From NCBI GenBank assembly GCA_015272325.1, contig JACYLU010000028.1:1-64000 (forward strand): 64,000 nucleotides of DNA, written 5' to 3'. Position 1 is the first letter of the stretch. Every line of letters begins with the position of its first letter. This document shows, piece by piece, positions 1-64,000 of this stretch. Source of the stretch: Synechococcales cyanobacterium C42_A2020_086. GTDB taxonomy: Bacteria > Cyanobacteriota > Cyanobacteriia > Elainellales > Elainellaceae. Under the pieces are notes generated by a model. That model made no database searches. It was not told the origin of the DNA and was given only the letters and a program-made list of their open reading frames with translations. The translations under genes and the position numbers were made by a program.

Positions 1-252
1 CTCCTATCCTCCGACGAGGCATAATTTGTCCTTCAATTTTGATGCGTTTACCCTGGCCTTTATGAGATTGGCGCAGTTGCGACAACCGGGCCCGTTGAAA
101 ATCCCTGTACCACCAAGATCTGGGGACATGGATACATCGAAGAAGTCTTGCTCCAAGTCTATCCAGCTGGACAGGAGTAAGGGCGTTTCAAAATCGACAC
201 CATAATTGTCTGCGCGCAACGATCTCCTGGTTTTTACCAAGAGTCTAAGCTG

Positions 253-278
253 CCTGGTAGGACACTGCGCCTACCAGG
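253..278 (+). terminator. Perfect 9-bp hairpin, possible weak terminator
   Basis: CCTGGTAGG (253-261) and CCTACCAGG (270-278) are exact reverse complements around an 8-base loop and are followed by TTCCTATT. The T-tract is weak, so this may be a terminator of whatever precedes the window or a leader structure of the gene starting near 300. Nothing else convincing was seen in the first 250 bases. Confidence 0.45.
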
Positions 279-299
279 TTCCTATTAGAAGGAATGAAG

Positions 300-1268
300 A
301 TGATGGCAGTATCAACACATACAATCTCTGCTAGTGGTAATGACGAAAACCGCAGTGATTTAACTAATATTCGGGGAATTGGAGCGAGCCGGAAGCGGTG
401 GCTAAATTCAATCGGGATTTATACCATCGCAGATCTATCCCAGGCTTCAGTCGATGAGGTTGAGTCCAGTCTAAAGAGCGGTGGACGGTTATTATCCCGC
501 GGTGAGTTAGAAGAATGGATTGCCCAAGCCAAAACCGTTGACCTGCAAAATCAGCCAGCAGAATCGTTTTGTGCCCTGCCTGATCCATTGTTAGAGACAG
601 AACCGTTAGAGACAGAACCCGCATCCTCTTCACTCGTAGCGGCTTCTACAGACTGGATTGCAGTTGCGGTTTTCAAAGTAGAATATCAAACTCGGCAGAT
701 AGCTGGAAAAGTGGAGCAGCGAACCCTTATCCATCATCTGGAAACGAACGCTACTGAGACTTGGTCGGGTTTTGAGACGCAACTGATTCAACCCTGGATG
801 CTCGATCGCATAGAAGCAACATTGCCTCAACCGGAAGCGGAAAACCCTGTTGTGCCAGAAATTATTCAGCTACAGGTCATCCAGTCCCATCAGATCGAGC
901 AGCCCATGATAGCAGATCACGCGCATCCCCTCTTTCCTGGAGCAATCTTGGCCAGTGAGCCATTTGCGCTGGAAGCGTCAGTGCAGCTTACAGGACTATC
1001 CGATGCAAATTTGCAGAAACAAATTCCTTATAGCATTCAATGTACTGTTCATGATGTTTCAACGGGTTCAACTACTATTCTAGGAACCGCAACTCTGAAT
1101 ATTTCCTCTACAGCCAATATTACTTACAAAGCATTGTTGCCAGAATTGATGCTGTCTCATTCAGGTATCTACCGTTTGAAAGTATCTGTTACATTACAGA
1201 ATTCGCAAGCAGCTGATCGCCCAACGGCTTCCGGATATTTCAAAGTTCCGATGCTCCAAGTCGTATAG
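300..1268 (+). CDS. Helix-hairpin-helix protein with unrecognised C-terminal domain
   Basis: Residues ~25-80 read as a helix-hairpin-helix/DUF4332-like unit (TNIRGIGASRKRWLNSIGI, then a DLSQAS helix), a fold that usually binds DNA or proteins. A low-complexity acidic linker with a repeated LETEP follows. The C-terminal ~200 residues form a beta-rich domain ending in YFKVPMLQVV. The next gene, 11 bases downstream, ends in a homologous domain with the identical last ten residues, so the pair arose by duplication with a head swap. I do not recognise the C-terminal domain. The start is chosen by an AGAAGGA ribosome-binding site at 287-293; ATGs at 294, 300 and 303 are all in frame and 300 or 303 has the best spacing. 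No signal peptide or membrane segment is visible. Confidence 0.75.
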   Translation: MMAVSTHTISASGNDENRSDLTNIRGIGASRKRWLNSIGIYTIADLSQASVDEVESSLKSGGRLLSRGELEEWIAQAKTVDLQNQPAESFCALPDPLLETEPLETEPASSSLVAASTDWIAVAVFKVEYQTRQIAGKVEQRTLIHHLETNATETWSGFETQLIQPWMLDRIEATLPQPEAENPVVPEIIQLQVIQSHQIEQPMIADHAHPLFPGAILASEPFALEASVQLTGLSDANLQKQIPYSIQCTVHDVSTGSTTILGTATLNISSTANITYKALLPELMLSHSGIYRLKVSVTLQNSQAADRPTASGYFKVPMLQVV

Positions 1269-1279
1269 GGATTGCAACC

Positions 1280-2695
1280 ATGAGTAACTTCGATTGGAAA
1301 TGTTTCCTGAAACGGTGGAGTCAGGAAATGATAGAGTCGATGGGCAACGAGCGCAACAAACTGCCGCCAGCGGTGATTGAGTCCGGTTGGTTGGGTTATC
1401 CAGGGGCAACAGAAGAACAAATTGCGCAAGCTGAAACTCGGCTAGGCACAGCATTACCTCCCTCTTATCGAGCCTTTCTCAAAGTCACCAACGGTTGGCG
1501 ACAGATGACTCCTTTCATCTATCGTTTATGGTCTACAGAGGAAATTGATTGGTTTACTGTCAGACATCCAGACTGGTTGGACACGCTATTAGAGAAATCG
1601 AGATATCTTTCCCCAACTGCTCCGAATGTCAGCTCCCCTCTTCCTTCGATTCCCGATGAAGATTATTTTGCCTATGGAGATGAACAGGATTGCAGAAAAA
1701 TTCGGGTTGAATATCTCCAAACTGCCCTGGAGATTAGTCAACGGGGAGAAGCTGCGATTTATTTGCTCAATCCTCAGATCGTGACCGAGGCAGGAGAGTG
1801 GGAAGCTTGGTTTCTGGGAGATTGGCTGCCCGGAGCGGATCGCTATCGATCGTTTCAGGACATGATGCAAGCAGAATATGAGAACTTTTTAGAACTGAGA
1901 GAAACACCTGCTGTACCGGTGTCAACTGCAGTCATGGAACGGAGCAATAACCTTTCTGTTCCCTCTGACATGCTCTCTCAAGCAAAAACAACTCCTTCAA
2001 ATATGAAAAATTTCTCAAATAAAAGATTAGAAATACCTTTTGAAAAGCCTTTTGAAAAGAATGATGTTCAGCCCATTTTGGAAATCTCAGATGAATGGGG
2101 AAAAGTTGCCTCATTTACAGTAGAAATTCAATCGAAGCATAGAGAAAAATACTCAGAACAACGAACTATTGTTCGTCATATAGAAACAGAAACCATCGCA
2201 ATTTATCCCAATGTAGATACTAAAACTGTTCAACGCTGGATATCAGCTCAGTTAAAAGTAATCATCAATCAACCTCTAGAGGAAACAGTGGACCTGGAGA
2301 TCGCGCAACTGCGAATGATTCGCGCTCCACAAACTGAAACTGAAATGATGGTCGATCGAGCACATCCTCTCTTTTCTGCACCCATTGCAATTGGTGAACC
2401 GTTTACGTTAGAAGTCTCGATGAATATAGTGGGTTCAACTGCTGTAAGCCTTGCAGAACGGCAATTGGTCTATCAGACTCAATGTTTCGCCCACAATCTA
2501 TCAACGCAAATAAAAACTTGTTTGGGAGATGTGATTACAAAAGCTCCGATCGCAGATCAGCCTGTCTACACGGCTCGTTTCCCTGAGATAACCTTGCATC
2601 AACCCGGGATTTATCGTCTGACCATTTGGGTAACTCTGCAAAATATGACCGCATCGCCAGGCTACTTCAAAGTTCCAATGCTTCAAGTGGTCTAA
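1280..2695 (+). CDS. SMI1/KNR4 (SUKH) family protein with the same C-terminal domain
   Basis: The N-terminal ~180 residues look like a SUKH/SMI1-KNR4 domain: an E-x-x-I-x-x-x-E-x-x-L-G helix (EEQIAQAETRLG), then LPPSYRAFLKVTNGW, and later an FGDWLPGADRY-like acidic strand. SUKH proteins occur as immunity proteins of polymorphic toxins and as adaptor proteins. After a polar linker (~200-260) comes the ~200-residue domain shared with the preceding gene, with matching landmarks (QRTIVRHIET, DRAHPLFSAP, PGIYRLTIWVTLQN) and the same ending YFKVPMLQVV. The tight spacing implies co-transcription. An internal ATG at 1328 is an alternative start. The function of the pair is unknown; toxin immunity, scaffolding and cargo binding are all possible. 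Confidence 0.75.
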   Translation: MSNFDWKCFLKRWSQEMIESMGNERNKLPPAVIESGWLGYPGATEEQIAQAETRLGTALPPSYRAFLKVTNGWRQMTPFIYRLWSTEEIDWFTVRHPDWLDTLLEKSRYLSPTAPNVSSPLPSIPDEDYFAYGDEQDCRKIRVEYLQTALEISQRGEAAIYLLNPQIVTEAGEWEAWFLGDWLPGADRYRSFQDMMQAEYENFLELRETPAVPVSTAVMERSNNLSVPSDMLSQAKTTPSNMKNFSNKRLEIPFEKPFEKNDVQPILEISDEWGKVASFTVEIQSKHREKYSEQRTIVRHIETETIAIYPNVDTKTVQRWISAQLKVIINQPLEETVDLEIAQLRMIRAPQTETEMMVDRAHPLFSAPIAIGEPFTLEVSMNIVGSTAVSLAERQLVYQTQCFAHNLSTQIKTCLGDVITKAPIADQPVYTARFPEITLHQPGIYRLTIWVTLQNMTASPGYFKVPMLQVV

Positions 2696-2870
2696 GGATC
2701 AGCGCGGTGCACCCATCTCGGCACGAATATTGCAATCTAATACACACTATCAGCCACTTCTGGACTGGTGAATAGAAGCTGTCTGCAACCGATAGAGCAA
2801 TATAGCTCTGAGAAACTTAACCCTCAATCTTGGCTGATCTTGGGATAATGAATTAATCTGTGAACAGCCA

Positions 2871-3177
2871 CTACAACAATGCATTCAGGCTTTGCACAAT
2901 CGGATCATGTCGGCGACTTGAGATTTGCTGGTAGGTTTCGACTAGTTCACGAACCAGTTTGTCCTCAATATGGCTAACCTCTTGCTTAGACTGAGCACTG
3001 TTGAAACAGTACTTGATATTGATGAGACTGGAACAGAACTGCCGATAATTCCTTGAGTAGCGCATCATCAATCGACTCTGACCACTCAAAGGGATGCTCA
3101 ACGGCCTGCAGCAGGCGCATTTTGGCCTTGCAGCGAATGACTGTCCGATGGGGACGCTTATAGTTAATCTGTTCCAT
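2871..3177 (-). pseudogene. Frameshifted small gene of unknown function
   Basis: Two overlapping minus-strand frames read as one ~100-residue protein split near 2996-3010. The 5' part starts MEQINYKRPHRTVIRC at 3177 and runs to SHQYQVLFQQ. The 3' part continues SKQEVSHIEDKLVRELVETY to a stop at 2871. Neither half alone has a sensible second end. I do not recognise the family; it is basic at the N-terminus and helical after that. A dyad lies just upstream of the start. It may be a real frameshift or a base-calling error. Confidence 0.45.
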
Positions 3178-3183
3178 ACCTCT

Positions 3184-3214
3184 GTATACTGTACAACGAT
3201 GCCATGCAGTATAC
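3184..3214. promoter_or_regulatory. Inverted repeat upstream of the frameshifted gene, possible operator
   Basis: GTATACTG (3184-3191) and CAGTATAC (3207-3214) are exact inverted 8-mers 15 bases apart, placed immediately upstream of the ATG at 3177. The size and symmetry fit a dimeric-repressor operator. Bases 2696-2870 and 3215-3459 show nothing else I can support. Confidence 0.4.
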
Positions 3215-3459
3215 ATTTCTTAGCGTCTCAAATTCAACTTACGTAAGATGTATTTTGAGGATGACCCAAGTTTAACAATCAAGCCTAACAATCAAGTCTA
3301 ACACTATCCGAGTTCGCTTTGACCCATCTACAATCCTCTCCTGCGATTGCCCCATCAATAACGCTGATTAAAATTGACAGGGGGGATAGCCAGCGATTTG
3401 CAACATCTGCTACTGTTTTTGAGGTGAGGTCTGTCCATAGCGGCAGACTTTGGGATTTT

Positions 3460-3502
3460 GTAGCAGCGAATACCAGAAAGGGGGTCCGCTTGCCTCTACG
3501 CT
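3460..3502 (+). promoter_or_regulatory. NtcA-activated (class II) promoter of the Nit1C cluster
   Basis: GTAGCAGCGAATAC at 3460-3473 is a perfect GTA-N8-TAC NtcA box. After 23 bases comes TACGCT (3497-3502), which fits the TA-N3-T -10 element. The 22-23 base spacing is the canonical arrangement for NtcA-activated cyanobacterial promoters. A start site near 3508 would leave a ~30-base leader before the first gene. This agrees with the nitrogen-starvation induction known for the homologous Synechocystis sll0783 cluster. It also argues against starting the first gene as far upstream as 3450. Confidence 0.8.
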
Positions 3503-3536
3503 GCACATACGGTGTCTACTCAACTGCGGTTCAGCT

Positions 3537-4466
3537 ATGCCCATGGTCTCTGCTCGCTTAGAAACGTTGCTCAAGGCTGGTGAGTTCATTGTTTCGGCTG
3601 AGCTTACCCCACCTCGCCATTACGACACCACCCAGTTTGTAGAGGCGGCAAACCTCGTTGCTCCCTTTGTGGATGTGGTGCAGATTAATGATAATTTGTT
3701 GTCTCAGGCTCGTTTGTCGAATCTAGTCGCCGCGCATCTGGTGCAGCAGGTCGGGCTAGAGCCGGTGATTCAGTTCACACTGCGCCACCGCAACCGAATT
3801 GCACTGCAGAGCGATCTGCTGGGGTTTGCGGCCCTGGGCGTGCGCAATGTGATGGTGCTGGGAGGCTACCCTTGCACAATTGGCACCGATCCAGATGCCA
3901 AGGACGCCAGCGATCTATCCTCGGTGGAAGCGATTGCTAGCATCACTCGATTGACCCGCGAAGGTCAGTTCTTCAACGGCGATCCGATCGACCCCGCACC
4001 GGATTTCTTCGTTGGCACGATCGACTTTCCCTGTGTCAATCCCGCCGACCTCGACAGCAGCATGGCCCGGCTGGCGGCCAAGATTGAGGCGGGAGCACGC
4101 TATATTCAGGTGCAGGCGATTTTTGACCTGGCACCAATGCAGGCGTGGATGGCGGAAGTGCGAGCGCGCGGGCTGCACGAACGGGCCCATTTCATTGCGG
4201 CGATTTTTCCCTTTAGCGGCGCTAAGCGGCTGGAATTTTTGCAGTCGGTTCCTGGCCTCAGCGTCCCCGATGATCTGCTGACTCGCATTCGCAGTGCCGA
4301 CGGTGAGGCCGAAAGCCTGCGGATCACGCTAGAGCTAGTTGAGGGCATTCGCCAGATCGACGGCATCCGTGGGCTGCACATGCGCTCGATTGGCGCTGAA
4401 GATTGGGTTCCCCGAATTGTTGAAGCGGCTGGGTTACGTCAACTTTTGGTTTCATCGGCTTCCTAG
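3537..4466 (+). CDS. Methylenetetrahydrofolate reductase-like TIM-barrel protein
   Basis: The protein resembles the MetF catalytic domain (flavin-dependent reduction of 5,10-methylene-THF to 5-methyl-THF). Landmarks are VSAELTPPRHYD near the N-terminus, where MetF has its catalytic Glu, VVQINDN, QFTLRHRNR, the GVRNVMVLGGYP strand-loop and FVGTIDFPCVNP. At ~309 residues it matches the length of stand-alone bacterial MetF-like proteins. ATGs at 3537 and 3543 both sit just behind the NtcA-type promoter. It ends 30 bases before the MSMEG_0572-type gene and so is the first gene of the Nit1C transcript. MetF is not a standard Nit1C member that I know of. It could supply one-carbon chemistry to the pathway or act on a different substrate. 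Confidence 0.82.
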   Translation: MPMVSARLETLLKAGEFIVSAELTPPRHYDTTQFVEAANLVAPFVDVVQINDNLLSQARLSNLVAAHLVQQVGLEPVIQFTLRHRNRIALQSDLLGFAALGVRNVMVLGGYPCTIGTDPDAKDASDLSSVEAIASITRLTREGQFFNGDPIDPAPDFFVGTIDFPCVNPADLDSSMARLAAKIEAGARYIQVQAIFDLAPMQAWMAEVRARGLHERAHFIAAIFPFSGAKRLEFLQSVPGLSVPDDLLTRIRSADGEAESLRITLELVEGIRQIDGIRGLHMRSIGAEDWVPRIVEAAGLRQLLVSSAS

Positions 4467-4496
4467 GGTTTAGTTTTTTGGAACGAGGAGATTATC

Positions 4497-4979
4497 ATGC
4501 CTGAAGTTACAGCGCCTGCCCATCAAGCGGGAGATTTCTTTGTCGATTACGAAGAGAAGGTGTTTCCCGATGTGCAAGCAGAGCCGGGAGAGAAAGCTCT
4601 GGTGACGTTTCATACCGTGGCCTTTGAAGGCTCAATCGGTCTGGTGAATTTGCTGCAAGCTACGCGGCTGTTGCGCAAAGGGTTTGAAACCTCGATTCTG
4701 CTCTATGGCCCCGGAGTAACCCTGGGTGTGCAGCGCGGGTTCCCCAAGATCGGCGACGAAGCCTTTCCCGGCCATCAGGCGATGAATAATCAGATCAAGA
4801 AATTCATGGAAGAAGGCGGCAAGGTGTACGCCTGTCGCTTTGCGCTGCAGGCCCTTTACGGTCACGGCGAACCCTCGCTGATGCCTGGTATCCGCCCGAT
4901 TAGCCCGCTGGATGTACTGGATCTGGTGCTGATGCACCGCAAGGATGGGGCGTTTATTCTCGATACCTGGACGCTGTAG
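4497..4979 (+). CDS. MSMEG_0572 family nitrogen-starvation response protein
   Basis: This is the Sll0783/MSMEG_0572-type protein of Nit1C clusters: 160 residues with the DsrE-like pattern [22 protein letters not shown], a helix and [17 protein letters not shown], then [20 protein letters not shown]. In Synechocystis the homologue is among the most strongly nitrogen-starvation-induced genes. Its biochemical role is unsettled. A strong ACGAGGAG ribosome-binding site precedes the ATG. The downstream gap to nit1 (about 600 bases) carries repeats and a dead gene, which is unusual for this otherwise compact operon. Confidence 0.88.
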
Positions 4980-5009
4980 CGGCTTAGTGAATAGATACGG
5001 CTGGGACAG

Positions 5010-5056
5010 TCAAACGCAAGCAGAATGTAGTCAAAATGTAGTCAAAATGTAGTTAA
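5010..5056 (+). repeat. 15-base dispersed element followed by three 11-bp tandem repeats
   Basis: TCAAACGCAAGCAGA (5010-5024) is identical, and in the same orientation, to copies at 47175-47189 and 49839-49853 in the guanidine locus. It runs directly into three head-to-tail 11-mers, AATGTAGTCAA twice and AATGTAGTTAA once (5024-5056). Bases 5057-5277 hold no gene I can support. Confidence 0.7.
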
Positions 5057-5277
5057 ACGGAGGATGAGCAAAGGCATCGCTGTACTCGTCGATCGCTGAT
5101 CTGGAAATGGACAAAGAGGCTGCTGCCCTTATTCATTCCTTGAATCGCTGCGATGGGGTCCGCTGGGCTTGGCTCATCCTGCCTTGGTCCTACGACTCCC
5201 TATCCGGTTACCGGGCTATCTACCGGACTATCTCAAATTTTCTAGCCATTCTCCAGCCAGTTCTGCGAGTCAGCGCG

Positions 5278-5533
5278 ATGTTAGAGTTGCATCCGAGCTG
5301 TGAATGCTGCAACCGCGATTTGCCTGCCCGAATCGCGAGAGACCGTAATCTGCCCGTTTGGGTGTACCTTGTGCTGACACTGTGCTGAACATCACCTCAG
5401 TTTCATCTGCCTAAACTGCGGTGGCGAGCTGCTGCAATACCCAATTCGCTCAGCGACAGGGGCTTATTTCCTGCAAACTCCCGCCTCCACCCAGCGAGTC
5501 TACCAGCCCGACGGCTGTGGCACAGGCAACGAG
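5278..5533 (+). pseudogene. DUF1272 zinc-ribbon-like protein, frameshifted and interrupted
   Basis: The first frame gives MLELHPSCECCNRDLP, the typical DUF1272 N-terminus. The match then moves to another frame: VICPFGCTLC, an in-frame TGA (5375-5377), then HCAEHHLSFICLNCGGELL, a YPIRSA segment and PASTQRVYQP. These are the family's cysteine and C-terminal landmarks in the right order. At least one frameshift (around 5340) and one stop are needed to read it through. The end is approximate, because the frame runs on into nit1. It sits between two Nit1C genes in the operon direction. DUF1272 function is unknown; the cysteines suggest metal binding. It is decayed here unless the sequence has errors. 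Confidence 0.75.
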
Positions 5534-5585
5534 CGATCATCGACCTTACTACTGGACTTAAATATCCTGGATCTAGACAGCAACT

Positions 5586-6581
5586 ATGGCGGATTCTTCA
5601 GTGATTCGAGCGGCGGCAGTGCAAATCAGCCCGGTGCTATTTAGCCGGGAGGGCACTACCGAAAAAGTGCTCCAAGCGATAGCCGATGCTGCTAAAGCGG
5701 GAGCAGAGCTGGTTGTATTTCCGGAAACCTTCATTCCTTACTACCCCTATTTCTCGTTTGTGCAGCCGCCGGTGCTGATGGGGAAAGAGCACATGCGCCT
5801 TTACGACGAAGCGGTAGAAGTGCCGAGTGCCGTCACCGATGCTGTGAGTCGGGCAGCTCGCTCCTATCAGGTCGTCGTCGTGCTAGGCGTCAACGAGCGG
5901 GACCACGGGTCGCTCTACAACACGCAGCTTGTGTTTGATGCCAACGGGACGCTGTTGCTCAAGCGCCGCAAAATTACGCCGACCTTCCATGAGCGCATGG
6001 TTTGGGGGCAGGGCGATGGAGCGGGCTTGGCGGTGGTGGAAACTCGCGTGGGGCGGGTGGGAGCACTGGCCTGCTGGGAGCACTACAATCCGCTGGCTCG
6101 ATTCGCGTTGATGACCCAGCACGAGCAGATCCATTGCGCCCAGTTTCCCGGTTCGATGGTGGGGCAAATTTTCAGCGAGCAGATCGAGGTGACCATTCGC
6201 CATCATGCCCTGGAAGCCGGCTGCTTCGTGATCAACGCTACGGGCTGGCTCACGCCCGAGCAGGTGCAGCAGATCACGCCAGACGAGAAGCTACAGCGGG
6301 TCCTCAGCGGTGGCTGCTACACGGCCATCGTCAGCCCAGAAGGATCGCTACTCTGCCCGCCCATTACCGATGGCGAAGGCATGGCGATTGCCGATCTCGA
6401 TTTGTCGCTGATCACCAAACGCAAGCGAATGATGGACTGTGTCGGTCATTATGCTCGCCCGGATTTGCTGCAACTCAAACACAATCCTAGCGTCGGGTCG
6501 GTGCTCAGCGATCCGGTGGTGCTGCCGCCTGTGCCCTCAGTGCTGCCGCCTGCCTTGGAGCTAGAACCCCAGAACCCCTAG
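5586..6581 (+). CDS. nit1: Nit1-type nitrilase
   Basis: Carbon-nitrogen hydrolase of the nitrilase family, hydrolysing nitriles to the acid plus ammonia. The catalytic triad is visible: Glu in [13 protein letters not shown], Lys in [14 protein letters not shown] and Cys in [14 protein letters not shown]. At 331 residues it has normal nitrilase length, and it ends in a Pro-rich tail. It is the signature enzyme of the Nit1C cluster, homologous to Synechocystis Sll0784. In Pseudomonas the cluster is required for growth on cyanide as nitrogen source. The radical-SAM gene follows with almost no gap. The physiological substrate in cyanobacteria is not established. Confidence 0.92.
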
Positions 6582-6642
6582 TTTGCCTCTATCCTGCTTC
6601 TCTCTACCCCGCTTGCCTATGCCGCCGCTTGCCACTACTGCC

Positions 6643-7734
6643 ATGAACACGCAACAGCTCATTACCGAACTGCAGTCCCACGGTTTGAAGATTGTCAGCG
6701 AGGGAGGAGCAGCCGGACGCAAAGGCGGCGCGGGTCCGTCGGATCACAAGGCAATCACGATTGCCGGTACCACCATCATGGTGCCTATCTACACCGATAC
6801 GGCCGCTGCTTCCCCCTACAGCGCTCGCATCAATCCCGCAACTCAGCAGGCAACGCTGCATCTGGGCGACGACACCATTGCTGCCATCAGCTTTCCGCCG
6901 CAGCCCCAGTTCTACAGCCTGACCACCACCGACGGCATTCCCTATTGGAAAATTGCCCTGCTGCACAGCCGGGACGTGCTAGCCACCACCGTGCTGCAAA
7001 CCTGCATGCGCTATAGCGATGCGGCAACGGCCTGCCAGTTCTGCGCCATTGGACAGTCGCTTGAGGCCGGACGCACGATTGCCCGCAAAACGCCGTCGCA
7101 GTTGGCAGAAGTGGCAGAAGCGGCCGTGCGGCTAGATAGCGTGCGGCATCTAGTGATGACCACCGGCACCCCCCACACGCCCGACCGAGGCGCGGCCTAC
7201 CTCACCGACTGTGCAGCTGCCGTCAAACAGCGCGTGGATCTGCCCATTCAGGCGCAGTGCGAACCCCCTGCTGACTTTGCGTGGTTTGAGCGGATGAAGG
7301 CAGCCGGCGTAGACAGTCTGGGGATGCATCTAGAAGCTGTGACCCCAGAGGTGCGGGCGGCGATTATGCCGGGAAAAGCCACGGTGTCGATCGAAACCTA
7401 CTTTGAGGCCTTTGCGGCGGCGGTGCCTGTCTTTGGCTGGGGGCAGGTGAGCACCTACCTGCTGGCGGGTCTAGGCGACGAGATGCCGGCAATCGTGGAG
7501 ATGTGCGACCGCTTGATTCAGCTTGGGGTGTATCCGTTTGTGGTGCCCTTTGTGCCCATCACCGGCACGCCGTTGCAGCACCATCCGGCCCCAGCGAGCG
7601 AGTGGATGTATGAGCTGTATCAGCAGGTGGCGACACTGCTGAATCGGGCAGGCATGTCGTCCGAGTCGATTAAGGCAGGCTGTGCCAAGTGCGGCGCATG
7701 CTCGGCGCTGTCTACCTTCGAATCGAAGCGCTAG
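6643..7734 (+). CDS. Radical SAM protein, MSMEG_0568 family
   Basis: This is the Nit1C radical-SAM enzyme (Sll0785 type). The [4Fe-4S] cysteines appear in TCMRYSDAATACQFCAIGQS, which is C-x9-C-x2-C and not the textbook C-x3-C-x2-C. Further Cys residues near the C-terminus (AGCAKCGAC) could ligate an auxiliary cluster. A TIM-barrel continues with VTTGTPHTPDRGA-like and GMHLEAVTPEVR segments. The start was set at MNTQQLITELQSHGLKI, the usual family N-terminus; in-frame starts at 6583 (TTG) and 6619 are weaker. It lies between nit1 and the ACT-domain gene. The reaction is unknown. Confidence 0.88.
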   Translation: MNTQQLITELQSHGLKIVSEGGAAGRKGGAGPSDHKAITIAGTTIMVPIYTDTAAASPYSARINPATQQATLHLGDDTIAAISFPPQPQFYSLTTTDGIPYWKIALLHSRDVLATTVLQTCMRYSDAATACQFCAIGQSLEAGRTIARKTPSQLAEVAEAAVRLDSVRHLVMTTGTPHTPDRGAAYLTDCAAAVKQRVDLPIQAQCEPPADFAWFERMKAAGVDSLGMHLEAVTPEVRAAIMPGKATVSIETYFEAFAAAVPVFGWGQVSTYLLAGLGDEMPAIVEMCDRLIQLGVYPFVVPFVPITGTPLQHHPAPASEWMYELYQQVATLLNRAGMSSESIKAGCAKCGACSALSTFESKR

Positions 7735-7781
7735 GTCCTCCTGGGTTAACCCAGAATCCGAGACAGAGGAGGCGTGAAGCC

Positions 7782-8237
7782 ATGGCTGAAGGAGTCGAAG
7801 ATAGATCTGAAGAAACAGCTTGTCCCATCTCCCGAACTGCTGGAGAAACCGATCTTGCTATTCTGCTCTCCTCAATGCAGCCGATTCTGCAAGATGGCGA
7901 ATATGTGTTCTGTACCCTTCCTGAAGGCTCGTTGCGCGATCTTCCCCACACCCTCGATCCGATTGGGCTATTTCGAGAAACCGAAGGACTCACTCTGATT
8001 CTCTCTCGTCAGCAGGCCGAAGCCGCTAATCTGGACTACACCTCAGTTCATCGCCTGATTACCCTCTCGATTCACTCTAGCTTAGAAGCGGTGGGTTTTC
8101 TCGCCGCCGTTACCCATCAACTCGCCGCTCACCAGATTAGCGTTAATCCGGTGTCTGCCTACTATCACGATCATTTGTTTGTTCCTGCTGCTCGCGCCGA
8201 TCAGGTAATGGAGCTACTGATGAGCTGGAGGCGGTAA
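7782..8237 (+). CDS. ACT-domain protein (COG3602/DUF2241 type)
   Basis: A 151-residue protein with GETDLAILLSSMQPIL, GEYVFCTLPEG, LEPIG-like LDPIGLFRETEGLTLIL, then HSSLEAVGFLAAVTHQLA and NPVSAYYHDHLFVPAARAD. These are the hallmarks of the two-ACT COG3602 family. ACT domains usually sense amino acids. A strong AGAGGAGG ribosome-binding site (7765-7772) fixes the ATG at 7782. It sits between the radical-SAM and acetyltransferase genes, a place where I know of no standard Nit1C member, so it may be a recruited regulatory subunit. Confidence 0.85.
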   Translation: MAEGVEDRSEETACPISRTAGETDLAILLSSMQPILQDGEYVFCTLPEGSLRDLPHTLDPIGLFRETEGLTLILSRQQAEAANLDYTSVHRLITLSIHSSLEAVGFLAAVTHQLAAHQISVNPVSAYYHDHLFVPAARADQVMELLMSWRR

Positions 8238-8269
8238 TTCATTTATTTTTCAGTTTCTTCTAATCATCT

Positions 8270-8812
8270 ATGTCTCAATCATCCTACCTATTCAAACTAG
8301 CAATCACCCCCGAGGAACGAGAGGCCTATTTTCAGCTTCGTCGCGCTATTTTCGTCGAGGAGCAGCAGCTCTTCTCCACCCATGACTTGGACGAGTTCGA
8401 TGAAATTGCCTATCCAATTATCGCCGTGGGGCGGGGTGCGGTGGTGGGCGTAGTGCGGATTTACCAGGTGGAGCCGGGCGTTTGGTATGGCGGCCGGTTG
8501 GGCACCCATCCCGAGCACCGCCGGGGCTGGCAGATTGGTAAGGGGCTGATCTACAAAGCCGTGACGACGGCCCACGCCTGGGGCTGTCATCAGTTTTTGG
8601 CGACCGTGCAGCAGCAGAATGTCCGCTTCTTTCAGCGCCTGCACTGGCAGTCCTTGGAGGAGTTAACGATTCGCGGCTGTCCCCACCATCTGATGCAGGC
8701 AGATTTGGACTATTATCCCCCGGTTGGGCCGTCGGTTCTGGAATCCGCTGGCGTGGCCCATCCTGCTACTGATCGCGTTGCGGCATTCCAAGCGGCTAAG
8801 TCTGTGATTTAA
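8270..8812 (+). CDS. GNAT N-acyltransferase, MSMEG_0567 N-terminal/Sll0786 family
   Basis: GCN5-related acetyltransferase fold: FQLRRAIFVEEQQLF at the N-terminus, a beta-strand VVGVVRIYQV, the acyl-CoA-binding motif RLGTHPEHRRGWQIGKGLI (R-x-x-G-x-G/A-like), and a C-terminal FLATVQQQNVRFFQRL helix-strand. At 180 residues it matches the stand-alone cyanobacterial form; in mycobacteria it is fused to the AIR-synthase-like domain encoded here by the next gene. The acceptor substrate is unknown. Confidence 0.88.
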   Translation: MSQSSYLFKLAITPEEREAYFQLRRAIFVEEQQLFSTHDLDEFDEIAYPIIAVGRGAVVGVVRIYQVEPGVWYGGRLGTHPEHRRGWQIGKGLIYKAVTTAHAWGCHQFLATVQQQNVRFFQRLHWQSLEELTIRGCPHHLMQADLDYYPPVGPSVLESAGVAHPATDRVAAFQAAKSVI

Positions 8813-8852
8813 TTGGCATCTAACCTGTCATCTCAGTCATCTCACAGACACC

Positions 8853-9809
8853 GTGCTACACCACCTCGCCGAGCACCTGCACCAGGCAACCGGCATTCTC
8901 TACAAGCAGGATATCCAGGCCATCTCCCGCCACTATCCGGTATCCAACGTACTCGTGGGCGACGATTGCGCAGCCATTCCCGATGGCGAGGGCTATTTGC
9001 TGCTGGCAGCCGAGGGCATGTCGCCGGCTCTGGTGGAGCACGAACCTTGGTTTGCCGGCTGGTGCGCCGTTATGGTGAATCTCAGCGATATTGCCGCAAT
9101 GGGAGGTCGCCCGATTGCCCTTGTTGACACGATCTGGAGCGGCTCTAGCGAGATGACGCAACCGCTGTGGCAGGGCATGCAGGCGGCAGCTCAAGCCTAC
9201 GGTGTGGCAATTGTTGGCGGTCATACCAATCACCATAGCCCCTACAACGCCCTGTCAGTGGCGATTTTGGGACGAGCAACGCGGCTAATTTCCAGTTTTG
9301 CCGCCCGACCCGGCGATACGCTGCTGATGGCGGTTGATCTCAACGGCGCTCTCTATCGCCAATATTCTTTCTGGAATGCGGCAACCGAGGCAGACCCCCA
9401 ACGACTCCGGCAAACCGTCCAGATTTTGCCTACCCTGGCGGATGCTGGTCTCTGCGATGCCGGCAAAGACATCAGCATGGGCGGCATTGTCGGTACGCTG
9501 CTGATGCTGCTGGAAACCTCGGGTTGTGGAGCCGTGCTGAACCTGCCCCAGATTCCCCGTCCCGACTCGGTGCCGCTCGAGCGTTGGCTGCTTTGCTTCC
9601 CCAGCTTTGGGTTTTTGCTTAGCGTCCGCCCCTCGCAGGTGGCCGTCGTACAGGCGCACTTCCAGCAACAGCAGATTGCCTGCGCCGCCATCGGGCAGAT
9701 CACCAACTCACAGCAGCTCTGGCTACAGGACGACACAGATAGGTTGCTGTTTTGGGATCTGGCACAAACGCCACTCACCGGCTTCACGGCACCGGAGGCT
9801 GCCCCATGA
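8853..9809 (+). CDS. AIR synthase-like ATP-dependent protein, Sll0787 family
   Basis: PurM/ThiL/SelD-superfamily protein: VLVGDDCAAIPDGEGYLLL carries the acidic metal-binding motif, followed by VNLSDIAAMGGRPIA and VGGHTNH, then the C-terminal DISMGGIVGTLLMLLE glycine motif. These enzymes phosphorylate or cyclise substrates with ATP. The start codon is GTG; no better ATG exists nearby. The stop overlaps the next ATG by four bases (ATGA), so translation is coupled. The homologous domain is fused to the GNAT in MSMEG_0567, supporting sequential action of the two. Confidence 0.88.
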   Translation: MLHHLAEHLHQATGILYKQDIQAISRHYPVSNVLVGDDCAAIPDGEGYLLLAAEGMSPALVEHEPWFAGWCAVMVNLSDIAAMGGRPIALVDTIWSGSSEMTQPLWQGMQAAAQAYGVAIVGGHTNHHSPYNALSVAILGRATRLISSFAARPGDTLLMAVDLNGALYRQYSFWNAATEADPQRLRQTVQILPTLADAGLCDAGKDISMGGIVGTLLMLLETSGCGAVLNLPQIPRPDSVPLERWLLCFPSFGFLLSVRPSQVAVVQAHFQQQQIACAAIGQITNSQQLWLQDDTDRLLFWDLAQTPLTGFTAPEAAP

Positions 9810-10966
9810 ACCGCTCCACGCACCCCCTGCGAATTGCCCTGTTCACCTATTCCACCAAGCCACGTGGCAGTGTCATCCACACGCTGGAGTTAGCAGAGGC
9901 ACTGCAGGATTTGGGCCATGACGTTACTGTGTATGCCCTCGACAAAGACGGTCGCGGTTTCGATCGCCGCCTCCGTTGCCGCTATTACCCGGTTCCGGCG
10001 CAGCCTGCCCCCGCCGATCTAGACCGGCTGATTCAGCAGCGCATTCAGGAATGGGTCGATGAGTTGGGCAACGGGCATTTCCACCGCCAGCCCTACGACT
10101 GCTACCATGCCCAGGATTGCCTCAGCGCCAACGCCTTAGCAATTTTGCGGCAGCAGCAGCACATTCCCCAGTTTGTGCGGACAGTGCACCACATCGATGA
10201 GTTCACCAGCTCCTACTTGCAGCAGTGTCAGGACCGCTCGATTCGCGAGGCGGATCTCTGTCTCTGCGTCAGCCAACACTGGCAGCACGAGCTACAGCGG
10301 CAGTACGGCATCCACGCCCCTCGGGTGACAAACGGCGTACGCCTCAGTCGCTTTGCGCAGCCCTCTGCTTCGGCCCAGGCACGGCTACAGAAACAATATG
10401 GCATAAGCGGCTCCCCGATCTTCCTGACCGTAGGCGGCATCGAACCTCGCAAAAATTCCATCCGGCTGCTGCACGCCTTTGCCCAAGTGCGGCTCCATTA
10501 TCCAACTGCGCAGCTCGTGATTGCCGGCGGCGCTACCCTGTTCGATTACCACGCCTACCGCGAGCAGTTTCAGACCGCCGTGCGGGATCTCAGACTGGAG
10601 CCATCGCTGATTCTGCCGGGAGTAGTCTCCGATGCTGATCTGCCGACTCTTTATCACCTAGCCGATGCCTTTGTGTTTCCCTCACTGAAAGAAGGCTGGG
10701 GCTTGGTGGTGCTGGAAGCCATCGCTGCGGGACTGCCGGTAATCGCCTCGGATCAGCCGCCCTTCACGGAATTTCTCACATCCCAGCAGGCACTCCTCGT
10801 CGATCCAGAATCCGTTGCCGCCATCGCCGCTGCCATGCAGCAGATCCTCGACCCCGATATTGCGGCCAGCCTGCGACATCACGCCCAGCCCCTCTGCGAG
10901 CAATTTTCCTGGGAAAAGTCTGCCACAATGCATGTAGACCACTATCGCCAACTTTTGCACTCTTGA
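9806..10966 (+). CDS. Glycosyltransferase, MSMEG_0565 family
   Basis: GT-B fold, GT4-like glycosyltransferase of ~386 residues. The N-terminus has IALFTYSTKPRGSVIHTLEL; the C-terminal nucleotide-sugar domain has FLTVGGIEPRKNS and the E-x7-E motif in FPSLKEGWGLVVLEAIAAG. The ATG at 9806 overlaps the preceding stop by four bases; the frame is open further upstream but that part lies inside the AIR-synthase gene. Its presence implies that the Nit1C pathway builds or decorates a glycosylated product, but donor and acceptor are unknown. Confidence 0.88.
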   Translation: MNRSTHPLRIALFTYSTKPRGSVIHTLELAEALQDLGHDVTVYALDKDGRGFDRRLRCRYYPVPAQPAPADLDRLIQQRIQEWVDELGNGHFHRQPYDCYHAQDCLSANALAILRQQQHIPQFVRTVHHIDEFTSSYLQQCQDRSIREADLCLCVSQHWQHELQRQYGIHAPRVTNGVRLSRFAQPSASAQARLQKQYGISGSPIFLTVGGIEPRKNSIRLLHAFAQVRLHYPTAQLVIAGGATLFDYHAYREQFQTAVRDLRLEPSLILPGVVSDADLPTLYHLADAFVFPSLKEGWGLVVLEAIAAGLPVIASDQPPFTEFLTSQQALLVDPESVAAIAAAMQQILDPDIAASLRHHAQPLCEQFSWEKSATMHVDHYRQLLHS

Positions 10967-10982
10967 ACTGAACCTTTGAACC

Positions 10983-11270
10983 ATGCCTGAAATGCGCTTT
11001 CGGATTCGCTGGTGCGACGGTACTGAAGAACTGTGCTACTCGCCGTCTCTTGTTGTCAAAAAATACTTTGAGCTACATCACACCTATGACCTAGAGGACT
11101 TCGTGCAGCGGGCCCGCACCGCCCTGCAAATTGCCAGCGACCGCGTGCAGGCTAAATATGGCTACCCCTGCGGCTTGGCATTGGGTCAGCTCCAGCAGAT
11201 CGAAGAGCGAGCCGCCCAGTATCGGGCGGTGCCAAACGCCCAGGTGGAAGTGTTGCAGTTTATTGAGTAG
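10983..11270 (+). CDS. MSMEG_0570 family nitrogen-starvation response protein
   Basis: A 95-residue protein starting MPEMRFRIRWCDGTEELCYSP, with SLVVKKYFELHHTYDLEDF and a C-terminal YPCGLALGQLQQIEERA helix, matching the MSMEG_0570 family of Nit1C clusters. It follows the glycosyltransferase by 16 bases and is the last gene of the cluster. Only minus-strand genes follow, so the operon ends here. The biochemical role is unknown. Confidence 0.88.
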   Translation: MPEMRFRIRWCDGTEELCYSPSLVVKKYFELHHTYDLEDFVQRARTALQIASDRVQAKYGYPCGLALGQLQQIEERAAQYRAVPNAQVEVLQFIE

Positions 11271-11293
11271 CAGATGCGGTTACACATTTTTTC

Positions 11294-11608
11294 CTAGTCT
11301 CTACAAGTTACCCATGTAATGCGATCGCAAAACTCATCATCACAAACTTGCCCCCCATTAATCACTCTAGTGACCTGATTGTCCTCCTCCCAATCAAAGT
11401 CAATGGCAGATCGATACCCTCTTGCTCGACAGTAGGCATGAGCCGCAGGCCAGCCACAATTGGCTGCCCATTCTCTGCAATAGTCCAGATGATATCCGCC
11501 AACAGTTGGATTTCTAAATGTGCGCTCACGGGCGTCAGCGGGCATCTGGAGAAGCATTGAGCTTGCAAAAAGCATCGAGAGCATCGAAAGAAATGGCAGG
11601 CGTTTCAT
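11294..11608 (-). CDS. Small secreted cysteine-rich protein
   Basis: A 104-residue protein with a clear signal peptide (MKRLPFLSMLSMLFASSML, cleavage likely after the ADA at ~26). The mature part has regularly placed aromatic and Cys residues: LDYCREWAANCGWPAAHAYC, then ARGY, and VINGGQVCDDEFCDRITWVTC. Six cysteines suggest disulfide bonding outside the cytoplasm. I recall similar unnamed proteins in cyanobacteria and plants but no function. It converges with the Nit1C cluster. Confidence 0.72.
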   Translation of the reverse strand: MKRLPFLSMLSMLFASSMLLQMPADARERTFRNPTVGGYHLDYCREWAANCGWPAAHAYCRARGYRSAIDFDWEEDNQVTRVINGGQVCDDEFCDRITWVTCRD

Positions 11609-11701
11609 TGAATTTCTCCTGAGTTCGTGTTGAGTATGTTGAAATTGCTGAGGCGGATTGACTTCAAATTCGTATTGAACTGGAAACCAGAGTGGAATGT
11701 A

Positions 11702-14578
11702 TCAAACTGTCACACCTATATCAGAATGGGTAAGCGCTAGATTAGGTGAGAGCGTAGCGAATTGAACTTGTGCTGCACTGCCATTCCCATCGACATCAAA
11801 GAATAAAGCGCCTGTTGCTGGGTCATAGATGATCCGGTGATCAGCGGTGGATGCAGCATTGCCAACTGCGAATAACGCTTCCGCCAGTGCACCGCCGGTC
11901 AGGGTTGGATCAAATCCTCTCGCAGAAATCAGAATCGTGTCTCCTTGGGCTTGGGTAAAATCTGTCACTGTACTGGTGCCGACTATGGGGCTTGAAAAAC
12001 CAAATGCATCAGCCCCCTCTCCTCCGGTAAATCGGTCATTTCCACCATTTCCATACAGACGGTTATTACCGCTATTTCCAATCAGCACATCATCGAATGA
12101 GGTTCCTATGACTGCTTCAATGTTGAGGATGATTTCCGTAACGGTTTCACCTGCTTCATTGATATAGGTGATGATGCCAGTCGTCAAGTCGGCAGCTATA
12201 GCCGCATCTTCTTCTGACAGATTGACAGTATCGAATCCGCTGCCGCCATCTAGATAGTCAATTCCTGCACCACCAATCAGATAATCATTGCCATTTCCAC
12301 CTTGAAGTCTATCGTCGCCTGCCTGACCATCGAATCGGTTATGATCTGCATTGCCAATTAGTTCATCGGCAAATGGCGTACTTGATATGCTTTCAATGTT
12401 GCGAATAGTTTCAGTAATCGCTTTGTTGGCAGCATCGGCGTAGGTAATGCGACCCGTGTTTAAGTCTGCCTTGACTCCGGCTTTGCTATCTCCTAGCAAC
12501 ACTACATCATAGCCATCTCCACCATCCAGATCATCAACTCCATCGCCGCCAGTTAACCAATCATCTCCAGCACCACCGCTCAATCGATCGTCCCCAGACT
12601 CACCTGCCAGCCGATTGTCACCCTCATCTCCTAGGAGTTGATCTCTCAGCGCAGTACCTCGGACCCGTTCAATACTGAGAATCGTTTCTTTGACTTCGCT
12701 GCCATTCTGGATGTAGACCACATAGTCTTGGTTGAGATCGACAACAACATCTACTGGAAAACCTGGAACAGCATCCGTACCAATATCACTCAGCACCACC
12801 ATATCGCTGCCTTCACCGCCATCCAATTGGTCGATCCCATCACCTCCTGCTAGCTCATCATCACCCGCGCCACCTTTGAGCGTGTCATTTCCTGCTCGTC
12901 CTATCAAATAATTGGGTTTGTCGTCCCCAACCAGAGTATCGTTCAATGCCGTTCCAGCAATCCCTTCAATATTGAGAATCCTCTCGGTAATCTCTTTTCC
13001 TGCCTCGCCAGCATACATCACTATCCCAGCTTTCAGATCCACTGCTGCTGCGGTTTCTAAATCATTCAAAGTTACTGAGTCAATGCCCTCACCGCCGTCT
13101 ATAGAGTCAATGCCTGCACCCCCATCTAGGGTGTCGTTTCCGGCTCCACCAGTGAGCACATCATCACCCGAATTGCCCCTGAGACGATCGTTGCCATCGC
13201 CACCATCGAGCTGATTGTTTGCTGCATTGCCAATGAGCACATCATTATTTCGTGTTCCTACGACATTCTCAATATTGAGCAGTTCCTCCGTGACCACATT
13301 GTTAGCTGCATCAAGGTAGGTTAGTGTGCCTGTGCGAAGATCAGCCGTTGCGCTAATTTCATTAGCCGGTATATGGATTGTGTCAATGCCTGCACCACCA
13401 TCCAAGATATCTATACCGCTATCTCCTAGCAACAAATCATTGCCATTACCACCGATGAGATGATCGTCTCCTTCTAAGCCGCTTAATTGATTGTCAGCAT
13501 CACTTCCTAGAATCCTATTATCTGCACGATTACCTATACCAATAACCGCTTCAGGAACGATAAGGGATAAGTTTTCTAAATTTTCACCAAGCGTATAGTT
13601 TATAGTAGAATTAATTGTGTCAATGCCTTGATCAAAATATTCCACTACAATGTCTTCGACGTGATCCACTTCGTAACTGTCATCTCCTGCTCCTCCAAAC
13701 ATGGAGTCTATGCCTTCACCACCATTAAGATAATCATTACCGCCATCACCATTGAGCAGGTCCTGCCCCATAAGACCAATCAATCGATTACTCGCCTCAT
13801 TTCCTATTAATGCATTGTCGAAGCTGTTGCCAATGCCATCGATTGCCTCAGTGCCATATAGCAATAGCTTTGTCTGGCTTGAGTCTTCTAGGCTGCTGGT
13901 TATGTAGGATTGGCGTGTTGCTGGATCAAACTGGGCAGTGACCCGAATCCTATACTCGCTACGTTGGCCTTTAGCAAGAAACCAAACTGAATTATCCTCG
14001 GAGAATCGAGTTGATACCCAAGTCTGAACCTTATTCTCTGGATCAGAGGCACCTTCCCAGCGAAACTGAGGCTTGCCATCTGTCACCTGGATTGCCAAGT
14101 TCATGCTTGCAATTGTTTCTGCGCCCTCCTCGTTCAGTGCATCGGCAAGTTCAATAGAACCCTTGATTGCTCCCTCGATAGCTTGCACAATGGCTGTAGG
14201 ATCACGGGCAATAATACCTCGTACGCCATCAATAATTGCTTTTCCCAGCTTCCCCGAACCCTCCAGAAAATTAAACCAATTGATATCATCATCATCGCTC
14301 ACATTAATTGTGGCAGCGACTGTTTCATTGGCATCAAGATCGATTGTAGTTGACAGCACGTCAATGTCATATTTTACGTCACCTTTCCTAAGGCGAATGA
14401 AATCTTCGTAAACCGGCTTCTTTTCACGAGATGGCTCAGTATCGTTAGAACTAGCATAGATTGTTGTAAAAGAAACCTCATCGCCTTTATTCCTTCCAGT
14501 GTTTCTTGCAATTCTTCGTTCGGTGACATCTCGGACAATAATCTCGTCGATCTTGAGCGTAAATTGATACAGAGACAT
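11702..14578 (-). CDS. RTX-type calcium-binding repeat protein
   Basis: A 958-residue acidic protein. Residues ~1-215 form a unique N-terminal domain with no signal peptide. From ~230 onward there are repeated RTX nonapeptide blocks (GGxGxDxLx: DGGNDYLNG, GGAGNDTLDG, GGNGNDYLIG) interleaved with ~40-residue units reading ADLNTG-x-x-TYADAA-x-K-x-ITETIRNIE. The C-terminus (TDFTQAQGDTILIS, FDVDGNGSAAQVQFATL) is the usual type I secretion end of cyanobacterial RTX proteins. It is probably exported by an HlyBD-TolC system and folds on calcium outside the cell; no exporter is adjacent. Surface adhesion or S-layer roles are typical for the class. Confidence 0.85.
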   Translation of the reverse strand: MSLYQFTLKIDEIIVRDVTERRIARNTGRNKGDEVSFTTIYASSNDTEPSREKKPVYEDFIRLRKGDVKYDIDVLSTTIDLDANETVAATINVSDDDDINWFNFLEGSGKLGKAIIDGVRGIIARDPTAIVQAIEGAIKGSIELADALNEEGAETIASMNLAIQVTDGKPQFRWEGASDPENKVQTWVSTRFSEDNSVWFLAKGQRSEYRIRVTAQFDPATRQSYITSSLEDSSQTKLLLYGTEAIDGIGNSFDNALIGNEASNRLIGLMGQDLLNGDGGNDYLNGGEGIDSMFGGAGDDSYEVDHVEDIVVEYFDQGIDTINSTINYTLGENLENLSLIVPEAVIGIGNRADNRILGSDADNQLSGLEGDDHLIGGNGNDLLLGDSGIDILDGGAGIDTIHIPANEISATADLRTGTLTYLDAANNVVTEELLNIENVVGTRNNDVLIGNAANNQLDGGDGNDRLRGNSGDDVLTGGAGNDTLDGGAGIDSIDGGEGIDSVTLNDLETAAAVDLKAGIVMYAGEAGKEITERILNIEGIAGTALNDTLVGDDKPNYLIGRAGNDTLKGGAGDDELAGGDGIDQLDGGEGSDMVVLSDIGTDAVPGFPVDVVVDLNQDYVVYIQNGSEVKETILSIERVRGTALRDQLLGDEGDNRLAGESGDDRLSGGAGDDWLTGGDGVDDLDGGDGYDVVLLGDSKAGVKADLNTGRITYADAANKAITETIRNIESISSTPFADELIGNADHNRFDGQAGDDRLQGGNGNDYLIGGAGIDYLDGGSGFDTVNLSEEDAAIAADLTTGIITYINEAGETVTEIILNIEAVIGTSFDDVLIGNSGNNRLYGNGGNDRFTGGEGADAFGFSSPIVGTSTVTDFTQAQGDTILISARGFDPTLTGGALAEALFAVGNAASTADHRIIYDPATGALFFDVDGNGSAAQVQFATLSPNLALTHSDIGVTV

Positions 14579-14808
14579 AGCAATTTCCTGATAATTGGCA
14601 CAAAGGTTCGATGCACTTTATCCCAGTCTGCATTTCACCAAAATTATGCGTTCCTAGTCGCATCTTTGTCAGTGCTACAAAGCCGTTACTTCAGACAAGT
14701 TTGCTCTAACACCTAGCTGCAGAAAGTCGCGAAAAGCCGGTAAAAGTCGTATATTTCTGATAATCAGGTCAGTTTGCCAGTCTCAGGGTACACTTTGCCT
14801 TATCAGCG

Positions 14809-15837
14809 ATGGATATAGACGAACTCGTTAGAATTGCTGACGCGGTTGTTTCAACCCAATTGGGACGACCTTTGAACGACTGTGAGCGGCATGTCTTGCA
14901 AGAGTGCTGCAATGGGAAAAAATTTCAAGATATGGAGGGCTGGGCAGAAAAGACTTTAAAGGATACAGGAGCTCGCCTATGGAAATGTTTCGAGCAGGCA
15001 CTCGGTGGGCAGATCAGGGTGAGCAAATCTACCTTTCAATCCGCCCTGACTCGGCTTTCTCAAGATCCGCGCTACAGCGGTGTTGCACAACCCATCATTC
15101 CTATCATGCAGGCAGCGGGATTTTCTTCATCTCATCATCCGTTTGGCGATCGGGGTTGTATTACCGATCCATTGCGTTTTTTTGACCGCGAAGAGATCTT
15201 GCAACGAGTATTTGAAGGGCTGCGGCTTGGTTGTAGTCAGTCTCTTGTGGGCGAGACTCAAATAGGGAAGTCTTCCATTTTATCGATGATCTGTATCCAA
15301 GGGCCTCAGCAACTTCAGCTTCCTCAACAGTCCTTTGTTCTGTTGGATATGCAGTGCATTTACGATGAGAAAGATCTGTTCACTGCTCTCTGTGATGAGT
15401 TAGGGATTGATCCCCCTTGCCGGGGCTACGAGTTGCGGCGAAAATTGCGCAATCAGCACTACATTGTTTGTCTCGATGAAGTTGAGAAGATGACTCACCC
15501 CGAAAAATTTAGCGGTGATGAGCGCAGCGAATTGCGCGGTCTAGCGAGTCATCCGACGGCACCGTTTACTTTAGTGATTGCTAGCCGCTCACCCTTGCCA
15601 CAACTGTTTCCAGACTCACCTGAGAAAACATCGCCCCTAGCAGGCATCTGTCATCCTATTGATGTTGGGGCATTTTCGCCCACGGTCGCCAAGGCATTTA
15701 TAGAGCATCGTTTACGTGGGTCCCCTGTGACCTTCAGCGAAGAACAGATTAATGACTTACTCGATAGAAGCCAAGGTCACCCTGCCCGCCTGCAAGAATA
15801 TGCTGCCGAGCTTTACGATCGTCTTAGCGGACAGTAG
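14809..15837 (+). CDS. N-terminal HTH plus AAA/STAND ATPase
   Basis: A 342-residue protein. The first ~95 residues (MDIDELVRIADAVVSTQLGR to SKSTFQSALTRLSQ) resemble the helical N-terminal domain of vWA-MoxR-associated proteins. An AAA/STAND ATPase follows: P-loop VGETQIGKSSI (~146-156), Walker B-like IVCLDEVEKM, then sensor and winged-helix-like segments (FSPTVAKAFIEHRLRG, SQGHPARLQEYAAELYDRL). It lies 8 bases upstream of a second AAA protein, so they form an operon. STAND proteins with such heads commonly act as conflict or stress sensors; this is inference here. Confidence 0.75.
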   Translation: MDIDELVRIADAVVSTQLGRPLNDCERHVLQECCNGKKFQDMEGWAEKTLKDTGARLWKCFEQALGGQIRVSKSTFQSALTRLSQDPRYSGVAQPIIPIMQAAGFSSSHHPFGDRGCITDPLRFFDREEILQRVFEGLRLGCSQSLVGETQIGKSSILSMICIQGPQQLQLPQQSFVLLDMQCIYDEKDLFTALCDELGIDPPCRGYELRRKLRNQHYIVCLDEVEKMTHPEKFSGDERSELRGLASHPTAPFTLVIASRSPLPQLFPDSPEKTSPLAGICHPIDVGAFSPTVAKAFIEHRLRGSPVTFSEEQINDLLDRSQGHPARLQEYAAELYDRLSGQ

Positions 15838-15845
15838 AGGTTCTT

Positions 15846-18800
15846 ATGCCCAACTTCTCTGTTTACCAATCCATTTATTTTTATTTAGGGGAAGTACCGG
15901 ATTGCCTTGATCTCCTGAATCTTCGTCATTACTTTCTTCTTGCTTACTGGGTCTATTTTCGTCCAACCGCCCTGAAGTCTTATCTGTATCAAATCGACCC
16001 CGAGTTTTACAGTGCGAATCCTGGACTGCAAATCTTTCGCTCGCTAGGCATCCCACCCTACCGCAATCTTTATCTAATGATTCCCCTAGTTGGGTTAGGG
16101 TTAGCTAGCCCATTGGGGTTACTGTTTCTAGGGGTTCTGGGTTGGCAAACTCGACGATCGATCAACTGGTTAGGATGGGGGTGGGGATCGCTGATCGGCG
16201 TTACTGTTGGCATCTTGTTTTTTATTTTGTTTCTGACGGTATTTGGTGCTGCGGTTAGTATTGCCCGAGGATTGGTGACTGGTTCAATTGTTGGGATTGC
16301 CAGCGGAGTTCCTAATGGGCTGCTATTCAGCACGGTACTCGGGATGTCCGAGAACTTACAGTTACTCGATATCAAGAATCAGTCTGGTGCCATTATCGCG
16401 ATTGCATTGGCATTTGGTCTGGCAATTGGTGTGGCCGTTGGTATGGCTATTGGAGGAGCCATTGGGGTTGTCGTTGCGCTGACTCTCGGTAGCGCGGGCA
16501 GCCTCATTATTGGCATCGTGTTTAGTCTCATCATTGGAACTATGCCAGCCATCGCGGCTGCGAGGGCTATTACTGGTATCGCATTTGGATTGACTATTGG
16601 CATCGCAGCTAGCTCGGCAGGCGGTGCAGATATGAATCCAGCTCGAAACGTCGTCAATGGAATAACTATCTGTGGAGCAGTGAGTACCGCTTTCGGGTTC
16701 TGCTTTGGGGGACAGTTAGGATTGCTGACTGCTGTTGTGTCCATTTTCTGCACCTTGCGGTTGCCTTTATTTGGAATAGAGTTACTCTGGAGTGTGCTCA
16801 GTTTCAATTCATCGCTGAGCCACCCTTCGGAGTGGGATGAATTTTTGATCGTTTGTCTACCCGGCACCCAGAAAAAATTGGCGCAGCAGCTTCAACAAAA
16901 TGAATCGCTGGGTTTTTCTGTTTTAGGAAATTTGGCTTGCAATCCCTTTCAGCGATGGCAGGCTCAGCGCGTCCTCAAAGCGTACTTACACCAGCAGCCC
17001 TCTCCCTTTCGCAGTTTGTATGCCTTGCTGCTGCATCCCGTAGCAGACACCTATATTTTTGCTCCTGTAACTCAACTGGGATGGGAACGACTGCCAACCA
17101 TCCAGCAAGTTTTATTAGGCGAACTCAACGGTCAATGGGTCGATTGCACTATTGATCTAACTAGCAGCTTAATTGAGCGTCTGATTTATCGCCTGACTTC
17201 GCTCCTACGCTATCCCCAACCCACCGCTCTGACTCAGTTTGCAGGGCTGCTATTCAAACTGCTCAATTGCAGCACCTCTGATTCGAGAGAAGAGATGCTA
17301 GCTCTACTATCCAACCACCATTTCATTTATTCCTACCTAGCCAACGAGCCAGAGGGACCAGAAATTCAATACTCGTTTGAGGTGATGCTCGGTTTTCTAG
17401 CCTGCGATAGCCTTTCTGGATTGCCCCAGATCATTGCCGTCGCATCTCGGCTTCCCGCAGTAGAGGGATCAATTCGCCCCCAACTCTTAGAGGCGCTGAG
17501 CCGCCTACAAGCTATTGGCTCCGATATGATCACCTATCTGACAGCGGCTAGTCGGGTGAATAAGCAAGCTGCACTGTTAAGAGCCAACAAGGCACTGGAT
17601 GAGCTAGAAGCCTATGTGGTTGGCGAAGTCATCATCCCAGAGCAAATCATTCTCAGCCATATCATTCACCATTGGCATCGCCTGATTAGTGAGGCGGGTG
17701 GCGAAATTGGGCGAGTTGAGACATTCAGTACTGTGCCGAATCCGTACGTGGTTGGCAATCCAGTGATTGGTACTATCTTTGTAGGACGTGAAGATATCAT
17801 TCAACGCCTAGAGGAATTGTGGTCAACCCCTCAGCCACCTTCTATTATTCTGTACGGACACCGGCGCATGGGTAAATCCTCTATCCTACATAATCTCGAT
17901 AGGCACTTAGGAGAACAAACAGTTGTAATAGATTTTAATATGCAGGTGATCGGAAGTGTGAATAGCACTAACGAATTACTTTATGCGTTGGCTATAGAGC
18001 TTTATGACAGTCTGCCATCCGCACAGCAGTCCGATTTAGAGGAACCGCAGCATACTCAATTTACAACTCGCAATCCGTATCATGCCCTATGGCGTTTTCT
18101 GAAGCAACTTGATAGAATTCGCGATCATTACCGCTTCATTATTGCAATAGATGAGTTTGAGCTACTTGAAGAGTTAATTGAGGAGCAGATTATCGAGCAG
18201 AGACTCATCGGGTTCTGGCGAGGTCTCATTCAAACCTATCCCTGGTTTATTATGATTTTTGCTGGGCTGCATACACTCGATGAAATGCGAGAAAACTATT
18301 GGTCTCCTCTGTTTAGCAGCATTACCGCAGTTCCAGTCAGCTTTCTATCAAACAGTGCGGTTCAAAAACTTGTTACTCAGCCATCTCCTGATTTCGACAT
18401 TGAGTATGATCCTGAAGTCGTACAAGCCATTTATCATCTTACGAATGGCCAACCTTACCTAGTCCAATTGATCGGACATGCGCTAGTCACTCGCTTTAAT
18501 CAGCGGGTCTTTGCGGAAGGAAGGCAAGGTGAGAAGCGCTTTAAGTTAGAAGATCTGGAGGCTGTCGTTAATTCTCCAGAATTTTATCGGGATGGAGATG
18601 CCTATTTTGCTGGAATTTGGAGGCGAGCAGAGATAAGTCAACCCCATGGACAATTAGGCATTCTCTGTAAACTTTGCTGTGCCAAACTATCGCTACCAAA
18701 CCTTGTTGAAGACGGCATTCTTAGCAGTGAAGCGGTGCACAGCGCTTTGGAAGCCTTGAAACGACATGATGTCATCGAGCAGGAAGGTAATCATTACACC

Positions 18801-18917
18801 TATACAGTTGAACTCATGCGGCGTTGGGTAGAGAGAATGAAGATTGCGAAACCTGAAGACGCTTTGGCTTTAGGTAGATCGTCAGCAGCGGACACGGTCA
18901 GCAACACCCCATTGTAA
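15846..18917 (+). CDS. Large membrane protein with C-terminal AAA/STAND ATPase
   Basis: A 1023-residue protein in three parts. Residues ~75-320 are a run of glycine-rich hydrophobic segments (GIASGVPNGLLFSTVLG, AIALAFGLAIGVAVGMAIG, GTMPAIAAARAITGI). Residues ~320-640 are a soluble alpha-helical region. From ~655 comes an AAA domain: VGREDIIQRLEEL, P-loop YGHRRMGKSSIL, Walker B FIIAIDEFELLEEL, and a winged-helix end (TNGQPYLVQLIGHALVTRF). The genes of the pair are 8 bases apart, so membrane sensing coupled to ATP-driven oligomerisation is a reasonable hypothesis. The function is not known. Confidence 0.75.
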   Translation: MPNFSVYQSIYFYLGEVPDCLDLLNLRHYFLLAYWVYFRPTALKSYLYQIDPEFYSANPGLQIFRSLGIPPYRNLYLMIPLVGLGLASPLGLLFLGVLGWQTRRSINWLGWGWGSLIGVTVGILFFILFLTVFGAAVSIARGLVTGSIVGIASGVPNGLLFSTVLGMSENLQLLDIKNQSGAIIAIALAFGLAIGVAVGMAIGGAIGVVVALTLGSAGSLIIGIVFSLIIGTMPAIAAARAITGIAFGLTIGIAASSAGGADMNPARNVVNGITICGAVSTAFGFCFGGQLGLLTAVVSIFCTLRLPLFGIELLWSVLSFNSSLSHPSEWDEFLIVCLPGTQKKLAQQLQQNESLGFSVLGNLACNPFQRWQAQRVLKAYLHQQPSPFRSLYALLLHPVADTYIFAPVTQLGWERLPTIQQVLLGELNGQWVDCTIDLTSSLIERLIYRLTSLLRYPQPTALTQFAGLLFKLLNCSTSDSREEMLALLSNHHFIYSYLANEPEGPEIQYSFEVMLGFLACDSLSGLPQIIAVASRLPAVEGSIRPQLLEALSRLQAIGSDMITYLTAASRVNKQAALLRANKALDELEAYVVGEVIIPEQIILSHIIHHWHRLISEAGGEIGRVETFSTVPNPYVVGNPVIGTIFVGREDIIQRLEELWSTPQPPSIILYGHRRMGKSSILHNLDRHLGEQTVVIDFNMQVIGSVNSTNELLYALAIELYDSLPSAQQSDLEEPQHTQFTTRNPYHALWRFLKQLDRIRDHYRFIIAIDEFELLEELIEEQIIEQRLIGFWRGLIQTYPWFIMIFAGLHTLDEMRENYWSPLFSSITAVPVSFLSNSAVQKLVTQPSPDFDIEYDPEVVQAIYHLTNGQPYLVQLIGHALVTRFNQRVFAEGRQGEKRFKLEDLEAVVNSPEFYRDGDAYFAGIWRRAEISQPHGQLGILCKLCCAKLSLPNLVEDGILSSEAVHSALEALKRHDVIEQEGNHYTYTVELMRRWVERMKIAKPEDALALGRSSAADTVSNTPL

Positions 18918-19172
18918 CGAGCGGGTGACGCCGCGTCCAGCCACTTGCCTGCCCTCTCCTCCCATTCTTTCTCAGCTTTCTCAGGAGATCGTTATTCTCG
19001 GCTCAGAGTCGTGTCAGACCTAGCTCAGCTTGCCGGTGCATCCTAATCATTATCGGAAGTGAGATGTTGATTGACAGTGAATTGACAGGTGCTTGACAAA
19101 CCTCTACTCACTTCCCGACGCCAAAATGAATTAAACGATTGATTGACGAATGAATTGAAAGGAGCTAGAACC

Positions 19173-19427
19173 ATGAAACGGTTTATTCTTGTTGGTCTAT
19201 CAGCAATGATCTTAGTTACAGCCGCAACACTACCGGCAGCAGCCCTCACTTCTCGCTTTGATGCAGCCCGCGAGCAAACCATGAATAAGATCAATGAACG
19301 CTTCAGCAATGCTCGTGAGCAGCAAATGAACAAACTAAATGAACGCTTTGACAAAGAACATCAGAATACGCTCAACAAACTCAATCAGCGGTTTAACGAC
19401 TCTCGTCAGGATGTCCAGAACCGCTAG
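19173..19427 (+). CDS. Small exported protein with 15-residue tandem repeats
   Basis: The start at 19173 has an AAAGGAG ribosome-binding site. A signal peptide (MKRFILVGLSAMILVTAATLPAAA) is followed by four units of 15 residues with the pattern RFxxxREQxMNKxNE: RFDAAREQTMNKINE, RFSNAREQQMNKLNE, RFDKEHQNTLNKLNQ and a shorter RFNDSRQDVQNR. The mature product is 60 residues, highly charged, Met/Asn/Gln-rich and probably one long amphipathic helix or coiled coil. No known family was recognised. A good terminator follows. Confidence 0.7.
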   Translation: MKRFILVGLSAMILVTAATLPAAALTSRFDAAREQTMNKINERFSNAREQQMNKLNERFDKEHQNTLNKLNQRFNDSRQDVQNR

Positions 19428-19481
19428 TTCTCCAGCTAAGAGCTTGCAGACAATATCCTAAGCGCTCAGATGCAACCGCCT

Positions 19482-19510
19482 CCCCGTTGATCAATTCAGC
19501 GGGGGTTTTT
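19482..19510 (+). terminator. Rho-independent terminator of the small repeat-protein gene
   Basis: CCCCGTTGA (19482-19490) pairs with TTCAGCGGGG (19495-19504 region) through one G-U pair, followed by TTTTT at 19506-19510. It is placed 55 bases after the stop of the upstream gene. Confidence 0.8.
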
Positions 19511-19598
19511 GATGTCAGTTGATGGTGCTGGCAGCAGAGCGTCTTTAGACTGTTGTAGCTTCATGTTCTGAGAGGATCTCAATAAAGGGGGGAGCATT

Positions 19599-22500
19599 TC
19601 ATTGAGCCTCCTCATTTAGTGTCCTTCTGTCCTCTACGGCACCTAACGCCACCAGCGAAGCCCGTTGAGCATGGGTTAAGCCGCTAACCCCAGCGATATT
19701 GGTTCCTTCGTACGGTCTGGGTGCTCTCAGCGTTGCCAGACAATGACCGGATTTCACATCCCACAATTTCATCGTTTCGTCATCGCTACTGCTGATTAGG
19801 AGTTCTCCATTCGGGCTAAAGGTCACCGATCGTACCCAACGGCTATGGCCCTGGAGCACCTGCAGGCATTGTCCTGTCCGCCCATCCCAAAGCCGCACGG
19901 TGTGATCATCACTGCCGCTCGCCAACAGATTGGACTGCGGTGCAACGGCTACAGATCGGATCTGATTCCTATGGCCTTGGAGCACCTGCTGGCATTCACC
20001 CGTCTCCACGTCCCACAGTCGAATGGTGTGATCTCCACTGCCGCTAACAAGCCGTTCTCCATTGGGGCTAAAGGTGACGGACCGCACCCAGCAAGTATGC
20101 CCCCGCAGCACCCGCAGGCATTGCCAAGTCTGCCCATCCCAAATCCGCACGGTGTGATCATCACTGCCGCTGGCTAGCAGCGTACCGTCCGGGCTAAACG
20201 CAATAGACCAGACCCAGCTTTCATGCTCTTGCAGACGATGCAGGCATTGCCGAGTTTTCACGTCCCAAATTCGCACGGTTTGGTTATCGCTGCTGCTGGC
20301 TAGCAGTGCTCCATTCGGGCTAAAGGCAATAGACCAGACCCAGCTTGTATGTCCGTGGAAGACATGTAGGCATTGATGACTGCGCACATCCCAGAGTCGC
20401 ACCGTTCGATCGTCCGCTCCACTCGCCAGCAGCGTGCCATCCCCACTAAATACCACCGACCGGACTCGATTCGTATGTCCTGAGAGCACATGCAAGCATT
20501 CACCCGTCTGCCCATCCCAAATCCGCACGGTGTGATCATCACTGCCGCTGGCTAGCAGCGCGCCATCCGGGCTAAACGCTACAGACCCAATTCGATTGGT
20601 ATAGCCCTGAAAGACATGCAGGCATTGGCGAGTCTTCGCATCCCAGAGGCGTACGGTTTGGTCTTCGCTGCCGCTGACTAGCATCGTGCCATCCGGACTA
20701 AATGCCACGGCTCCAACTCGATTGGTGTGCCCTTGCAGCACATGTAGACATTGCTGAGACTTCACGTCCCAGAGCCGCACGGTCTGATCGTCACTGCCGC
20801 TCGCGATCATTCCTCTATCAGGACTTGCCTCATAACCCGGCGCAAACGCTACAGACAAAACTTGATCGGTATGACCCTGGAGCACCTGCCGACATTCTCC
20901 GGTTTGGACGTCCCACAGTCGAATCGTTTGATCGGTGCTGCCGCTCGCCACGATCTTGCCCTGCGGCGCAAAGGCAACAGATCGCACCCAGCGAGTATGT
21001 CCCTGAAGGACCTGCAAGCATTGGCCCGTTTCCACATCCCAGAGCCGAATCGTTTGATCGGCACTGCCACTGACCAGCATCTTGTCCTGTGGCGCGAAGG
21101 CTAACGACCAGACTCCGTTTGTGTGGTCCTGCAGCACCTGCCGGCAGTCACCCGTTTTCACATTCCAGAGCCGCACGGTGTGATCATCCGCTCCACTGGC
21201 CAGCATTTCCCCTTGCGGCGCAAAGGCGACACACCAAACCTGACCTGTATGCCCTTGCAGTACCTGCAGACATTGATGAGTTCGCACATTCCAGAGCCGC
21301 ACGGTGTGATCATCACTGCCGCTGGCTAGCATCGTGCCATCCGGGCTAAAAGCCACCGACCAGACCCAATCGGTATGCCCTTGGTAGCTCGCTAAAAATT
21401 GTCCGTCTGTTACTCGCCAAAGATTGATGGTTTGATGGCTACCTCCCGTTGCCAACAGCGTGCCATCGGGGCTAAAAGCAACTGTAAGAATCGAACCAAA
21501 ATTGTACGTTAATACCGCGTTCGTGAAATGGGCGTTGGCAAAATTGATGTGATGCAACTGCTGACTCTTGAGATAGGCTTGCCGGATGGTTAACCGAGAA
21601 AAATCATAGTGGCTGACCTCAGCCTCTAAATGACAGAGGAGGTTTAAGAGATTTCCGGCAGCATATCCTGAAGCAAACTGGGGTTGATTTCTGACGAGTT
21701 GCAGCACTTCTGCTAGCTGTGCTTTCGCATGAACTAGGTCATTCAGAATCGGGCGCAGAATTAAGCGAGTTTGGGACTGACGAACGTAGTCTTTTGCCGT
21801 GGCTTTGATTAAGGCATGAGTATGAAACAGATCCAGCGTTTGATTCTGCAGCTCGCTGCTCATTTGCGCGATCACGTAATCGGTCACATATTCCATTACC
21901 ACGTTTTGCAGCGTAAACTCCGCAGCATTTTTTTCTACCAGCGAGCGTCGCCTCAGGGATTGCAGAGCATCTATCAAATTGGATTGTAGGGGTTTGAGTA
22001 CAAAATCATGTTGTAATTCCATCCAGGACATCCCTTCTCGATGAATAGCAAGCCAATACATGATTTGCTTTTCCAGCAGGGATAGTCGCCGAAATTGCTC
22101 ATCTAGCAGCAGATTGATGTCACCAAACGCAATCGCTCCCTGCTGCAGAAATTGGGCAACGTCACCTTCAAACAGCTCTTGCACCGTGGTTGCAACCACT
22201 TTCAGCGCCAGAGGATTACCGTCGTAAAGGGTTGTGAGTTGGCTCCATTCGGCCGCAGAGGCCGCTAGGGAACCACTGGTTTGCAGCATGGCCTGCGCCT
22301 CTGGTGTCTCCAGTCCACTCAAGTGCAGCGATCGCACCGGCAGAGAGGGACCTTCCAGCAGCGTCAGCATTTTCGGCTTCTCGCGACTAGTCAGCACGAG
22401 GCAGCTCCTGTGGTGTTCGGTTGCCACTCGACGCAGCAGCTCACCATAGCCCTCGTAGCCGTCTCGGTATTGCCCTATGGGTAGACGATGCAACGATGTA

Positions 22501-23165
22501 ACCGCCTCGCTGCTGCTGAGGATGGTATCAAAGTTATCTAACACCAACAGGCAGCGATAGGCGCGCAGACACTCCATGAGCTGAACCATCTGAGCCTCAA
22601 ACGAAGTGGGCAGCGGGGTGTTCTGCTGACCCGAGAGGATAGGTATCCAAGTCGCCAGCACTTCTTCTAAAGGGGGAGCATTGCGTATCGATTGCCAAAT
22701 TAGACCCTCGAATTCACCCTGAAGGTGACCAACCAGCGTAGCGACCAGCGATGTTTTGCCAATTCCACCGATCCCCGACACGGTGATTAAACGACAGCGA
22801 TCATCTACAATCCATTGTGCTAGCGTGGTCAGTTCTTTAGTGCGCCCAAAGAATACCGAAACATCCACGGCTTCTCCCCAGTGGATGCGCTGGCTCGTTA
22901 GTGTTGGCTCAAACTGCTTGCGGCTGGGTTGGGTTGCAGCCAACTCACCCAAGTCGGCGATTTCCTGCCACTCTAGCGAGAGTCGCTGACATAGATCGAC
23001 AAAGGTGGCGTAGTCAACGGGCTTCCCCGTGAGGAATTTGCTGACGGTGGATAATGCCAGTCCTCGATCTTCGGCTAAGGCTCTTTGGCTAGGAAAGGCC
23101 GCGTGCTGAACAGCCAATCTGACTACTTCGAGGCAGTCAACCCGAACTTTGAGCGATCGCGGCAT
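19599..23165 (-). CDS. HTH / NB-ARC (AP-ATPase) / 14x WD40 STAND protein
   Basis: An 1188-residue protein. Residues ~1-75 are an HTH head (QRALAEDRGLALSTVSKFLTGK and EWQEIADLG). The NB-ARC ATPase follows with FFGRTKELTTL, P-loop GIGGIGKTSLVATL, Walker B CLLVLDNFDTI, a CLVLTSREKP sensor and LYDGNPLALKVV (GxP motif). A winged-helix and helical region runs to ~560. I count 14 WD40 repeats (about 42 residues each, VxSVAFSPDGxxLASGSDDxTVRLWD...), enough for two seven-bladed propellers. Such proteins form ligand-triggered oligomers like apoptosome/NLR proteins. The repeats are nearly identical to each other in DNA, implying recent repeat expansion or gene conversion. Confidence 0.88.
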   Translation of the reverse strand: MPRSLKVRVDCLEVVRLAVQHAAFPSQRALAEDRGLALSTVSKFLTGKPVDYATFVDLCQRLSLEWQEIADLGELAATQPSRKQFEPTLTSQRIHWGEAVDVSVFFGRTKELTTLAQWIVDDRCRLITVSGIGGIGKTSLVATLVGHLQGEFEGLIWQSIRNAPPLEEVLATWIPILSGQQNTPLPTSFEAQMVQLMECLRAYRCLLVLDNFDTILSSSEAVTSLHRLPIGQYRDGYEGYGELLRRVATEHHRSCLVLTSREKPKMLTLLEGPSLPVRSLHLSGLETPEAQAMLQTSGSLAASAAEWSQLTTLYDGNPLALKVVATTVQELFEGDVAQFLQQGAIAFGDINLLLDEQFRRLSLLEKQIMYWLAIHREGMSWMELQHDFVLKPLQSNLIDALQSLRRRSLVEKNAAEFTLQNVVMEYVTDYVIAQMSSELQNQTLDLFHTHALIKATAKDYVRQSQTRLILRPILNDLVHAKAQLAEVLQLVRNQPQFASGYAAGNLLNLLCHLEAEVSHYDFSRLTIRQAYLKSQQLHHINFANAHFTNAVLTYNFGSILTVAFSPDGTLLATGGSHQTINLWRVTDGQFLASYQGHTDWVWSVAFSPDGTMLASGSDDHTVRLWNVRTHQCLQVLQGHTGQVWCVAFAPQGEMLASGADDHTVRLWNVKTGDCRQVLQDHTNGVWSLAFAPQDKMLVSGSADQTIRLWDVETGQCLQVLQGHTRWVRSVAFAPQGKIVASGSTDQTIRLWDVQTGECRQVLQGHTDQVLSVAFAPGYEASPDRGMIASGSDDQTVRLWDVKSQQCLHVLQGHTNRVGAVAFSPDGTMLVSGSEDQTVRLWDAKTRQCLHVFQGYTNRIGSVAFSPDGALLASGSDDHTVRIWDGQTGECLHVLSGHTNRVRSVVFSGDGTLLASGADDRTVRLWDVRSHQCLHVFHGHTSWVWSIAFSPNGALLASSSDNQTVRIWDVKTRQCLHRLQEHESWVWSIAFSPDGTLLASGSDDHTVRIWDGQTWQCLRVLRGHTCWVRSVTFSPNGERLVSGSGDHTIRLWDVETGECQQVLQGHRNQIRSVAVAPQSNLLASGSDDHTVRLWDGRTGQCLQVLQGHSRWVRSVTFSPNGELLISSSDDETMKLWDVKSGHCLATLRAPRPYEGTNIAGVSGLTHAQRASLVALGAVEDRRTLNEEAQ

Positions 23166-23535
23166 GGCTTCGTCCTCAGGGCAATATCAGCGGGGGGCGC
23201 AACTCAGTATCGCCTTGAGTGCAGTATAAATCCGTCACAAATCCGTCACAAGTCGGTCAATTCTCAGTCTGGAACTCGGTAAATAACGTGGTTTGATCAG
23301 AAGCAAGGTAGGGAAGTAAGAGGACGAGGTGATTTAGGCAGAGAGCGAGTCACTTCAGCACCAGCGTCTTTTAACGCGCGCCCTAGCCCCCTAGCTCCCC
23401 TAACCCCAATTCTGAAGCGGATTAGCAAGTGATCTTCAGCGTCTTCAGGGTTGGGGGGTCGGGGACTACAAGGACTGTAAGTATCTGAATAATAACGCCT
23501 CAAGTCAACTATTGTATGAAACGAGGAAAACTCAA
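23166..23535. other. Intergenic region between divergent genes
   Basis: About 370 bases between the start of the WD40 gene (minus) and the next gene (plus). It contains a C-rich then G-rich pair of stretches (CCCTAGCCCCCTAGCTCCCC near 23381 and a GGGTTGGGGGGTCGGGG stretch near 23448) of the kind often scattered between cyanobacterial genes. No gene or clear promoter was identified. Confidence 0.4.
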
Positions 23536-25344
23536 ATGAACTCTACGTTACACAACCCATCTGAATCGATAAAGTCCTATGTTGTGGATCGTATCAATCG
23601 TCGCAACAACATCCAGCTAACTTCGGTAACAGGTAAAAGCTACATCCTGCCTATATTAGGCATTCTTGAAGTTGACAATAGCGAGTTCCCACCTCTAATC
23701 AGCCGTTTCGAGCTTTCCTCTACGCAGATCGATCCTGAAGGAACTAAATTGGGGAATCTTTTTGTTCGCTTAGACAAGTTTGTTGCCCCACTCCGGCGTG
23801 AAAACGGCAAACTGACTGCTGATATAACCATCATGATTGGTTTTCTACAGTCCAATGCTGATTTTGAGTATCTCACGTTCCCGACATTGGTTCGCTTTGA
23901 AGCAAAGGTGCGTGGTTCCACTCTGGTCGCTACATTATCCGGATCGCTACCCCAGGATATGCCGATCGTAGGGGATGGAGCAATTCAGTTAAACGTATTG
24001 GGAGTTTGTGATACCTATGGTGAATTCTCGGCTAAGTTTAGCCTAGACGGCAAACCCCATCCCGTTCATTTACAGATATCAAATGGTGATTGCTGTCTTT
24101 CGTTTTCTGGAATTACCGAGATTTCTGAACTTGTTCCTAGCCATGCAACCTATATTTTAGACTGGTCTGTTTCCGATACAGCTTCAGCTGCTCCTTCCCC
24201 AAGTTCTTCAGACGATCGAGGAGTTCGAGATGTCATTTCTGATGTGGTTATTGGTTCTGGCAGCCACGCACAGCTAGAATTTAGCCTTTTTGATCCCGCA
24301 AAGATGTATTTGCTTGATCCCGTCATTCTGGCGCAAGAACCAGGAACGAATGCCAAAATATCTAATGAGCTGAAACGAGAATCATCATATAAACGAACAG
24401 TGACGCTGGTAACGACCATTGAGGGTACACCCAATAGATACGTACTGCTCGATACGATTGGTGCCGCTAGGAATTTACCCACTAGAGACGGCAGTTTTCC
24501 AAGAGGTGTATTCGTCGCTCCGGAGCAACCCACAGGTGAGATCATCTGTTGCAACCTGAAGCCGCCAGGACCAAACAGCCCTGGAAGTGAGCCTGTGTTA
24601 CGGAATCCGCCGGGCGGCAGTGGTGGTGTTCCTGATCCTCCTGAACCTTCAGATGGCGGTAGCGGACAGCCGAATTCCTCAACGAGCGAGGGAGGAAATT
24701 CCTGTGATGTAAACTATGCCGTCATCCTGCCACCTACTGGTCGGCTCGTGCTGGAGACACAAGCCCGTGCCTTAGAACCCGATGAGAGAGAAGTTGCTTT
24801 TGCGGGCGCGTTTCGCAATGGAGCCAGGATCCCAACAGCGAATCTCCAACTCCTTGGAGCTAATGGCTACTGCATCGACCGCCCATTGATGCCGATTTGG
24901 ATTGTTTCACCGGGTTACTATGATCTGCTAGTTCAAGTCCCGGCAGAGCGAACCCTACGCAAGGTTATGGAGTTAAAGTTCCCAATTGACACCAGAAAAG
25001 AGTTTGTGAGTCAAATTGCTGTGTACCCACCAACCGCTTCAGAAATCCAAAATTTCTCACCGTTGGTAGTAGGTTCTGCACAGCAGGGAGTTGGCTTTTC
25101 TCTAATCGATTACACCGTCCTTCCCAAGGCGCTCAAGCTCAGAATGGTCAATGAAGGGGGCGGTTGGATTCTGGTATCCTTACCAGAACACTGCAATGTT
25201 CTATCTGTTCATACAACAACGGACAGCGGGGTTGACCTAGATGAAGATTGCCGGTATTGCTCATTGCAGTCTGAGCAAGGTAATTGGTTGACTGTGTTTT
25301 GGCTACCAAAGAAAGTTCAAAATTTAGTTGTTGTCACCCGTTAG
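23536..25344 (+). CDS. Unrecognised 602-residue protein with Pro/Gly/Ser linker
   Basis: Start at the ATG of MNSTLHNPSESIKSYVV, with ACGAGG about 10 bases upstream. Residues ~20-330 and ~410-600 are beta-rich without any motif I know. They are separated by a disordered linker (~345-400) rich in Pro, Gly and Ser (PGPNSPGSEP, GGSGGVPDPPEPSDGG). No signal peptide or membrane segment is seen. The gene precedes the collagen-like/S74 fibre gene by 242 bases on the same strand, so a role in the same surface or fibre structure is possible but unproven. The 242-base gap holds nothing recognisable. Confidence 0.65.
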   Translation: MNSTLHNPSESIKSYVVDRINRRNNIQLTSVTGKSYILPILGILEVDNSEFPPLISRFELSSTQIDPEGTKLGNLFVRLDKFVAPLRRENGKLTADITIMIGFLQSNADFEYLTFPTLVRFEAKVRGSTLVATLSGSLPQDMPIVGDGAIQLNVLGVCDTYGEFSAKFSLDGKPHPVHLQISNGDCCLSFSGITEISELVPSHATYILDWSVSDTASAAPSPSSSDDRGVRDVISDVVIGSGSHAQLEFSLFDPAKMYLLDPVILAQEPGTNAKISNELKRESSYKRTVTLVTTIEGTPNRYVLLDTIGAARNLPTRDGSFPRGVFVAPEQPTGEIICCNLKPPGPNSPGSEPVLRNPPGGSGGVPDPPEPSDGGSGQPNSSTSEGGNSCDVNYAVILPPTGRLVLETQARALEPDEREVAFAGAFRNGARIPTANLQLLGANGYCIDRPLMPIWIVSPGYYDLLVQVPAERTLRKVMELKFPIDTRKEFVSQIAVYPPTASEIQNFSPLVVGSAQQGVGFSLIDYTVLPKALKLRMVNEGGGWILVSLPEHCNVLSVHTTTDSGVDLDEDCRYCSLQSEQGNWLTVFWLPKKVQNLVVVTR

Positions 25345-25586
25345 GCTTCAACTTCATCAATTCACAAGTATGTTCTGTTTATTATCTTGTTGATGCTTCT
25401 GCGGGTCTCTTGCTGATTGTGCTTGTGAAGTCCATTATCTGACTGTATTGCCCGCCTTCCTTGAATTATCAATCACATTCAATGCGCAATAGGAATCATT
25501 CCTGGCTCTTCGGATATTTTATCGCTCGATAGGCTTTTGAGTTTTCCAAATTCTGTTTCATTCAACCCCTGCAAAGGAGATAGAAG

Positions 25587-26981
25587 ATGGTACAAGGACC
25601 TACTGATCTTGAGCAAGCGGCACCCAATGATTTAACCGTTGAGGGTGATGTTGTAGTTAGAAATGGTCGTCGAACCCGCATCCGTTTAGATAGAGAGACA
25701 GGCAGCATCTTTGCCCATAACAACGAGGGACAAATTGTCTTTCAATGGGAAATGCCAGGCAATAATCTGCGCTTTGGTGGCATTGGCAATGCCAACTCCA
25801 ATGCTGATGCTGATCTCGTCATGTTTAAAGGAAATGTAGCTAATCTACAAGATGTTAATCAGGCAACGTTTCATGTCAATACTGGCGCGGGTAGCGTGCG
25901 AATTGGCGGCAACGCAACGGCTGGGCAATCGGTTTGGCTAGACGCTAACAACAATCAAACCGCGTTTATAAGTGGCGCAAATGCAGATCTGATCCTCGGT
26001 GGACGGGGTACCAGCGGCAGCATTTTCCTGAGGGGGACAGCCGACTCTCCGCAAAACCGCATTCACCTAGATGCAGAGAACGCCAATATCTGGATCGGTG
26101 GGTTCGACCGAGACGGGGACATCTCAATCTTTGCGTCTAGCACAACCAATCCTAGCGATCCATCTCAAGCTTCGATCCGTTTGAACGGTGACACGGGTGC
26201 CCTCACTCTGGGAGGCAATGGTACAAATGGTGTGATTGCGCTGAGGAGTAGTGATACTAGAGACCGAATTCGTTTGGATGCAAACACAGGTGGTATTCGC
26301 AGTGGTGGGCACGAACGAAACGGATTTTTGGCAATTTTTCCGGCGAGTGCAACCGAGTTTGGTGACCCCTCTCAAGCCCCAATTTTTCTCAACGGCGAGA
26401 CTGGCAATATCCAGGTATCAGGAGTCAGATTTGGCGACGGCACGCTCCAAACCACAGCTCAGCTACGGGGACCCGAAGGAGAGCGAGGGCCCCAAGGACC
26501 ACAGGGACCCCAAGGAGAACCCGGTCCGCCAGGAATAGTGGATTTTACAACGACTCAGGCTCGCGTTTGGCAAGCCGCGGACGTCAACCGAGCCATTCAG
26601 ATGATCAACGCTGACGGAACTGTTGTTCAGTCCCTTCCTATCGATGGTCAGGTTAGCGATCAGGCATTGAAGACCAATTTCCAGGCTATTAATTCGCTGC
26701 GCGTGCTGGAGAAGTTGAGTACGCTGCGGATCAACCAGTGGAATTGGAAGAATGAAGACCCTAGCGTTGTTCATATTGGCCCAACTTCACAAGATTTCCT
26801 TGCCGCTTTTGGTTTGGGAAGCGACGAGCGGCAAATCAAACATGTTGATATGCATGGAGTGACGTTGGCATCGATTCAAGCGTTGCACCATCTCTTCGTT
26901 GAGCAACATTCGCAGATCAAGCAGCAACAGGAGAAGATTGAGTCGCTTGAAGCACAACTTGAAAACCTGCGGCGCCGATAG
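25587..26981 (+). CDS. Collagen-like fibre protein with C-terminal S74 chaperone of endosialidase
   Basis: A 464-residue protein. Residues ~20-290 are repetitive beta-strand units with Asn/Gly turns (IRLDRETGSIFAHN, IHLDAENANIWIGG, IRLNGDTGALTLGG, IRLDANTGGIRSGG, IFLNGETGNIQVSG), the pattern of trimeric fibre shafts. A short collagen-like run follows (GPEGERGPQGPQGPQGEPGP, ~293-313). The last ~110 residues are an S74 intramolecular chaperone: VSDQALKTNFQAI contains the Ser and Lys of the self-cleavage dyad in SDxxxK spacing, then HIGPTSQDF and a C-terminal coiled coil. S74 domains trimerise fibres and then cut themselves off. They are common on phage tail spikes; this copy is without other phage genes. 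AAGGAGAT precedes the ATG. Confidence 0.85.
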   Translation: MVQGPTDLEQAAPNDLTVEGDVVVRNGRRTRIRLDRETGSIFAHNNEGQIVFQWEMPGNNLRFGGIGNANSNADADLVMFKGNVANLQDVNQATFHVNTGAGSVRIGGNATAGQSVWLDANNNQTAFISGANADLILGGRGTSGSIFLRGTADSPQNRIHLDAENANIWIGGFDRDGDISIFASSTTNPSDPSQASIRLNGDTGALTLGGNGTNGVIALRSSDTRDRIRLDANTGGIRSGGHERNGFLAIFPASATEFGDPSQAPIFLNGETGNIQVSGVRFGDGTLQTTAQLRGPEGERGPQGPQGPQGEPGPPGIVDFTTTQARVWQAADVNRAIQMINADGTVVQSLPIDGQVSDQALKTNFQAINSLRVLEKLSTLRINQWNWKNEDPSVVHIGPTSQDFLAAFGLGSDERQIKHVDMHGVTLASIQALHHLFVEQHSQIKQQQEKIESLEAQLENLRRR

Positions 26982-27053
26982 GCAGAGGGGTAGGGTGGTT
27001 CGTTGCTCACCCTGCTCTCCAACTTGGCTTTAGGTCCAGTTCAACTCGCAGAG

Positions 27054-28232
27054 CTACCGACTGTCGAGCAAACGGTTCTCTAACGACTGGCTGACTCGTG
27101 AAATCAGGTAGCAAAATGCCCAGTAAATCGCGCCTATAAATAAATACACTTCGGCATGGCGTCCAATGAAGTCGGGGTTGGCCAAGACTGACGAGGAGAT
27201 GCCGAGGAGTTCCATGAAGCCAAAGACCGACAGTAGGGTTGTGGTTTTGAATAGGGTAATCGCTTCGCCGGCCAGTGCCGGAAGGACCAGCCGTAGTGCT
27301 TGGGGAAGCAGAACCAGCGCGATCGTCAGGACGGGATGCAAGCCAAGGGCGCGAGCGGCTTCGAGTTGACCTCGGGGAATCGCCTGCAAGCCACCCCGCA
27401 CAACTTCGGCAAGGTATGCCGCAGCAGTCATTGCCAGTCCAAGTGTCGCGGCGATTAGGGGATCGGGACGGGTCCAGTCTGGCGGCAGCAGCAGCGGCAG
27501 CATTACCAGCGCCATGAACAACACCCCAATCAGCGGCAAACCGCGCAGCACTTCGATGTAGATCGTCGAGGTCAGGCGGAGCACGGGCAGCGAACTTTGC
27601 CGTCCGAAGGCTAGCAACACCCCCAGCGGAAACGACAGCACCAGACTGACGGCAGCGGTGAATAGCGTCAGCAGCAGCCCGCCCCAGTTTGCAGTTGCAA
27701 CCTGCTGCAAGCCGAGACCTCCGCGAATCAGCCAGAGGAGGCTAGCACCGGATACAACTCCCAGCAGCGGCAGCCAGCGCAGCAGTGGTAGATTACGCCC
27801 CAGCCCGTCACCCAGCAAAACCAGCAGAATAGGCAACATCAGGCTCAGCTTGGCAACCAGCACCATTGGCATCACGGCAATCCCAACGGCAACAGCTACG
27901 CCAATCAGGAATGATCGATTCCGCAACGGCTGCCACGGTTGCTGCGGTCTTTGCACGCTGCCCCACGCCATACCGCCCACTAGCGCTAGCAGGGCCACGG
28001 CGATCCGCAGTCGCCACAGCCATTCGACTGGGTAGCGACCCACAAGAAATAGCTTGACGTTGGCTGCTAACACGGACCACTGAGCTTGAGTTGTGGCCCA
28101 GATCAGAACGGCTGTTATTCCCGGCACAATTGCCATCAGGAACACAACCGATAAGAGGCTATTCAACGGGGTGTCGAACAGCTTCTGCGTCCAGCGAGGG
28201 CTGCGGCAAAGGGGCGGGGGATCGAGAGACAT
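27054..28232 (-). CDS. natH: Amino-acid ABC transporter permease (NatH type)
   Basis: A 392-residue inner-membrane permease of the polar amino-acid HisM/AapM family. Hydrophobic segments start at ~25. The conserved permease core is near residues 190-370: TIYIEVLRGLPLIGVLF, the EAA loop EVVRGGLQAIPRGQLEAARALGL, and LPALAGEAITLFKTTTL. It is the third gene of a natFGH operon (39 bases after natG). The matching ATPase (BgtA in Synechocystis and Anabaena, shared with other importers) is not in this operon, consistent with its separate location in cyanobacteria. Confidence 0.85.
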   Translation of the reverse strand: MSLDPPPLCRSPRWTQKLFDTPLNSLLSVVFLMAIVPGITAVLIWATTQAQWSVLAANVKLFLVGRYPVEWLWRLRIAVALLALVGGMAWGSVQRPQQPWQPLRNRSFLIGVAVAVGIAVMPMVLVAKLSLMLPILLVLLGDGLGRNLPLLRWLPLLGVVSGASLLWLIRGGLGLQQVATANWGGLLLTLFTAAVSLVLSFPLGVLLAFGRQSSLPVLRLTSTIYIEVLRGLPLIGVLFMALVMLPLLLPPDWTRPDPLIAATLGLAMTAAAYLAEVVRGGLQAIPRGQLEAARALGLHPVLTIALVLLPQALRLVLPALAGEAITLFKTTTLLSVFGFMELLGISSSVLANPDFIGRHAEVYLFIGAIYWAFCYLISRVSQSLENRLLDSR

Positions 28233-28271
28233 CGGAGACTAAGCAGGTAAGAAGTGAAAAAACTGTAACCA

Positions 28272-29426
28272 CTAACGATCGTGAATTTGCAGCGAACGGT
28301 TGAATGCATTCATTAACAGCGAAATGCTGAGATTGGTACTCAGATAGGTGATTATCAAAATTAGCATTGTCTCTACGGCGCGTCCGGCTCGGTTGAAGGT
28401 GGTGTTGGCAACGAAGTAGAGATCGGGATAGCCGATGGCGATCGCCAAGCTCGTTCCTTTGAGTAAATTCAGATATTGATTCGTTAAAGGCGGCACGATC
28501 GCTGGCAGCGCCTGTGGGACAATGACTGTCAAAAGCGCGATCGGCGACTTCAGTCCCAGGGCTTGAGCCGCTTCCCATTGCCCTTGCGGAACCGACTGAA
28601 TGCCCGCCCGCACAATTTCCGCGATGAAGCTGCCGATAAACAACGTCAGACCCACCAGCAGCGAGGTAAATTCGGGGCTGAACTGCAAGCCGCCTTCTAG
28701 CTGATTGGTATCGCTGATGCGCGGCAAATCGATGGCCAAGGGTCCCGTTTGCGTCAGAACAGCAGCGAGCAGAATGGCGATCGCGATAGTTGCAACCCAC
28801 CACTGCGGTCGGTCACCTTGCCGGAATCGCCGCAGCCCTATGCCTGCAAGCAGTCCTAAACTCAGCAGCAGCAACCAGGTAACGCTGCCCGAGGTCAGGG
28901 TAAACCAGGGAATGGCGATGCCGCGATTAGTGATGTAGCTGCCGGCAATGGCGCTCGGTTGGGTTTCGATGTGGGGCAACTGGGCGAAGCCGACGAAATA
29001 CCAGAACAAGAGCTGTAGCAGCAGTGGCGTGTTGCGGCAGATCTCGATATACAGCGTGGCAGCCTGATGCAGAAGTGGGTTGGCGGACAGGCGAGCGATG
29101 CCGATCATGAACCCGACTAAGGTCGCGAAGATGATGCCGATGATCGTCACGCGCAGGGTATTCGCGAGTCCGACGAGCAGCGCCTGAGCAATGCTGTCGC
29201 TGGGGCTGTAGGGAATTAGATATTCACCAATGGCAAAGGAGGCGGGCGCGCTGAGAAAATCAAATCCGATTGGGATTCCGGCTTGGTGCAGGTTTTGCGT
29301 CAGGTTACGCCCCAGCAGGGTTCCGACTCCAACGAGCAGCAGCACCAATCCAGCCTGTCCAGCAATGGGCCAGAAGCGGACGTCGCGCAGCAGCGGCAGG
29401 CGATTGAACAGAATCCTGATTAGCAT
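28272..29426 (-). CDS. natG: Amino-acid ABC transporter permease (NatG type)
   Basis: A 384-residue permease of the AapQ/NatG family. LANTLRVTIIGIIFATLVGF starts the permease domain; LYIEICRNTPLLLQLLFW is an early conserved segment; the EAA loop is ...EIVRAGIQSVPQGQWEAAQALGL and QALPAIVPPLTNQYLNLLKG. An extended periplasmic/TM insert separates the two halves, as in NatG/AapQ. The start codon directly abuts the natF stop (TAAATG), so the two are translationally linked. Confidence 0.87.
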   Translation of the reverse strand: MLIRILFNRLPLLRDVRFWPIAGQAGLVLLLVGVGTLLGRNLTQNLHQAGIPIGFDFLSAPASFAIGEYLIPYSPSDSIAQALLVGLANTLRVTIIGIIFATLVGFMIGIARLSANPLLHQAATLYIEICRNTPLLLQLLFWYFVGFAQLPHIETQPSAIAGSYITNRGIAIPWFTLTSGSVTWLLLLSLGLLAGIGLRRFRQGDRPQWWVATIAIAILLAAVLTQTGPLAIDLPRISDTNQLEGGLQFSPEFTSLLVGLTLFIGSFIAEIVRAGIQSVPQGQWEAAQALGLKSPIALLTVIVPQALPAIVPPLTNQYLNLLKGTSLAIAIGYPDLYFVANTTFNRAGRAVETMLILIITYLSTNLSISLLMNAFNRSLQIHDR

Positions 29427-30524
29427 TTACCGAAAGGGGGGAGAGTACAGCAAGCCGCCTTTCGTCCAAAGCTGGTTGGGACCACGCTCGATCTGCAGCG
29501 GCGAATCGGCTCCCAAGTTGCGATCGTAAATTTCAGCATAGTTGCCCACCTGCTTGATGACGCGCCGCGCAAAGTCATGGCTAAGTCCCAGCCCGTCACC
29601 GATGTTGCCCTCAACGCCCAGAAACCGACGCACATCCGGGTCTTGGCTACTGGCGGCAATCTGATCGACGTTCTGCGACGTGATCCCGTATTCCTCTGCT
29701 TGAATCAGTGCGTTCACAGTCCAAGTCAGGATGCTGTGCCACTGATGATCGCCACCCTTGACGCCGGGAGCGAGCGGTTCTTTGGAGAGCACGTCTGCGA
29801 AAATCACATGCTCGGTCGGATTCGCCAGTTTCGATCGTTGTGCCACCAAACCAGATCGATCGGTGGTGACGGCATCACAGCGCCCCTGCTCATAGGCAGT
29901 AAAAGTGGCATCACGGCTTTCAAACACGACGGGTTGGTAGGGAATGTTGCGCTTTCGGAACTGGTCCGCTAAATTCAGTTCGGTGGTGGAGCCGGTTTGT
30001 ACGCAAATGGATTTGCCGGACAAGCTGGCTAAATCGGTGATGCCCGAGCGTTGCTTCACCATGATGCCTTGCCCGTCATAGAGCACAATGGGACCAAACG
30101 CCACACCTACTGCCGCTTGGCGGCTAATCGTCACCGTCACCATCTGGCTGATCACGTCAATGCTGCCGGTTTGAATCGAGGTAAATCGCTGCGTCGCGCC
30201 GAGCTGCCGAAACTCGACTTTGTTGGAATCATTCAAAACCGCCACTGCCACCGCTCGACAGATATCCACATCCAAGCCGCTGTACTGCCCCTGCGGATCG
30301 ACAAAGCTAAAGCCGGGAACCTTGCCGCTGGTTCCGCAAATCAACTGCCCGCGTTGTTTGACCCTATCAAGTTGGCGAATTGGCGAACTAGGGGCAGTGC
30401 TGGTTTGCTGCTGATTGGCAGCCGCGCAGCTCATCACTCCGCTCAGCATCACAATTGCTCCGGCAACGAGCGGGCTGGAACGGCTGATTTTACAGCGCAG
30501 CAAGTGTGTGACTTTCTTTAACAT
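29427..30524 (-). CDS. natF: Amino-acid ABC transporter substrate-binding lipoprotein (NatF type)
   Basis: A 365-residue periplasmic binding protein. The N-terminus has a basic region, a hydrophobic stretch and GVMSC, a lipobox-like site (Cys ~33). The family signature appears in LICGTSGKVPGFSFVDPQGQ and the strongly conserved YSGLDVDICRAVAVAVL, followed by SGKSICVQTGSTTELNLADQ. It is first in the natFGH operon, which takes up acidic and neutral amino acids in Anabaena and Synechocystis. Divergent from the frameshifted DisA_N-like gene. Confidence 0.87.
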   Translation of the reverse strand: MLKKVTHLLRCKISRSSPLVAGAIVMLSGVMSCAAANQQQTSTAPSSPIRQLDRVKQRGQLICGTSGKVPGFSFVDPQGQYSGLDVDICRAVAVAVLNDSNKVEFRQLGATQRFTSIQTGSIDVISQMVTVTISRQAAVGVAFGPIVLYDGQGIMVKQRSGITDLASLSGKSICVQTGSTTELNLADQFRKRNIPYQPVVFESRDATFTAYEQGRCDAVTTDRSGLVAQRSKLANPTEHVIFADVLSKEPLAPGVKGGDHQWHSILTWTVNALIQAEEYGITSQNVDQIAASSQDPDVRRFLGVEGNIGDGLGLSHDFARRVIKQVGNYAEIYDRNLGADSPLQIERGPNQLWTKGGLLYSPPFR

Positions 30525-30734
30525 CTATTTCTCCAACGATCTTCTCCAACAATCGCGTCTGGTTATTCAGAGGATCTCTTCCTGAACTGTGATTCGATAA
30601 AACGCAAATGAGAACACAAATGAGCTGTATGGTTTTCAGTCCATACGTCAGAGCGTATCATCTCGTGCTTATGGGCTGAAGAACCACACGCTTGCCTCCC
30701 GATTCACAATGGGAAAGGAGCATACGGACTCGGG
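30525..30734. promoter_or_regulatory. Divergent intergenic region with hairpin
   Basis: About 210 bases between natF (minus) and the DisA_N-like gene (plus). GTATGG and CCATAC near 30628-30647 form an inverted repeat. A GGAAAGGAG ribosome-binding-site-like stretch near 30712-30719 precedes the plus-strand ATG by 15 bases. No NtcA box (GTA-N8-TAC) was found here. Confidence 0.35.
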
Positions 30735-31684
30735 ATGGCAGAGATTCTTAGAACAGAGCAGATAGAGTTGGCACTGAGCACTTGTCGGTTTCGCAATCCT
30801 TTGTGTTATGGGATTATGCCTATGGGCTATGGTTTGCAACTGCACGGATTCGCCGCTCTATCATAAGTTTGCTCAAGACACGACGTTTGAGCTGCAGGTG
30901 GCTCGCAAATTGGCGGATCAATACCGAGATTCTACAGGCGATTCTGGCGTTTTGTGTTTATGAGTTGAGTCCCCAGAAGATTGGAGCGACGCTGGTCTGG
31001 TGTTTGGAGGACTTGAACCCGACGGATGTGCAGCGACTTCTTCCCAATTCCAGTACGGGTAGCCTTCAGGAACAAATTCAGCTTGACGTTCGCGAAGGCG
31101 TAGACCGATCGATTCTCTGCCATATTCTTACCTACACTGACGGAGCGGTGTTTCTGACGCCCGAGGGGATTGTAGCCGGCGGTGGCGCTCATTTGAAGTA
31201 TTCTGAAACTAGCCGCAGCCTGATTCCGGCTTATCGCGGCACGCGTCACACCTCAGCCAAACGCTTTTCGTTTGATTTTTCCGAAACGGTGGTGTTTGCC
31301 GTGTCGAGCGATGGCTTGGTGACGGTCTTCTCAGGCGGCATGAATATTGTTCATCTCACCGGGAATGGAGCAGTGCCAGAAGCGGAAGCACTCGCCGCAT
31401 TCTCACCCGATCTGGCATCCCCCAGCACTGCTGATCTGGTTGAATGTCAGCGCTGTCGCAAAATCTTCAAGATCCAAATGGCGAATTTGGCTCAGGTGGA
31501 ACAACAGGTGCCATGTCCCGTCTGTCGCCATATCCTTAACTCGACCTGCTGGAATGTGCTCGAGGTCTATGTGATTAAACAGCGTTCTCTATCTAGTCCT
31601 CTGTCTAGTCCTCTGTGCACTTTGGGTGCAGCAAACCCGCAACTAGTGCTCCCTTCAAACTCATCAGCACAAACTCAGGATTGA
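30735..31684 (+). pseudogene. DisA_N (diadenylate cyclase-like) protein, two frameshifts
   Basis: Coding similarity moves through three frames. It begins MAEILRTEQIELALSTCRF at 30735, continues through PLCYGIMPMGYGLQL, moves at ~30858 to LYHKFAQDTTFELQVARKLA, and moves again at ~30930 to QAILAFCVYELSPQKIGATL. The last frame is open to 31684. The DAC/DisA_N domain shows TDGAVFLTPEGIVAGGGAHL (DGA motif) and AYRGTRHTSAKRFSFD, where canonical enzymes have RHR. A C-terminal zinc-ribbon-like CQRCRKIF...CPVCRH follows. Canonical DAC enzymes make c-di-AMP; the RHT residue makes activity doubtful. An alternative short start inside the last frame (30782) would lose the N-terminal third of the match. 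Confidence 0.7.
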
Positions 31685-31688
31685 CTAA

Positions 31689-31934
31689 ACTGGCAGCGTA
31701 TCCCTTAATCCTGGACTTAATGCTGGCTTTAAATACTTTAAATATTCTTTTTTCGACGATGAAGCCCCGCCCCCAACAGCACCAGACATTCCAGATGCTG
31801 AATCCGCCAAAGTGCCTGAGTGCTGGAGCAATACCTATTTGCCGGGTGACGCTGCCGCAGGGTGCACGCTCGATCACCTGGCCCGACCCCAGATCCTTAC
31901 GGGTAGTTCGCAACGAGCATCGACCTATTTCTAG
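31689..31934 (+). other. Open stretch with coding look but no start codon
   Basis: An 81-codon open frame without ATG/GTG/TTG near its beginning reads NPGLNAGFKYFKYSFFDDE, a PPPTAPDIPDAESAKVPECW segment, then SNTYLPGDAAAGCTLDHLA. The composition and Cys/Trp placement look like real protein rather than noise. It may be the 3' remnant of a decayed gene. I do not recognise the family. Confidence 0.3.
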
Positions 31935-31952
31935 TCGTTCTCTTTAGTCTTC

Positions 31953-32252
31953 TTAGTCTTCGCTAGCTGAATGAGGATCGCCGCTAAAGGGCTGCACCCC
32001 GATTGCTGGATAGTCATCGTGGCTGGGGCTAAAAAGTTCTAGCACCGCCTGAGCAAGCTCAGCTAGAAATCCTGGTTTCTTCACGGCCACCTCAGCAATC
32101 GCTTCTTTCACTTGGTCGGATGAAAACGCCAATCCCTGCGCTTTCCCCAATTCCACGAGTTCGTTAAAGCTGGATGCAGCTTCGAGTTGATGCTTGAGCT
32201 GTTTATTCGTGGAGGCTCTGGCAAATAGTGTAAAAACGTTTTCTTTAGACAT
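31953..32252 (-). CDS. Nif11-domain (NHLP leader-like) protein
   Basis: A 99-residue protein. MSKENVFTLFARASTNKQLKHQL, then AASSFNELVELGKAQGLAFSSD and QVKEAIAEVA match the Nif11 domain, which occurs alone or as the leader of cyanobacterial RiPP precursors. The usual Gly-Gly cleavage motif and a Cys/Ser/Thr-rich core are absent: the C-terminal tail is HDDYPAIGVQPFSGDPHSASED-like and acidic. No LanM, cyclodehydratase or peptidase-transporter is nearby, so a stand-alone Nif11 protein is more likely than a peptide precursor. Confidence 0.75.
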   Translation of the reverse strand: MSKENVFTLFARASTNKQLKHQLEAASSFNELVELGKAQGLAFSSDQVKEAIAEVAVKKPGFLAELAQAVLELFSPSHDDYPAIGVQPFSGDPHSASED

Positions 32253-32572
32253 ATAGCCCTTTTGAATAATTCTGAATCACAGCGTGGGGTTAAGTGACCG
32301 AATGCGAAAAATCGCAAGTATGGTCGAATATAGGCTTACTAGGCCCATTGTATCTGTCTGCTCGCGGCCACAAACCAGTCAACAGGTTAAGACTGATGAA
32401 CTCGCGCCACTGGAAGAAGCCTGGTAGAATCTCTTACGGCACCCCTACCCGAGGAGAGAGTCTGGTATCGATAGCTGGGTTCAAAATTAGAAAGGAATCG
32501 CAAGGGCTACCGCACCTGCTGGGCGGAATGGAACAGTTACACTGCATCTGACCTTAACCAAGGAACGTTGAA
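32253..32572. other. Intergenic region, no supported gene
   Basis: About 320 bases between the Nif11 gene (minus) and the hydroxylase gene (plus). A weak 85-codon open frame exists at 32294-32551 but has no recognisable motif and no good ribosome-binding site. AAGGAA at 32560-32565 belongs to the next gene. Confidence 0.35.
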
Positions 32573-33433
32573 TTGCCGGATCACTCATTTTGGTTTTATC
32601 TCTTTGCTTTTTTGGGCATTATTCCGAGTCGCTATTTCCTAATTGCAGGAGGAATTTACTGGGCTTGCTACACGGCTGGGGGACAGGCCCTTTCAAAGAC
32701 CCTTTTAGAAAAAACAATCGTTGGAAAAAACGCCCTTGGAAAAACGATAGTACGTGAGTTCTTTGTGAGCCGCAGCCTGCGTCGCTCGCCGCCTTCGCCT
32801 CAGTCCATTCAAAAGGATGTGGAGCTGTCACTGCTCTCTGCCGTGATCTTTGCCTTTGCCGCCGCTGCGATCATGGTGGCATACGATCAGGGACTTACGC
32901 GGCTCTATACTGACCTCGATCGCGATGGGCTGGGGTATCTAGGAGCCAGTTTTGGGCTAGTGCTGCTGCTGCAAGATGCCTACTTCTACATCGTGCATCG
33001 TCTGTTTCATCGCCCGCTGCTGTTTCGCTGGGTGCATCGAGGCCATCATCGCTCGGGAGATCCGACCCCTTGGACTTCGTTCGCCTTTGATCCGGCGGAA
33101 GCGATTGCTCAAGCCCTCTTTTTCGTGGGCATTGTGTTTGTGATGCCGCTGCATTTTATCGCCTTGATTGCAGTTCTGATGACCATGTCGGTTTGGTCTG
33201 TGTGGAATCATCTGGGCTTTGAACTGTTTCCTGCGGCTTTTGCCCGGCACTGGTTCAGCAAATGGTTAATTGGTCCCACCCATCATTCCATTCATCATCG
33301 GAAATATACCGTGCACTATGGGTTGTACTTCACCTTCTGGGACAAGCTGTTTGGCACCCAAGATGCCCAGTACGAGAATGAATTTGATGGAGCGCTGCAA
33401 CCGTCACGCGGCGAAGTTTTGCAGCGAGATTGA
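32573..33433 (+). CDS. Sterol desaturase / fatty-acid hydroxylase family membrane protein
   Basis: A 286-residue membrane di-iron protein. The family's histidine boxes are clear: HRLFH followed by WVHRGHH (HxxxH and HxxHH) near residues 142-160, HFIALI at ~200, and THHSIHHRKYTVHYG (HHxxHH) near 245. Hydrophobic segments lie at ~5-35, ~85-105, ~120-140 and ~185-210. These enzymes hydroxylate or desaturate lipids or carotenoids. The start is TTG at 32573 with AAGGAA 7 bases upstream; the next Met is too far inside. The substrate is unknown. Confidence 0.82.
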   Translation: MPDHSFWFYLFAFLGIIPSRYFLIAGGIYWACYTAGGQALSKTLLEKTIVGKNALGKTIVREFFVSRSLRRSPPSPQSIQKDVELSLLSAVIFAFAAAAIMVAYDQGLTRLYTDLDRDGLGYLGASFGLVLLLQDAYFYIVHRLFHRPLLFRWVHRGHHRSGDPTPWTSFAFDPAEAIAQALFFVGIVFVMPLHFIALIAVLMTMSVWSVWNHLGFELFPAAFARHWFSKWLIGPTHHSIHHRKYTVHYGLYFTFWDKLFGTQDAQYENEFDGALQPSRGEVLQRD

Positions 33434-33606
33434 ACTCCAATAGCAATAGCCCCAGCTCTACAGCCAGGGCTACGGCTTGAACCAATTCAGCCAACCCAAA
33501 CGGGTATTGGAGGTTATCGGCTATCTCCATCCGCTTCCAGATCACTAGATCAGCATCAGCAGAGAGGGAGCCTGAGATCAAACCTTTGTTTCAACAAGCT
33601 TCAACC

Positions 33607-33909
33607 TTAATAGCGACGGGAAAAGCTGCCGTTACGGCTGCCGCCACCGCTAAAAGAATTGCGGTCTTCGCGAGGCTTGGCTTTGTTGACCTTTAGATCG
33701 CGACCCATCCATTCTGCTCCATCTAGAGCATCAATAGCCGCTTGCTCTTCAGTATCGCTGATCATTTCCACGAAGGCAAAGCCACGAACGCGGCCAGTTT
33801 CGCGATCTGTGGGCAGATGCACGCGCTTAACGCCGCCATATTCTGCAAACACAGCATTCAGATCAGCTTCTGTAACCTCATAGGACAGGTTACCAATGTA
33901 AATCGACAT
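33607..33909 (-). CDS. RRM-type RNA-binding protein with Gly-rich tail
   Basis: A 100-residue protein of the cyanobacterial Rbp class. A single RRM has RNP-2 IYIGNL (residues 3-8) and RNP-1 RGFAFVEM (~43-50), followed by a short Gly/Ser/Arg tail (SFSGGGSRNGSFSRRY). Such proteins are cold-induced and affect mRNA stability and localisation. The leader (33910-34060) is long, as is common for this class, but no specific motif was identified. Confidence 0.92.
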   Translation of the reverse strand: MSIYIGNLSYEVTEADLNAVFAEYGGVKRVHLPTDRETGRVRGFAFVEMISDTEEQAAIDALDGAEWMGRDLKVNKAKPREDRNSFSGGGSRNGSFSRRY

Positions 33910-34107
33910 AGAGGATCTCCAAAATCAGAGGGTGTAGAGAGTGAGATTTCGGAGAGAAGCCTGCTAATAAAACCCGTGAAAAACGTGTCAATACTAGAAA
34001 CAAACACTGCAACCGATAACTTATTCTCGTCTTCTATCCTAACACCTGATCTGCAAAATGTTTGGAATTGGTGATACCCTTACCCGTTCAATGGGTCTGG
34101 ATTTTGT

Positions 34108-35220
34108 TCAGCTACGCTCCAAGACCTGATCGAGGTCAGGCACCTCCACCCAAGCATTTGTTGCGTTGGATTCGTGGGTCAGGTCCATCAAGAGCTGCGA
34201 GTACACCCCTTCACGCAAGGAGGGCGTTAGAGATTCTCCACAGTCAATGCCCTGCACCCAGCGATCCACAACGCGAATGAAGGGGGCAATGCGACCGTCG
34301 GAGTAGGTTTGAGGAAATTGCAGGCGGTCGGGAATGGCCAGTTCGCTGAGGGGCTGACCAGCAGAGCTACCCCAAAGCCGAAAGCCATGCACATAGTCGG
34401 TTTGATGATCGCTGCCGAGAACGAGAGTGCCGCGATCGCCGTAGACTTCAATCCAGTGCCCTCGTCCCTGATAGGTCACGGCGCTGAGGGTGGCTTGACA
34501 GGGTGTGCCGTCGGCCAATTCAAGCAGCAGGCAGCAGGTATCGTCAGCATCAACTGGCTTCATCTCGCCAGTGGTAGGATCAGGACGAACCGGAATCGTG
34601 GTGCTGAGCCGACCAGAGAGCCGCCGCACCGGAGCAAACAGCCACGCCACATAGTCAAACACATGGGAGCCAATCGCTCCGAGAGCACCGCCGCCTTGGT
34701 CTTTGCGAGCATACCAATTCCAGGGGCGACTAGCATCGGCACGACCAGAAACCAACCAGTTGATGGTAATCAGCCGCTTTTCACCAACATATCCTTCAGC
34801 CAGCAGTTCAGCAAAGCGCTGCCATGCGGGCACAAAGCGAAACTCGAAGTCCATGGTTGCCACTCGGTTCTGATCCTGAGCCAGCCGATAGAGATCGACC
34901 GCCTCTCTCACATTCAGCGTGGTTGGCTTTTCGAGCAGCAGGTGTTTGCCGGCTTGCAGCACGACCGTTGCCATGTCGTAATGCAAAAATGGTGGCGTTG
35001 AAATTGCGACTGCCTGCACCTCCGGCAGGGCAACGATCGCCTCTAGCGTTGAGCAGGCATGGGGAATCTGATGGGTCGCGGCAACGGCCTGAGCTTTTTC
35101 AAGATGGCGATGGTAAACCGCAACCACCTGCGTGCGGTGGTGAGCTTGTAAGCCAGGAATATGCACTTTTTGCCCGAAGCCAGTGCCGACGACCGCCACA
35201 CCAATGGACGAATTAGTCAT
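34108..35220 (-). CDS. Gfo/Idh/MocA family oxidoreductase
   Basis: A 370-residue NAD(P)-dependent oxidoreductase. The Rossmann motif is VVGTGFGQKVHIPG (GxGxxxxxH-like), followed by VAISTPPFLHYDMA and the catalytic EKP in LLLEKPTTLNVREAV (~95). The C-terminal alpha/beta domain contains GGGALGAIGSHVFDYVAWLF. Substrates in the family are sugars, inositols or biliverdin; nothing in the neighbourhood specifies one. Confidence 0.88.
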   Translation of the reverse strand: MTNSSIGVAVVGTGFGQKVHIPGLQAHHRTQVVAVYHRHLEKAQAVAATHQIPHACSTLEAIVALPEVQAVAISTPPFLHYDMATVVLQAGKHLLLEKPTTLNVREAVDLYRLAQDQNRVATMDFEFRFVPAWQRFAELLAEGYVGEKRLITINWLVSGRADASRPWNWYARKDQGGGALGAIGSHVFDYVAWLFAPVRRLSGRLSTTIPVRPDPTTGEMKPVDADDTCCLLLELADGTPCQATLSAVTYQGRGHWIEVYGDRGTLVLGSDHQTDYVHGFRLWGSSAGQPLSELAIPDRLQFPQTYSDGRIAPFIRVVDRWVQGIDCGESLTPSLREGVYSQLLMDLTHESNATNAWVEVPDLDQVLERS

Positions 35221-35341
35221 GAAGCATCGTTTAGCTGAACAATGGTTTAGATGAGTTTAGATGAATCGTGCGGGAGGACAACAGCCAATTCCATTGTTAT
35301 CCTACCTGGAGATTGGCTGCCCCATAATGCAGAGCATTTGA

Positions 35342-37078
<1,737 letters not shown>

Positions 37079-37171
37079 TGACCTAATCGTGACCTGAACA
37101 GTCAACTCGGATGTCCGATTGTCCTGTCTTTTACCCATCTTTAGGTTCAGATTAGAGAGGTTTCAGATTAG

Positions 37172-37203
37172 AAGAGGCGTTGGTTTCAGCGCCTCTTTGT
37201 GTT
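37172..37203 (+). terminator. Rho-independent terminator of groEL
   Basis: AAGAGGCG (37172-37179) pairs with CGCCTCTT (37190-37197), followed by TTGTGTT. A short direct repeat (TTCAGATTAGA) lies just upstream. The rest of 37079-37470 shows no gene; the promoter of the next gene must lie in the last 200 bases. Confidence 0.8.
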
Positions 37204-37470
37204 AGCTCGTTGAATAACATGTTGGATGGCTCGGTGTAATGCGATGCCCGTAGCGGTTACGAGCTATTGCAAACGGAGGCTTGAGGAGGGTGGGTCGGTG
37301 TCTGCCGTCGCTCGCTGCACCCATCCGTTCTAGGATTATGGCAACAATAAATTTCTGGTATTGGAAGCGAACCACGACAGACGGTAGGATCAAAAGATTA
37401 AACAATGATAAAGTCTTAACCTGGGCTGATTTCTCCCTTTGCACCCTTACTACGAGAGGCTTCTGAATTC

Positions 37471-39669
37471 ATGGCTGCTGTGACTCAGGTTCCTGCGTTC
37501 TGTGACGGTATCCAGTATTTTGGCGATCTGCCGCCCCACTTCGACACCTACGGCAAAACGCCTGTTATTGCGGCGGGCAATCGTGCCATTGCCGACCCCA
37601 CCGATACCGCAGCCGCCTATCAGACGTTGCTCTACGCTGATGCCTTGCGCTACCTGACGCTGCAAATTACCGGCAGCAAAGCTTCAGGGCACCCCGGCGG
37701 GTTTGCCAGCCAAGCCGAAGCCTACGCCGCGCTGGTCATGCAGGGCTACAAAAACATCATCACCGAAGTTGGGCACCACGCTCCTGGCTTCTACAGCGCC
37801 ATGTTTCTCGATCGCTCTTTGGAAGCCATGGGCATCCACACCGTGCAGCAACTCCGCGACCGCTTCCGCGAACAGCACGGGCTGCTGGGTCACCTGTCGG
37901 GATACATTCCGGGGATTCTGGCTCCTGCGGGCCCCTTGGGGCAGGGGCAGCACTTTGCGATGGCGGCGGCTCTGCTGCACCGCGACACCCTCTTCCCCTT
38001 CACCTTGGGCGATGGCGGCATGGGCGAACCCTACCCAATGAGCAGCATGGTCCACTTTCACACGGCCTATCCCGAGGTCACCAACTTTTTGCCAGTGCTG
38101 GTGTGGAACGGCTTCTCGCAAGAGCACCACAGCATGGTGTCGCTGCAATCCAACGATCAGATGATTGTTTACTGGCACGGCAACGGGTTTGATGAGGTGG
38201 TGCTGGTAGACGCCAAGGATTTTGATGATCAAGATCAACCCGGAGCCTTTGTGGACAGCACTGCCTTCTCCTTTGAGCAGCGGCTAGCCTTCACAAAAGC
38301 TGTGCTGATGGGGATAGATGAGGCGGCTCGTTCGGCTTTGGAGGGCAAGCTGACGGTCTTCATCATCAAGCAGCTTAAGGGTGCAGGGGTGCATGCCCGA
38401 GGGGCAAAATCGCACAACCTCTATGCCCATCACACCCTCGACAATCCCGATATTGTGGCGGGGTTGCAAGCCAATGCTCTACCTCCCGAAGCCTGGGAAC
38501 TGGTGCGAACGAACTGCGAGCGAGCGGGCGGTGGTCCGGCCAGCCAAACGGTGGTCACTGAGTCGGTGCTGCCGCTACCGGATTTGGGATCACTGCCGCT
38601 GGAAGAGTACACCATCGATGGCGAGAAAAAAGTCTCTACCACCGCGATGGGGCGCTTGGTCGCCCATGTGGGGCAGCAGGATCGCAATTACTTGGTCACC
38701 AATGCCGACGGCAACGAAGCCTCCGGTATTGCCAATATTAACCAGGCGCTCAAGATCAACCACCCCACGCCTGACCCACTCTACAACCAGGCTCCCGGCG
38801 GACAAGTCTACGAACCCCTGAGCGAAGATGCTTGCGCCGGCTTGGCGGCGGGGCTAGCTTTGATGGGCGGTCGTGCTCTCTGGTGTTCCTACGAGTCTTT
38901 TGCCGTCAATGGGTTACCCATCTGGCAGACCGTGACTCAAGCCATGGCCGAGCTGCGCCGTCCTACCCCTTCAACAATCACCCTCTTCACGGCGGGTGCT
39001 CTAGAGCAAGGACGCAACGGCTGGACCCACCAGCGCCCGGAAATCGAAGCCTACTTTGCCGCCATGATGCGCAACGGCAATGTTTTCCCGCTCTTCCCGC
39101 CGGATGCCAATAGCATTCAGGTTTGCTACGAGTGGGGCTTATCTACAGTCAACAAAGGGGTAGTGATTACCGCCAGCAAGTCGCCGTTGCCAATCCGCAC
39201 CCGCTTTGAACAGACTCGGCAGGCGCTGCGCGACGGCGCGATTGTGCTGCAGGAAACCCCTGGCGAAAAGACCGTTGTGTTTGCAGTCGTGGGTGATATG
39301 GTGCTGCTGCCGGTCTACGAAGCAGCCGCTCAACTGCAAGCGCAAGGCATCGGCAGCCGGATTGTTTCGGTAATCAGTCCGCGACGGCTGTATCGCCCGA
39401 CGGATGTGCTGTGGGATATTTGCTCGGAACCCGACGGCGAGTTCCTCGATGATGCTGGCTTCCAGCGACTGTTTGATGGCGATGCCCTGATTGGCGTTAC
39501 GGGTGGAGCCAGCGGTATGCTCGAGCCAGTCATGCTGCGCAGCACCTGTCAGCGCGACACCTTTGCCTGGAAGCGCGGCGAAACAACCGCCTCTCCTGGA
39601 GAACTGCTGTCTGTGAACGGTATTACCGCCGACGCCCTCATCCAGCGAGCCAGCACGTTGATTCGCTAG
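37471..39669 (+). CDS. Phosphoketolase/transketolase-like ThDP enzyme (Sll0529 type)
   Basis: A 732-residue thiamine-diphosphate enzyme. Motifs: SKASGHPGGFASQAEAYAAL near the N-terminus, the ThDP-binding GDGGMGEPYPMSS ... VLVWNGFSQEHHSM (GDG-x26-N region), a pyrimidine domain with EPLSEDACAGLAAGLALMGG and YESFAVNGLPIWQTVTQAM, and a transketolase C-terminal domain. It is shorter than the ~800-residue XFP phosphoketolases and resembles the second cyanobacterial enzyme, Sll0529, whose activity has been debated. It would act in pentose-phosphate/acetyl-phosphate metabolism. Confidence 0.82.
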   Translation: MAAVTQVPAFCDGIQYFGDLPPHFDTYGKTPVIAAGNRAIADPTDTAAAYQTLLYADALRYLTLQITGSKASGHPGGFASQAEAYAALVMQGYKNIITEVGHHAPGFYSAMFLDRSLEAMGIHTVQQLRDRFREQHGLLGHLSGYIPGILAPAGPLGQGQHFAMAAALLHRDTLFPFTLGDGGMGEPYPMSSMVHFHTAYPEVTNFLPVLVWNGFSQEHHSMVSLQSNDQMIVYWHGNGFDEVVLVDAKDFDDQDQPGAFVDSTAFSFEQRLAFTKAVLMGIDEAARSALEGKLTVFIIKQLKGAGVHARGAKSHNLYAHHTLDNPDIVAGLQANALPPEAWELVRTNCERAGGGPASQTVVTESVLPLPDLGSLPLEEYTIDGEKKVSTTAMGRLVAHVGQQDRNYLVTNADGNEASGIANINQALKINHPTPDPLYNQAPGGQVYEPLSEDACAGLAAGLALMGGRALWCSYESFAVNGLPIWQTVTQAMAELRRPTPSTITLFTAGALEQGRNGWTHQRPEIEAYFAAMMRNGNVFPLFPPDANSIQVCYEWGLSTVNKGVVITASKSPLPIRTRFEQTRQALRDGAIVLQETPGEKTVVFAVVGDMVLLPVYEAAAQLQAQGIGSRIVSVISPRRLYRPTDVLWDICSEPDGEFLDDAGFQRLFDGDALIGVTGGASGMLEPVMLRSTCQRDTFAWKRGETTASPGELLSVNGITADALIQRASTLIR

Positions 39670-39806
39670 CGAATGATCACGAGCAAATCATAAGGGTGAT
39701 GAGCAATCCAATGTAAAGATGATTCATCATCCTTGATCGATTTTGTACTGCGTCCAGTAGATCACTCCTAGATCACTCCAAGCAACTCAAGCCAGTCTGA
39801 GCCAGT

Positions 39807-40613
39807 TCAAGCTATCTGTCCGAGCCAGACTCGATCGGGCTGAGGCAACTGCTGCAATTGAGTTGCTAACCAAGCCTCGAATTGTTCCTGAAGCAGCCGT
39901 TGCTGCATCTCCTGCTCAAACCGAGCAGGGATAATTTTCTCCAATCTCACCAACAGGTACCAGTCGCCCACCGCAAGCGGCTCGACGCTGCCAATCGCAC
40001 TAACACTGAGCAACTTAGCTAGCTTGGGATGCAGTCTGCCCAGCTCCACCGGACCCAAAAGCCCACCTGTTTCTGTCTCTACCCCTTCTGAGTAGAGCTG
40101 CACTGCTTCGGCAAAGGACTGCTCTTGCTCAGAAAGACGAAAATACAGCTCGTGGGCAATGTCTTGCTGTTTCGTTCGCAGCAGCGAGTAGATTGCTCGA
40201 TCTAAATCGGGCTTGCGCTGAAGAAAATAGGATTCTAGCTTGTGTCCCCAAGTTGCCTGTTTGAATTTCTCGATGCGGAGCGGTCGCGTTGCCATCTGTG
40301 CAATGGCTGCCGCAGATAATCCGTAATGCGATCGCCAGGCTTGTTGGCTGTCCGCGCTGGTCAGTTCCCGCAGAGCGTAGAATTGTTGAACCGCAGCAGT
40401 GGTTTCTGCAACAGTACAGGAGAACGGCTCGATAGCGCGATCGATAATAGATTCATAAATTAAATTAGGAATCAGGTGATACTGGACCAGCAGCGGCATT
40501 AAATGAGGATAGGCAATTGCAAACTCGGAGATTTTAGAATCAACAGGATGAAAATGGTCGGAAACTAAAGTGGAAACTGTTGTGGAATCGATCGATTGAG
40601 GAGAGCTGATCAT
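39807..40613 (-). CDS. Parvulin-like peptidyl-prolyl isomerase domain protein
   Basis: A 268-residue soluble protein. The N-terminal helical half has IPNLIYESIIDRAI and LREL-type segments as in SurA/PrsA-like chaperones. The C-terminal half (residues ~165-235) is rotamase-like: HELYFRLSEQEQSFAEAVQLYSEG, ETETGGLLGPVELGRLHPKLA and GSVEPLAVGDWYLLVRLEK. No signal peptide is present. Cyanobacteria often place such proteins beside type I secretion genes; here its neighbour is a PPC-domain protein. Confidence 0.82.
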   Translation of the reverse strand: MISSPQSIDSTTVSTLVSDHFHPVDSKISEFAIAYPHLMPLLVQYHLIPNLIYESIIDRAIEPFSCTVAETTAAVQQFYALRELTSADSQQAWRSHYGLSAAAIAQMATRPLRIEKFKQATWGHKLESYFLQRKPDLDRAIYSLLRTKQQDIAHELYFRLSEQEQSFAEAVQLYSEGVETETGGLLGPVELGRLHPKLAKLLSVSAIGSVEPLAVGDWYLLVRLEKIIPARFEQEMQQRLLQEQFEAWLATQLQQLPQPDRVWLGQIA

Positions 40614-40737
40614 ACTTTATGCTGTCTATATTCTCTGAAAGATGCATCAAAAAAAGGCATAGAAAAGCGGTGCTGATGCATGGCTAACCACCAACACCGC
40701 GATTGAACCTAGAGAAATGTTAGAACTATTGTTAGAG

Positions 40738-41481
40738 CTATTGATTTGCGGTTACTAGGTCAAAATCTGCCGTGTAGCGGACGTTGCCCTGCCCCTGGCA
40801 AATCTGAAGCAGGTAGTCCCCTCTGCCACCAACCGATAGGGCGTCTATATTGCCTTGAACCGTGCTAGTTCCTTTCACCAGGATTTCATTTCTGTCTACG
40901 ATGCCGTCAGCATCTAGATCGCGCACTACGCGAATGTTGACATCGCCCGACAGATTGCCCAACTCTTTGACTTTGATATTAAGGCGATCGCCTTGATCGA
41001 GCGAGAAGGCGTAGTTATCAGCACTGTTGTCGTTGCTGATGCTGCCACGTTTAGTCAAATCCTGCTCGATCGTGCCCAGTTGAATTTCTGGAGTGGTCAG
41101 AGGATTGGCACCGCCTGTGGAGGCACGGGCAATGCGGAAGGTATAAGGTGTATCTGTGCCAGAAAATGTCTGCGCTCTGGCGATGTAGTTGCCTTGAGAC
41201 AAAACCCGATTCAACGAGTGAAAGCTGCCGATGCTATTATCGCCGGGCGGCAGAAATGTATCGCCCACGTTGAGCGTGCCGCTGGCATCGTTGTCTCTAA
41301 ACAGCGCTAGTGCAAACACACCGCTGCCGCCAGAAGCCGAGGTGGATATAGCTACATTCGCGGCAACACTGCCTGTACGGAAGGCATAGGTGTCGGTCTG
41401 CGTTACAAGTGCGCCCGGAAAGAAAGCATTGACGGTCTGAGATGAGCCTAGGCGAATAAAGCCAAGATTTCGTTCGGTCAT
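40738..41481 (-). CDS. Protein with pre-peptidase C-terminal (PPC)-like domains
   Basis: A 247-residue protein starting MTERNLGFIRLGSSQTVNAF (ATG at 41481 with CAGGAAAC upstream; the open frame extends further but without a ribosome-binding site). Two beta-sandwich units resembling bacterial PPC domains are visible: TDTYAFRTGSVAANVAISTSA ... GNYIARAQTFSG and SADNYAFSLDQGDRLNIKVKEL ... GDYLLQICQGQGNVRYTADF. PPC domains accompany secreted proteases; no protease domain is present. The lack of a signal peptide suggests type I secretion, like the RTX protein. Confidence 0.78.
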   Translation of the reverse strand: MTERNLGFIRLGSSQTVNAFFPGALVTQTDTYAFRTGSVAANVAISTSASGGSGVFALALFRDNDASGTLNVGDTFLPPGDNSIGSFHSLNRVLSQGNYIARAQTFSGTDTPYTFRIARASTGGANPLTTPEIQLGTIEQDLTKRGSISNDNSADNYAFSLDQGDRLNIKVKELGNLSGDVNIRVVRDLDADGIVDRNEILVKGTSTVQGNIDALSVGGRGDYLLQICQGQGNVRYTADFDLVTANQ

Positions 41482-41754
41482 GATTGTTTCCTGACAATGA
41501 GTTAATGCTAAATGAATACAACGAGTGAATACAGTGGGTTGATGTAACAATTGGAGGGGGTGATCTGAAGCGGAAGACAAAGAGAACAGATGAAAAGAAC
41601 AATCGGAGCACGTTCATGTCGCTCGCAATTCTTTTCTCGATGTTTGTCTCGATCTCTGTCTCGATGACTTAAGAGTATGAAATTACAGATTAATTGTCAG
41701 TCGGAAAAAGTCTGGTCAACTGTCGGGAAAAATATGGATCAAAACTTATTTGAT

Positions 41755-42174
41755 ATGAAAATCACTTCCCTCGATCATCTCGTCTTGACCGTGCGCGATA
41801 TTGATGCGAGCTGTGAATTCTACTCGCGAGTGCTGGGCATGGAGATCATCACCTTTGGTGCGGGCAGAAAAGCCTTGAAGGTTGGGCAGCAGAAAATTAA
41901 CTTGCATCAGCATGGGCAAGAGATTGAGCCGCACGCGCAGATACCCATACCAGGCTCTGCGGATCTCTGCTTCCTCACCTCGCAGCCGTTACCCGAAGTC
42001 ATCGCGCATCTGCAAGCCTGTAATGTGGCGATTATCGATGGTCCTGTTCGGCGAACCGGAGCGGTCGGTCCACTGCTGTCGGTGTATTTTCGCGACCCAG
42101 ATTTAAATTTAATCGAAGTAGCGAACCAGGAGTCGGGTGACTTGCCCGAGGAGTTCAAGTTCAAAGTTCAATAA
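41755..42174 (+). CDS. VOC-family (glyoxalase-like) protein
   Basis: A ~139-residue metalloprotein of the vicinal-oxygen-chelate fold: MKITSLDHLVLTVRDIDASCEFYSRVLGM at the N-terminus, INLHQHGQEIEPHAQ in the middle and VYFRDPDLNLIEVANQ at the end, giving the usual His/Glu metal ligands. In-frame ATGs at 41677 and 41734 would lengthen it, but the family starts at MKITSLDH. The substrate is unknown. Confidence 0.85.
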   Translation: MKITSLDHLVLTVRDIDASCEFYSRVLGMEIITFGAGRKALKVGQQKINLHQHGQEIEPHAQIPIPGSADLCFLTSQPLPEVIAHLQACNVAIIDGPVRRTGAVGPLLSVYFRDPDLNLIEVANQESGDLPEEFKFKVQ

Positions 42175-42228
42175 GTGTCAATACGTGATTCAAGTGGTAG
42201 CCCGGCAAAAAAACACAAGAAAAACAAC

Positions 42229-42262
42229 AAGAAAAACAATAGGGGCGCACCATTGCACCCCT
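42229..42262 (-). terminator. Hairpin terminator between convergent genes
   Basis: AGGGGCGCA (42241-42249) and TGCACCCCT (42254-42262) pair with one G-U. On the minus strand the stem is followed by ATTGTTTTTCTTG, so it mainly terminates the membrane-protein gene at 42328-42639. Confidence 0.7.
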
Positions 42263-42327
42263 GATTGCTAATGTTGTGATATGCCCTCCCAACGGCACTA
42301 CCAGCGGCGAGATTGCTTTACTCCAGG

Positions 42328-42639
42328 TTAGCTCGCGGCTTGGGCAGGCTTTTGCGGGGAAACAGCAGACTGCGGTCGGGATTTAGTTTCGGTGGCTGGA
42401 TCGACCGAGAAAAATTCAATGTGGTTCAGCAGCGTGGTGACAAAGGCAAACAGCAGAAACGGCAGTGAGAGCACCAAAATCAAGCCCACGGTAGCCAGTG
42501 CGTAAATCGGGCGGCTTGCTCCCATCAGAGCTAATGCGGATGCCAAACTCAGGAACAGCACCACCAGCCAAACAATGATTTGACCGTAGATATCTCCAAA
42601 GGTGAGCGTGCAAACCACGCGATACTTTTGCATGTCCAT
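42328..42639 (-). CDS. Small membrane protein with two TM segments
   Basis: A 103-residue protein. Two hydrophobic helices at ~18-42 (IIVWLVVLFLSLASALALM) and ~47-72 (YALATVGLILVLSLPFLLFAF) are followed by a polar Ser/Pro/Gln tail. It resembles conserved hypothetical cyanobacterial membrane proteins with no known function. The 243 bases upstream (42640-42882) are AT-rich and carry no gene. Confidence 0.7.
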   Translation of the reverse strand: MDMQKYRVVCTLTFGDIYGQIIVWLVVLFLSLASALALMGASRPIYALATVGLILVLSLPFLLFAFVTTLLNHIEFFSVDPATETKSRPQSAVSPQKPAQAAS

Positions 42640-42915
42640 ATCAATACCCCAGCAAATTGCTTATTAATGTTTTACAGTAAGTCACACAGGTGAGAATAGA
42701 GGTGGGATCTAAACCTTTCTAAAGGGTTGAAATTTTTCTTTACAAGAACTGTGAAATAGCGGCGATAAAACCAGGGGTCTATCTCATGTTTTCTCATATT
42801 TGTTTTTTAAATTAACGAATTTCAATTAAATCTCAGCATTATTCACTTAAAACTTAACATTCCTGCGCTTCGCCCTTGCTCAATGTCAGTGCAATGCCAG
42901 CGGATTGCTTTGCCT

Positions 42916-43509
42916 ATGCCCTACCGGTATCTTCTGTTTTATAAACCCTATGATGTCTTGTCTCAGTTTAGTGAAGACCCACTGCCCGATGGGACTCGCC
43001 GCCCGACGCTGAAGGACTATATCACGGTGGCAGGTGTGTATCCGGTTGGTCGGTTGGACCGCGACAGCGAAGGGCTGATGCTGTTGACAAATAACGGGCG
43101 AGTGCAGCACATCTTGAGCGATCCCCGGTTTGAGCATCCTCGGACCTACTGGGTACAGGTTGAGCGTATTCCAGATGCTGCCGCTCTACAGCAGCTTCGC
43201 AGTGGCGTGGCGATTCAGAGTTACCGCACTCGTCCGGCGCAGGTACGTCTGCTAGCGATGGAACCGGAACTGCCACCCCGCAATCCTCCTATTCGCTACC
43301 GGAAATCGGTGCCTACAGCTTGGCTAGAAATGACGCTCACTGAAGGGAAAAACCGTCAGGTTCGTCGCATGACTGCTGCCGTTGGTTTCCCCACACTGCG
43401 CCTCGTGCGGGTAGGCATTGGTCCCCTGCGGCTAGATGGACTTGCTCCAGGCGATTGGCGTGAACTGGAGTCGGCTGAACTCAAGGCACTGTTAGCGCCG
43501 ATTCGATGA
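42916..43509 (+). CDS. rRNA pseudouridine synthase, RluE/RsuA family
   Basis: A 197-residue enzyme. [17 protein letters not shown] opens the RluE-type fold, [19 protein letters not shown] contains the catalytic Asp, and [26 protein letters not shown] is the conserved 3' motif. There is no S4 domain, as in RluE, which modifies U2457 of E. coli 23S rRNA. Start at MPYRYLLF; an upstream in-frame ATG at 42883 is less likely. Confidence 0.9.
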
Positions 43510-43570
43510 ATTTCACCTCTGAGTCTGAATATCCAGGTCTAAGAAACTGTTTGTAAACAAGAGTTAAGCG

Positions 43571-44194
43571 TCATCTTTTCAGGTTCGTCGATTGTTTTCC
43601 AGACGACGTAACATCAGCCGAATCATCACGCTGTGAATCATGCCCTCTTGATTCTCTGGTCAGCGTTCGTGATGATGAATTGACATGCAACGGCAGAATT
43701 GCGCCTTCATGCTCCAGCAGCCAGCATTTGCGATCTAGTCCGCCAGCGTAGCCTGTGAGTTGACCATTGCTGCCAATCACGCGATGGCAGGGCAGCACAA
43801 TCGACACTGGATTTTGGGAGTTAGCCATGCCAACGGCCCGCGAGGCGGTAGGTTTGCCGAGCTGTTCTGCCAACTGACCGTAGGTGATCACGGTGCCCAC
43901 CGGAATTGTCCGCAATGTTTGCCAGACCTGCTGCTGAAAGGCAGTGCCGCCCGTGCTCACCGGAATTTCATCAACACTGTGATAGTCACCGTTGAGGTAC
44001 GCCTGAATTCGCTCGCTGATTCCCAGCGGATTCTGAACAAGTTTCAGTGCAAAATTTCCGTATCGCTTCTTGAGGAAAGACAGGGTGCGGGCTTCATGGG
44101 CAGCAAATTCTAATGCACACAGGTGTTCACCGTCGCTGATCAGTAAAATTGTGCCAATCGGGGAATTGATTTGATCAAATAAAAGCTCTTTCAT
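43571..44194 (-). CDS. ogt: Methylated-DNA--[protein]-cysteine S-methyltransferase
   Basis: The suicide DNA-repair enzyme that removes alkyl groups from O6-guanine. The active-site PCHRV occurs in VLPCHRVIGSNGQLTGYAGG, preceded by TYGQLAEQLGKPTASRAVGMANSQNP, the recognition-helix region. The start was set at MKELLFDQINSPIGTI (44194). The C-terminal ~40 residues after LLEHEGA are a charged extension (ESRGHDSQRDDSAD) not usual in the family. A CDS end at 43571 is clear. Confidence 0.9.
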   Translation of the reverse strand: MKELLFDQINSPIGTILLISDGEHLCALEFAAHEARTLSFLKKRYGNFALKLVQNPLGISERIQAYLNGDYHSVDEIPVSTGGTAFQQQVWQTLRTIPVGTVITYGQLAEQLGKPTASRAVGMANSQNPVSIVLPCHRVIGSNGQLTGYAGGLDRKCWLLEHEGAILPLHVNSSSRTLTRESRGHDSQRDDSADVTSSGKQSTNLKR

Positions 44195-44336
44195 GTACGC
44201 TGCTCCGTTGCAGACTATGGTCATGAAGGGAGCATAGAGACCGTCGCACTCAGCCGTCAACACCAATTCCCCCAATGCAGACTAAACTGCCGATGGGGTA
44301 AAGCCCGATGGGGTAAAGCCATCCATTGCCGCAGCG

Positions 44337-45119
44337 CTAAACCACTGCCAGGGCTTCTTGTCCGTGCTGGCGCAGCAGATCCATCAGCTCATCACGGTAG
44401 TCGTGAAACACAGTCTGCCGTTTGATCGTGTGAGTGCGATGCGGCAGATTCACGTTAACCACTTTGCGGATTGTGCCGGGACGTGCTCCTAGGGCAAAAA
44501 TCCGGTTGGACAGGAAGACAGCCTCCTCGACATCGTGGGTGATCATGAAAATCGTGATGCCGGTGCGCTGCCAGAGATCGAGCATAAATTCGTGCATTGA
44601 TTCTTTGGTGTGGATATCCAGTGCACCAAAGGGTTCATCCATCAATAGCACCTTGGGTTCCGAGGCCAGGGCCCGGGCGATCGCGACTCGCTGCTTCATA
44701 CCGCCCGACAAGGCTTTCGGCAATGCCTGGGCAAAGTTCGTCAGTCCGACTACATTCAGGTAGTAGCTGGCCTGCTCGCGCCGCACCGATTTGGGCACGC
44801 CCTGTAGCTTCAAGCCAAACTCGGTGTTTTGCTGCACGGTCATCCAGGGGTAGAGAGTGTAGTGCTGAAACACCATGCCGCGATCGGGTCCAGGGCCGGT
44901 GATCCGCTTGCCGTCGATTTTGACTTCGCCGCTGGTGGGGCTGTCGAGTCCTGCAATCTGCCGTAGCAGCGTCGATTTGCCGGAACCAGAGGCTCCGACC
45001 GCGCAAACAAACTCCCCCTGCTCGATGTCCATATTGATGTCTTTGAGAACGACCAACGTTCCCTCAGAGGTCGAGAAATGTTTATTGAGATTGTGGATTT
45101 GCAGAAACATAAAAGTCAT
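44337..45119 (-). CDS. ABC transporter ATPase, guanidine-locus importer (Sll1082 type)
   Basis: A ~260-residue NitT/SsuB/TauB-like ATPase. Walker A is VGASGSGKSTLLRQ, the signature is ALSGGMKQRVAIARAL, Walker B is VLLMDEPFGALD and the switch His is in FMITHDVEEAVFLS. Start at MTFMFLQIHN; the open frame further upstream lacks a ribosome-binding site. It is the last gene of the guanidine locus, 43 bases after the permease. Matches the Synechocystis sll1080-1082 importer that sits next to the guanidine hydrolase gene. Confidence 0.85.
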   Translation of the reverse strand: MTFMFLQIHNLNKHFSTSEGTLVVLKDINMDIEQGEFVCAVGASGSGKSTLLRQIAGLDSPTSGEVKIDGKRITGPGPDRGMVFQHYTLYPWMTVQQNTEFGLKLQGVPKSVRREQASYYLNVVGLTNFAQALPKALSGGMKQRVAIARALASEPKVLLMDEPFGALDIHTKESMHEFMLDLWQRTGITIFMITHDVEEAVFLSNRIFALGARPGTIRKVVNVNLPHRTHTIKRQTVFHDYRDELMDLLRQHGQEALAVV

Positions 45120-45162
45120 GCTCCCAGGCAATAAGGACTGATGGCAGAATAATCGAGCAGGT

Positions 45163-46011
45163 TTATCGCTTCTGGTTAGCCCATTGGCATGATATGCGTA
45201 ACAGATACTGGAAGAACAGATCGAACGCAAGACCGATCAACCCAATGACAATCAAGCCAACAAAGATTTCGTCGGTTCTGAGAAAGCGACCAGCCACGCT
45301 GATGCGGCGTCCCAAGCCTTCGGTGGCGGCAATCAGCTCGGAGACAATCACGAGCTGCCAAGCGGCTGCCAAGTTAATGCGGCAAGCATCGATAATGCCG
45401 GGCAGCACATGCGGCAGAATCACCTGCGTCAGAGTTTGCCAACGGGTGCCGCCCAGAATGTAGGTGGACTCGATCAGATCCTTGGGAACAAACTTCACCG
45501 TGTCCATCACCATCAGGGCGTTGAAGAAGAAAACACCGATGAAAATCAGAGCAATCTTAGGTTCTTCGCCAATGCCCAAATAGAGAATCAGCAGCGGAAT
45601 GAATGCGGGTGCTGGCATGTAGCGCATCAAACCAAAAATCGGCTCCAGCAGGGCGCGAATGCTGGGAAAGCTGCCCATGAGGATGCCAATGGGAATCGAA
45701 CAGAGAGCCGCCAGCGAAAAACCGACGCCAACCCGCCACAGGCTGGCTACCGTGTCTTTCAATAGCTCGCGAGTGCCCCAAAGCCGCCCAAAAGCCTCCA
45801 TGACCATGGCAGGCGACGGCAAAAATTTCGGATCGATCGAGCTAAAGGTCGTAACGGTCCACCAAAGCAAGAGCGGCAGCACAATCGAGGTGATCATCAG
45901 CCCGGTTTGCAGCGATTTGGGAATATCTTCCGCCAACCGCCAGAACACCGTAGGGCGCATTGTCTTTGGTTTGATGTAAGGCTGAATCGAGCGAGGAGCA
46001 GATGGGGACAT
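45163..46011 (-). CDS. ABC transporter permease, guanidine-locus importer (Sll1081 type)
   Basis: A ~282-residue SsuC/TauC-like permease. Membrane segments occur at LMITSIVLPLLLWWTV, VGFSLAALCSIPIGILMG and ALIFIGVFFFNALMVMD. The cytoplasmic EAA loop is ESTYILGGTRWQTLTQVILPHVLPGI, and AWQLVIVSELIAATEGLGRRI follows. Start at MSPSAPRSIQ; a longer upstream reading overlaps the substrate-binding gene. It pairs with the flanking binding protein and ATPase. Confidence 0.85.
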   Translation of the reverse strand: MSPSAPRSIQPYIKPKTMRPTVFWRLAEDIPKSLQTGLMITSIVLPLLLWWTVTTFSSIDPKFLPSPAMVMEAFGRLWGTRELLKDTVASLWRVGVGFSLAALCSIPIGILMGSFPSIRALLEPIFGLMRYMPAPAFIPLLILYLGIGEEPKIALIFIGVFFFNALMVMDTVKFVPKDLIESTYILGGTRWQTLTQVILPHVLPGIIDACRINLAAAWQLVIVSELIAATEGLGRRISVAGRFLRTDEIFVGLIVIGLIGLAFDLFFQYLLRISCQWANQKR

Positions 46012-46084
46012 AGCGTTGGATGCTGGGAAATGTGCTATTGACGATATCGACGATGTTGACAATCCCTGTATGGGGATCTGCCGC

Positions 46085-47122
46085 TCAGGTTTTACCCACT
46101 CTCTCGGCGTAAGCTCTAACAAAGCGGTCGTCGAAAATGCGGCTCGTGTCGGGTTTTTGAGCAGTCAAGCCGACTTCCGTCAAGAAATTCGCCATTTCTT
46201 CAGCGGCATAAAGCAGCGAGGTTCTATCGGTGCCGGGTTGAAAAGCTTTCAGGTTTTCTTCGACAGTGAAAATGCGCGTCCCGTCAGCGTACTGTTTGTA
46301 TTCCTCGACGCTTACTCCAGCTCGTCTAGCCATGATGTCATAGGATTGATCGGGATTCTTCTCAATATGATCCAATGTAGCGAACCAGGAATTAACCACA
46401 GCCTGTACCTGATCGGGGTTCTCGTCTACAAACTTGCGAGTAAAAACAAGGTGATCGGAAATCGCGCCAGGAAAGTCTCTAGAGCTAAAGAGTTCTTTGC
46501 TGCCCGGTCGCTTGAGCGCCTGAGTGGTAAAAGGAGCAAACACCGCCACAGCATCCACCTGTTCGGCTACAAACGCTGCTGCGGCTTTGCCGGTTTCCAG
46601 CGGCACAAACTCAATGTCTTGCGCCGTCATACCCGCTTTGCGCAAGCCCAACAGCAGCAAGAAATGATCCACGGTGCCTTCTTCGGCAGCCACTTTCTTG
46701 CCTTTCAAATCGGTAATCGAGTTGATGCCTTCGCGGACGATCACCTTATCGTTGCCGGTGGAGTTGTCGTTCACGAGCACCACAACCTGATCAGCCCCTC
46801 CAGCCACCGAACTCACCGTATCTCCCAGGGTTTGGCTATTGGCGTCGATCTGCTCAGCGGTCAGGGCGTTAATGGATTCCAGATAGCCATCAAACCATTT
46901 CAAATCCACCGCCACGTTGTTGGCTTCAAAAATGCCGGCGTCTTGGGCTACCTGCCAGGGAAACCAGCCCGGCCAGGCGCTAAACCCCAGCCGTACCGAT
47001 CCAGTAGCCGTTGCGGCAGTTTCGTTCGTGGTTTGGATGTTTGCGGCGGGATTGCAGCCAATAATGAATACCGCAGTCAGCAGGCACAGCAGCCCGTGAA
47101 AAATCAGCGATCGTCGTTTCAT
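46085..47122 (-). CDS. ABC transporter substrate-binding lipoprotein, guanidine-locus importer (Sll1080 type)
   Basis: A 345-residue SsuA/NMT1-like binding protein. The lipoprotein signal is MKRRSLIFHGLLCLLTAVFIIGC, with IIGC as lipobox (Cys ~23). The mature domain starts SVRLGFSAWPGWFPWQVAQ and contains YLESINALTAEQIDANSQTL and the DLKGKKVAAEEGTVDHFLLL motif. It is separated from ghaB by ~250 bases that include the 15-base element, so it may have its own promoter or processing site. Guanidine is the likely substrate by context, although the protein's nearest named relatives bind other compounds. Confidence 0.82.
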   Translation of the reverse strand: MKRRSLIFHGLLCLLTAVFIIGCNPAANIQTTNETAATATGSVRLGFSAWPGWFPWQVAQDAGIFEANNVAVDLKWFDGYLESINALTAEQIDANSQTLGDTVSSVAGGADQVVVLVNDNSTGNDKVIVREGINSITDLKGKKVAAEEGTVDHFLLLLGLRKAGMTAQDIEFVPLETGKAAAAFVAEQVDAVAVFAPFTTQALKRPGSKELFSSRDFPGAISDHLVFTRKFVDENPDQVQAVVNSWFATLDHIEKNPDQSYDIMARRAGVSVEEYKQYADGTRIFTVEENLKAFQPGTDRTSLLYAAEEMANFLTEVGLTAQKPDTSRIFDDRFVRAYAERVGKT

Positions 47123-47174
47123 AGGAGTCTGAATTGTCAATAAACGGCATTACGACGGGCTAGGTAGAGGTCGA

Positions 47175-47189
47175 TCAAACGCAAGCAGA
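47175..47189 (-). repeat. 15-base dispersed element, second copy
   Basis: TCAAACGCAAGCAGA on the plus strand (TCTGCTTGCGTTTGA in the operon direction), about 53 bases before the substrate-binding protein start. It is identical to copies at 5010-5024 and 49839-49853. The rest of 47123-47370 shows no gene or NtcA box. Confidence 0.6.
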
Positions 47190-47370
47190 TGCACTGTTAA
47201 ACCGCAGAGTGAGCAGAATGCTGGAAAGATAATGCTGATAGTTTGCGATGTCGGTTCGAGCGTTGTCCGTCGGGCTGTCTTGGATGTAACGGATGGTTGG
47301 ATGCGGAATCTGTCGCCCTTGCTACAGAAAAGAACTGCAGAAGCGCGCCCGTTCTGTAGTGGAGGCAGAG

Positions 47371-48075
47371 CTAGAGAACTCCAGACAAGGATGGCTGAGA
47401 TTGCCTCAGATGAACCTGCGCCCGCACCCAGTGAAACCAGTCTTCTAAGCCAGCTCCAGTTTTGGCAGAAACAGGCAGGATCGGCACATGGGTATTGATC
47501 TGCCGTACGTTCGCCACGATTTGCTCTACATCAATATCGAGATGGGGCGCGAGATCCATTTTGGTCAGCAGCAAGCAATCGGCTTCCTGGAACATCACCG
47601 GGTATTTCAAAGGCTTATCGTCGCCTTCGGTGATGCTGAGCAGAGCCACTTTGGCATGTTCGCCGACTTCAAATTCCGCCGGACAAACCAGATTCCCTAC
47701 ATTTTCGACGAACACCAAATCGAATTCAGCGGGATTGTACTCGTGAGCCAAGCGATGAATGCCGCCGGACACCATTTTGGAATCGAGATGACAGGAGCGC
47801 CCAGTATTGATCGCAATCACCGGAACGCCATACTGCCGCAGCCGGTCGGCGTCGAGTTCGGTGGTCATGTCGCCTTCAATCACGGCAATCGTCAGGTCGT
47901 GGGTGAGAGCGGCGAGGGTGCGTTCTAAAAGGGCTGTTTTGCCGGCACCGGGGCTGCTCATGACGTTGAAGCAGGTAATGCCCCAGTCGTCGAAATGGGC
48001 GCGGTTGTGGTCGGCTCCTTCCTGGTTGGCATGGAGCAGGTTGATCTCTAGAGCGGCGTCGAAGGTTTGGTGCAT
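47371..48075 (-). CDS. ghaB: HypB-like GTPase nickel chaperone GhaB
   Basis: A 234-residue SIMIBI GTPase of the HypB family. P-loop is [16 protein letters not shown], then [15 protein letters not shown], the conserved [26 protein letters not shown] and the guanine-specificity [10 protein letters not shown]. The N-terminal His-rich stretch of some HypB proteins is absent. In Synechocystis the homologue (Sll1079) helps load Ni2+ into guanidine hydrolase rather than hydrogenase. It lies 82 bases after ghaA. Confidence 0.9.
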
Positions 48076-48157
48076 AGCTCAATCCGAAGCAATAACGAAG
48101 GGTGCAAGTTAAATAATGCGCTGAAATCAGCTGGAATCAGCGGTTTAGGGCATTCGT

Positions 48158-48535
48158 TCAAGATTCCACTGTCGCTGGGGCCGGCTGGGCAGCATACTCG
48201 ATGCGGTCAATCTTGAGTTCTCGCCCAGAACGAATGTCGTCCATGGGTGAGCCGCAGCTCGGGCAGGCATAGCGAATGCCGATCTCGGGACGATACTCTT
48301 GCTGGCAGCAATGGCAGAAGGCAATCAGCGGCGTTTCTTGAATCACCAGCTTGGCTCCCGCCAAAAAAGTGTCGCGGGTTTGCACCTCAAAGGCAAATTG
48401 CAAGCTCGCCGGCTCGACGCAGGTGAACTGTCCCACAATCAGATGAATCTGGGAAATCTGCGGCCGCTCAGGCTGGGAAAGCCACCAGTCGCGGACGGTG
48501 AGAATCAACGCCTTGGTCATATCAGTTTCATGCAT
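48158..48535 (-). CDS. ghaA: HypA-like nickel metallochaperone GhaA
   Basis: A 125-residue HypA-family protein. The N-terminal MHE gives the nickel site (Met1 amine, His2, Glu3). The zinc ribbon is CHCCQQEY ... RYACPSCGSPMDD, with two CxxC pairs. It starts 15 bases after the gdmH stop. The homologue Sll1078 is needed with GhaB for active Ni-guanidine hydrolase. No hydrogenase genes are present in the window. Confidence 0.92.
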   Translation of the reverse strand: MHETDMTKALILTVRDWWLSQPERPQISQIHLIVGQFTCVEPASLQFAFEVQTRDTFLAGAKLVIQETPLIAFCHCCQQEYRPEIGIRYACPSCGSPMDDIRSGRELKIDRIEYAAQPAPATVES

Positions 48536-48550
48536 GGTGCTGCCCTCGTT

Positions 48551-49762
48551 TTAGACCCACGCGATATCGACCTGCAGGTTGGCCTCAGAATTGATATAGG
48601 CGGGTTTCTGCGACCGCGGCAACTGCCCCGACAGCACCAGATGGGCCATTGTGTCGCAGATGACGCGGGTAGCCATAAGCGCCGTGATATCGCTGATGTC
48701 GTAGGGCGGCGACACTTCTACGACTTCTAAGCCGCAAATCGGTGCCCGCTGCACAATTTTGCCCAGCAGATAGAGGGCTTCCCGAGGCAGCAATCCTCCG
48801 GGTTCTGGCCAGCCTGTACCGGGGACGAAGCCGGCGTCGATGCAGTCAATATCAAAGCTGATCCAGACGCAGTCGGTGCCGTCGGTAGCACGTTCAATGG
48901 CAAAATCGGCAGCGGCATCCAGCCCCATTTCCGTGATGTCGGTGACGGTGAGAATGTTGGTGGCGCGTTCGCGGCAGATCTTCACCCCCTGACGTGGTAC
49001 CTGCCAGCCGCCGATCCCGAGCTGCACCAAATTTTGGGCAGGCGCGTTGACCATGTTGGTGGCGTGGAACCAAGGGCAGGTGTGCATCCGCTCGTCGAGG
49101 TCGGTTTCTTGGGTATCCACATGGCGATCAAAGTGAATGATGCCGACTTTCTTGTCGCCCAAGTGACGGCAAATGCCTCGCACCGTCGGGAAGCCAATCG
49201 AGTGGTCGCCGCCCAACACTATTGGGAAAGCACCCGAGCTGAAAATATGGGCAATGCCTTTAGAAATCTGATCAAACGACTTTTCGTTGTTGGCGGGAAT
49301 GGTGAAGATGTCACCCACGTCGCAGAGGGTGATTTGCTCGCGCAGGTCAATCCCTAACTCAAAGTTGTAGGGTGTATAGAGTGCCGAGATGCGACGAATC
49401 CCCTGGGGACCAAAGCGGGTGCCGGGGCGATAGGTGGTGCCCGAATCGTGGGGTACGCCGACAATGGCCACATCGTAGTTGCCCACCTGCCGCACATCTT
49501 CCAGGTAAGGCGCTTTCAGGAAAGTGTTGATGCCGGCGTAGTGGGGTAGTTCCCCTCGCGAGAAAGTGGGAATCGTGCGGTCGCGGATGCTGTCGGCGGC
49601 TTCCAGCCCGTACATCAAGCCGTGGGATACTTCCTGCTGCCAGCCAGTTAGCGGCAGACGGGCTTCCCGGTCCAAGGCTCGCTGGGCTTCGGTAGGAACC
49701 TGTCCATTGCCGTTGGCATCAGGACGTTGAAAAACCGGATTTTCGGATGAGTCGCTGGTCAT
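48551..49762 (-). CDS. gdmH: Ni2+-dependent guanidine hydrolase GdmH
   Basis: A 403-residue ureohydrolase-fold enzyme that hydrolyses guanidine to urea and ammonium. Metal ligands: GGDHSIGFPTVRGI, HFDRHVDTQETDLDERMH and SFDIDCIDAGFVPGTGWPEPGG. Arginases and agmatinases have FDAHxD and SxDxDxxDP; the FDRHVD and DCIDAGF...WPEPGG variants, with the long N-terminal extension, match Sll1077, once annotated agmatinase. A strong AGGAGG ribosome-binding site fixes the start. It is first in the operon behind a guanidine-I riboswitch, followed by its nickel chaperones, which settles the assignment against agmatinase. Confidence 0.93.
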   Translation of the reverse strand: MTSDSSENPVFQRPDANGNGQVPTEAQRALDREARLPLTGWQQEVSHGLMYGLEAADSIRDRTIPTFSRGELPHYAGINTFLKAPYLEDVRQVGNYDVAIVGVPHDSGTTYRPGTRFGPQGIRRISALYTPYNFELGIDLREQITLCDVGDIFTIPANNEKSFDQISKGIAHIFSSGAFPIVLGGDHSIGFPTVRGICRHLGDKKVGIIHFDRHVDTQETDLDERMHTCPWFHATNMVNAPAQNLVQLGIGGWQVPRQGVKICRERATNILTVTDITEMGLDAAADFAIERATDGTDCVWISFDIDCIDAGFVPGTGWPEPGGLLPREALYLLGKIVQRAPICGLEVVEVSPPYDISDITALMATRVICDTMAHLVLSGQLPRSQKPAYINSEANLQVDIAWV

Positions 49763-49838
49763 CGATACCTCCTAACGAGCAGACTAACAATTCAACTAAC
49801 GAGCAGAACGGTCTAACAAGCAAAACGGTGCAAACCTT

Positions 49839-49853
49839 TCAAACGCAAGCAGA
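49839..49853 (-). repeat. 15-base dispersed element, third copy
   Basis: TCAAACGCAAGCAGA on the plus strand, in the gdmH leader just after the terminator T-run and ~77 bases before the start codon. CTAACGAGCAGA also occurs twice nearby, at about 49772-49783 and 49797-49808. Confidence 0.6.
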
Positions 49854-49854
49854 G

Positions 49855-49920
49855 AAAAACCCGGCAGCACACCCCGTTAGCGAGATCGATTGCGATCCGC
49901 TGAGGTCTCTCCCGGGCTTT
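49855..49920 (-). terminator. Expression-platform terminator of the guanidine-I riboswitch
   Basis: CCGGGTTTTT (49864-49855 on the minus strand) can pair with AAGCCCGG of the conserved 3' part of the aptamer (49919-49912) with one G-U pair. Aptamer folding would use that segment and so prevent the terminator: a simple ON switch. Confidence 0.6.
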
Positions 49921-50040
49921 TCTCCCGCCGTGTGGCTAGCGAATAATGCACCGAACCATAGCGCCAGCTTGCTTCTCTCGGACCAGCCGCTTCGCCCATC
50001 GGTCAACCTAGTTACCGATTGGGCCAAACCGGAACCCTAG
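49904..50040 (-). promoter_or_regulatory. Guanidine-I (ykkC) riboswitch
   Basis: Read on the minus strand, the conserved blocks occur in order: CTAGGGTTCCGG (50040-50029), CTGGTCCGAGAG (near 49985-49974), then ACACGGCGGGAGAAAAGCC and CGGGAGAG (49933-49907). These are the hallmarks of the ykkC class that binds guanidinium. It lies 142 bases upstream of gdmH, exactly where the homologous Synechocystis operon has one. Confidence 0.93.
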
Positions 50041-50120
50041 AAGCGCCAAGTTTTCAAGTGCTCACTCAGTGCTTTTCCTAACGCACTCAGGCTTAGACAT
50101 CGACTGTGTAGCACTGACTC

Positions 50121-50163
50121 ATGAATAGCAATGGCGCTGCGGGAACGCTGTAGTGACGGCTAC
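50121..50163 (-). promoter_or_regulatory. NtcA-activated promoter of the guanidine operon
   Basis: GTAGTGACGGCTAC at 50150-50163 is a perfect GTA-N8-TAC box. On the minus strand, 22 bases further, comes TATTCA (50127-50122), preceded by TGC, which resembles an extended -10. A start site near 50115 would leave ~75 bases before the riboswitch. The remainder of 50164-50485 has a TTCCCC/GGGGAA inverted repeat near 50394-50411 and no gene. Confidence 0.7.
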
Positions 50164-50485
50164 GAAATTCGATTTTTTGAATTTGATTGCTCAGGTTAGC
50201 AGGGGCCGGGCATCAGGGGGAGACGGTGAAAATCGACTGCCTAGGGAACGGTTTTGCAGATGCCAAAGTCTTAGCTAGCTTGGAGAAACGACGTTCAGCC
50301 AGTGAGCCAGAATTTTTACACCCTTTTCTGACTCGGTCTTGGATAGGTCCCACTCGGGTGATCGGCGTCACAGCCAAACCTGATCTATGAATTCCCCCTC
50401 CTTAGGGGAAAGATCATAATATAGAGGGCAATACATAAATTTTTCTTTAAGATTTGTCCCGTTTCCGTAAATCTGCTAGTCTCCT

Positions 50486-50929
50486 ATGACCTCGACGACG
50501 CCTGATCCCTCCTCCGCCCCCGCCCTTCAATCTTCAATTCAGTATTCTGCAGCTACCGTGCAGCGGGCTGACCGTGCTGTGCGCTGTACTCCGTTCCGGC
50601 TGCCGCTGTTCACCACAATGCGCTGGCAGAGCGTTGACCTGCGAGCAATGATCGACCAAACCGGCGTAGAGCGAGGCTACACCTGCAAGCCCCTATCGGA
50701 GGTTGCTGTGGAAAATGAGCTGCTGTGGTTGATTCAAGTTGGGCTGCTGCGGCGAGAAGTAGACGGGCAGGGTTTGACGAACAGCTTCCGGCTGACTCCG
50801 CTGGGGCATCTCTTAGTGGAGCAGTGGCAGCAGCAAGGGGAATCGTTGCCGGCAGCTACCTGGCGCGACCGCGTGGTCAATGCTCTCAGTCGTTGGGGGC
50901 GTCTGCCCGACTGGTTACCTCCGGTTTAA
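50486..50929 (+). CDS. Npun_F0494-like cyanobacterial protein
   Basis: A 147-residue soluble protein: AATVQRADRAVRCTPFRLPLF, TTMRWQSVDLRAMIDQTG, PLSEVAVENELLWLIQVGLLRREVDG and FRLTPLGHLLVEQW. I match this to the small cyanobacteria-specific Npun_F0494 family from memory. The middle resembles a winged-helix fold. No function is known. It lies ~100 bases before cobQ on the same strand. Confidence 0.72.
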   Translation: MTSTTPDPSSAPALQSSIQYSAATVQRADRAVRCTPFRLPLFTTMRWQSVDLRAMIDQTGVERGYTCKPLSEVAVENELLWLIQVGLLRREVDGQGLTNSFRLTPLGHLLVEQWQQQGESLPAATWRDRVVNALSRWGRLPDWLPPV

Positions 50930-51026
50930 GTGATGGGTGAGAGCGATATACACATCGCTGACGTTCGTTGCTTCTCGTTTGCCTCGGTCCCTGTTTTTTC
51001 TATCTGCGCTCTCTCGGAGGTTTTGC

Positions 51027-52523
51027 ATGAAAGCCATCATGGTTGTAGGAACGACATCCCATGCCGGAAAGTCTCTGATGACCACGGCGCTCTGCCGCTT
51101 GTTAAGTCGTCGCGGCTGGCGGGTGGCTCCCTTTAAGGGGCAAAACATGGCGCTGAATGCTTACGTCACGGCCACCGGCGGAGAGATCGGGCATGCGCAG
51201 GCCGTGCAAGCTTGGGCAGCGGGGATTGCTCCTCGCGTCGAGATGAATCCGATTCTGCTCAAACCCCAAGGCGACATGACTTCACAGGTGATCCTTAAGG
51301 GGCGAGCGGTGGGTAAACTCAGCGCCACCGATTATTACAAGCAGTTTTTTGACACCGGCTGGCAGGCCATCGAAGAATCGTTGCAGCGACTGAGCGAAGA
51401 GTTTGATTTGCTAATCTGCGAGGGAGCCGGCAGCCCAGCGGAGGTAAACCTGAAGCACCGCGACCTGACGAATATGCGGGTGGCGAAGTATCTCAACGCG
51501 CCGACGCTGCTGGTGGTAGATATTGACCGAGGTGGAGCCTTTGCTCATGTGGTGGGCACCTTAGAGCTGCTCGATCCCGACGAGCGGGAGCTAGTGAAAG
51601 GGATCATCATCAACAAGTTTCGCGGGCACAAAGCGCTGCTGCAACCCGGCATTGACTGGCTGCAAGAGCGGACGGGGATTCCAGTCGTGGGTGTGGTGCC
51701 CTGGTTCGAGAACGGACTGCCCGCTGAAGATTCGCTGTCGCTGCTAGAACCAAAATCGGCAAATGCAACCAGCGAAATCACCGTGGCGGTCGTGCGGCTG
51801 CCGCGCATTTCCAACTTTACGGACTTTGACCCCCTGGAAGCAGAGCCGAGTGTCAATGTCAAGTACCTCAGCCTGCGCGATTCCCTCGGCTACCCGGATG
51901 CCCTGATTCTGCCCGGCTCAAAGACTACAATTGCCGATCTGCTGGCAATGCAGCGCACCGGCATGGCGGAGGCGATCCAGAACTACGCGGCGGCGGGCGG
52001 CACTATTCTCGGCATCTGTGGCGGCTTCCAGATGATGGGCAAAGTGCTGGCGGACCCCGAAGGTGTAGAAGGGCAAGAAGGGCGCTACAAGGGGCTGGGG
52101 CTACTGCCGCTGAAAACTGTGATTACCGGGCAGAAAGTGGCGCGGCAGCGGCTCGTCACCTCCAACTATCCCCAAACCGGGCTGCCGGTGTCGGGATATG
52201 AGCTGCATCAGGGTCGCAGCCATCTCGTAGAAGCGCAATCTGAAGACGGCAAGCCACTCTACCATGCCTTATTTGACGATACCAATTTGGGTGTGGTAGA
52301 TGCCACCCAGTCGATCTGGGGCACCTACCTGCACGGCATTTTTGACAATGGCCCTTGGCGGCGAGCCTGGCTGAATCGGTTGCGGCAGCAGCGCGGCTTG
52401 AAGTCTTTGCCGACGGGCATCCCCAACTACCGCGAGGAGCGAGAGGCAATGCTAGACGCCGTGGCAGAATCCGTGGGGAAGTATCTCGATCTGCCGCGAA
52501 TCCTCAGTTACTTGGACCGCTAG
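51027..52523 (+). CDS. cobQ: Cobyric acid synthase CobQ
   Basis: A 498-residue glutamine-dependent amidotransferase that amidates adenosylcobyrinic acid a,c-diamide in cobalamin biosynthesis. The ATP-binding domain starts MVVGTTSHAGKSLMTTALCR and PFKGQNMALNAYVT. The class I glutaminase domain has LPGSKTTIADL, the nucleophile in ILGICGGFQMMG, and the His region LHGIFDNGPWRR. The start at 51027 is set by CGGAGG six bases upstream; longer readings have no ribosome-binding site. Confidence 0.95.
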   Translation: MKAIMVVGTTSHAGKSLMTTALCRLLSRRGWRVAPFKGQNMALNAYVTATGGEIGHAQAVQAWAAGIAPRVEMNPILLKPQGDMTSQVILKGRAVGKLSATDYYKQFFDTGWQAIEESLQRLSEEFDLLICEGAGSPAEVNLKHRDLTNMRVAKYLNAPTLLVVDIDRGGAFAHVVGTLELLDPDERELVKGIIINKFRGHKALLQPGIDWLQERTGIPVVGVVPWFENGLPAEDSLSLLEPKSANATSEITVAVVRLPRISNFTDFDPLEAEPSVNVKYLSLRDSLGYPDALILPGSKTTIADLLAMQRTGMAEAIQNYAAAGGTILGICGGFQMMGKVLADPEGVEGQEGRYKGLGLLPLKTVITGQKVARQRLVTSNYPQTGLPVSGYELHQGRSHLVEAQSEDGKPLYHALFDDTNLGVVDATQSIWGTYLHGIFDNGPWRRAWLNRLRQQRGLKSLPTGIPNYREEREAMLDAVAESVGKYLDLPRILSYLDR

Positions 52524-52578
52524 TTGGATCGCTAGAATGCGTAATATAGCGTAATACAATTATCTCGCGAGTTCAGCC

Positions 52579-52818
52579 ATGACTGTGCAAATTCGCTTTC
52601 TGCCTGATGATGTCACCGTTGCTGCCGAAGTGGGAGAACCCCTGCTGCGGGTGGCCAGTCGCGCTGGACTGTCGATTCCTACCGGCTGCCTCATGGGTTC
52701 TTGCCATGCCTGTGAGGTAGAACTGGAAGACGGGAAAACGATTTGCGCCTGCATTAGCTCAGTACCGGCAGGCTGTCAGGAGTTGACAATTAACTTATTT
52801 GTGGACCCCACCTGGTAG
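52579..52818 (+). CDS. [2Fe-2S] ferredoxin
   Basis: A 79-residue plant-type ferredoxin. The cluster motif is CLMGSCHACEVE (C-x4-C-x2-C) with the fourth Cys in TICACISS. It is shorter than photosynthetic PetF and lacks its acidic tail, so it probably serves a specialised oxidoreductase. It follows cobQ by 55 bases. Confidence 0.88.
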   Translation: MTVQIRFLPDDVTVAAEVGEPLLRVASRAGLSIPTGCLMGSCHACEVELEDGKTICACISSVPAGCQELTINLFVDPTW

Positions 52819-52877
52819 CTCCAGTCTTGCCGGCGGATCCTTTAGGATAAAGGCTGCCTTACTGGGGGTTCCTGTGC

Positions 52878-53426
52878 ATGTCTGTATCGTTTTCTAAATT
52901 GGAACAGCCGGCGATCCATTCTCCGGCTGAGGGTAGCACCACCCATCGCGCCGCTATTGCCTTGGGCAGCAACTTAGGCGAGCCGGCCGTGATCCTCAAA
53001 CTGGCGCTGAAGCAATTGGCTCAGACACCTGGCTTAATCCTACAGGCGCAATCCCCGTTCTACCAAACCGTGGCCGTGGGACCCCCACAACCCGACTATC
53101 TCAACGCCTGTGCGCTCCTGGGAACGACCCTAACTCCTCAGGACCTGTTGGCAACGCTACTGTCCATCGAAGCCGACTTTGGGCGAGTGCGCCGCGAACG
53201 CTGGGGACCGCGTCTTTTGGATCTTGATTTGCTGCTGTTTGATCAGGTCATCCTGAATCATCCCAACCTGACGCTGCCCCATCCCCACCTCACCGAACGC
53301 GCCTTTGTGCTGGTGCCATTGTCCGATATTGCTCCCGATTGGCGCGAACCCGTCTCCGGTATGACAATTTTGGATCTGGTGCAGCGGGTAGACTGTTCTG
53401 GAGTAAAGCCCTATAGTGCTGACTAA
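52878..53426 (+). CDS. folK: HPPK, 6-hydroxymethyl-7,8-dihydropterin pyrophosphokinase
   Basis: A 182-residue folate-pathway enzyme. IALGSNLGEPAVIL is the N-terminal signature, YFNA-like YLNACALLGT follows, RWGPRLLDLDLLLFDQ is the conserved metal/ATP motif (DLD), and LPHPHLTERAFVLVPLSDI closes the domain. It transfers pyrophosphate from ATP to hydroxymethyldihydropterin. It may be co-transcribed with the Nudix gene 86 bases downstream. Confidence 0.94.
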   Translation: MSVSFSKLEQPAIHSPAEGSTTHRAAIALGSNLGEPAVILKLALKQLAQTPGLILQAQSPFYQTVAVGPPQPDYLNACALLGTTLTPQDLLATLLSIEADFGRVRRERWGPRLLDLDLLLFDQVILNHPNLTLPHPHLTERAFVLVPLSDIAPDWREPVSGMTILDLVQRVDCSGVKPYSAD

Positions 53427-53511
53427 TGCGTGGGCGCACCCGCAGAGGTCTTCGGTAGCCGCATCGGGACCACGTTCATCGTCCATCTTGCTTGAATGGG
53501 AAGGAATTGCT

Positions 53512-54069
53512 ATGTCTACGGGGTTTGAGCCGCCGCAGCTGATTCGCCAAAAGCTGGTTTACAAAGGCCGAAAATTTGACTTTGAGGTGGCCCGGTTGCG
53601 GTTGCCCAACCGAGCTGAGGGCGAATGGGAATGCGTACGACATCCGGGCGGAGCGCTGGCGGTGCCGGTAACAGCCGAAGGGCAGCTCGTGCTAGTGCGG
53701 CAATATCGCTTTGCGGCGCAGGGGCGGCTCCTGGAATTTCCGGCAGGGACGGTAGAGCTACACGAAGACCCTGCCACCACCATTCAACGTGAAATCGAAG
53801 AAGAAACCGGGTACCGCGCCCACCGCTGGCAGACCCTGGGCAAGTTTTTTCTCGCTCCTGGCTACTCTGATGAAATCATCTACGCTTTTCTGGCGCGGGA
53901 TCTGGAAAAACTCGCTACTCCGCCGGGTCAAGACGAGGACGAAGACCTGGAAATTGTGCTGATGACGCCCCAAGAGCTAGAGGCCGCAATCCACCGGGGC
54001 GATCCGATTGATGCCAAATCCATTTGCAGCTTTTTTCTGGCGCGGCCGGTTCTGGCAGCAGAAGCGTAG
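53512..54069 (+). CDS. Nudix hydrolase, ADP-ribose pyrophosphatase type
   Basis: A 185-residue protein with a perfect Nudix box, GTVELHEDPATTIQREIEEE followed by TGY (G-x5-E-x7-R-E-U-x-E-E-x-G-U). The N-terminal YKGRKFDFEVARLRLPN and VLVRQYRFAAQGRLLEFPAG are typical of ADP-ribose pyrophosphatases. The start at 53512 has AAGGAA upstream. The substrate is inferred only. Confidence 0.9.
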   Translation: MSTGFEPPQLIRQKLVYKGRKFDFEVARLRLPNRAEGEWECVRHPGGALAVPVTAEGQLVLVRQYRFAAQGRLLEFPAGTVELHEDPATTIQREIEEETGYRAHRWQTLGKFFLAPGYSDEIIYAFLARDLEKLATPPGQDEDEDLEIVLMTPQELEAAIHRGDPIDAKSICSFFLARPVLAAEA

Positions 54070-54105
54070 GTGCGGTTCAAATCTGTCATTGGAATCATCT
54101 AGCCG

Positions 54106-55581
54106 CTACTTGTGGCGAATGTACTCGTAGATCTGCAGGTAATCTGCGCCGGGATGATTCCAGGAATAGTCGTAGGCCATGCCTTGCAGCACGAGCTTGC
54201 GAAATTCTTTCGGGTAGTACTGCCACAGCCCAATAGCCCGATCCATCGCTGACTCTATCGCCTGGCTATCCGTCTGATAGAAGACGTAGCCGTTGCGTTC
54301 TTCCGGCGGATGGGTTTGGTCGTAGTCGCGGTCAAAGACGGTATTAACCAAGCCACCAACGCCGCGCACAATCGGGACCGTGCCGTACTTCAAGCCAATC
54401 ATCTGCGTCAACCCGCAGGGTTCGTAGTTGCTGGGCACCACGATCATGTCGGCTCCAGCGTAGATCAAGTGAGACAGTTCTTCATTGAAGCTGAGTTCGA
54501 GATGCACATCCGGGTTGCTGTTGAGAAACTGCTTCTCGTGCCAGAACCAGGAATTGAGGCCCGGTTCGGTAGCGGTTCCCAAGAGCACAAACTGAGCGTT
54601 GCGATGCAGGGCGTAGTAGATGGCGTGATGCACCAAATGTACGCCCTTCTGCTCATCCAACCGCCCGATATAGCAAATCAGCGGCTTCTCGCTGTGAGCC
54701 AACCACAGCCGTTCGCGCAGGGCTTTCTTGTTGCGTAGCTTGTCTTCAATGGCATCTGCTGAGTAGGGATAGGGGATGTAGTGGTCGATTTCGGGATTCC
54801 AGACGTCGTAGTCTATACCGTTGAGGACACCGCCAAATTTGTGTTGATGCAGGTGCAGCGTGTGCCCCAAGCCGTAGCCAAATTCTCCGTAGTGGGCTTC
54901 CCAGGCATGGTGCGGCGACACCGTCGTCACAAAGTTGGAGTAGACAATACCGCCCTTCATGAAGTTGAGGGCAAAGGGGTTAAAGTTATCCCGCATCCGG
55001 TCGTACTCGAAGTAATATGGGGGGTTATTCAGCCCAGTCGCTTCCAGCACATTCGCTCCGGCAATGCCCTGGTGCTTAAAGTTGTGAATCGTATAACAGA
55101 CGCGCTGGTTGCCCATGCCGTGGTACTGGTAGATTTCATACAGCAGTACCGGCACCAAACCGGTTTGCCAGTCGTGGCAGTGGATCACGTCGGGGCGCTT
55201 GTTCGTTCGCAGCAGAAACTCCAGGGCTGCTTTGCTGAAAAAGGCAAACCGCATGTGGTCGTCAAGAGCGCCGTAGTAGCAACCGCGATTAAAAAAATTA
55301 TCTTCCGACTGCGGTTCAATGAAAAAGCAGAGGCGGCCATGCACCCAGCCGCAGTAGACGCAGCAGCGAATCGCCCCACCATACCAAGGCACCGTCAGGT
55401 CGCGATAGGCTTCATGCAGCCCCCAAATGTGGTCGTACCGCATGCAGTCGTACTTCGGCAAAATGATCTCGACGCTGTGACCGCGGATTTCTAGCTCACG
55501 ACTCAATCCATACACGACATCGCCCAAGCCTCCAGCTTTGATCACCGGAGCACATTCAGAGGCAATTTGTACGACGTACAT
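54106..55581 (-). CDS. glgA: Glycogen synthase (GlgA2 type)
   Basis: A 491-residue GT5 glucosyltransferase. The ADP-glucose-binding KAGGLGDVVYGLSREL motif is at ~16. VIHCHDWQTGLVPVLLYE and TIHNFKHQGIAG lie in the acceptor domain. The C-terminal domain has IGRLDEQKGVHLVHHAIYYAL and VVPSNYEPCGLTQMIGLKYGTVPIVRGVGGL, which includes the catalytic Glu. The N-terminus MYVVQIASECAPVIK and CVYCGWVHGRLCFFIEP resemble the cyanobacterial GlgA2 form (Sll1393), linked to long glucan chains. Confidence 0.94.
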   Translation of the reverse strand: MYVVQIASECAPVIKAGGLGDVVYGLSRELEIRGHSVEIILPKYDCMRYDHIWGLHEAYRDLTVPWYGGAIRCCVYCGWVHGRLCFFIEPQSEDNFFNRGCYYGALDDHMRFAFFSKAALEFLLRTNKRPDVIHCHDWQTGLVPVLLYEIYQYHGMGNQRVCYTIHNFKHQGIAGANVLEATGLNNPPYYFEYDRMRDNFNPFALNFMKGGIVYSNFVTTVSPHHAWEAHYGEFGYGLGHTLHLHQHKFGGVLNGIDYDVWNPEIDHYIPYPYSADAIEDKLRNKKALRERLWLAHSEKPLICYIGRLDEQKGVHLVHHAIYYALHRNAQFVLLGTATEPGLNSWFWHEKQFLNSNPDVHLELSFNEELSHLIYAGADMIVVPSNYEPCGLTQMIGLKYGTVPIVRGVGGLVNTVFDRDYDQTHPPEERNGYVFYQTDSQAIESAMDRAIGLWQYYPKEFRKLVLQGMAYDYSWNHPGADYLQIYEYIRHK

Positions 55582-55849
55582 TTTTACTCCCCATTCAGAG
55601 CAACACTGACACCAGAACCTTCACAAAAGTATAAAGTATACAGAGCCAGAGAAAATCAATCACCCGGTCTAGGAGAGATTCGCTCTTGCATGGGCATATA
55701 GCAAAACTGGTTCAACCTTATTCTGGCGACTATCTTATTCTGGCGACTAATGGTGTCAGTGCAAAAAGAGATTAGATCCTTTAATCTCAGTTGCCCCGAC
55801 TTCAATGTTGCCGAGGGGGGCAGCAGGAGCAGCAGAACGCTGTTAGTCT

Positions 55850-58006
55850 TTAGGACAGGTAGTAGCTGTAAGCCGAGGACAGCTTTTCTTTAGAATCGTT
55901 CGCCACAATACCCATCACTGGTGCGGAGGCGACTGACAGATCTTCCAAGGTTTGTTCAAACAATGACCGCTTCAAGTGACCGAGGCGAGTCACCAGCAGT
56001 ATGCCGTCGGTGTGAACCGAGAGCAGATAGGTATCGGCAAAGCCGAGCAATGGAGGGGTATCGCAGATGATCAGATCAAACTGCTCGCGCCCTTTTTCCA
56101 AGATGTGCTGCAGGGTCCGGGAGGAGAGGATGCGGGTGGGATCGGGGGGGCGTGCTCCCGCCGTCATCACAAATAGATTAGCGAAGGCGGTTTTCTGAAT
56201 GGCCTGGTCAAACTCAACCGTGCCCGAGACCACGTCGGTTAAACCATAGGGGTTGACCAGATTCAGTTGGTCGTGGAGGCTGGAGCGTCGTAAATCGGCG
56301 TCGAGCAGCAATACCCGCTGCCCCATACCGGCTGCCGCCTGAGCCAAGTAGAGCGAAATCGTGGTCTTGCCGCTGGCTGGCACCGCAGAGCTGATCGCCA
56401 GTACGCGAAGGGGCTGATCGGGACTCACCAAGCGGATATTGGCATATAGCGACCGAAAGGCTTCTCGAAAGGGACCAGACATCTGCTGCGAATGCTGCGA
56501 AAACTGGCGATCGCCGGCGCTATCACTCAAATGGTCACCTGCCGAGAATGCTACAAACGGCTGGACATACCCAGGCTGATTCAACTGTTTATGGGTGGGG
56601 ATCACCCCCAAAATCGGCAGCTTGGTAATTCCCTTTAGCTCCTTAACGCTATGGATCACGCTACTCAGCTTATCGACCATTAAGGCGATCCCGATTCCTA
56701 GCAGTAAGCCCAGGATCGTGCCCAGGGCTAGAGTGCGTTTGAGACTGGCCGAGTTCGGGATGGGGTCACCGGGAGCCGTCAAGAGCTGCCAGGGCACTTG
56801 GCGCTGGGCAGCATCAATGCGTAGCCCCTCCCGCTTAGCGAGAAACTGGTTCAGGTTCGCCGTGGCAATCTCCAGTTCGCGCTGGATGTCGGTGTACTCG
56901 CGGGTGATCGCTGAAAGTTGCCTAATCTGCTGATTCAGCGCACTCAACGTGGCATTCAAAGACTGCCGTCGATTCTCCAACTCCTGGATTTGCCCGGACA
57001 CCTGCCGTTCTACGCGCACGCCCTCCTGCTGCAGCAGCGGCAGCAAATTTTGGCGCTGTTCTAGCAAGACATCAACCTCTGGGCTTTCCGGAAGATACAG
57101 CGTAGAGTCTTCCGCCAACTGGCTGTCAATGGCAAGGAGTTGGTCGAGCAATTTTTGATAGCGGGGGCTAGCGTTGAGCGACGAAGTGCCCGTAATTTCT
57201 AGTGAGGGTTGAGACAGTTCCCGCCGTAGCCCCTGATAGAGCAACCGGGCCTCATTCAACTGCGTCTCGGTTCGGATCAGCTCCTGAGTGACTTCCCCAA
57301 TTTGATCCGTGAGCTGCTCGGCTTGGCTTTGGGGATCGATCAAATTGTATTTTTGGCGAAAGGTTTGCAGCCGCTCTTGCTGCACCTCGACCTGTCGCTG
57401 CACATTGGGTAACTGCTGCTCCACAAACTCGATGCCTTGGCGGATGTCTTTCTGCCGCTCTTGTAGGCTGTATTGTAGGTAGGCATCCGAGAGCAGCTCA
57501 AGCGCAAATTCAACAACCTCTGGATCGGGATGGCTGTAGGAAACGACGAGAATATTTTGACCATCCGCCTGAATGCCCAGGCTTTGCACAAACGCAGCGT
57601 AGGTTATATCTGGATAGCGAACCCTGAGCTGCTCCACCACCGGCGACAGAAGACTGGGGCTACGCAACACTTTAATTTTGGTGGCGTCTAGGCTTTCAGG
57701 AGGTTGGTTTTGCTCCTGGCGACTCGTTAGGGTTTGCGGCAGCGACGACAGCACTTCAGTTTCCACGGTGACTGCTCGCGTCAAAATCTCAAACCCGGCT
57801 TTGTAGATAGGAGTATCCGTTAGGGCCTTCAGGACAGCCACCGCCATCATCATCGTGGTCACGCTGACAATCAGCAGGACCCGCCGCCGCAGGATAGCCA
57901 ACACGCGACCCAGTTCCAGCCCACCCTCATCTCCGGCAGAAAATGGATTGATGCTCGGTGATGCTGCCTGTGATACAACCGATTGAGAAATAAAGGGAAC
58001 TTTCAT
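55850..58006 (-). CDS. Wzc-like polysaccharide co-polymerase / BY-kinase
   Basis: A 718-residue inner-membrane protein of exopolysaccharide assembly. A Wzz domain with TM1 at ~40-60 (VLLIVSVTTMMMAVAVLKAL) is followed by a long periplasmic coiled coil (~190-400) and TM2 (LALGTILGLLLGIGIALMV). The cytoplasmic bacterial tyrosine kinase has Walker A SSAVPASGKTTISLYLAQ, Walker A' VLLLDADLRRSS and Walker B LIICDTPPLL. The C-terminus has only a short Tyr cluster (AYSYYLS), shorter than in E. coli Wzc. It follows the SLBB export protein by 159 bases. Confidence 0.92.
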   Translation of the reverse strand: MKVPFISQSVVSQAASPSINPFSAGDEGGLELGRVLAILRRRVLLIVSVTTMMMAVAVLKALTDTPIYKAGFEILTRAVTVETEVLSSLPQTLTSRQEQNQPPESLDATKIKVLRSPSLLSPVVEQLRVRYPDITYAAFVQSLGIQADGQNILVVSYSHPDPEVVEFALELLSDAYLQYSLQERQKDIRQGIEFVEQQLPNVQRQVEVQQERLQTFRQKYNLIDPQSQAEQLTDQIGEVTQELIRTETQLNEARLLYQGLRRELSQPSLEITGTSSLNASPRYQKLLDQLLAIDSQLAEDSTLYLPESPEVDVLLEQRQNLLPLLQQEGVRVERQVSGQIQELENRRQSLNATLSALNQQIRQLSAITREYTDIQRELEIATANLNQFLAKREGLRIDAAQRQVPWQLLTAPGDPIPNSASLKRTLALGTILGLLLGIGIALMVDKLSSVIHSVKELKGITKLPILGVIPTHKQLNQPGYVQPFVAFSAGDHLSDSAGDRQFSQHSQQMSGPFREAFRSLYANIRLVSPDQPLRVLAISSAVPASGKTTISLYLAQAAAGMGQRVLLLDADLRRSSLHDQLNLVNPYGLTDVVSGTVEFDQAIQKTAFANLFVMTAGARPPDPTRILSSRTLQHILEKGREQFDLIICDTPPLLGFADTYLLSVHTDGILLVTRLGHLKRSLFEQTLEDLSVASAPVMGIVANDSKEKLSSAYSYYLS

Positions 58007-58165
58007 GGGATCAACGGTTTAAGTTGGACGTGAAATACAACCATTGACAGCGACGAAACAATAAAGGCAATGACCATCTGTGATGAAGGTGGTGGGTTGT
58101 TTAACCCAATTAATACATGTCTAGTAAGAATTGCCAACCCATTCAGGTTTGACGCACTTCAGGAC

Positions 58166-59620
58166 TTAAAACAAACGGAAGAAGTTGAGCGGTACACTAA
58201 ACAAGGTAAAGAAGCGGGTTAATGGATCTGCAGCGGTGCTGAGAATATCAGAGAGACTGGCAATGCCAGAACGTCCAACCACGATCACATCATTATTACG
58301 CAGGGCTGGGTTGGTATCGCTGTTGATGCCGCTGGTAAAATCAACATCAATTTCCTGACGGCTGACGCTGCCATCTGGATTCAGCCGGATCAGCTGCACT
58401 GCGTTCGTGTTAGCCCGATTATTGGCTCCTCCTGCAGCAAGTAGAGCTTGATTAAAGGGCGTATTGGGAGGAACTTCAACCACGCCCGGACGCACCACCT
58501 CGCCAACAACATTGACCTTAATCGAATCGGGCGAAAAACTGGCTGCTGCAATCTGCGGTGCTTCGCTGGGATCAATGGCAGTGGCGGTGGGCACGACGAT
58601 CGTATCACCTTCCTGTAAAATTGCATCTTGGCTGAGATCGCCCTGTAACAGCTGCCATAGATCGACCGAAAAGGATTGTTCGGTTCCGGTGCGAGTTTTG
58701 CGGCGAATCTGGATCTGCCGAATGTCGGCCGTGGGGGTAATGCCGCCTGCCACCTGAATCGCCCGAGTCACCGTGGGAGAAGTGCCGAGCTGATTGACCC
58801 CTCCCGCTACACCTGCCTCTTGCGCCGTGCGAGTGCTTCCCGTCACGGTGTGGGGTCCCGGACGAAACACCTCCCCAACTACGGCAATATTGATTGGCAA
58901 GGTTTCATCCGCTGCAAAGCTTGCCGCTGCCAATTGGGAGGCTTCTTCACGGTTGACTACAGCGGCAGCCGGGACAAATACTGAGTCTCCGTCGCGCAGC
59001 GTCAAATCATAGCGCTGATCTCCGGTCTGCAAAAATTGCCAGAGATCCACCGTAATCACAGTCTCTGCTCCAGACGCCTGAGGACGGCGCACCTGCACCT
59101 GCCGCAGATCGGCAGACTGGCGAATTCCGCCTGCCGCTTCCAACACCTGAGCCAGACTGGGAAGTTGCCCCTGACGATCGAGAGTGTATAGCCCCGGCTG
59201 CTGGATCTCGCCGGCAATGCCAACTTTCACAGGGCGGGGCTGGATCAGGGAAATGGTGACTCGGGGTTGCCTAAGAATGCGGGAGTACTTCTGCGCCACG
59301 GCTTCGGCCGCCTGCTCAAGGGTCATTCCCTGTACTAAAACACTGCCCACCACCGGCAAATTCAGTGTCCCGTCTACCAGAACCGTACTCTCACCGCCAT
59401 AGCGCTCAATCCGAAAAATATCAATCCGAATCTGGTCACCCGCACCTAGGGTGTAGGCATCTTCTTGGTAGGCTGCTCCGGGTGGAGGAGGCAGGGGTTG
59501 AATAGTCGAAGGAGCGGGTATTTGAGAGAGGGTCAGCGGTGACGGTGTAGCCAGACCGGCAGAAGAGTCAGCAACACCAGCACTGATCACGAGAATGGCT
59601 GCCAATGAAGCTGATCGCAT
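58166..59620 (-). CDS. Wza-like polysaccharide export protein with SLBB domains
   Basis: A 484-residue exported protein. A signal peptide (MRSASLAAILVISAGVADSS) precedes the Poly_export domain (YTLGAGDQIRIDIFRIERYG ... LEQAAEAVAQKYSRIL). Three SLBB-like units follow (KVGIAGEIQQPGLYTL, NIAVVGEVFRPGPHTV, KVNVVGEVVRPGVVEV), the first two linked to near-duplicate IQIRRKTRTGTEQ/VQVRRPQASGAET segments. It ends in an aromatic amphipathic tail (RFFTLFSVPLNFFRLF), the probable outer-membrane helix. No lipobox Cys was seen. It works with the downstream BY-kinase in capsule or EPS export. Confidence 0.92.
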   Translation of the reverse strand: MRSASLAAILVISAGVADSSAGLATPSPLTLSQIPAPSTIQPLPPPPGAAYQEDAYTLGAGDQIRIDIFRIERYGGESTVLVDGTLNLPVVGSVLVQGMTLEQAAEAVAQKYSRILRQPRVTISLIQPRPVKVGIAGEIQQPGLYTLDRQGQLPSLAQVLEAAGGIRQSADLRQVQVRRPQASGAETVITVDLWQFLQTGDQRYDLTLRDGDSVFVPAAAVVNREEASQLAAASFAADETLPINIAVVGEVFRPGPHTVTGSTRTAQEAGVAGGVNQLGTSPTVTRAIQVAGGITPTADIRQIQIRRKTRTGTEQSFSVDLWQLLQGDLSQDAILQEGDTIVVPTATAIDPSEAPQIAAASFSPDSIKVNVVGEVVRPGVVEVPPNTPFNQALLAAGGANNRANTNAVQLIRLNPDGSVSRQEIDVDFTSGINSDTNPALRNNDVIVVGRSGIASLSDILSTAADPLTRFFTLFSVPLNFFRLF

Positions 59621-60634
59621 AGGCTGAATCCGCTCGCCATAGGGTAGACGGTTAGTTTAGACCTCAATTATCTAAGTAACTCTACGGATCGTCTGCCAAC
59701 TTTACCAAAAAATTACAATTCTATTCCGGACATTTCAGGTTGCTTGTAGAGTCCTGATCAAGTCACAATGCCGCTGCCCTAGACCTAAAGCACGGACATT
59801 CCACTAGGGATTTTGTCTCACCCGGTAACGCTCTGTGTGTAGATTCAATGAAATCTGCTACTTTCCAGATAAATTATACAAACCAACGGATTTTTAGACA
59901 TAAAATCAAACATTATTTCCAACTACATCTACCTAGATTGAGTTCCATCTTGTAGCACTACGCAGTTTGCCTAGATACGACTGTTTGATTTGACTTTTTG
60001 ATTCAACTTTAGGATTAACTTGTTTAGGTGAACTTCGGTTCGATCGGTTCAATTAGTTTCAACGGGCTATAAAAATATAGAGTTGAGTCGTTGCAGTTTA
60101 GTAAAGTTGATGGAAAGTTGATGGGCTAGCCTATCTCTTGTACGGTCTTGGATGGTACGCATGTTGTGCAAATTCCGTATTAACCCTATATTCATTGACA
60201 TTGACTGACATTGACATCGATTTGTAGCGAAGGCAACGGTAACTTCAGTTGCAAGCTGAGTTTAATGGTCTAGCTACTGTTCTGTTTTGATCTTAAGGAT
60301 CGAAATGGGATTGACCCGGACAAGTTGAGTGTATGCCGTAGGCAAAGTTCTGGGATATCTTGAGCGGTTATGACCTATGATGCTTTAGTCATAGCTGCCG
60401 TTGAAGGTGCGGGCGCTTTCTCCAAGTTGCTCTGCGCTCCCGCCGCCTTCAGTTTTGAGTTTGGGGTTGAGTATTCGGTGAAACGGTAGCGGTTCTCCTT
60501 GGATCAGTGCAGTTTTTAACGACTGCTAAGGCGATCCATCTGAGTTGATGGCTTTCAGGGATGGCATTCCTTCTCACCTGTCAGGGAGGTCAAGGTTGAT
60601 ATGTCTATCATCTACCGAGTTCTCTGTTGAAATT
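59621..60634. other. Long intergenic region between divergent genes
   Basis: About 1 kb between the export operon (minus) and the NACHT gene (plus). It is AT-richer than its surroundings, especially 59690-60200, and must hold both promoters. I see no CIRCE, NtcA box, riboswitch or tRNA, and no open frame with coding character. Confidence 0.4.
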
Positions 60635-63178
60635 ATGGCTAAACGTTCGTTGCAAGCATCCCCCGAGGGTGCGAGATTAGCTCGAAAAATTTTTGATCGC
60701 CGGGGTTGGACCCAGGAAGGATTAGCGACAGAGCTGGATTTGAGGACGCGTCAACCGATCTGGCGGTTTTTTACCTGCCGCCCGATTGAGCGACACATCT
60801 TTGTCGAACTCTGTACCATTCTGGATCTCAACTGGTGGGAGATTGCAGACCACCCTCCAGAATCGCTGTTGGGACGAGAGGGCGCTGAAACTGCAGCCTC
60901 TTCCAGCCCACCTAGCTCCTCACCGAACGTGAATCACTTGGTCGAGCAGTTGCGCCTGCTGCGGCAGGAGCGGGTCGAGCATCAGTGCAGCACGGTGCGG
61001 ATACTCGGCACCAATTACCCTGTACCGCTCGATGACCTGTTTGTGGCACCGTATCTCGTGACGCGGCTTGCCAGTCAAGATTATGTCTGTCTTGCTGAGT
61101 TAGATCCATCCAATCAGTTTGGTCAGTCTGGTCAGTCTGGACTGACGGCGCTTAGCAATTTAAATACACAGCGGCTAGCGGAATCGGTAGTTCCTCTGGA
61201 AACTGCGCTAGCAAAATACCCGAAGCTGCGCCTTCTAGGTAAACCCGGCAGCGGTAAAACAACACTCCTCCAGTTCATCATGCTGCAATGCCAGCAGGGC
61301 TGCTACTACCCTGATCGGGTGCCGGTGCTGGTCCGGTTGGGTAACTACAGAGATTTGGTGAATTCCCAGGGTGAATTTAACATCCTGACCTGTATCCAGC
61401 AGGAGTTCCTGAGTTCGGGAACAACGGATATGCAGCTTGTGGAAACCTTGCTGAATGAAGGGCGAGTCCTTCTCCTGCTCGATGAGCTGGATCAAATTCC
61501 GCCTCCGAGCAACAGCATTGTTTCCCGAGGCATTGCCAAATTCTTCGAGCGGTACTACAAAACCCCGGCGATCCTAACTACTCGCCTGGGCTGTCCGGGG
61601 GTTGAGTTTTCCTACTTTACCGATTTAGAGATAGCCGACTTCAACGACGAGCAGCTTTTTGCGCTAACTCAGCGGTGGTTTACTCACTTTGCTCGCCCCG
61701 AGGCAAGCTTGGCAGCAGCAGATGAGTTTTGGCGGCAACTCCATGCTCCTCAGAATCAAGGCATTTTGGAGCTGTCTAGGGTGCCCCTGTTCTTCAACCG
61801 GATTAGCCAAACCTACCAAGGTAAAGGTAATCTTTCGGAAAATCGCCTGCTGATTTACCAGGAGTGCCTGCATCTCCTGTTGAGAGAATGGGACGAAAAG
61901 CGGGGGCTACAACGGCTGCCTCACGAGTTGCCGCTCACGCTGGATCAGCAGCTTCAGCTCCTGAGTCATCTGGCCATCCAAGTACAAGAGCACGGCACTC
62001 CCTTGTTTGCCGGCAGCGATTTGGAGCGGTGGATGATCAGCAGCCTCCAGAACTGCCCAACCTTGACAGTGGCACCCTGCGGCACTTGGCGTGAGGCGGC
62101 CTCGCTACTGATTGCTCTGGCACTGCAGCAAGGGCTGCTGCTCGAACAGGCCCGAGGCATTTTTTCCTTTGCTCAAACGGCTTTTCAGGACTATGGTGTG
62201 GCTTACCAGATCGTGACTAGCCCAAATGTCAGCCATGCCGTGCTCAAGCTGCTGACCCACATCACCGACCTCCGTTGGCGAACGGGTATTCTGCTCGTCT
62301 ACGCCATGCTGCCTAATAAAGATGGGCTGCTCTGCCCAATGCGGCAGGAAATTGGCGCTCTGGTGGCTCAGCACCCCAGCTTGGTGGATATCCTAAATCA
62401 GCTCAGGCAAAAATGCGAGGAGCTTACTCTCTACCGCCAAGTCCTGGCAATTCACACCTTGCTCCGACAGCTAATGCGAACCCCTGAGCTGCTCGTTTGT
62501 TTTGCAGGTCACATGACCCAAATCAGCATCCTGGCTCAATCGCTGCTGCTGGAAACGCTGCTGGGTCGTTTGCTGCTGTGGTTAGTCATTCCCAGACAAG
62601 CTACATCCTGCGAAACAATCCAACTGCTGCTAACGCAAGCGATCGGTTTGGCAACCAGCATTGAGCATGCGAGCTTGGCTACGGAACTGGCAGCCCTCCA
62701 GGAGCAGCTCAAGCAGCGTCAGGATCGACTGGTAACAGTCAGCCCGGCGCAGGAGAACCTCGCGTGGCTGGAGTCGTTTCAGCGATTGCTTCATTCCTCT
62801 ACCTCACAGGAAAACCTCTCCTGGGATGTGGATCAACTGCAGTTGCTGCAACGCTATTTCTATGCGGTTCAGCTTCTCATCGATTGTGTGCAGAGCGATG
62901 CATCGAATAGGGGGGCTGCACCGATTCCAGCTTCGCAGCTTCTGTCTGAGTTTGATCTCGATGAACCCCACTCCGATCTGCTCTGGGAATCACTGCCCGT
63001 TAGCCAAACTGGACCAGCCCGACTGGAACGGCACTTGGTTTCTGTGAATCCTACGTCTATTATCGATGCGCTTGATCCGGTTCAATACTTTTTGGAGAAC
63101 TTTTTGGAGAACTATGGACAGCGCGATCGGCAGAACCTGCTGCGAGAGCCGCAACGCAATCCCCTAAAGGCATCCTAG
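60635..63178 (+). CDS. HTH-NACHT STAND NTPase (bacterial NLR-like)
   Basis: An 847-residue protein starting MAKRSLQASPEGARLARKIF. The N-terminal ~70 residues form an HTH (GWTQEGLATELDLRTRQPIW, FVELCTILDLNWWEIADH) of the type also found in the WD40 protein at 19.6-23.2 kb. A linker contains LRQERVEHQCSTVRILG. The NACHT domain follows with P-loop LLGKPGSGKTTLLQFIM, Walker B VLLLLDELDQIP and ILTTRLGCPG. The C-terminal ~450 residues are helical (TIDLRWR-like ITDLRWRTGIL, many Leu/Gln) and probably sense the ligand. Some bacterial NACHT proteins defend against phages; that role here is inference. Confidence 0.87.
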   Translation: MAKRSLQASPEGARLARKIFDRRGWTQEGLATELDLRTRQPIWRFFTCRPIERHIFVELCTILDLNWWEIADHPPESLLGREGAETAASSSPPSSSPNVNHLVEQLRLLRQERVEHQCSTVRILGTNYPVPLDDLFVAPYLVTRLASQDYVCLAELDPSNQFGQSGQSGLTALSNLNTQRLAESVVPLETALAKYPKLRLLGKPGSGKTTLLQFIMLQCQQGCYYPDRVPVLVRLGNYRDLVNSQGEFNILTCIQQEFLSSGTTDMQLVETLLNEGRVLLLLDELDQIPPPSNSIVSRGIAKFFERYYKTPAILTTRLGCPGVEFSYFTDLEIADFNDEQLFALTQRWFTHFARPEASLAAADEFWRQLHAPQNQGILELSRVPLFFNRISQTYQGKGNLSENRLLIYQECLHLLLREWDEKRGLQRLPHELPLTLDQQLQLLSHLAIQVQEHGTPLFAGSDLERWMISSLQNCPTLTVAPCGTWREAASLLIALALQQGLLLEQARGIFSFAQTAFQDYGVAYQIVTSPNVSHAVLKLLTHITDLRWRTGILLVYAMLPNKDGLLCPMRQEIGALVAQHPSLVDILNQLRQKCEELTLYRQVLAIHTLLRQLMRTPELLVCFAGHMTQISILAQSLLLETLLGRLLLWLVIPRQATSCETIQLLLTQAIGLATSIEHASLATELAALQEQLKQRQDRLVTVSPAQENLAWLESFQRLLHSSTSQENLSWDVDQLQLLQRYFYAVQLLIDCVQSDASNRGAAPIPASQLLSEFDLDEPHSDLLWESLPVSQTGPARLERHLVSVNPTSIIDALDPVQYFLENFLENYGQRDRQNLLREPQRNPLKAS

Positions 63179-63216
63179 CCCTCGATCGGGAGAATGGTTG
63201 TGAGCTGGACATCCTG

Positions 63217-63847
63217 CTACAAGTCTAGGTTGTAGAATTGGACCGCCCACGATTGTCGAGCCACAGCCCATGCAGCTATATAGCGAGGAGCAGGAATCAG
63301 CGACTGTAGCTGCCAGCACTCGGTACCAGTTGTTTTTAAGATCGGTTGGTTGCACTGAAACGATAGCTCAGCGTCTTCTAGTCCGGACAAGCCCTGTCCC
63401 GTTGCTTTCAGATATGCCTCCTTGCAGGTCCAGAGCTGAAAGAAGGCGGTGCGTTGTTCCCAAGGAGGTAGGGCGCTGAGCTGAGCATACTCTCGAGATG
63501 AGAAGTAGGATTTTGCTATCGTGTCAAGTTCTAGCGGCTGGCAGTATTCCAGATCAATACCAATTGGAGCCTGCCGAGTGATAGCGTATAGGGCCAGCCC
63601 TTGCGAATGAGACAGATTGAACTGCACTGTAGAAACTACTGTAGAAACTACAGAGACACTATCGGCAGAACTCTCGAGAGTTGGCTTACCTTGCGGACCA
63701 TAGCAAAAACGCAGGTGAGCTGGTTCCAATCCAAGATACTGCCCGAGCAAACAGCGCAGAATCCCTCGACAAGCTACAAACTGGAGACGATCCCGCTCAA
63801 AATGAAACCGCTGCGCTTTTTCTACGGGTGCTTGTTGCTACTTTTCA
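63217..63847 (-). pseudogene. 4'-phosphopantetheinyl transferase, 5' end missing
   Basis: Sfp/HetI-type enzyme that activates carrier proteins. The conserved ERDRLQFVACRGILRCLLGQYL, FNLSHSQGLALYA, PIGIDLEYCQPLE (metal Asp and Glu) and LWTCKEAYLKATGQGLSGLE are all present. The match extends upstream of the first possible start (TTG at 63750) through VEKAQRFHFERDR to ~63835, where the frame meets TAG at 63848-63850 with no start codon. The first ~45 residues of the family are therefore missing. A truncated product from 63750 is conceivable. It abuts another gene that also lacks its 5' end. Confidence 0.75.
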
Positions 63848-63860
63848 AATATCCTCTTAA

Positions 63861-64000
63861 ATCTCTAAATCTTTTAAATCTCAAAATGTCGAAATCCACA
63901 TCCCGTGGCAAGATGGAAATCCCATTGGGTTCCAGGTATCTGCTGTGAACAGGACTGACACATGGCTGTCTCAACTCCAGCAACAGCGTGCCATTGCTGT
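63861..64000 (+). CDS. Partial gene at window edge, start not identifiable
   Basis: An open frame to the window end reads NVEIHIPWQDGNPIGFQVS, then AVNRTDTWLSQLQQQRAIAV, with clear coding character. No ATG, GTG or TTG occurs between the in-frame stop at 63858-63860 and this segment. Another frame has ATG at 63886 but stops soon. The gene is either 5'-truncated or frameshifted near 63885. I do not recognise the family. Confidence 0.5.
   Translation, partial: MSKSFKSQNVEIHIPWQDGNPIGFQVSAVNRTDTWLSQLQQQRAIA

What the first reader, a model, noticed from the sequence alone, without database searches (positions are those of the whole stretch)
300..2695. Two neighbouring proteins with swapped heads and a shared, unrecognised C-terminal domain
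The two genes end in homologous ~200-residue domains with the identical last ten residues YFKVPMLQVV and shared landmarks (AHPLF, GIYRL, TLQN). The N-terminal heads are unrelated: helix-hairpin-helix in one, SMI1/KNR4 in the other. Head-swapping on a constant tail is typical of modular conflict, cargo or adaptor systems. The constant domain has no name I know.
Basis: partly seen in the sequence, partly recalled or inferred. Interest (0 to 1): 0.72.

Follow-up and report, generated by a model that had tools for sequence, protein, structure and literature searches.

The report
Two sister proteins, one protease-linked locus
Two neighbouring cyanobacterial proteins share a real, previously unnamed tail; they are old sister genes from a small conserved gene cluster that, in several related species, also carries an intracellular protease and its inhibitor, and in this genome the cluster is partly broken by a jumping gene.

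Summary
Genes A (294-1268) and B (1280-2695) share a C-terminal domain of about 205 residues (39% identity, E 1e-42) that matches nothing in Pfam, NCBIfam, PHROGs or PADLOC. The heads differ: a weak helix-hairpin-helix in A, a clear SMI1/KNR4 in B.

The "head-swapping conflict module" reading is only partly supported. The tail was found in 10 of 36 genomes of one cyanobacterial family and in no further genome of a 386-genome phylum sample. SMI1-tails of four genomes form one clade, so A and B look like old paralogs, not fresh swaps.

New here: the tails belong to a conserved locus: PAS-LuxR regulator, P187, HHH-tail and/or SMI1-tail, protealysin-like M4 protease, emfourin inhibitor, small gene SML. 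In four genomes the protease directly follows a tail gene. Window bases 1-55 are the end of an insertion sequence that cuts P187 (last ~41 codons remain); SML is frameshifted; protease and inhibitor are absent from this genome. A and B remain open and constrained (dN/dS about 0.2).

AlphaFold2 gives the tail a beta-beta-beta-alpha part plus a nine-strand beta-sandwich. My best mechanism, an adaptor tail serving a regulated intracellular protease, is inferred, not shown.

The parts
1..55 (.). End of an insertion sequence (terminal repeat GATGCGTTTACCCTG at 41-55), cut by the contig start
   Evidence: Same 55 bases at G000:C34 (100%) and G000:C33 (98%); the C34 copy is 592 bp with near-inverted ends CAGGGTAAACGCATC and a transposase-like frame
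56..180 (+). Truncated 3' end of the P187 gene (last ~41 codons and stop)
   Evidence: 88% identity to residues 146-187 of the 187-aa protein of G021, no other piece in the genome; 95% to the intact copy in L003
294..1268 (+). Protein A: HHH head + linker + shared tail (324 aa)
   Evidence: dN 0.18 / dS 0.92 against the G012 orthologue
348..536 (+). Helix-hairpin-helix head of A (residues 19-81)
   Evidence: HHH_5 E 0.001, DUF4332 E 0.0036, both below Pfam cut-offs
540..644 (+). Linker of A (Pro/Glu/Ser/Ala-rich, 26% hydrophobic)
645..1268 (+). Shared tail in A; predicted beta-beta-beta-alpha part at about 672-821, nine-strand beta-sandwich at about 852-1262
   Evidence: pLDDT 76, pTM 0.61
1280..2695 (+). 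Protein B: SMI1/KNR4 head + linker + shared tail (471 aa)
   Evidence: dN/dS about 0.13-0.2 against G012 and G021
1280..1900 (+). SMI1/KNR4 (SUKH) head of B (residues 1-207)
   Evidence: Pfam PF09346 E 4e-10; similar to free-standing SMI1/KNR4 proteins of Streptomyces and Calothrix plasmids, 32-38%
1901..2086 (+). Linker of B (Ser/Pro/Asn/Glu/Lys-rich)
2087..2695 (+). Shared tail in B
2871..3216 (-). SML, small ~100-aa gene of the same locus, split over two frames (frameshifted) here
   Evidence: SML profile hits two overlapping ORFs, 2986-3216 (E 1e-25) and 2871-3101 (E 2e-15)

Best explanation
A and B are old paralogous two-part proteins that belong to a small, lineage-restricted, probably cytoplasmic locus built around an intracellular protealysin-like protease and its inhibitor. 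SHOWN: shared tail; several head types; conserved neighbours (PAS-LuxR regulator, P187, M4 protease, emfourin, SML); purifying selection; truncation of P187, absence of protease and inhibitor and a frameshift in SML in this genome. INFERRED: the tail is a docking domain for a common partner, and the heads, joined by flexible linkers, bring that partner to different targets (nucleic acid through HHH, proteins through SMI1). The most likely partner is P187, through sandwich-sandwich contact, or the M4 protease, which directly follows whichever tail gene is present. The LuxR protein would switch the set on, and emfourin would hold the protease in check until needed. In this genome A and B would be what is left of the set.
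For: Tail homology. Conserved order LuxR - P187 - tail gene - M4 - emfourin - SML in G021 and G022, pieces of the same order in G009 (L034, L085) and G018 (L030, L092). G018 has only HHH-tail, followed 41 bp later by M4; G021 and G022 have only SMI1-tail, followed directly by M4; in G009 a tail end precedes M4: the protease goes with the tail, not with a particular head. G005 keeps P187 and M4 with an SMI1 remnant between them. The M4 genes keep HExxH and NExxxD and match the M4 and emfourin families. P187 lies in 16 of 36 genomes and in 8 of the 10 that have the tail. A 154-aa protein of the G011 locus matches both the tail and P187 profiles. Linkers are long and polar. dN/dS about 0.2.
Against: No interaction or function is shown. 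The three loci that hold both tail proteins (window, G012, G011), and G003 and G006, lack emfourin anywhere in the genome (G006 is only 68% complete); G000 lacks the M4 protease too. So the tail can persist without the protease. The HHH match is below the Pfam cut-off. Tail-P187 homology rests on one bridging sequence; directly the profiles do not match above shuffles. The protease link counts four genera at most.
Confidence: 0.35

Rival explanations
1. Inter-bacterial conflict locus: the M4 protease is a toxic effector, emfourin its immunity protein, and the SMI1-tail and HHH-tail proteins are additional immunity or adaptor parts; the window holds orphan immunity genes after loss of the toxin.
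For: SUKH (SMI1/KNR4) proteins are common immunity proteins of polymorphic toxins (PMC3482391). Protealysin-emfourin has been proposed as an effector-immunity pair because Serratia protealysin cuts FtsZ and RecA and its inhibitor is in the same operon (PMC9505478). Patchy presence, decay and loss of the protease while B stays open fit orphan immunity.
Against: No secretion or delivery gene adjoins any locus; contractile-sheath genes not enriched with the tail; no variable toxin domains; P187, HHH-tail and a LuxR regulator are not usual parts of such loci; the SMI1-tail protein is conserved at 59-89% rather than hypervariable.
Confidence: 0.25
2. The beta-sandwich proteins (P187, tails, 154-aa protein) are structural or ligand-binding proteins, for example carbohydrate-binding or a protein assembly, and the protease only matures or clears them.
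For: Foldseek matches are beta-sandwiches of adhesin repeat domains, the Wzt carbohydrate-binding domain and RhoGDI. P187 is a highly conserved single-domain family present without tail or protease in several genomes.
Against: TM-scores only 0.4-0.55 and 9-15% identity: fold class, not family. No export signal apparent by eye at the P187 N-terminus. The P187 model failed (pLDDT 37).
Confidence: 0.2
3. Cargo of an extracellular contractile injection system, with the tail as the loading signal.
For: Apparently leaderless proteins with unlike heads on a constant part; contractile-sheath genes are common in the family (23 of 36).
Against: The window's genome and G006, G009, G015 and G022 carry the tail but no sheath gene; no injection genes near any locus.
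Confidence: 0.05
4. Ordinary lineage-specific duplicates on their way to loss, without a joint function.
For: Locus broken or fragmentary in the window, G012, G003, G005 and G006.
Against: dN/dS about 0.2 in intact pairs, and gene order conserved across genera.
Confidence: 0.15

Closest known systems
Protealysin-emfourin operon (Serratia proteamaculans; PMC9505478)
   Same: M4 protease with protealysin-type propeptide motif followed by an emfourin-family inhibitor gene, in related loci
   Different: Here the pair is the end of a longer locus with P187, tail-fusion genes, a divergent PAS-LuxR regulator and SML; and the window's genome has no such pair
SMI1/KNR4 (SUKH) family, PF09346
   Same: Head of B is a clear member (E 4e-10) and resembles free-standing SMI1/KNR4 proteins of Streptomyces and Calothrix
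   Different: Joined through a linker to the unnamed tail; no toxin partner found
HHH_5 / DUF4332 type helix-hairpin-helix
   Same: Head of A, residues 19-81
   Different: Below the family cut-offs; carried on an unrelated tail
Ig-like beta-sandwiches (Wzt C-terminal domain, adhesin ester-bond repeats, RhoGDI)
   Same: Overall fold class of the tail's C-terminal part
   Different: TM-score 0.4-0.55, 9-15% identity, extra beta-beta-beta-alpha part in front; no family relation shown

Membership tests
SMI1/KNR4 (SUKH-1, PF09346), head of B | Profile score over the curated cut-off | tested here: met
   40.8 bits against cut-off 25.4, E 4e-10
Polymorphic toxin immunity (Imm-SUKH) | Gene next to a cognate toxin gene | tested here: not met
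   No recognisable toxin gene beside the loci other than the M4 protease in a subset, which has its own inhibitor
Helix-hairpin-helix (HHH_5), head of A | Profile score over the curated cut-off | tested here: not met
   19.9 bits against 27; likely HHH by pattern only
Protealysin-emfourin operon (related loci, not the window) | M4 catalytic domains with HExxH and NExxxD | tested here: met
   Related loci: PF02868 E 1.2e-57, PF01447 E 1.4e-28; motifs present. Not met in the window's genome
Protealysin-emfourin operon (related loci, not the window) | Adjacent emfourin (PF20242) | tested here: met
   Over the cut-off beside M4 in G021, G022, G009, G018; absent from G000
Protealysin-emfourin operon (related loci, not the window) | Protealysin propeptide (PF16485) | tested here: inconclusive
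   19.0 bits against 28.1, with the PPQML motif
Contractile injection system cargo | Genome carries a contractile injection system | tested here: not met
   No Phage_sheath_1C match in G000
Any named family for the tail | Match in Pfam, NCBIfam, PHROGs or PADLOC | tested here: not met

The most novel reading that the evidence does not exclude
A previously undescribed protease-adaptor system: a LuxR-controlled intracellular protealysin-emfourin pair that works through a family of beta-sandwich proteins (P187 and tail), in which different HHH and SMI1 heads choose the target to be cut or protected.
Probability: 0.2. Interest if true: 0.7.

Novelty: new variant of a known kind. Interest (0 to 1): 0.4.

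Why it matters
The cellular role of protealysin-type proteases and of emfourin is largely open. A conserved locus that ties such a pair to two unnamed protein families, one with different heads on a common tail, gives concrete candidate partners to test. It also gives boundaries to two unannotated families (tail, P187).

Tried and rejected
Scan of viral contigs with both tails: no relative. No match of B in phage records, or of A, P187 or the G018 tail in plasmid records; only the SMI1 head matched, plus one chance-level hit. Tail profile against solved structures: nothing. Direct tail-P187 profile comparison: no better than shuffles; only the bridging protein links them. P187 structure: failed, pLDDT 37, not interpreted. 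Contractile-injection cargo: tested by co-occurrence, not supported. Search for the missing part of P187 at the start of contig C4, which begins with the other end of the same kind of insertion sequence: not there. Orthologue of the LuxR gene in the own genome: only 43% and 31% paralogs. Calothrix and Streptomyces neighbourhoods of SMI1 homologues: no tail, protease or emfourin by annotation or reading; a third Streptomyces record carried no annotation. Paper searches found no description of this locus.

Full report
OBSERVATION. The two ORFs are at 294-1268 and 1280-2695, + strand, 11 bases apart. Their last ~205 residues align at 39% identity with E 1e-42 and end in the same ten residues. B's head is SMI1/KNR4 above the Pfam cut-off; A's head is HHH-like but below it. 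The tail has no match in Pfam, NCBIfam, PADLOC or PHROGs. The whole genome holds only these two copies.

DISTRIBUTION. In the 36 held genomes of the same family (which are also all that the order search returned), 10 carry the tail. In a 386-genome sample of the phylum only the window's own genome matched (the first look of that search is loose, so remote relatives may be missed). One named relative is the MAG 'Cyanobacteria bacterium RM1_2_2', whose matching contig has the same two genes, the second broken. Viral, phage and plasmid collections gave no tail.

LOCUS. Comparing the window and 29 other neighbourhoods with profiles built here shows a recurring order: a divergent PAS-LuxR regulator, P187 (a 187-aa family with no Pfam match), HHH-tail and/or SMI1-tail, an M4 protease, an emfourin, and a small gene SML, usually convergent. 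Pfam names the protease Peptidase_M4_C (E 1.2e-57) and Peptidase_M4 (E 1.4e-28) with a weak protealysin propeptide, and the inhibitor Emfourin (E 8e-28). The proteases keep HExxH and NExxxD. G021 and G022 have the whole order with SMI1-tail only. G018 has HHH-tail followed 41 bases later by M4, and the rest of an M4 plus emfourin at the start of another contig (L092). G009 has SMI1 and P187 on one contig (L085) and the end of a tail, M4, emfourin and SML on another (L034). G005 has P187, an SMI1 remnant, M4 and SML. The window, G012 and G011 have both tail genes and no protease beside them. P187 is present in 8 of the 10 tail genomes and in 8 of the 26 others (hypergeometric p about 0.01, worked out by hand).

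EVOLUTION. In the tree of tails, SMI1-tails of the window, G012, G021 and G022 form one clade (100/98), and the window's and G012's HHH-tails pair (88/91); the HHH-tail of G018 is not placed with support, and G011's two tails group together (91/89). So the fusions are mostly old and inherited; a local duplication or conversion in G011 is possible. Substitution estimates (dN 0.18 / dS 0.92 for A; 0.09 / 0.70 for the SMI1 head and 0.12 / 0.76 for the tail end of B, all against G012) show purifying selection.

THE WINDOW'S COPY IS INCOMPLETE. The contig starts at window base 1. Bases 1-55 recur at two other places of the genome and are the end of an insertion sequence (592-bp copy at C34 with CAGGGTAAACGCATC ends and a transposase-like frame). 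Right after it begin the last ~41 codons of P187. The rest of P187 is not in the assembly, nor is a close LuxR orthologue, the M4 protease or an emfourin. SML is split over two frames. A and B stay open. Because the contig ends here, what lies upstream cannot be read directly.

STRUCTURE. AlphaFold2 of the A tail with the window and L003 rows: pLDDT 76, pTM 0.61; strands in 10-41 and a helix at 45-59 form a first part, nine strands in 70-206 a sandwich. Foldseek finds adhesin repeat domains, the Wzt carbohydrate-binding domain and RhoGDI, mostly at TM 0.4-0.55 and 9-15% identity, and scattered viral sandwiches: a fold class, not a family. P187's own model failed. A 154-aa protein in the G011 locus matches the tail profile (hhalign score 38.5 against a shuffled maximum of 21.5) and the P187 profile (45.9), over overlapping stretches, which suggests a common origin of P187 and the tail's sandwich; the direct comparison is not significant.

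MECHANISM. What is shown is anatomy and gene order. I infer that the tail is a docking domain and the linked heads choose targets; that P187 or the protease is the partner, because the protease follows whichever tail gene is present; and that emfourin and the LuxR regulator control the activity. In Serratia the pair is one operon, the inhibitor binds the active-site region 1:1, and an effector-immunity role has been proposed (PMC9505478). SUKH domains are frequent immunity proteins (PMC3482391), so a conflict reading is the main rival. A contractile-injection cargo reading is unlikely, as the window's genome and four other tail genomes have no sheath gene.

VERDICT. A real, unnamed, lineage-restricted domain with unlike heads, in a locus that joins a known protease-inhibitor pair to two unnamed families. 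Function open. Moderate interest.

Noticed in passing
window 1-55; G000:C34:346684-347275; G000:C33:102599-102697; G000:C4:1-55: A 592-bp insertion sequence with near-inverted ends (CAGGGTAAACGCATC) and a stop-containing transposase-like frame (resembles the ISAs1 kind, from memory); several contigs of this assembly end in it.
   Followed up: partly
window 3450-8237: Downstream genes look like a MetF-like protein, an MSMEG_0572-like protein, a nitrilase and a radical SAM protein, as in the known Nit1C-type cluster (from memory, not searched).
   Followed up: no
L029:4340-5765: In the relative G012 the SMI1-tail gene is itself split into two ORFs, and G003 keeps only a tail fragment with stops: the locus decays repeatedly.
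   Followed up: partly
L075:9036-9608, L077:9231-9794, L079:9072-9605, L076, L078, L080, L081: P187 is an unnamed, well conserved family (invariant LL-x-CL stretch and a conserved glycine-rich GYI end) found without tail genes in several genera, with three copies in G035.
   Followed up: partly
L035:6610-7452: In G011 the P187 position holds a 280-aa protein only loosely alignable with P187.
   Followed up: no
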